From positions 1-20,187 of the IMG/VR virus record IMGVR_UViG_3300047322_001263: a stretch of DNA of 20,187 bases. The stretch is one strand, 5' to 3'. Origin of the DNA: a virus. Of the stretch, positions 1 to 20,187 are shown one piece after another. The position numbers and the translations under genes were made by a program. The notes beneath the pieces are model-generated. The model did not search any database and was not told the DNA's origin. It saw only the letters and a program-made list of their open reading frames with translations. The first letter of the stretch is position 1; every line of letters begins with the position of its first letter.

Positions 1-541
1 TGCGATCAACCACCAGAACCAGATTGCGGGCCGGCTTGTCCGGGCTGCCTTGCAAGTCCTGACTGGTATCCTGATTGGTACCCTGATGATTGGTATCCTG
101 ATTTGTCGGAGATTTTTCCGACCCTTGTTCGGATTTTTCTCCGACCTTGCTCGGATTTTTTTCCGAGGTAGATCGGATTTTTTTCCGACCTTTGTTCTTT
201 GGTGGGGTCGGATATTTTTCCGACCCATCCAGCTTCTGGTTCCATTCGATCGCCTTCTCGGTCAGGCGGAACAGCGTGATGTTCGAGGTGCTGGAAAGCT
301 CAATCAAACCCGCCTCTTCCAGGGCCTTCAACATGCGGTAAGCAGTGTCTGGCTTGTCAGTGAGCAGCGGCAGCTCCTCGATGATCTTGGCCTTGCTCAG
401 CGCGAAGAAGATCCCGTCGTCAGTCTTGATTGGCTTGGTCCAGCTCGGGCAGCCGTAGACGAAGGCGAACAGCAGTGCTTGCTGAGAATTCAGCCCCCAT
501 TCCAACGCCTTCACCTGATTGATCGTGACGGTGAACTGCAT
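1..541 (-). CDS. Phage replication initiator-like protein, N-terminal 180 codons (partial)
   Basis: The frame is open from an ATG at 541 to the window edge, so the gene continues to the left. It begins MQFTVTINQVKALEWGLNSQ. Residues about 1-95 have the pattern of a winged-helix domain (helix-rich, ending in ALEEAGLIELSS...LFRLTEKAIEWN). A low-complexity linker follows, with SEKNP, GRKKIR and GEKSE motifs and then NQDT repeats. The place after cro and cII in the PR operon is that of lambda O, which is the basis for calling it an initiator. The catalytic or helicase-loading part is not visible. The linker DNA carries the palindromic boxes described separately. It could instead be a DnaT/DnaD-like accessory replication protein. 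Confidence 0.7.
   Translation of the reverse strand, partial: MQFTVTINQVKALEWGLNSQQALLFAFVYGCPSWTKPIKTDDGIFFALSKAKIIEELPLLTDKPDTAYRMLKALEEAGLIELSSTSNITLFRLTEKAIEWNQKLDGSEKYPTPPKNKGRKKIRSTSEKNPSKVGEKSEQGSEKSPTNQDTNHQGTNQDTSQDLQGSPDKPARNLVLVVDR
64..102. repeat. Three 12-bp direct repeats inside the replication gene
   Basis: TGGTATCCTGAT occurs at 64-75 and 91-102, with TGGTACCCTGAT at 76-87. On the coding (minus) strand they encode NQDT or NQGT-like tetrapeptides. They adjoin the palindromic boxes on the downstream side of the gene and may belong to the same origin, or may simply be a repetitive linker. Confidence 0.75.
105..224. repeat. Five 18-bp palindromic boxes, candidate replication origin
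   Basis: Boxes of the form NTCGGA-N6-TCCGAN lie at 105-122, 128-145, 150-167, 172-189 and 207-224. Start-to-start spacings are 23, 22, 22 and 35 bp. Each has six-base arms with at most one mismatch around a T-rich centre. Seen on the coding strand they are read in three different frames (SEK-x-P, GRKKIR and GEKSE), so the DNA sequence is better conserved than the peptide. Lambda also carries its origin iterons inside its initiator gene, which suggests this array is the phage origin. The arms and T-tracts look superficially like terminators but are too short for that. Confidence 0.6.
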
Positions 542-627
542 GTCAGGTGTTCCTGACGCTAGGCGTGAAAGAGATGCGTGACACGTTTTGCGAATTCTGA
601 AACTGTGTCGCGACATTGTTCGGGGTA

Positions 628-656
628 TTGCTCGAAATTGGTTGGCTCTGCATAAT
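628..656 (+). promoter_or_regulatory. Possible oop-like promoter between replication gene and cII
   Basis: TTGCTC (628-633) and CATAAT (651-656) are separated by exactly 17 bp. The start would be near 663, and the transcript would run into the terminator at 681-706, giving an RNA of roughly 45 nt. It would be transcribed against PR in the place where lambda has its PO promoter. The -35 match is only three of six. The rest of 542-717 has no gene-like content. Confidence 0.35.
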
Positions 657-680
657 CGGGCCTCTCTAGTTTTGCGAATC

Positions 681-706
681 AGCCGACCTTCTCCGTCGGC
701 TTTTTT
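681..706 (+). terminator. Rho-independent terminator, plus strand
   Basis: AGCCGAC (681-687), a 7-nt loop and GTCGGCT (695-701) run into a T tract to 706. Polarity is for plus-strand transcripts. The flanking genes are on the minus strand, so its only visible client is the short transcript predicted from 628-656, or stray antisense RNA. Confidence 0.75.
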
Positions 707-717
707 GTGTCTGAAAC

Positions 718-1143
718 TCAGGCTGCCTTCACGGACTGTTTGAATACTTCAAGACTGACGATCACTTCCTCAGCCTCCTTAAGCAGGCTCTTTTTTTCGA
801 CCGAGCAGACTCGCCCATCGGCCTGTGCATCGAACGCAAGTCGGGTGACGTCGGCAAGATCAGCATGCAGCCGCAGAAGCGCGGCGTTGAGATTGATGCC
901 TTCCGGCTTTTCCTTTGGAACCAGATCGAAACCGAAAGCCTCCGCCCATGCTGCAAGCGGACGAAAGTCTTGGGTGAACTTCATGATTCGGTGAAGTTCT
1001 TCCACGTTCATTCGGTGGCTGTCGTAGTCCGGGTTCGCCTTCTGGGAAAGCAACGTCCGTGATTTGAAGTCCGCGCCTTCGGCGATTTTCTTAGTGCCGT
1101 GATCATCAACCACGTCATAGATCGCCTTCATCAATGCCTGCAT
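718..1143 (-). CDS. Phage regulatory protein CII, CP76 family
   Basis: This 141-aa protein begins MQALMKAIYDVVDDHGTKKI. The pattern of the N-terminal half (a helix with the LxxAIYD motif, SRTLLSQKANPDYDSHRMNVEE, then IMKFTQDFRPLAAWAEAFG) matches the Phage_CP76 regulatory family (PF06892). Members act as CII-type activators or DNA-binding regulators in temperate phages of proteobacteria. The start follows GAGG at a spacing of 6. It lies downstream of cro in the presumed PR transcript. The cro-cII gap holds a small hairpin (CTCTGC/GCAGAG, 1172-1187) that could be a nut-type element. Its target promoter cannot be named from the sequence. Confidence 0.85.
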   Translation of the reverse strand: MQALMKAIYDVVDDHGTKKIAEGADFKSRTLLSQKANPDYDSHRMNVEELHRIMKFTQDFRPLAAWAEAFGFDLVPKEKPEGINLNAALLRLHADLADVTRLAFDAQADGRVCSVEKKSLLKEAEEVIVSLEVFKQSVKAA

Positions 1144-1227
1144 GTAACACCTCGAATTTCTTTACGTAGCGCTCTGCCGATGCAGAGGCGATGATTTGCT
1201 CAATGGAACTGCGGACCAGAAGGTCGA

Positions 1228-1428
1228 TCAGCTAGCTAAGCGCTGACTCTGCGAAGGAAATGCCCTCACCTCCTCTGCTGTACAAATCCCATTAGGGTGA
1301 GGCGTGACATAGATGTCACGGCCAATACGAATGGCTTTACTAATGGCGCCCTGCGTCATCCCCAACAGAGCGGCAGCCTCGCTCTGTCCGAGCCAGCGAG
1401 CAAAATCAGTGATGTGAATTCGGTTCAT
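1228..1428 (-). CDS. cro: Cro-type repressor
   Basis: This 66-aa protein beginning MNRIHITDFARWLGQSEAAA has a helix-turn-helix at residues about 15-37 (QSEAAALLGMTQGAISKAIR), typical of P22-like Cro proteins. It would compete with CI at the operators just upstream and shut down early transcription. The ATG at 1428 was chosen because Cro proteins start a few residues before the first helix and GAG precedes it by 9 nt. An in-frame ATG at 1458 would overlap operator DNA at 1460 almost completely and is unlikely. It is transcribed divergently from cI. Confidence 0.85.
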   Translation of the reverse strand: MNRIHITDFARWLGQSEAAALLGMTQGAISKAIRIGRDIYVTPHPNGICTAEEVRAFPSQSQRLAS

Positions 1429-1458
1429 GGGAATAATCTCAGTGGTTCTCACACACAA

Positions 1459-1487
1459 ATATTACCTATGGCATTTTTAAAAGTAAA
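1459..1487 (-). promoter_or_regulatory. PR promoter (towards cro)
   Basis: Read on the minus strand, TTTACT (complement of 1482-1487) and TAATAT (complement of 1459-1464) are separated by 17 bp. Both hexamers match the sigma-70 consensus at four of six positions. Operators at 1460-1476 and 1485-1501 overlap the -10 and -35, so repressor binding there would block cro, the CII-like gene and the replication gene. Confidence 0.65.
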
Positions 1488-1524
1488 TGCCATTGGCATT
1501 TGGTGAGTATTACCGTAAGGAATA
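1460..1524. promoter_or_regulatory. Right operator: three CI/Cro sites
   Basis: Three 17-bp dyads lie at 1460-1476, 1485-1501 and 1508-1524, with starts 25 and 23 bp apart. The middle one, AAATGCCATTGGCATTT, is a perfect palindrome. The others use related half-sites (TATTACCT/AAATGCCA and TATTACCG/TATTCCTT). The arrangement between divergent cro and cI is that of lambda OR1-OR3. Confidence 0.75.
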
Positions 1525-1528
1525 AGAT
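1500..1528 (+). promoter_or_regulatory. Possible PRM promoter for cI
   Basis: TTGGTG (1500-1505) and TAAGAT (1523-1528) are 17 bp apart. The start point would fall at or next to the cI ATG at 1535, giving a leaderless mRNA as from lambda PRM. The operator at 1508-1524 lies between and over the hexamers and would repress it. Both hexamers are weak matches. Confidence 0.4.
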
Positions 1529-1534
1529 TCTGGG

Positions 1535-2272
1535 ATGACCAAAAAAGCACTCGATCCGTCCCGCAAAGCTGAATGCGAAAAACTCAAAGCGCTATTCACC
1601 TCAAAGAAGCACGCGCTGGGATTGACGCAGGAAAAGCTGGCCCACGCCCTGGAGATGAACCAGAGCTCAGTCAGTCATTACATGAACGGTGTGAATCCAC
1701 TGAATGCGCCTGTGGCGGCCGCGTTTGCCAAAATTTTGGGGATCGATGTTGCTGACTTCAGCCCTCGGCTTGCCAAGGAAATAGCCGACATGGCGAGCGG
1801 TGTTAGCATTTCTACGCCCCATGCATTCGATGCGAACGTAGAGCTAGCTACTGGACCAGCGCGTTATTACGAATATCCGGAGATTAGTTGGGTGCAGGCT
1901 GGAGTTGCGTGCGAGGCAATGGATCTGTTCAGTATTGGCGACTTCGAGGCGACTCATCCGTCAGATGCCTGGGCTGGACCGAATGGTTTTTGGCTCAAGG
2001 TTCGCGGCCCGTCGATGACCTCTACGAACGGTATGAGCTTCAGTGAGGGGATGATTATCCTTGTTGCACCAGGGAGTGACGTCGAAAGCGGGCAGTACGT
2101 GGTAGCAAAACTCATCGACACCAATGAAGCGACGTTCAAGCAGCTGGTTAGAGATTCCGGCAAAGCGTACTTGAAGCCATTGAACCCGGCTTTTCCTACA
2201 ATAGAAGTGGATAATACCTGGACGGTAGTGGGTCGAGTTGTTGACGCAAAATGGCCTAGATCAGTGCTGTAG
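1535..2272 (+). CDS. cI: CI-type prophage repressor (HTH + S24 autopeptidase)
   Basis: This 245-aa protein has a helix-turn-helix at residues about 29-52 (GLTQEKLAHALEMNQSSVSH) and a C-terminal S24/LexA-like peptidase. The Ala122-Gly123 pair in VQAGVA is the expected RecA-stimulated self-cleavage site. Ser160 (GPSM) and Lys192 (VVAKLID) are the expected catalytic dyad. It should hold the lysogenic state by binding the operators at 1460-1524 and 3026-3067, and the intact dyad predicts SOS induction. The only Shine-Dalgarno-like sequence, AAGGA at 1517-1521, is 13 nt from the ATG, unusually far, in keeping with a leaderless message from PRM. The first 20 residues form an extra N-terminal helix before the HTH. 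Confidence 0.93.
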   Translation: MTKKALDPSRKAECEKLKALFTSKKHALGLTQEKLAHALEMNQSSVSHYMNGVNPLNAPVAAAFAKILGIDVADFSPRLAKEIADMASGVSISTPHAFDANVELATGPARYYEYPEISWVQAGVACEAMDLFSIGDFEATHPSDAWAGPNGFWLKVRGPSMTSTNGMSFSEGMIILVAPGSDVESGQYVVAKLIDTNEATFKQLVRDSGKAYLKPLNPAFPTIEVDNTWTVVGRVVDAKWPRSVL

Positions 2273-2315
2273 AAGAACCAAAAATCGGATCACGATAAAG
2301 TAAAAAGGACTTTTC

Positions 2316-2966
2316 ATGAAAACTGTCTGGGCGTTCCTGTTTGCTGTTTTGGTGGCAGGAGGTGGTTGGTTCGGTTGGACTCAGTATAGGAGCAGCGAGG
2401 AGAGAGCACTCGCCATCGAAACGGTCCAAGTCTCTGTCACTCAAACAGAGCGCCAGCTAAAAGCCCGCAAAGAGAACGGGATCACATTTGGGGAATACCT
2501 CAAGAGTAGTGCAGCGGCAATAGAGCAGCTGGATGCCAGCATTTCAAAACTTGAAGCGCACTCTTGGCACTACCACCCTTCTGATCGAGATGTTGCAGTC
2601 AAGTTCTTGGAGCAATGCAAAGTTATCGTCCGGTCCGACCAGGCTGACACTCGCCTATTGATGGAAGCTGGTGATGCAAGGAAGCAGTTAGATCAGTCGC
2701 AAAAAGAGCTCAACGAAGCCGACACTCCGGAGGAGATCGACTGGAGACTAAAACGATACAGTCGAGCCTCTGATGAGCTAGTTGCGGTCATGCAAAAGCA
2801 AATCGAAGTCATCAAAGAAAGCATAGGCAAAATTGAGCAGCTCATTGCGGCTGATGACTCGGTGAAGCAAGCATTCGGAAAAGATCAAGGATTTGCAGAC
2901 ACCACGATCGCGTCGATGAAGAAATACATTGCGTCAGAACGGCCCAAGAAGGCTGACAATGGCTAG
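2316..2966 (+). CDS. Membrane-anchored coiled-coil protein, probable lysogenic gene
   Basis: This 216-aa protein is not recognised as any named family. Residues 1-22 form an N-terminal hydrophobic segment (MKTVWAFLFAVLVAGGGWFG) that could be an uncleaved anchor. The rest is hydrophilic, charged and helix-rich, with heptad-like stretches around residues 35-85 and 115-180, so it should sit in the periplasm on the inner membrane. AAAAGGAC precedes the ATG at a good distance. It follows cI by 43 bp on the same strand and ends at a terminator, so it is probably co-transcribed with the repressor in the lysogen. Genes in this position often affect superinfection or host fitness. That role is inference only. 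Confidence 0.8.
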   Translation: MKTVWAFLFAVLVAGGGWFGWTQYRSSEERALAIETVQVSVTQTERQLKARKENGITFGEYLKSSAAAIEQLDASISKLEAHSWHYHPSDRDVAVKFLEQCKVIVRSDQADTRLLMEAGDARKQLDQSQKELNEADTPEEIDWRLKRYSRASDELVAVMQKQIEVIKESIGKIEQLIAADDSVKQAFGKDQGFADTTIASMKKYIASERPKKADNG

Positions 2967-2984
2967 ATCATAAATCGCAGCAAG

Positions 2985-3008
2985 ACCCGCCAACGAGCGG
3001 GTTTTTTT
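2985..3008 (+). terminator. Rho-independent terminator after the cI operon
   Basis: ACCCGC (2985-2990), a 6-nt loop and GCGGGT (2997-3002) are followed by T residues to 3008. It closes the cI plus membrane-protein transcript and isolates it from the PL promoter that begins 30 bp later. Confidence 0.85.
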
Positions 3009-3025
3009 CTGCGCATCAAAAATAA

Positions 3026-3067
3026 TATTGCCATCGGTATTGACGATAAATAATGCCATCGGTATTG
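3026..3067. promoter_or_regulatory. Left operator: two CI sites over PL
   Basis: Two 17-bp dyads, TATTGCCATCGGTATTG (3026-3042) and TAATGCCATCGGTATTG (3051-3067), have starts 25 bp apart, the same interval as in the right operator. Half-sites (xAATGCCA or CAATACCG) match those near cI. The first touches the -35 and the second covers most of the -10 of the promoter at 3040-3068. Confidence 0.75.
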
Positions 3068-3068
3068 T
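3040..3068 (+). promoter_or_regulatory. PL promoter of the plus-strand early operon
   Basis: TTGACG (3040-3045) and TATTGT (3063-3068) are separated by exactly 17 bp. This is the strongest sigma-70 promoter seen in the window. It points into the long leader and the recombination operon that ends with the integrase, and it is embedded in the two left operators. Confidence 0.75.
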
Positions 3069-3075
3069 TTGTGCA

Positions 3076-3417
3076 TCGCAGCGACACACGGCCACTGCGA
3101 AGGGCCTCAACAGACCCGCCGCTCTTTAACAACCAGCGCCATGAACGACTACCCGGCCAGTCCGGTTAGGTCACTCCCGGCTCCATCGGTGGGAGGTCAG
3201 TAAACCGATGAACAAAACCGCACTTGCCTCTACCGGCGACCGGCGATCCGACAGGCCCGAAAGCCTGCCCACGCGCAGCCCACTGCGACGGCGGACGAGG
3301 TGTTGACCGAACTGAGTGAATGACCTGGTAAGCGGGTGCGGAGAAAAACAGATTTCACTGGCTGGCCTTGGCGACAGGGCCAGACGGGAAATCAACCGAT
3401 CAAGCACGGAGCATCAA
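3076..3417 (+). other. Structured PL leader with boxA, possible antitermination site
   Basis: This gene-free stretch begins near the PL start point. It has a perfect boxA, CGCTCTTTAACA, at 3120-3131, the NusB/S10 site also found in rrn leaders. Around it are hairpins: TCGCAG/CTGCGA (3076-3100), an imperfect GC-rich stem at 3147-3172, CATCGGT/ACCGATG (3184-3210), CAGGC/GCCTG (3252-3267) and CTGGCC/GGCCAG (3362-3383). A boxA plus stem-loops directly after PL suggests a nut-like or HK022 put-like element. No protein resembling lambda N, a short Arg-rich peptide, is seen in the operon. A reading frame open from 3316 into the next gene is judged non-coding before 3418. Confidence 0.55.
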
Positions 3418-4195
3418 ATGAGCGAACAAACACTTCAAGCGCTGCTCGCCGAGCGCGTCACTGCTTTCGCAAACAGCGACAAGCCAGTCGAAATCATCGA
3501 TGAGCATGTAAAGAAGATGTTCACCAGCGTGGTCGACAGTTGCTTCGGCCGTTATGGCGACATGGGCAAGCAGGTCGAAGAAGCAATCAAGGCCGCGCTG
3601 CCAGCCAATTTGACCGAAATCTTTGAGCTGACTCGCTACAACGCAATGATCGCTGCTGCTTTGAAGGAAAAGTGGGAAAACAGCGGCGTCGAAGCCGACA
3701 TGGTGCGTTTGGCGCAGAAACAGATCGACGAGGTGCTGAACAAAGATGCAATGCCGGAAATGATCAGCTTGCAGGCGCTACTGGAGGCCTTCGTCGAAGA
3801 CCACAAAGAGTCAGCAGCCGAAGAGCACTGGGAAGCTCCAGACATCCGCTTCCAGCCATCCGACTACGGTGGCATGCACATCTACTTCGACAAGAAACCA
3901 AAGGATCACGGGATTTCAACTTATTCCCGAAGCTCAGAGCGCAGCGAATACATGCTCGACAACGCGATCCACATCAGCTTCGACCGTTACGGGAAGGATC
4001 GAAACGAACAGGGTCATGAGGTCGGATCGGTGTATGCCGCGAAAATCGACAACGAGAAGATCAGCCAAACCCTGAAATTCCGCTCTCCATTCGAAAAGAT
4101 GGTTGCTGCACTTTACTTCGGTAAATCCAAAATCATCGTCGATTGCGATGAGGATGATTTCAGCTACGGCATCTACGACTGAACAACCAGCGCCA
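3128..4195. repeat. 14-bp direct repeat flanking the first PL gene
   Basis: AACAACCAGCGCCA occurs exactly at 3128-3141, overlapping the end of boxA, and at 4182-4195, overlapping the stop codon of the 3418-4182 gene. Each copy is followed within a few bases by a hairpin (3147-3172; ACGACAG/CTGTCGT at 4195-4210). It may record a duplication of leader sequence or be a recurring antitermination linker. Confidence 0.55.
3418..4182 (+). CDS. Hypothetical phage early protein (254 aa)
   Basis: This is the first gene of the PL operon. The ATG at 3418 has GGAG 6 nt upstream; the frame is open further back but those codons lie in the structured leader. The protein is acidic and helix-rich in its first 140 residues. 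A mixed part follows with many aromatic residues (DYGGMHIYFDKKP, SYGIYD) and ends in an acidic CDEDDFSYGIYD tail. I recognise no family. The position directly after PL is where lambda has N, but the size and composition do not fit an RNA-binding antiterminator. It may instead be an early anti-host or anti-restriction protein. Confidence 0.8.
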   Translation: MSEQTLQALLAERVTAFANSDKPVEIIDEHVKKMFTSVVDSCFGRYGDMGKQVEEAIKAALPANLTEIFELTRYNAMIAAALKEKWENSGVEADMVRLAQKQIDEVLNKDAMPEMISLQALLEAFVEDHKESAAEEHWEAPDIRFQPSDYGGMHIYFDKKPKDHGISTYSRSSERSEYMLDNAIHISFDRYGKDRNEQGHEVGSVYAAKIDNEKISQTLKFRSPFEKMVAALYFGKSKIIVDCDEDDFSYGIYD

Positions 4196-4237
4196 CGACA
4201 GCCCTGTCGTTAACTGCCCGATCCTCTCTATGAGAGC

Positions 4238-4354
4238 GCATCGGGGTGTGATCTGAGGCTAAGACTCGGGCAGCGGATGAGCCAACCGGTCGCCTATAGG
4301 GCTACCCCTTCCGCCGAATGCCGATTGAGCCCCGGCCAGATCACACCCCGATGC
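4238..4354. ncRNA. Candidate structured RNA with an 18-bp perfect closing stem
   Basis: GCATCGGGGTGTGATCTG (4238-4255) and its exact complement (4337-4354) enclose 81 nt. Those bases pair further: CTC/GAG (4265-4267 with 4327-4329), GGCA/TGCC (4269-4272 with 4319-4322), GCGG/CCGC (4273-4276 with 4311-4314) and AGCC/GGCT (4280-4283 with 4300-4303). The result is a long rod with bulges. No reading frame explains it. It lies in the 206-bp gap between the first PL gene and a convergent minus-strand gene. It is not a simple terminator, since no T tract follows on either strand. Strand and function are unknown. Confidence 0.5.
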
Positions 4355-4388
4355 GGACGAAACTGCGGCCTATAACCGCCCACCTGCA

Positions 4389-4769
4389 TCAAGTCGTACG
4401 CGCGTTAATCCGCGATTCAGTATTTCGGGTCTTGACCAGCAACCATGTGGAGCTGATCAGGCAAAGAACGATCACAGTAATCGACAGTGGCAAGTGAAAC
4501 AGGTGGGAGCCGGCAACAGCGAAGCCGGTGTGAATGACGAACGTCAGCACTCCTAGAACAGCACAAATTTTGGCGTACAAAAAAGCACTGCTCGTACCAA
4601 GCAAAACATGCCGATAACCAATCAACAAAAAGGGAACGGCCACGGCATTGAAAAGGAGAAAACCCTGTATTCCGCCGGGCACATAGAGCATCTCCCATTC
4701 GCGCCAAAAGGCCGCATCTATCTGATGTAGGACCAGAAAAAGAGTCGTCAAAAAGTAGCTTCTTTCCAT
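4389..4769 (-). CDS. Four-TM membrane protein, DUF6713-like
   Basis: This 126-aa protein begins MERSYFLTTLFLVLHQIDAA and has four hydrophobic segments at about residues 3-17, 34-53, 60-84 and 92-112. The HQIDAAFWREWEML motif followed by PGGIQ and an LFN segment resembles the DUF6713 membrane family, whose function is not known. GAGG lies about 10 nt before the ATG. A possible promoter -10, TATGAT, is on the minus strand at 4823-4828. It is the first of eight minus-strand genes set against the plus-strand PL operon, so it is probably cargo expressed independently of PL. Confidence 0.72.
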   Translation of the reverse strand: MERSYFLTTLFLVLHQIDAAFWREWEMLYVPGGIQGFLLFNAVAVPFLLIGYRHVLLGTSSAFLYAKICAVLGVLTFVIHTGFAVAGSHLFHLPLSITVIVLCLISSTWLLVKTRNTESRINARTT

Positions 4770-4888
4770 TTAAGCAGCCCTCAGCTGGTTGGTGATTTTC
4801 GTCCATGCTCATAGCGCTGAAGATCATAAGAGGTGCCGCCACGAAACGCTAACTCATCACCGTTTCAAGTAAGTCTTTTGATTGCAGG

Positions 4889-4994
4889 AGCGGCGACATC
4901 GCGCCGCTACACGCTGCCGCCCTTCCCCCGACCAATCCCGAATGCACTCCCCTCCGCGCCCAACGGCAACCAGCGGAGCGGATGAGTGCATTCG
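4889..4994. other. Two hairpins in the gap before the zinc-ribbon-like gene
   Basis: The 260-bp gap 4770-5029 has no convincing gene. It holds AGCGGCG/CGCCGCT (4889-4908) and a larger hairpin with CGAATGCACTC (4939-4949) pairing with GAGTGCATTCG (4984-4994), extended inside by CTCCGC/GCGGAG. The larger stem is followed by AGTTTTGTTGG and ends 35 nt before the next start codon. It could be a weak terminator or processing site in the PL transcript. Confidence 0.5.
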
Positions 4995-5029
4995 AGTTTT
5001 GTTGGATCAACCAAACACTGGAGGTCGTC

Positions 5030-5308
5030 ATGCACAACTGCACCGACACACAAGCAGTTTGCCGAGGTTGCGGGCTGAAGCTGCGCGGCTCGCCATCGTG
5101 GAAAGGCGGCCTCGCCTATCACCCTGAGCCGAAAGGTGAAGTCCACCGCTGTCATTACGGCGGCTGGGTCTGCTCGCGGCGCTGCGACATCCGCGCCTGC
5201 GTCGAGCTGGAAGGAACCATGCCAGGGTGCGGATCGGTAAACGGCTACGCGCGCCTCTCGCCGTACGCCAAAGAAAGCATTGAGCGCCATTGGCCGGAGG
5301 TCGCATGA
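5030..5308 (+). CDS. Small Cys-rich, zinc-ribbon-like phage protein
   Basis: This 92-aa protein starts MHNCTDTQ after a strong GGAGG. The frame is open back to 4982, but those codons lie over a hairpin and lack a ribosome site. CRGC (residues 11-14), then HRCH and VCSRRCDIRAC, give two sets of closely spaced Cys/His that could bind one zinc ion. No specific family is recognised. It overlaps the next gene by an ATGA and starts a tight run of five small genes (5030-6234). Confidence 0.75.
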   Translation: MHNCTDTQAVCRGCGLKLRGSPSWKGGLAYHPEPKGEVHRCHYGGWVCSRRCDIRACVELEGTMPGCGSVNGYARLSPYAKESIERHWPEVA

Positions 5309-5742
5309 ACGCAGCATTGAAACTCTGTCAGGCCATGCACGACGCGAAGTTGCCTTCGATGGTGAGCGAGTCGGAAGAACAGCTGGAATGGCTGGAAAGC
5401 GCCGCTGAACAGCTGGTGTGCGGCTCGGGCGTGGAATGGAAGCGCCGGTTTGGCCCGGTGCAGAAGGTGACCTCGGCGCAGTACGCCGAACATCTTCAGC
5501 AGCATCTGACCCAGCGACAGATCGACGGACTTGATGATCGCGACTCGTTCGCCAACCTGGTGTTGGCGGTGGTCGTAGGCAGCCAGGCCGAGGCGCTTAC
5601 CCACGCCAAGCACCTGCTGGGCAGCAACAGTCCGGTCAAACAGCTTGAGGCGATCGCCGCCGACTTCCTCCGTCCGCACGCTGCCAACGCGGTGGCTGCC
5701 GAACACGAAGCGGCAGAAGACGACGTGGATGGCGACTTGTGA
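5305..5742 (+). CDS. Hypothetical phage protein (145 aa)
   Basis: The protein begins MNAALKLCQAMHDAKLPSMV. Its ATG overlaps the previous stop (ATGA) with GGAGG 4 nt upstream; a TTG at 5290 in the same frame is less likely. It is largely helical, with an acidic C-terminus (EHEAAEDDVDGDL). Codon use matches its neighbours. No domain is recognised. Its place in the chain of overlapping genes suggests a small early accessory protein. Confidence 0.75.
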   Translation: MNAALKLCQAMHDAKLPSMVSESEEQLEWLESAAEQLVCGSGVEWKRRFGPVQKVTSAQYAEHLQQHLTQRQIDGLDDRDSFANLVLAVVVGSQAEALTHAKHLLGSNSPVKQLEAIAADFLRPHAANAVAAEHEAAEDDVDGDL

Positions 5743-5930
5743 GCCCTCACATCCTGATCGATCAAGCCCTTGATGGTGTGTCGACGCCCGCCGGCGAAGA
5801 AGACATCAGCCTGCTGGTGCAGGCGATGATCACCCGCCTCTTCACCGACGGCGCGATCACCATTGACGAGTTCAACCACTACTGCAAACGCCTGCGTGAC
5901 ATCTGTCAGCGGCGCAAGGAGGACGCATGA
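5739..5930 (+). CDS. Hypothetical small phage protein (63 aa)
   Basis: A GTG start overlaps the preceding stop (GTGA) and the gene ends in an ATGA overlap with the next one, so it is translationally coupled on both sides. The protein (VSPHILIDQALDGVSTPAG...) is predicted helical and has an EFNHYCKRLRDIC stretch near its end. No family is recognised. Confidence 0.7.
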   Translation: MSPHILIDQALDGVSTPAGEEDISLLVQAMITRLFTDGAITIDEFNHYCKRLRDICQRRKEDA

Positions 5931-6121
5931 GTACGGCACCGGTTAAATCACTGATCGACGAGCAGTTGGAGGACATCGAACACAAGATCGCCCTGCTCGG
6001 CTTCGGCCTTCCCTTCAACGAGGTGATCGGCCGCAAGCGCGAGGATCTGGTCGCCAATCTCCCGCAGCGCCTGGCGCCTTCGATGAAGGGCAAGCGGATT
6101 GCGGTGAGAGTTCGGCCGTGA
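5927..6121 (+). CDS. Hypothetical small phage protein (64 aa)
   Basis: It starts MSTAPVKSLIDEQLEDIEHK at an ATGA overlap and is preceded by AAGGAGG. It is helical and acidic in the first half and basic in the second (KGKRIAVRVRP). It overlaps the next small frame by GTGA. No domain is recognised. Confidence 0.7.
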   Translation: MSTAPVKSLIDEQLEDIEHKIALLGFGLPFNEVIGRKREDLVANLPQRLAPSMKGKRIAVRVRP

Positions 6122-6234
6122 CCGGTCGCCAATGGGCGCGCCGCCTGATTATCTGGCGCGGCGCGTTCTCTTCCCTCGGCATTTTCACCTTTCTGATGCT
6201 GCTCAGCGCCCTCGCCGATCGCATCACTCAATAA
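6118..6234 (+). CDS. Tiny single-TM protein (38 aa)
   Basis: A GTG at 6118 overlaps the previous stop (GTGA), the same coupling seen in the genes before it, and the frame runs to TAA at 6232-6234. The product has a basic N-terminus (TGRQWARRLIIWRG) and one hydrophobic segment (AFSSLGIFTFLMLLSALA), so it would sit in the inner membrane with its N-terminus in the cytoplasm. The coupling and the positive-then-hydrophobic layout support it being real. Its size leaves some doubt. Confidence 0.5.
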   Translation: MTGRQWARRLIIWRGAFSSLGIFTFLMLLSALADRITQ

Positions 6235-6277
6235 ACAAAGCATTCAATCGCTGCGCCAGGCGCGGCAAGGATTCCTC

Positions 6278-7015
6278 ATGTCCACGAATACGCGGATCTG
6301 GGATCAGGTCGACACGACCGATCCGAGTGCAACCAAGAACTTCACAGGAATGGGCGGTTTCAAGGGTACGGCCATCAAACCGACCTACCTGATGCGCAAG
6401 GCCACCGAAGTGTTCGGCCCATGCGGTGAAGGTTGGGGCTGGACCATCCTTGAAGAACGGTTCGACGAAGGTGGCCCGCTGCAAGCGCCGACCAAGGAAT
6501 GGCCGACCGCGCCACTGATCAACGCGAAAGTCCACACCGTGAGAATTGAGCTTTGGTACCAGGGCGAAAGCGGACAGAAATGCACCGTGACGCATTACGG
6601 GCACACTCCGTTCGTTCTCCTGCAGCAAGGCAAGATCATCACCGACTGGGAGGCGGCAAAGAAGTCGCTCACAGATGCCATCGGTAAATGCCTCCAGCCG
6701 CTCGGGTTCGCCGCGGACATCCACATGGGGCTGTTCGATGACGCCGCATATGTCGAGACGGTTCGGGATGAGGTGGCGTTGAACAAAGCCGAAGATCGGG
6801 TAGCAGAGGAAGATCGCCAGAAGCAGGAACGGCTGGATTACATCAAGTCGGTCATCGACACAATGGGCGGCGCCCAGTCGGCCCAAGAACTGAAAAAAAT
6901 CCACGACGTTGCCGTGCGCAAGCTGACTCTCCGCAAAGACACCAAGGGTGTTGAGCGAGTCTCGTTGGAGTGGAAACGAATCAAAGAAGCATCTGAACGG
7001 GAGAACGCAGCATGA
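6278..7015 (+). CDS. Rad52/Sak-like single-strand annealing protein
   Basis: This 245-aa protein starts after AGGA at a spacing of 6. The YLMRKATEVFGPCGEGWGW stretch (residues about 37-55) matches the Rad52-fold pattern of a helix followed by a conserved FG...GW. EAAKKSLTDAIGKCLQPLGF (about 129-148), ending in GLFDD, matches the Rad52 segment with conserved TDA and the terminal LYD-like turn. The last 80 residues are charged and helical. Proteins of this type anneal complementary single strands during phage recombination and replication. No partner exonuclease is recognisable among its neighbours. It overlaps the Gp157-like gene by ATGA. Confidence 0.72.
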   Translation: MSTNTRIWDQVDTTDPSATKNFTGMGGFKGTAIKPTYLMRKATEVFGPCGEGWGWTILEERFDEGGPLQAPTKEWPTAPLINAKVHTVRIELWYQGESGQKCTVTHYGHTPFVLLQQGKIITDWEAAKKSLTDAIGKCLQPLGFAADIHMGLFDDAAYVETVRDEVALNKAEDRVAEEDRQKQERLDYIKSVIDTMGGAQSAQELKKIHDVAVRKLTLRKDTKGVERVSLEWKRIKEASERENAA

Positions 7016-7575
7016 CCCAGCTCTACGCACTGACAGGCAAGCTCGCTGAACTTCAGGGAATGGCTGACACCGACGACGAGGGCCTGAAAGAGGCCCTGCA
7101 GCACGCGATGGACGAGATCCAAGGCGAGTTCGAGGTGAAGGCTGACAACATCGTCATGCTGCGCCGCAATATTGAAAGCGACGTGACCGCCATTGAGATG
7201 GAGATTGAACGGCTGACCGAGCTGAGGCGCATCAAGTCCAACAGCGTTGCGCAGATCAGCGATTACCTGCGCCGGAACATGGAAGCCGCCAACCTCAAGT
7301 CGATCAAGCGTCCGCTGTTCACCATCACCCTGGCCTTGGGCAAGGAAAAGGTCATCGTCGATAACGAGGATGCGGTACCGGACGAGCTGACCGCTGTGAA
7401 AACCAGCATTGCACCAGACAAAAATGCGATCGCCGCCAAGCTCAAGGAAATTCGTGAGCACAACGAAGCTGTGCGCAAGCGCATGTCCGCCGGCGAAGAC
7501 GCGGAACACGAACTGATTGAAGAGCCTGCATACGCGCACTTGGAGCGCGGCGAAAGCTCGATCCGGATCAAGTGA
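7012..7575 (+). CDS. Siphovirus Gp157-family protein
   Basis: The 187-aa protein has the full Gp157 (PF05565) layout. A helical N-terminal half comes first (LAELQGMADTDDEGLKEALQ, then IEMEIERLTELRRIKSNSVAQISDYLRRNM). The KSIKRPLFTITLALGKEKVIVDNEDAVPDEL segment follows, with helices after it. The family is common beside single-strand annealing or SSB genes of siphophages and was first linked to streptococcal phage resistance; its molecular role is not settled. Coupled by ATGA to the Rad52-like gene, it probably acts in the same recombination module. Confidence 0.85.
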   Translation: MTQLYALTGKLAELQGMADTDDEGLKEALQHAMDEIQGEFEVKADNIVMLRRNIESDVTAIEMEIERLTELRRIKSNSVAQISDYLRRNMEAANLKSIKRPLFTITLALGKEKVIVDNEDAVPDELTAVKTSIAPDKNAIAAKLKEIREHNEAVRKRMSAGEDAEHELIEEPAYAHLERGESSIRIK

Positions 7576-7582
7576 GGCCAGC

Positions 7583-7825
7583 ATGATCAGCAACCACCTC
7601 AACCTGGTCGAGCAGCAGCGACAAAGCGCCGAGGCGATATCGGCGCAAGTCACCCAGTACGTAGCCGCCGGCGGGCGGATCGACCAACTGAAAAGCCCGC
7701 CGCACAACCCGCTGCCACCGCCCCGCTCCAACAAAATAGACCCTGAAACGGTCCTCAAGTGGCGCCCGAAGCCGATATCGGCGGCCAACCGGAAGGCTCT
7801 TCGCAAAATGGCGGACTCGATATGA
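7583..7825 (+). CDS. Hypothetical small phage protein (80 aa)
   Basis: The gene starts MISNHLNLVEQQRQSAEAIS after GAGG at a spacing of 6. An N-terminal helix with a YVAAGGRIDQL motif leads to a Pro-rich middle (SPPHNPLPPPRSN) and a basic end (KWRPKPISAANRKALRKM). The layout resembles small phage DNA-binding or adaptor proteins, but no family is recognised. It overlaps the next gene by ATGA. Confidence 0.72.
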   Translation: MISNHLNLVEQQRQSAEAISAQVTQYVAAGGRIDQLKSPPHNPLPPPRSNKIDPETVLKWRPKPISAANRKALRKMADSI

Positions 7826-8283
7826 GCAAGCGCAAACCGTGCAATCGTCGGGTGCAGATCGAGCGCAGCATGCGCGCCCTGGTCAACACCTACCACGCAG
7901 CTGTGATCAACATCGATCCAAGCGGCCTTCAGGTCATGATCAACTGGAAGAACGGCAAGCAGATCCTGTCGAGGGCGGTTTCCGACGCACTCTGCGATGT
8001 TGCGCACCGCTGGACGATTTACATCGCAGGCATCTGCGTTCGTCAGGACGGCGCCCAATACATCAAGTCGATCGACATCAAGCCCGACGGCGTGCACCTG
8101 GTGGAAAGGCTCTCGGATGTCCTTGAGCATTTCTACGAAGAGGTGATGGCCGACTGCAACCCCAATCACCGCGTCGCCATGGGCTGGCTGGCCGTGCCCG
8201 GTGACAGGCCGGCTCCCGAAGCACAGCTGTCCGCACTGCTTGCCTCGGTCGGCGCCTGGAATCAGGTGAGGGTTGCAGCGTGA
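7822..8283 (+). CDS. Hypothetical phage protein (153 aa)
   Basis: It starts MSKRKPCNRRVQIERSMRAL at an ATGA overlap; codons further upstream in this frame overlap the previous gene. It has a basic N-terminus, then a mixed alpha/beta pattern with conserved-looking WTIYIAGICVRQDG and YIKSIDIKP stretches. The pattern is typical of an early-region unknown in Pseudomonas phages. No function can be assigned. Confidence 0.75.
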   Translation: MSKRKPCNRRVQIERSMRALVNTYHAAVINIDPSGLQVMINWKNGKQILSRAVSDALCDVAHRWTIYIAGICVRQDGAQYIKSIDIKPDGVHLVERLSDVLEHFYEEVMADCNPNHRVAMGWLAVPGDRPAPEAQLSALLASVGAWNQVRVAA

Positions 8284-8477
8284 GACGAACCACCAACCGG
8301 GCGGCCACGCGCCGCAAACAGACCTGGCTGGACTTGCCGGCCAGCGGAATTGAAGAGGTAGGCCATGGCCAAGAGCAACGCGGAACGCTTGGAGAAAACC
8401 GCGGCGAAGAGGAAGAGCCGCGGCGAAGAAGAGATCAGGCTTCACTGCCTGCCCGGTACGCGCCAAGCCCTTGCTGA
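8280..8477 (+). CDS. Doubtful short Arg-rich ORF (65 aa)
   Basis: A GTG overlaps the previous stop by GTGA, as elsewhere in this operon, and the first 28 codons fill the gap before the next gene. The remaining two thirds overlap the 8365-8676 gene in another frame and have the Arg/Glu-rich look of a shadow frame. It may be real and short, or the gap may simply be a leader. Confidence 0.3.
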   Translation: MRRTTNRAATRRKQTWLDLPASGIEEVGHGQEQRGTLGENRGEEEEPRRRRDQASLPARYAPSPC

Positions 8478-8676
8478 GCTGATGGCCTGGAGCGGCATCG
8501 AGGAACAGGGCGAGGCAATCACGCTGATGATTCACCACCTGCACGGCCTTGGCCCAGGCGGCGCCCTGCCCCTGCTCACCCCGCCGCGACACGAATACGT
8601 GATACCGGAAAACGTGTCGCGGAAATTGAAGCTCGCGTTCGACCGCGAAGCGCTTCGCTTAGGTCTAGATGAGTGA
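8365..8676 (+). CDS. Small phage protein, possibly ribbon-helix-helix-like (103 aa)
   Basis: It starts MAKSNAERLEKTAAKRKSRG after AGAGG at a spacing of 6. A basic N-terminal helix is followed by EEIRLHCLPGTRQALAELMAWSGIEEQGEAITLMIHHLH. That has the strand-helix-helix rhythm of Arc/MetJ-type DNA-binding proteins, and a second similar unit may begin at HEYVIPENVSRKL. Assignment to that fold is inference. It is the last plus-strand gene before a minus-strand cargo gene. Confidence 0.72.
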   Translation: MAKSNAERLEKTAAKRKSRGEEEIRLHCLPGTRQALAELMAWSGIEEQGEAITLMIHHLHGLGPGGALPLLTPPRHEYVIPENVSRKLKLAFDREALRLGLDE

Positions 8677-8684
8677 TGTCGTCT

Positions 8685-9341
8685 TCATCTTGGAACCTTC
8701 CTTGCGCGACAAAACCTCAGCAAGCCTGTGTCATTAATCACGATGGGCGAAATAGTTCCTGAAAACATTGGTATCCAAATCGCTCTTAACTCAACCTGCC
8801 TGATGAATTCAGGCTCTTTGATCAGTGCAGGATGAACTCCCCAGTTTCTACCATTCCAGTCCTCGTGGCGCTTCATGTATTGGACTTGGGACAGAGTAAG
8901 AAACTGCACTGGAACTATGGAGTTCAGGGTTTCAGTCAAGCGCCGATAAAAGCCTGCCAAGTCAGAAATTTCAACGCAGGAATCAGCACCATCAAACTGC
9001 CTTAAGACGTCGGATGAATATTTCACTGAAGTGCAATGAACAAAACAGTCAGGGTGATCGAATTCTTGAGAGACGGAAATGTTTTCAAGAACGACGTTTG
9101 TTGCGCCACCTAAATCGATTGCCCTGAACTTCTTTAACGCCTCCAGATGAATACTTCCAACATCCTTGTCTGTCGCGTGCGGGATGTAGTGAGAGACTCG
9201 CTTTTTCCCCTCATTGACGTCTGCTATCCCCTGTTTGTGCTCAGTTCTTCGGAAGTCGTGGAGAGTACCAATTCTGACGTTTCCGAGAGCTAGCAAAGCA
9301 TCGTTGTATTTCTTGCCTGAGTACCTAAACGCAGACGGCAT
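8685..9341 (-). CDS. Minus-strand accessory protein of unknown function (218 aa)
   Basis: It starts MPSAFRYSGKKYNDALLALG after AGGAGAG and is visibly richer in A+T than the phage genes around it. RIGTLHDFRRTEHKQGIADVNEGKK near the N-terminus recalls the opening of DUF2971-like proteins, where an N-terminal Tyr/Lys element is followed by a conserved acidic motif, but I cannot confirm this. There are no membrane segments. It sits convergent to the gene on its left and divergent from the one on its right. An independently expressed cargo gene, for example in phage exclusion, is a reasonable guess but unproven. Confidence 0.75.
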   Translation of the reverse strand: MPSAFRYSGKKYNDALLALGNVRIGTLHDFRRTEHKQGIADVNEGKKRVSHYIPHATDKDVGSIHLEALKKFRAIDLGGATNVVLENISVSQEFDHPDCFVHCTSVKYSSDVLRQFDGADSCVEISDLAGFYRRLTETLNSIVPVQFLTLSQVQYMKRHEDWNGRNWGVHPALIKEPEFIRQVELRAIWIPMFSGTISPIVINDTGLLRFCRARKVPR

Positions 9342-9446
9342 GTAACTCTCCTGGTTCCGGCTCCATGCCGGTCACCCGTAATACCCCAACCCAAACCAAA
9401 TTGCCACCACCGGTCACGGAGGGCGGCGCCTGACTGGAGATAATCC

Positions 9447-9848
9447 ATGGATCACAACTGCGCATACGTCCGGCAGCACTATCAGGTGCCCGCCGAAATA
9501 GGCCGCCGCGTTATCGCCTACGGAAAGCCCGGCGTCATCTTGGCAGACCGCGGCCATTACATCGGCGTGGTGCTGGACGAAGACCCGAAGAAGCGAATCG
9601 GCAATTACCACCCTACCCACGAAATGCAGTATGGCGAGATGGCCGAGACGCTACCGCTAAAAGAGTGGCTGGTCTTGCCGTTCAAGCATGACTGGGACGA
9701 TCTCGACTGGAACCGCGAGGCCCGCGAAGATCTGGTCAGGGTGTGGGCAGCAACTCGAAGTCAAGCCAAATACAAAGCATACGAGCGGCTTCAGGATTAC
9801 TGCCACAGCATCAAGGCGATGCTGCATTTCAAGGTCCGGCGAGCCTGA
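9447..9848 (+). CDS. Hypothetical phage protein (133 aa)
   Basis: It begins MDHNCAYVRQHYQVPAEIGR after GGAG at a spacing of 8. The first 50 residues look like a small beta-barrel (GRRVIAYGKPGVILADRGHYIGVVLDEDPKKRIGNYHP). The remainder is charged and helical and includes WLVLPFKHDWDDLDW. No family is recognised. It resumes the plus-strand operon between two minus-strand cargo genes. Confidence 0.75.
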   Translation: MDHNCAYVRQHYQVPAEIGRRVIAYGKPGVILADRGHYIGVVLDEDPKKRIGNYHPTHEMQYGEMAETLPLKEWLVLPFKHDWDDLDWNREAREDLVRVWAATRSQAKYKAYERLQDYCHSIKAMLHFKVRRA

Positions 9849-9881
9849 TCCGTCGTAATTAGTTGCGTCAGATCAAACTCT

Positions 9882-10625
9882 TCAGCGCAGGCTTATGCCG
9901 ATGTCACAACCATGCATGCCTACCGCTGAAAAAGCACTCCAGTTCTTTCCATCAGTGGATATCCGCAGAGCACTTTCGTCGCCACTTAAGAAATAACCTT
10001 CAAATAGCATATCGATTCTTTCAATAGCGATTGCATGCGGAGGTAATGTCCGCACCTGCAGAGCAATGTCCGCAGGACCACGACGAATTGTTATTAAAGG
10101 CCCGACAACCTCCACATCCCAATTGTCGTCACCGGCTGACCATACGTTGTCAATGATCTTCAGTGTCGTTGCGCCTGTTGTATCCGCAAGAAATCCCGAT
10201 AGTCGAACCGGTGCACCAAGCTCTTCGGGAGGCTGGACAGATAACAGGTCGACTCCATGGATCTGAATTAGAACTTTACAATCAACAAAGCTGACACCGG
10301 CAAATCGAACTTCAATAGGACCAGGGCCAAAATCAAATAACTCTGAGGCAAACCCTTGCTGCTTGCACGCAGGGTTATCGTTTGCTCTGGCAACAGTTGC
10401 GGCCGATAGAGTTCCACGCGCTCGCTTTTGATTGCACTGCATGCAAAGCAGAGTCATCCCGGCTGGATTGTGCTCCTTCGCATCCTTGAAGTCTGGATCG
10501 AAGTGCTCGTAATCATAGTAAGCCAGGCCGCATATCACACAGCCGAACCCGCAACGAGCGCGGATTTCACGACGGACATCCTGTGGCACGTACCGGCCAA
10601 GTCCATGCTGGTTTCGCTCTGCCAT
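9882..10625 (-). CDS. HNH endonuclease with a C-terminal beta-rich domain
   Basis: The start MAERNQHGLGRYVPQDVRRE (ATG at 10625) is preferred. The frame extends back to 10769, but those codons overlap the leader and start of the divergent gene. Residues 25-70 hold an HNH fold: CVIC (29-32), DYEH (38-41), EHN (51-53) and CMQC-N (61-65), so two CxxC pairs bind zinc and His41 is a candidate catalytic residue. Residues about 85-247 are beta-rich with no known match. This domain could recognise a ligand or partner. The minus orientation inside the PL operon suggests lysogen-expressed cargo, perhaps a defence nuclease. A homing-type nuclease is the main alternative. Confidence 0.82.
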   Translation of the reverse strand: MAERNQHGLGRYVPQDVRREIRARCGFGCVICGLAYYDYEHFDPDFKDAKEHNPAGMTLLCMQCNQKRARGTLSAATVARANDNPACKQQGFASELFDFGPGPIEVRFAGVSFVDCKVLIQIHGVDLLSVQPPEELGAPVRLSGFLADTTGATTLKIIDNVWSAGDDNWDVEVVGPLITIRRGPADIALQVRTLPPHAIAIERIDMLFEGYFLSGDESALRISTDGKNWSAFSAVGMHGCDIGISLR

Positions 10626-10685
10626 TGCTTTCTCTCGAATGTGTCCAGCCCATAGCGGGCCGAACACAAATACCCCACTTCTACG

Positions 10686-11498
10686 AATCACTCCAGCCGG
10701 CGAGGTCAACATGAAACCCAACGAATACGTTGAGGCCCTGGTGGCCTCTGGCGCGCTTTTTGTCGCCAATCATTCAGGCGGCAAGGATTCCCAGGCCCAG
10801 CTCATCAAGCTGCTTGAGGTTGTGCCAGCCCGCCAGATACTTGTGGTCCACGCCTCGCTCGGGGCGATGGAATGGCCGGGGGCTCTTGAGCTAGCCCGCA
10901 ATCAGGCCGCCGCCGGCCTGCCTTTCATCGTTGCCACCGCCACCAAGACCCTTCTCGAAATGGTAGAGCGCCGCTTTGAAGGCCGCCCCGAGGTTCCTAG
11001 CTGGCCGTCGGCTTCGACCCGCCAATGCACCAGCGACCTCAAGCGCGGCCCGATCCAGCGCGAGGTGCGCCGTTACGCCAAGGCCAACGGCTACAAGGTG
11101 ATCGTTAACTGCCTGGGATTGCGCGCCCAAGAGTCGCCAGGGCGGGCCAAGCGAAAGGAGTTCAGCCAGATGGGGATCAGCAATAGCGTGAACACCTGGT
11201 TCGAGTGGCTGCCCGTTCACGGGCTGTCCACCGCCGAGATATTCGACATTATCGAGCAGGCAGGCCAGAAGCCGCACTACGCCTATGCGCTGGGCAACGA
11301 TCGGTTGAGCTGCGTGTTCTGCATCATCGCCAGCAAGAAAGACCTTGCCACGGGTGCCGCGCATAACCCTAGCCTGCTGGAGCAGTACGACGCCCTTGAG
11401 AAGCGCACCGGCTACACCATGCACATGAGCCGCATTCCCCTAGTCGAACTGGCGGCCTAACCCTTCCCAATAACAACCAATCACGCCAGCCGGCGAGG
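10686..11498. repeat. 20-bp direct repeat flanking the PAPS-reductase-like gene
   Basis: AATCACTCCAGCCGGCGAGG (10686-10705) contains the ribosome-binding site of the PAPS-reductase-like gene. A copy with one mismatch lies at 11479-11498, just after that gene, but has no start codon behind it. The second copy looks like the leader of a lost plus-strand gene, next to the minus-strand gene 11516-12184. Confidence 0.8.
10711..11460 (+). CDS. Phage PAPS-reductase-like PP-loop protein
   Basis: This 249-aa protein starts MKPNEYVEALVASG after GAGG. The PP-loop SGGKDS at residues 22-27 binds ATP or PAPS-like nucleotide. LGLRAQES (135-142) and RQCTSDLK (104-111) are typical of the phage and DndC-like branch of the phosphoadenosine phosphosulfate reductase family (PF01507). 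Cys106 with Cys201 and Cys204 (SCVFC) could hold an iron-sulfur cluster. The C-terminal ECGLH of true sulfate-assimilation CysH is absent. The substrate is unknown; sulfur transfer to a nucleic acid or another ATP-dependent modification are possibilities. It lies upstream of the cytosine methyltransferase. Confidence 0.85.
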   Translation: MKPNEYVEALVASGALFVANHSGGKDSQAQLIKLLEVVPARQILVVHASLGAMEWPGALELARNQAAAGLPFIVATATKTLLEMVERRFEGRPEVPSWPSASTRQCTSDLKRGPIQREVRRYAKANGYKVIVNCLGLRAQESPGRAKRKEFSQMGISNSVNTWFEWLPVHGLSTAEIFDIIEQAGQKPHYAYALGNDRLSCVFCIIASKKDLATGAAHNPSLLEQYDALEKRTGYTMHMSRIPLVELAA

Positions 11499-11508
11499 AT
11501 TAGTTGCC

Positions 11509-11537
11509 GGCCCACTTAATAAGGAATTAAGTGGGCC
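11509..11537. other. 12-bp perfect stem-loop at the end of a minus-strand gene
   Basis: GGCCCACTTAAT (11509-11520) pairs with ATTAAGTGGGCC (11526-11537) around a 5-nt loop. It overlaps the stop codon of the 11516-12184 gene and stands between two convergent genes, so it may end or protect transcripts. Neither strand has a clear T tract after it. Confidence 0.6.
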
Positions 11538-12184
11538 CGTAAGTGATTATCGACATCACGCAGAGCTTGCATCATCTCGACCCAGTAAACGTCATCGGCA
11601 CTGTCCAAATCATAAAGAACATTCCTGCGCTGCTCTAAAAGCTGCTGCCGGGAGAGTGCCCCCTGTACTGTCTGAACAGGCGCTATGGACATCAGATAAA
11701 GCCGAACATAGATCACAAACTCACGCTCAAGCTTGAAAACATGCTCCATGAGCCCTTTAAAATCGCCCCCCCAGATCGCCTCCGCCTCAAGCATAGTGGC
11801 TTGAAGCGGGTTTCGAGCATTGTCCATGGCTGTCAAACGGCGACGGTAGGCTCGAGCAGTATGGTCATAGCTAGCTTGTTGCTGGTCATCCGAGACAACC
11901 TCGCCTTCAAAGGGTATCCCTTCAAACGAAAAAATCGCGGGTGATCTCGCTCTCTGTATTTCATCTCGAAGTTTATAGAGCTCGATAAGCAAACGGCGTG
12001 CTAGATCATGATCGGCAGATCCTCTGAGCTGCTTTCTCCATGTGTGAAGACCGGCTCGACCGAAGTAAATCGCTACCCCAATAGTAGCTGCGCTGATTAC
12101 TGCGCCGACCACAGTGCCGACAATGGAAAAGACGTCCTTCGTGAGCGACCAGTCTGCATCGGTCAGCGCCAAGCAAATAGACAA
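11516..12184 (-). CDS. Minus-strand single-TM protein of unknown function (222 aa)
   Basis: A TTG start at 12184 follows AAGGGG at a spacing of 7; no ATG occurs before residue 120. One transmembrane segment lies at about residues 17-40 (VFSIVGTVVGAVISAATIGV). It is followed by GLHTWRKQLRG...LARRLLIELYKLRDEI, a combination seen in many bacterial unknowns with a single N-terminal anchor and a cytoplasmic helical domain. The rest is helix-rich. Being monocistronic and opposed to the operon, it fits the cargo pattern. Confidence 0.75.
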   Translation of the reverse strand: MSICLALTDADWSLTKDVFSIVGTVVGAVISAATIGVAIYFGRAGLHTWRKQLRGSADHDLARRLLIELYKLRDEIQRARSPAIFSFEGIPFEGEVVSDDQQQASYDHTARAYRRRLTAMDNARNPLQATMLEAEAIWGGDFKGLMEHVFKLEREFVIYVRLYLMSIAPVQTVQGALSRQQLLEQRRNVLYDLDSADDVYWVEMMQALRDVDNHLRAHLIPY

Positions 12185-12233
12185 TTTAAAACCCCTTTTC
12201 TAAGTCGCAAGACTATAGCCGCGAGATTTCCTT

Positions 12234-13157
12234 ATGCCCACAGCAATCGATTTGTTCGCCGGCCTCGGCGGATGGTCATCTGGTGCCCGCAACGCAGGCA
12301 TCGACGTTATCTGGGCCGCCAACCACTGGCCGGTCGCCGTAGAATGGCACAGCGCCAATCACCCAGAAGCGATACACGTCTGCCAGGACTTGCACCAAGC
12401 GGATTGGTCGAAGGTTCCAGCCCACGACATCATGCTGGCTTCCCCATGCTGCCAAGGCCATTCAAAAGCTCGCGGCAAGAAGTCAGGCAACGCTCAGCAC
12501 GATGCCTCGCGCTCGACAGCTTGGGCGGTCGTGTCTGCCGCCGAATTCCACAGGCCAGAAATCGTGCTGGTCGAGAACGTCGAAGAGTTCACCGACTGGG
12601 CGCTGTACCCGGCTTGGTCTCAGGCCATGGCTGCGCTTGGCTACATGATTGCGCCACATGTCGTCGATTGCGCAGACCTCGGTGTGCCGCAGCACCGCGT
12701 GCGCCTGTTCCTGGTGTGCACCCGCAGCAAGGCCCCGCTGATGCTCGAGCTGCACCGACGCCAGCACGTACCGGCCGCCAGCTTCCTCCAGTTCGACTCC
12801 GGCCGCTGGTCTCCAATCGAGAAGCCCGGACGGGCGCAAGCAACTCTCGACCGGGTGCGTAACGGTCGTGAGCGCTTCGGTGATCAATTCATCATGCCCT
12901 ACTACGGCAATGGCTCCGGCCTGACCGGTCGAGACATCAACCGGCCTATCGGCACTATTACAACGCTGGACCGCTGGGCGCTGGTTCGCGGCAATGAGAT
13001 GCGGATGCTTTCGGCGAATGAGGCGCTTGCCGCCATGTCGTTCCCCATAGATACCCTGCGTCCAGACAACCATCGACTGACCATGCACATGGCTGGCAAT
13101 GCGGTACCGCCTCTGGCTGGTCAGCGTGTTATCGAGGCACTTCTGAAAACTGCCTGA
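12234..13157 (+). CDS. Orphan C5-cytosine DNA methyltransferase
   Basis: This 307-aa protein has the ordered m5C-MTase motifs: I DLFAGLGGWSSG (6-17), IV SPCCQGHS (70-77) with the catalytic Cys just before Gln, VI VENVEEF (113-119), VIII QHRVR (153-157) and X GNAVPP (288-293). It transfers a methyl group from S-adenosylmethionine to cytosine in a short DNA site. The usual PPCQ is PCCQ here, leaving two adjacent cysteines. The target-recognition region between motifs VIII and X is short. No restriction enzyme gene adjoins it, so it probably protects phage DNA from host restriction. The target sequence cannot be told. Confidence 0.93.
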   Translation: MPTAIDLFAGLGGWSSGARNAGIDVIWAANHWPVAVEWHSANHPEAIHVCQDLHQADWSKVPAHDIMLASPCCQGHSKARGKKSGNAQHDASRSTAWAVVSAAEFHRPEIVLVENVEEFTDWALYPAWSQAMAALGYMIAPHVVDCADLGVPQHRVRLFLVCTRSKAPLMLELHRRQHVPAASFLQFDSGRWSPIEKPGRAQATLDRVRNGRERFGDQFIMPYYGNGSGLTGRDINRPIGTITTLDRWALVRGNEMRMLSANEALAAMSFPIDTLRPDNHRLTMHMAGNAVPPLAGQRVIEALLKTA

Positions 13158-13643
13158 TTAATTAAAGCGCTCAAGCTCCCGGAAGGTCATGAGGTCGGAA
13201 TAGGTACTGCTGAACCAGCCTAACGTTCGACGGACGTGATCAATCGGGCGGGAAAACTTTTCACGAAAATCGGCGATATCTAGCGCTTCTTCGACGGTGA
13301 AGGTCGATAGAAAATTGTCTGTTTCCGCCACCAGCACTTCCGGCTGGGGGTAACCCTTTTCCCTGAATTGGCTACCGGTGATATCGATCATGAAGCTATC
13401 CAGTTGGAGCCAAACATGCGAACCAAGCTCTTCGTTGTCACCGCCAGACTCCCCTTGAACCCGCAAAGCGCCAGGATGGCCGTTATCGGCTAGGAAAGCT
13501 GCAAGTAGCAGAGACGCGTCGTCGCAAGATCCTCTCGGAAAATCCTTACCTAATGAGCACTGAGTATCAAGTCCGTTATCGATAGCGCCTTTGAGTATCG
13601 CTCGAAACTCCGTAGCCAATTGCTCCAACCGCTCTTTGCTCAT
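13158..13643 (-). CDS. Transglutaminase/cysteine-peptidase-like protein (161 aa)
   Basis: The gene starts MSKERLEQLATEFRAILKGA after GGAGAG, the same kind of site used by the 8685-9341 cargo gene. Residues GSCDDASLLL (38-47), SHVWLQL (75-81) and IDITGSQF (86-93) place Cys40, His76 and Asp87 in the order of a transglutaminase-like catalytic triad. Such folds act as peptidases, deamidases or amide-forming enzymes. No secretion signal is present, so it should act in the cytoplasm. It abuts the methyltransferase stop codon in convergent orientation. The triad is seen; the activity is inferred. Confidence 0.78.
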   Translation of the reverse strand: MSKERLEQLATEFRAILKGAIDNGLDTQCSLGKDFPRGSCDDASLLLAAFLADNGHPGALRVQGESGGDNEELGSHVWLQLDSFMIDITGSQFREKGYPQPEVLVAETDNFLSTFTVEEALDIADFREKFSRPIDHVRRTLGWFSSTYSDLMTFRELERFN

Positions 13644-13689
13644 TTAACTCTCCTTGCAAAACTGACAAATGTACAACCAAGGTGTCCAC

Positions 13690-14085
13690 ATGCCCACAGA
13701 AAACAAACCGTCCGAGCCGCTGCCGGCACTGGCGACAGGCGCCGAGATAAAGCGCTATCCTGACCGTCTGTGCCATATCGACTACACGGCACACCCATAT
13801 CGCTGCGGGTGCTTGAGCGGCGACGATGAGACGCAGCGGCGTTTTGACGAATACCAACGCGGCGCCAAGCTGGCGAAAGCTGAGAGTGAGGTTCTGCGAC
13901 TCACCACCGAGCGTGACGCCCTGCAGCAGCGCCTGAACGCAGCGGATCAGCGGATTGATGAGCTGACCGCCAAGCCATCCGATGCCGAGCGCGATCGCCT
14001 GCGGGCAATCATCGAGAAATACCCGAACGGCGATCCGCTCGAATATGACGCCGCCGTTCGCGCCATCCGCCAAAAGTCGAAGTAA
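13690..14085 (+). CDS. Hypothetical phage coiled-coil protein (131 aa)
   Basis: The start MPTENKPSEPLPALATGAEI at 13690 follows AAGGTG; an ATG seven codons earlier is less well placed. Residues about 20-40 contain CHIDYTAHPYRCGCL, a possible metal-binding knuckle. Residues about 55-105 form a coiled coil (KAESEVLRLTTERDALQQRL). The end (RDRLRAIIEKYPNGDPLEYD) is common in small phage proteins. No function is known. Confidence 0.75.
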   Translation: MPTENKPSEPLPALATGAEIKRYPDRLCHIDYTAHPYRCGCLSGDDETQRRFDEYQRGAKLAKAESEVLRLTTERDALQQRLNAADQRIDELTAKPSDAERDRLRAIIEKYPNGDPLEYDAAVRAIRQKSK

Positions 14086-14462
14086 CTCTCTCCCCCTTCA
14101 AAATCAGAAGAAGAGCGAGAGGAATCTAACATTGAAGAAAATGATGATGAGCGCCGTCAACAAGCCAGGTGAGCGCATTACACCAAGCAGGATGTAGAGA
14201 AAGGGACTCACCAGGCCGATCATAAAAAGAGCCCAAGCGGCCATTCTTAAAGGAGCCGGATCAAAAAACGCCCAGATAGTTAGCCCGAGCCAAATAGCCA
14301 AAAAAAAATACATCGTCACGCCATCAACCCGGAAAAACGCCCGCTTGAACGTGTGTCCTACTTTATCTGACTCGTTGAGCATCTGGGCCACCGCTATAAC
14401 CGATTCATATCGATAGTAGCCGTAGCTTCAAAAACCTCTACTCCCTCCCCCTTCAAAGTCAG
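14086..14462. repeat. 22-bp direct repeats bracketing a minus-strand cargo gene
   Basis: The pyrimidine-rich sequence at 14086-14107, directly after the stop of the preceding plus-strand gene, recurs at 14441-14462 just before the leader of the next plus-strand gene. The two copies agree at 20 of 22 positions and share the core TCCCCCTTCAAA. Between them lies only the minus-strand membrane gene. Deleting one repeat and the interval would restore a compact plus-strand operon. Confidence 0.8.
14104..14382 (-). CDS. Minus-strand three-TM membrane protein (92 aa)
   Basis: The ATG at 14382 has GGTGG 5 nt upstream; a GTG three codons earlier (14391) is an alternative. There are three hydrophobic segments at about residues 21-38 (MYFFLAIWLGLTIWAFF), 45-63 (MAAWALFMIGLVSPFLYIL) and 70-88. 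The stop region lies inside the left copy of the direct repeat. No family is recognised. Like the other minus-strand genes it is alone in its orientation, which suggests its own promoter. Confidence 0.7.
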   Translation of the reverse strand: MLNESDKVGHTFKRAFFRVDGVTMYFFLAIWLGLTIWAFFDPAPLRMAAWALFMIGLVSPFLYILLGVMRSPGLLTALIIIFFNVRFLSLFF

Positions 14463-14487
14463 CCGCTATAGCGGCAAGGACGAAGTC

Positions 14488-14817
14488 ATGCCTGAAGAAA
14501 TCAAATTGATCCAACCAGCTCCGGTCGTTCGCGATGAGGACGGTATGTTTCAGCATCCCGACCTGCCCGACTTCGATGAAGGTGACGGAGATAAGCGCAA
14601 GGCCTGGATCATCGAGCAGGGCCTGCAGGTGAAAATGGTCGAGCTCGAATACCACAGCGACCAAACAGTCTCTGACCGTTACTTCGACGCGGGCGATTCG
14701 GATTGCAGCTACTGGGATCCGGATAAGCCTGAAGGCGAAGGCTGGTTCTGCCTCTCAATTCACGACACTGACAATGGCCCGGTCTGCTGGTGGGCATGCC
14801 GCGAGGTGGCGCCATGA
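14488..14817 (+). CDS. Hypothetical acidic phage protein (109 aa)
   Basis: It starts MPEEIKLIQPAPVVRDEDGM after AAGGA at a spacing of 8; a perfect 14-bp palindrome, GCCGCTATAGCGGC (14462-14475), stands just before. The protein is strongly acidic, with Trp-rich segments near the end (GWFCLSIHDTDNGPVCWWAC). No family is recognised. Its stop overlaps the start of a truncated downstream gene by ATGA. Confidence 0.75.
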   Translation: MPEEIKLIQPAPVVRDEDGMFQHPDLPDFDEGDGDKRKAWIIEQGLQVKMVELEYHSDQTVSDRYFDAGDSDCSYWDPDKPEGEGWFCLSIHDTDNGPVCWWACREVAP

Positions 14818-14942
14818 CCGTAATCAAAGAACGGCCGATCCTGTTCTCGGCCCGGATGGTGCGCGCCTTTCTGGATGGCAGGAAGAGGATCAACCCGGTA
14901 AATCAGCACAAAGCTGACCAACCTTTACATAGACCACTTTAA
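14814..14942 (+). pseudogene. Truncated phage ASCH-type gene remnant (42 codons)
   Basis: An ATGA overlap with the previous gene opens a frame that begins MTVIKERPILFSARMVRAFL. This N-terminus is that of a common phage protein of about 150-200 aa, often annotated with an ASCH domain and normally continuing with GRKTQTRR. Here the match ends after DGRK (near 14886), and unrelated residues lead to a stop at 14942. The remainder of the gene is missing, and the AT-richer minus-strand cassette follows. Family assignment is from memory of the N-terminal motif. Confidence 0.55.
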
Positions 14943-15016
14943 TGGACCGGCTAGGACATTAGCAATCTAAGCATAGGACAACGTTGGAATCTACCGCCTG
15001 AGAAAATCCAAGAAGC

Positions 15017-15472
15017 TTACTCATCCTGAGTAGCAGCGGTTTTTTTCCTGTTCGTGGCTTTTGTTGCCGGTTTCCTGAGGGGAGACTGCTTCATATTTGA
15101 TCCGCTCAGGGACTTATTAACATTATCAAATGCAGACTCTAGAGCGTTGAACCTTAACTGATTTCTATGAGCCACAATTTGTTCGCGCTGAGTTTCATTG
15201 AGACTATTATCAGCAAGCATCTTGTCGCAATGGACAATAAAATCTTTTACGGAAAAATCCGACTTAAAAAGCCTCCACTTGACCACTAACAAGTCTTCTA
15301 GCTCTCCCGAAATTGATGAGATCAGGAGAGTCAATGCCGGGATAAAATATACAAGTAGTTTTGTCAACGAGTCCGCTTCTGCTCGGTTAACAAAAAACAC
15401 CATTACCGAACCGATTGCAGCTGCAAATAGAGCAGAGAATCGACCATTAGGAAGTGAGAGATCTTTATCCAC
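15017..15472 (-). CDS. Two-TM membrane protein of a cargo gene pair (151 aa)
   Basis: A GTG at 15472 starts two nucleotides after the stop of the upstream gene, so the two are translationally coupled. There are two hydrophobic segments at about residues 13-29 (ALFAAAIGSVMVFFV) and 39-57 (LLVYFIPALTLLISSI). A cytoplasmic helical region follows, then a basic tail (SPLRKPATKATNRKKTAA). It is clearly richer in A+T than the phage core. No family is recognised. A membrane protein paired with a soluble partner on the opposite strand of a prophage is a layout seen in phage-exclusion systems, but nothing in the sequence proves that role. Confidence 0.72.
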   Translation of the reverse strand: MDKDLSLPNGRFSALFAAAIGSVMVFFVNRAEADSLTKLLVYFIPALTLLISSISGELEDLLVVKWRLFKSDFSVKDFIVHCDKMLADNSLNETQREQIVAHRNQLRFNALESAFDNVNKSLSGSNMKQSPLRKPATKATNRKKTAATQDE

Positions 15473-15474
15473 TG

Positions 15475-15972
15475 TTACACCGATTCAGGAAATTTTTTTG
15501 TGGCATCCTTGAATGCGTAAGTAACGGCTGAAACTGCATACTCAATAAAACTTCTGCATTCGTCTAGCCCGGTATCAAAGCCTTCGCACGCCAAAACTAT
15601 AGCTCCATCCTCGTAATAGCACTTCACCAATTTGAACTCAGCATTAACGTAACGCTCCACCGCTACCTGCTTGTCTAGCGATATAGAATCATCTACTCCA
15701 ACGCGTAAACTGATACCTACAAATCGTGCATCACTGCCTTCGCGAGTCAGAAAATACATAAAGCCACTTGGCCCATAGAAGTAGATGGAGTCGTCCTCTT
15801 TATCATCCACTTTATAACCAAGTGACTCGCAAAGCTCTACGTATCTTTCGATACCATATTCTGAAGACTTTTTCTTTGGGTTCACTTTCACAAAACATCC
15901 TTTCAAATAATCTAGCCAGCGAATCGGAACACCATCGCAGCCAAGGTAAAAGCTAATCATGTCAGTAAACAC
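15475..15972 (-). CDS. Soluble partner of the cargo gene pair, possibly YbjN-like (165 aa)
   Basis: The GTG at 15972 has GGA 8 nt before it; ATG at 15960 (MISFYLGCDGVPIRW) is an alternative start. There are no membrane segments. The C-terminal half, AVERYVNAEFKLVKCYYEDGAIVLACEGFDTGL followed by a helix, has the strand-turn-strand-helix order of YbjN/type III chaperone-like folds. That is a pattern impression only. It is the first gene of a two-gene unit with 15017-15472, and AT-rich like it. It would be transcribed from a promoter in 15973-16050, where no clear hexamers were found. Confidence 0.72.
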   Translation of the reverse strand: MFTDMISFYLGCDGVPIRWLDYLKGCFVKVNPKKKSSEYGIERYVELCESLGYKVDDKEDDSIYFYGPSGFMYFLTREGSDARFVGISLRVGVDDSISLDKQVAVERYVNAEFKLVKCYYEDGAIVLACEGFDTGLDECRSFIEYAVSAVTYAFKDATKKFPESV

Positions 15973-16128
15973 TCGAGTTATCCAGATACCTAATTAACGA
16001 ATTGATTCGTCCAGTCACTCGTCTGACTGGAGGCAACACCGGCAAAGCGATGACGTATGCAAGCTTACGATTCACCCAGCCCTCCCCAACTCAACAGCCT
16101 GCCGGTGTACGGCGGGCGAGGAATTCGT

Positions 16129-16611
16129 ATGTCCGCACTGAACCGCTTCCACGAAACTGCGAGCGATGCGTTGGAAAAGATCAGCGCCAGCCTTCCTGAA
16201 GGCGCAAAGCTCTGCCTGACCATCTACACCCCCGAAAAACCAGAACTCGACATTGTTCTGCAGGACAAAGGGCTCGACCTGAACGAGGTGGTTTCCACCC
16301 TACGACGGCGCGGCCTGAGCATCGACGGCGACAACGCCTACAAGCGCGACCTGCTGGACTCTGTAGTCGGTGCACTGGCGTTCGGCGCGCAGAACAACAA
16401 CGTGCCACCGGCCGGGCACTGGGGCCAGAGCTTCTGGGATATCGGCCGCGAGGAGCGCGGACTTCACGAAGAGCTGGTCGCAGCCCTGAGCCTTGCCGTC
16501 GAGCGCTGGACGCTCCTGGCAAACGAGTTCAAGTACACCACTCCGGAACATCAGCAAGAGCTCGCCCAGAGCTCGAAGGCTCGGGCAGCTATCGCCAAAG
16601 CCACCCTATAA
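16129..16611 (+). CDS. Hypothetical phage protein (160 aa)
   Basis: It begins MSALNRFHETASDALEKISA after GAGG at a spacing of 7; codons upstream in the same frame to 16057 lack a ribosome site. The N-terminal half may be alpha/beta (LCLTIYTPEKPELDIVLQDK). The centre (AYKRDLLDSVVGALAFGAQNNNVPPAGHWGQSFWDIGREERG) is distinctive and found in early-region proteins of Pseudomonas phages. No function is known. Upstream, 15973-16128 holds a hairpin CCAGTCA/TGACTGG (16011-16030) and no gene. Confidence 0.75.
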   Translation: MSALNRFHETASDALEKISASLPEGAKLCLTIYTPEKPELDIVLQDKGLDLNEVVSTLRRRGLSIDGDNAYKRDLLDSVVGALAFGAQNNNVPPAGHWGQSFWDIGREERGLHEELVAALSLAVERWTLLANEFKYTTPEHQQELAQSSKARAAIAKATL

Positions 16612-16648
16612 CCACCTTCTGCCGCCACGCGCGGCATGGAGCAATACA

Positions 16649-16891
16649 ATGGAAACTGAAATTCTCTCTGACGAGGAGCTGGCCGAGCTCACCGGCTACA
16701 AGGCCCGGGCCTACCAGCGCCGCTGGCTGATAGATCGCCAGTGGGTGTTCGTCGAAAGCCGCGGCAAGCGCCCGCTGGTTGGTCGGATGTATGCCCGCAT
16801 GAAGCTGGGCATGATCAGCCCTACGGTTGCCGATCCGAACCCGCCGCCGGCTGCACCGGTATGGACACCAGACTACTCGCGAGTGAATTGA
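16649..16891 (+). CDS. DUF4224 protein, probable excisionase
   Basis: This 80-aa protein starts METEILSDEELAELTGYKAR after GGAG at a spacing of 6. The pattern LSDEELAELTGY, then RAYQRRWL and WVFVESRGKRPLV, matches DUF4224 (PF13986). The family is small and usually sits directly before phage integrases, with a winged-helix-like size and charge. It ends one nucleotide before the integrase start. By position and size it is the likely recombination directionality factor needed to excise the prophage. It should be made only when PL is active. Confidence 0.78.
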   Translation: METEILSDEELAELTGYKARAYQRRWLIDRQWVFVESRGKRPLVGRMYARMKLGMISPTVADPNPPPAAPVWTPDYSRVN

Positions 16892-16892
16892 T

Positions 16893-17942
16893 ATGCGCCC
16901 CCGCAAGGCCGACACACGCAACTTGCCGCCTCGGATGTACCAGTGGACACGAACACGAAAAAGCGGAAAGGTTTGGATCGCCTATTACTACTTGGATATG
17001 ACAGGCAAGGCGATCCCGCTGGGCAAGGATCTGGACTTGGCCAGGGTCAAATGGGCGGAGCTGGAGGCGAAGGAAAAGCCGCTTGATCTGCGAACCATGA
17101 AAGGCATCTTCGACCGATATATCCGCGACATCGTATCGAAGAAAGCGGCACGGACGCAGAAGGACAATTTGGCGGAGATCAAGCAGCTTCGGCCGATGTT
17201 CGACAGCGCTCCCATCGACTCAATCACCCCAGCAACTATCGCGGGGTACCGCGACGCGCGGTCCGCCAAGGTTCGGGCGAATCGCGAGATTGCCACCCTC
17301 TCCCACGTTTTCAACATTGCTCGAGAATGGGGGCTGACGACCAAAGAAAATCCCTGCCAAGGCGTGCGAAAAAACAAGGAAACACCGAGGGACTATTACG
17401 CAAATGATGTGGTTTGGGATGCTGTTTACATGAAGGCAGCTCAAGAGCTGAAAGACGCGATGGACTTGGCCTATCTGACCGGGCAAAGACCGGCAGATGT
17501 CCTGGTCATGAGGAAGGACGATGTCGAGGGAAATTACTTGGGTGTGCAGCAGAATAAGACACACAAGAAGCTGCGTATCCAGATGACTGACGGTGATGAG
17601 CCAAACAGTCTGGGCCTGTTGATCGGGAAAATGGCCGAGCGCAATGCTCAGCACATTTGCAGCTATTTGATCGTGAGCGCACGCGGCAAGCGGATGACCG
17701 CGAAGATGCTTCGCGATCGATGGGACGACGCCAGAGAAAGGGCCAAGAAAGAAGCTGAAGAAAAAGGCGATGTTCAGTTGGCTGAGAAAATCGGAGGCTT
17801 CCAGTTCAGAGACATCAGGCCGAAAGCGGCGTCGGAAATCCTCGACGTCGGCGATGCGAGCCTACTCTTGGGGCACACCAAAGGAGACATTACCGAGCGC
17901 GTCTACCGACGAATTGGCGCCATTGCCAAGCCATCAAAATAA
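16893..17942 (+). CDS. int: Tyrosine-type site-specific integrase
   Basis: The 349-aa protein has an N-terminal arm-binding region (about 1-60, with VWIAYYYLDMTGKAIPLGKD), a core-binding domain (about 65-160) and a catalytic domain. Arg199 (TGQRPAD), Lys222 (NKTHKK), Arg309 (RDIRPKA), His328 (LLGHTKG) and Tyr338 (RVYRR) are the expected active-site residues. The usual His of the HxxR box is Arg306. The gene is coupled to the DUF4224 gene and ends about 125 bp from attR. It would join phage attP to the tRNA-Ser 3' end. Expression is mainly from PL. Confidence 0.95.
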   Translation: MRPRKADTRNLPPRMYQWTRTRKSGKVWIAYYYLDMTGKAIPLGKDLDLARVKWAELEAKEKPLDLRTMKGIFDRYIRDIVSKKAARTQKDNLAEIKQLRPMFDSAPIDSITPATIAGYRDARSAKVRANREIATLSHVFNIAREWGLTTKENPCQGVRKNKETPRDYYANDVVWDAVYMKAAQELKDAMDLAYLTGQRPADVLVMRKDDVEGNYLGVQQNKTHKKLRIQMTDGDEPNSLGLLIGKMAERNAQHICSYLIVSARGKRMTAKMLRDRWDDARERAKKEAEEKGDVQLAEKIGGFQFRDIRPKAASEILDVGDASLLLGHTKGDITERVYRRIGAIAKPSK

Positions 17943-18065
17943 CCCCAAAAACCGTTACAAAACTCAAAATCCGCCCCTTGTAGAATGCGGGCTGTAGAGG
18001 TGCCAAAAAATAAACGTATCGTAACGAAAAGCGGCTACAGGCCTCGGTTTCATGGGCTTTGCATA
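17943..18065. other. Phage arm of attR, no gene
   Basis: This 123-bp AT-rich spacer between int and the tRNA fragment contains short repeats suited to integrase or excisionase arm binding. CGTTAC (17951-17956) is inverted as GTAACG (18021-18026), and TGTAGA occurs twice near 17980-17998. None is strong enough to assign to a protein. Confidence 0.4.
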
Positions 18066-18126
18066 TCGGTCTTGAAAACCGTCGACTGTAACAGGTCCAT
18101 GAGTTCGAATCCCATCGCCTCCGCCA
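18066..18126 (+). other. attR: 3' part of a tRNA-Ser(UGA) gene
   Basis: The bases form an anticodon arm (CGGT/ACCG) with loop CTTGAAA and anticodon TGA. A variable arm (CTG/CAG) follows, then a T arm with TTCGAAT and a 3' acceptor strand CGCCTCC-G-CCA. No matching GGAGGCG acceptor strand or D arm is found upstream, so the tRNA is incomplete here. The 3' portion is what a phage brings in its attP to rebuild the tRNA it integrates into. The intact gene should stand at attL, left of the window, in the same orientation. One T-stem pair is A-C, a mismatch. Confidence 0.8.
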
Positions 18127-18135
18127 TCTTATGTA

Positions 18136-18170
18136 CGACAAAGCCCTGATTATTCAGGGCTTTGTCGTTT
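18136..18170 (+). terminator. Strong terminator behind the tRNA fragment
   Basis: CGACAAAGCCCTGA (18136-18149) and its exact complement (18154-18167) form a 14-bp stem with a 4-nt loop, followed by TTT. It lies 9 bp after the CCA, as expected for the original tRNA-Ser terminator, and now also ends readthrough from int. The stem is symmetric and could act on both strands. Confidence 0.8.
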
Positions 18171-18274
18171 CTGGGGGTTGAGAATTTCTACGCCCTCCAG
18201 AATGTGTTCCATAACTTTTGTGGGCGAGTTCCATAGCTATCCGTGCTTCAGCCACTTTCCCCGGCGTTCTGCCA

Positions 18275-18485
18275 CCTGAAAAACCAACCGACCTGCTCCC
18301 TTCCCTGCTCTTCAAGATCAACGAAAACCAGCTCGCCCTCGAAGCCGCCATCATGGAACTGTCCAACTGGGTCGAGCAGCGCTGATCGGCCGATGTCGCC
18401 GAGAACGTCCGCGGTGCTCTGGACGATCGACAGAAATGAGGAATTCATCAAGATGACCTTGGCTGTCTTGATGAAGCCTGACTGA
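18275..18485 (+). pseudogene. Broken small gene downstream of attR
   Basis: One frame reads PEKPTDLLPSLLFKINENQL...MELSNWVEQR and meets TGA at 18382-18384. The same frame continues with SADVAENVRGAL. The next frame then carries on TIDRNEEFIKMTLAVLMKPD to a stop at 18483-18485. The pieces join into one small helical protein of about 70 aa of a type I remember from Pseudomonas genomes. It therefore holds one nonsense codon and one frameshift. No start codon is evident. The function is unknown. The flanking 18171-18274 has no gene. Confidence 0.55.
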
Positions 18486-18631
18486 CAGCTTTCGGTTAGC
18501 AGTCAGGCAAAAATGAAAATATTTGGCCAGCGACGACCGTGTTTGAAATCGACGTTTGTTCTTATTGGAAGTTGTAAACCAACCACAAGGCTGGGAGGCT
18601 AGAGGGAGGTTTACCATAAGGACATGCTGAA

Positions 18632-19372
18632 ATGAGAACACCAAAAGTCCTGGTTACAGGTGCTGCGGGCCAGATCGGTAGCGCTTTTTGGGCAGCGCAA
18701 GACGATAAATCAAATTTGCGTTTAGCCGACATGGACGTCTCAAAACTTCCGGACTCGGCACAGCGTTTCTCTCTCGATATCAGGGATCAAGCCAGTTGTC
18801 TTGAAGCTTGCGCGGGCATACACACAGTGATTCATCTAGCGGCTGACCCTAACCCGGACGCCGATTTCACCACCTCCCTGCTCCCGGTGAATATTGTGGG
18901 CACCTACAACATGCTATTCGCCGCAAAGGCCCAAGGCTGCAAACGGTTCATATTTGCGAGCAGCGCCCAGGCGATTGAAGGTTATCCATTGGATGTCCAG
19001 ATACAGGAATGTATGGCGCCTAGACCGGGCAATCTTTACGGGGTCAGCAAAGCGTTTGGGGAAGCGCTGGCCTCGATGTATGCAAACGATGGACACATGA
19101 CAACCATTGCAGTGCGTATTGCAAACGTCGCCAGATTTCATCAAGGGGAAAGCCACAGTCCCAGGGACGTCGCTGCTTTTATCAGTTTCAGGGACGTTGT
19201 CACGCTACTTGAAAATTGCGTTGAGGCTGAACTGAGCGGGTTCCATGTTATCCATGGGGTCTCGGATAACAGATACAAGCGTCTTTCCATTGATAGCACC
19301 CGAAAAGTAGTGGGGTACGATCCCCTTGACGACGGATTTGCGATCTTGGAAGGACGCGCTCAACCGGATTGA
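18632..19372 (+). CDS. NAD-dependent epimerase/dehydratase (extended SDR)
   Basis: This 246-aa protein begins MRTPKVLVTGAAGQIGSAFW. It has the Rossmann glycine motif GAAGQIG (residues 10-16), an acidic residue in RLADMD for NAD preference, HLAA (68-71), FASS (108-111) and the active-site YGVSK (Tyr136, Lys140). It resembles uronate-dehydrogenase-like sugar SDRs (PF01370) in length and in the C-terminal VVGYDPLDDG. The substrate is probably a nucleotide or free sugar acid. AAGGA lies upstream. The gap 18486-18631 holds a hairpin CCTGACTG/CAGTCAGG near 18477-18507. The gene is convergent with, and overlaps by 13 bp, a truncated regulator. Confidence 0.88.
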   Translation: MRTPKVLVTGAAGQIGSAFWAAQDDKSNLRLADMDVSKLPDSAQRFSLDIRDQASCLEACAGIHTVIHLAADPNPDADFTTSLLPVNIVGTYNMLFAAKAQGCKRFIFASSAQAIEGYPLDVQIQECMAPRPGNLYGVSKAFGEALASMYANDGHMTTIAVRIANVARFHQGESHSPRDVAAFISFRDVVTLLENCVEAELSGFHVIHGVSDNRYKRLSIDSTRKVVGYDPLDDGFAILEGRAQPD

Positions 19373-19818
19373 ACGCAAGCACCCTGCATGGCCGCCAGAA
19401 ATTCCCAATGCACACTGCACTCGTAGCCATCGAGCAACCCGGCTTTAGCGAGCGCCCAACTACCGGTGCACACCCCGCCCAAGCGCTTGGACTGTCGCGC
19501 CAAGGCTTGCAGCCAAGTCGTGTGCTCCCGGGTAATCGAGCTCTGAATGCCGACACCGCCGCAAACGATGACCGTGTCCACCACGGAGGGATTGCTCCAC
19601 GGCGTATCCGGCGTGATCGGCACGCCGTCACTGGCCCGGACCACCGCTCCATTGGGGCTGAAGGTATGCCAGCGATACCGCGTTCGCCCCGTCAGTTGAT
19701 TGGCCATTCGCAATGGCTCAACGGCGGACGCCAGAGACATGAGGGTGAATTTGTCCAACAGCAGAAACCCGACGGATTGGGTTGTACCGTCGGCCGCGGA
19801 AGGGGTCGATGACATCAT
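19360..19818 (-). pseudogene. GlxA-family transcriptional regulator, truncated after the DJ-1/PfpI-like domain
   Basis: The 152-aa frame begins MMSSTPSAADGTTQSVGFLL. It carries the N-terminal amidotransferase-like domain of GlxA/CdhR regulators: FTLMSLASAVEPLRMANQL, VIVCGGVG, and the elbow GGVCTGSWALAKAGLLDG. Full members run to about 320-370 aa with a C-terminal AraC-type helix-turn-helix pair. Here homology stops after HWEFLAAMQ (near 19382), and seven unrelated codons lead to a stop inside the convergent epimerase gene. Without the DNA-binding half it cannot work as an activator. The break looks like a deletion or insertion junction. Confidence 0.75.
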
Positions 19819-19903
19819 GTCCTCATAAAAAACGGTCTGCGATGCAGGCGTCTGTCAACTCCTCCGACATTCGTGAAGGGATTATCGGGTTCGGTTTAAA
19901 CGT

Positions 19904-20187
19904 CTACCCCACCGATGTGACCCTCGCAACCGGCGTGGGATGACGCGACGTCGCGAGACCAACAAGAGAAATCGCCAATGCCAGGCCTATCGTAGTGGTG
20001 ACTTCAGTGCGGTGTTGCGGGGTGATCATCATGACCGCCAGCGCTGCGCAGATGAACACGATCACCAGCCACGTCAGCCATGGAAACAACCACATGCGAA
20101 AGGTCAGTTCGACGTTGCGCTGACGCAGTATCCGCCGCATCCGCAACTGCGACACCGCGATGGCCAGGTACACCAACAAGGCAATCG
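19904..20187 (-). CDS. Amino-acid permease (APC superfamily), C-terminal part
   Basis: The frame is open through the right window edge, so only the last 94 or so codons are seen. They read ALLVYLAIAVSQLRMRRILR, then FRMWLFPWLTWLVIVFICAALAVM and a final hydrophobic stretch. This matches the last two transmembrane helices and the SQLRMRR loop of GabP/ProY-type permeases (PF00324), which import amino acids with protons across the inner membrane. The apparent start at 20179 is an internal TTG. It is upstream of the truncated GlxA-type regulator on the same strand, a pairing often seen in amino-acid catabolic loci. Confidence 0.82.
   Translation of the reverse strand, partial: IALLVYLAIAVSQLRMRRILRQRNVELTFRMWLFPWLTWLVIVFICAALAVMMITPQHRTEVTTTIGLALAISLVGLATSRHPTPVARVTSVG

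Follow-up and report, generated by a model that had tools for sequence, protein, structure and literature searches.

The viral record analysed here, a stretch of 20,187 bases referred to as the window, raises the question of whether the operator-like dyads between its cro and cI genes and those over a promoter 1.5 kb away belong to one lambda-type immunity circuit, and of what is carried by the transcript that starts at the second promoter, PL. Relatives of the window are mostly Pseudomonas phages and prophages.

The genes at this locus are readily assigned by homology. The cro gene (1228..1428, minus strand) encodes 66 aa with a Pfam Cro match (E=2.9e-20) and 45% identity to lambda Cro; an ATG start at 1428 is favoured over a TTG at 1458. 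Divergent from it, cI (1535..2272, plus strand) encodes a repressor in which Pfam recognizes an HTH domain and a Peptidase_S24 domain. The repressor shares 43% identity with its lambda counterpart (alignment A4), and the two C-terminal domains align well. The residues that we take to read the operator in lambda CI, Gln44, Ser45, Asn55 and a Lys-Lys pair in the arm, are kept, as is the Ala-Gly pair that is presumably the cleavage point. A CII-like regulator of the Phage_CP76 type lies on the minus strand at 718..1143 (PF06892, E=1.5e-24). Beyond it, at 106-223, TCGGA-N7-CCGA occurs five times at intervals of 22-35 bp, a possible phage replication origin; in lambda, the origin lies within the O gene.

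Between cI and PL there is one further plus-strand gene (2316..2966). The N-terminus of its product reads as hydrophobic, and searches of Pfam and PHROG gave no match at E 0.001. The first gene after PL (3418..4182, plus strand) belongs to phrog_2600, a family with no assigned function (E=1.4e-63). It is followed at 4183-4390 by a conserved non-coding element in which GCATCGGGGTGTGATCTG and its complement form a long stem; blastn matched some part of this element in 109 of 255 loci, most of these 109 having been collected on account of the leader or of CI. The PL side is long and ends in int (16893-17942). Several minus-strand ORFs, possibly accessory genes, lie among the plus-strand ORFs of the interval between (8685-15972), and because of them PL transcription might need antitermination.

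Operators and promoters

As read from the sequence, PR occupies 1459..1487 on the minus strand, with a -35 box TTTACT (1487-1482), a 17-bp spacer and a -10 box TAATAT (1464-1459). PL (3040..3068, plus strand) has the form TTGACG-17-TATTGT and was found by a promoter scan together with reading of the sequence. Both -10 boxes are poor. Matches to the sigma-70 consensus were no more numerous than chance would give (1 found, 1.5 expected), and scoring against this consensus was therefore dropped as evidence. An intrinsic terminator (2982..3005, plus strand) stands ahead of the PL operators, with its run of seven T residues partly inside the stem; it was missed by a pattern-based scan and detected by direct folding (-13.1 kcal/mol, z -3.85).

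Five operators are predicted. O1 (ATTACCTATGGCATT, 1461-1475, or 1460-1476 as a 17-mer) overlaps the -10 box of PR, and four of its seven arm positions match. O2 (AATGCCATTGGCATT, 1486-1500) overlaps the -35 box and is a perfect 7-1-7 dyad, with all seven arm positions matching. O3 (ATTACCGTAAGGAAT, 1509-1523) adjoins cI, matches at four of seven positions and fits the consensus poorly. On the PL side, the upstream operator (ATTGCCATCGGTATT, 3027-3041; four of seven) runs into the -35 box, and the second (AATGCCATCGGTATT, 3052-3066; five of seven) lies across the spacer and the -10 box. Judged by these arm matches, only 1486-1500 is a strong palindrome. Operators are 15-17 bp long, and the half-sites of four dyads are of the AATGCC/ATTGCC/ATTACC/AATACC type.

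The original prediction held that three dyads resembling AATGCCA, at 25-bp intervals, lie between cro and cI. This is borne out for O1 and O2, which are exactly 25 bp apart (1461/1486). The third dyad departs from it, being 23 bp from O2 and not matching the consensus within two mismatches. The two dyads of the same class that had been predicted 1.5 kb away are where a second promoter lies, at 3027-3066, and are again exactly 25 bp apart (3027/3052). O3 nevertheless has a recurrent form of its own, as the pattern ATTAC(C/T)...GGAAT is present 23-24 bp from O2 in all nine loci examined, the window and eight relatives. The O3 17-mer (TATTACCGTAAGGAATA, 1508-1524) is also identical at 14 of 17 positions to lambda OR3 (TATCACCGCAAGGGATA), although its orientation relative to cI is opposite to that of OR3, so that the likeness may be convergence.

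A search of the whole window for the shared motif, which the original prediction had proposed, gives three matches to AATRCCRNYGGYATT with at most one mismatch; 300 dinucleotide shuffles gave a mean of 0.037 and a maximum of 1. Two sites with at most two mismatches and 25 bp apart occurred in none of the 300 shuffles. Since the consensus was drawn from the very sites under test, these comparisons flatter the sites, and the independent test is provided by the relatives. The OR and PL regions are furthermore related as an inverted repeat of 45 nt, identical at 34 positions (best of 300 shuffles, 30), within which PR and PL align with each other. Each promoter thus has one operator in its spacer and -10 region and one at its -35 box.

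The motif search returned one more site, at 1324-1338 inside cro, with two mismatches. It is also found in L014, L015 and L031, and in L015 the best-scoring site of the OR side is the one inside cro. As a sixth operator, it was set aside, being located in coding sequence and absent from L016, L017, L063 and L064.

Operator class and the DNA-binding domain of CI

Sixty-two relatives were fetched by similarity of CI. Seven have the HTH of the window and 55 another HTH, the latter including near-duplicates and short stretches such as L032 and L060 that contain almost nothing beyond cI. The OR pair at 25 bp is kept in all seven same-HTH loci, and the PL pair at 25 bp in all six that cover the PL side (L014, L015, L016, L017, L063 and L064). 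The CI of L014 is identical to that of the window, but in L063 and L064 the operators are kept though the C-terminal domain of CI is unrelated to the window's. The other-HTH loci present the converse: they share the C-terminal domain, yet only one of the 55, L024, has even a near-match in place, with two mismatches. The inverted-repeat test was near null for most of these loci, with clear exceptions in L018, L019, L020, L024 and L043.

The association can also be used to predict. L137, the stretch around the leader-bearing locus L123, was chosen through the PL operators of L123 alone, and its CI has the recognition helix NQSSVSHYLNG, as predicted; its OR sites are of the window's class and 25 bp apart. 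L179, marked beforehand by its PL operators, likewise encodes the predicted helix. L239, whose operators and CI were first seen together, agrees.

A wider comparison is offered by loci that have the PL leader described below. A CI-like ORF was recognized in 46 of 155 such loci, the other 109 having none that was covered by the stretch or recognized. For 34 of the 46, kept by hand, operator similarity correlates with the N-terminal domain of CI (Mantel r 0.38, reached by 0 of 2000 permutations) more than with the C-terminal domain (r 0.13, 5 of 2000). The 34 omit duplicates (L002, L058, L074, L104), ORFs without a recognizable repressor (L141, L145, L186, L207, L221, L234) and two loci, L069 and L177, that are repressor-like. 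Inclusion of L069 and L177 gives 0.36 and 0.11 for the N- and C-terminal domains, and all 46 loci give 0.37 and 0.07. Without the window's operator class, the contrast is smaller (0.27 and 0.18). Pairs of loci whose C-terminal domains are similar and whose N-terminal domains differ agree on average at 7.9 of 15 operator positions (39 pairs), no more than the 8.0 of 15 for all pairs with different N-terminal domains (502 pairs), whereas similar N-terminal and different C-terminal domains go with 12.9 of 15 (8 pairs, with values of 8-15; the window's class takes part in four). The two clusters of a locus also agree: in 27 of 30 testable leader loci, the region before cI outscores all control windows for a site of the PL class. 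The match failed in L005, L026 and L180, and the remaining four of the 34 loci (L164, L243, L249 and L241) have no OR region in their stretch.

These comparisons suggest that the operators and the DNA-binding domain of CI form an exchangeable cassette that has moved together in related viruses. They also give good support to the prediction that CI would control PR, PRM and PL, as operator class follows the DNA-binding domain, the helices could be foretold and the OR and PL classes match. They bear equally on two other explanations of the sites. In one, the shared half-sites reflect chance or a generic similarity of promoters; both regions are AT-rich with sigma-70-like promoters and the tested consensus came from the sites themselves, but the shuffle controls, the contrast between same-HTH and swapped-HTH loci, the two successful helix predictions and the 27 of 30 class matches make it next to inconceivable, and as far as sequence allows it already appears refuted. 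In the other, CI has its targets elsewhere, and the sites are chiefly there for Cro or for a different phage regulator. A lambda-type Cro is indeed present, and Cro usually shares its operators with CI. Operator class follows the DNA-binding domain of CI, however, also in loci whose CI is otherwise unrelated, and we consider this explanation very improbable.

With CI as the likely ligand, the sites would work as in lambda. CI would bind O1 and O2 over PR, O3 over the likely PRM beside the cI start, and the two PL sites. In a lysogen it would shut off PR and PL and regulate its own gene through O3. By homology, Cro is expected at the same sites in competition with CI, and CI is expected to be cleaved in the SOS response. 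The two clusters of sites, the lambda-like CI and Cro, the pattern among relatives and the helix predictions together point to a lambda-type immunity circuit that is ordinary in kind. We regard it as highly probable that the window carries a lambda-family immunity switch in which an exchangeable cassette of operators and CI domain precedes a shared PL leader, with antitermination by that leader as an inference.

Whether the two clusters would also act together is a separate matter. Looping between OR and PL over 1.5 kb, raised in the original prediction, is possible but speculative. Lambda CI loops DNA over about 2.4 kb, and the window CI resembles it in overall identity and in a C-terminal domain that aligns well. 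On the other hand, CI might bind each cluster independently, without looping or long-range cooperativity, and the 1.5-kb separation would then be functionless. Only two sites on the PL side match the consensus within two mismatches, and among relatives the OR-PL distance ranges from about 0.96 to 1.57 kb with no sign of a selected spacing. We place this second possibility only just below an even chance.

A structured leader on the PL transcript

Downstream of PL, on the plus strand, the leader has an element at 3121..3131, GCTCTTTAACA, that we take to be a boxA and that is the sole exact match in the window. It is followed at 3212..3342 by a structured RNA domain of 131 nt with seven helices closed by P1, which covariance model R2 matches at 131.7 bits, the window itself being in the model. 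A MAFFT alignment of 22 loci (A3) supports 33 pairs in the seven helices, and 13 of these show compensation. Pairing holds in 97.1% of cells, against 20-37% in slid controls, and the covariation score is 0.331, against 0.149 for shuffled alignments. Further pair types were not above shuffles, 201 of 500 reaching the count. A3 is a better test of covariation than A6, which was fitted to the model; the counts from A6 and the model search of viral contigs cover 80 of at least 119 loci fetched by a core pattern. Folded as a single sequence, the leader as a whole does not stand out in energy (z -1.29), and no Rfam 15 family matched the leader, either at the gathering threshold or at E up to 1.

The domain recurs in Pseudomonas: R2 matches 54 of 398 genomes of the genus and, among the matches listed for the 17-base core pattern, 76 of 80 viral contigs. 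An order-wide search returned one genome of 293, the Pseudomonas centre itself, under strict filters that weak copies may escape. Among 67 sources comprising the window, CI-based loci and phages, there were 13 matches, so that the domain is frequent without being general. L015 alone among the six same-HTH loci with a PL side has it; L014, L016, L017, L063 and L064 give no match, so the circuit does not need the leader.

A second conserved structure, a hairpin at 3346..3400 on the plus strand (model R1, 73.1 bits, window in the model), precedes the first PL gene. It covaries strongly, with GC, CG and AU exchanges; eight of its 14 pairs are compensated, and its folding energy has z -6.22. Members of this hairpin family also precede the start codons of a variety of other phage genes; one lies upstream of orf68 in D3 (44733-44786), and some loci have at least two copies. 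On the PR-side strand, they are found at 805-857 in L012 and 5329-5381 in L013.

What the leader does is suggested by its surroundings. The exact GCTCTTTAACA lies upstream of 57 of 72 distinct viral leader copies but in none of 3066 length-matched control windows, and its core CTCTTT upstream of 67 of the 72, against 153 of the 3066. (The 72 derive from the 76 matches by leaving out three too near a contig end and one duplicate.) Given the boxA, the position of the leader and the length of the PL side, with int at its end, we prefer antitermination: most likely, the boxA and the 131-nt RNA, common to many repressor specificities, would alter RNA polymerase as it enters the long PL operon. The boxA association counts against the proposal that the leader instead acts in translation or mRNA stability, or gives rise to a small RNA made from PL. 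So, more weakly, does the diversity of the first ORFs after the leader, of which 33 from 40 loci fall into 25 clusters (five of the 40 loci have no core match and two no ORF); several of these ORFs have their called start within the leader itself and are probably wrong calls. In favour of the proposal, the second hairpin precedes start codons of different genes, and R2 has a single match in the window, on the PL side, with no second copy. We hold this alternative to be somewhat less probable than antitermination, though a serious contender.

The variety of operators in front of the leader is considerable. Roughly 19-30 classes of paired operators precede it (118 of 125 loci, at a pair score of at least 18 and without a shuffle control). 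The score rewards a -35 box and only intervals of 23-26 bp were admitted, so that the range of spacings is imposed, and some clusters, such as those of L125 and L214, are likely mis-calls. Read from the sequences, the first dyad often runs into TTGAC and the second lies over the -10 box. In a stricter test on the window and L106-L135 (L125 and L127 giving no usable row), the operator pair exceeded all 60 shuffles in 15 of 29 leader loci; with only this number passing, single cases need care.

The broadest reading is that temperate Pseudomonas phages share a hitherto undescribed family of PL-leader RNAs, consisting of a boxA and a multi-helix domain of about 131 nt and acting as a processive antiterminator, with an exchangeable cassette of CI domain, OR and PL before it in the 19-30 or so classes now visible. 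We would give this reading an even chance. As a new structured RNA family, placed where the main early operon of Pseudomonas phages begins, the leader is a strong candidate. Its model is also a means of collecting many natural repressor-operator pairs from raw sequence, and with such pairs the code by which lambda-type repressors recognize DNA, and the way in which phage immunity evolves, become testable over many specificities.

Comparison with known systems

The leader has partial parallels in lambda and HK022. The put element of HK022 is a cis-acting structured RNA just downstream of PL (PMC9378689). What defines a put element is suppression of termination without a phage protein. It is about 70 nt long with two stem-loops and is present at both PL and PR, whereas the window leader has 131 nt and seven helices, is preceded by a boxA and is confined to the PL side.

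Nut sites carry a short boxB hairpin. Lambda nut has its boxA early in the PL transcript, as does the window, but in place of nutL with its short boxB the window has a large multi-helix domain of 131 nt. No counterpart of nutR was found, as the PR (minus) strand of the window has no boxA within two mismatches. The lack of a leader copy on the PR side sets the window apart from both lambda and HK022. In the open PMC subset, including the available parts of PMC7326022, PMC10305613 and PMC9378689, we found no description of the leader, which does not prove that none exists.

Circuits of this kind are already known in Pseudomonas, from D3 and YA3; for the combination of circuit and conserved leader, the open PMC subset yielded no description. 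The Pseudomonas phage LKA5, a Hollowayvirus, is close to the window in recognition helix and operator class. Its CI has the same recognition helix as the window (QSSVSHYLNGVNPLN) with a different C-terminal domain, and its operators are of the window's class with one or two mismatches, 25 bp apart in OR and 26 bp apart at PL. It has the hairpin family (R1), but no R2 match and, in the stretch examined, no exact boxA. In YA3, cI, cro, PR, PRM, PL and a gene between cI and PL have been likened to those of lambda and D3, a likeness by description, and the available part of that account mentions no leader RNA (PMC7326022). The D3 record, compared by its annotation, has three putative repressor sites 24 bp apart in the gap between cI and cro.

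Lambda itself (NC_001416) has the same plan, with divergent cro and cI, three operators between them, one or more accessory genes after cI and the PL operators beyond. Spacings within OR are alike too, 24 and 23 for lambda against 25 and 23 for the window. Among the differences, two PL operators were found in the window, against three in lambda, and the half-site is AATGCC/ATTACC instead of TATCACC. The gene after cI is without a family, unlike that of lambda, and the CII-like regulator is of the Phage_CP76 type and not of the lambda CII family. CII varies among lambdoid phages, and the CP76 type is therefore no bar to a lambda-type assignment. The window has the features that mark a lambda-type switch: a CI with HTH and S24 domains, a divergent Cro, three OR operators some 23-25 bp apart and a PL cluster of the same class. 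Its circuit thus joins the best-understood of gene switches, which is reassuring more than surprising.
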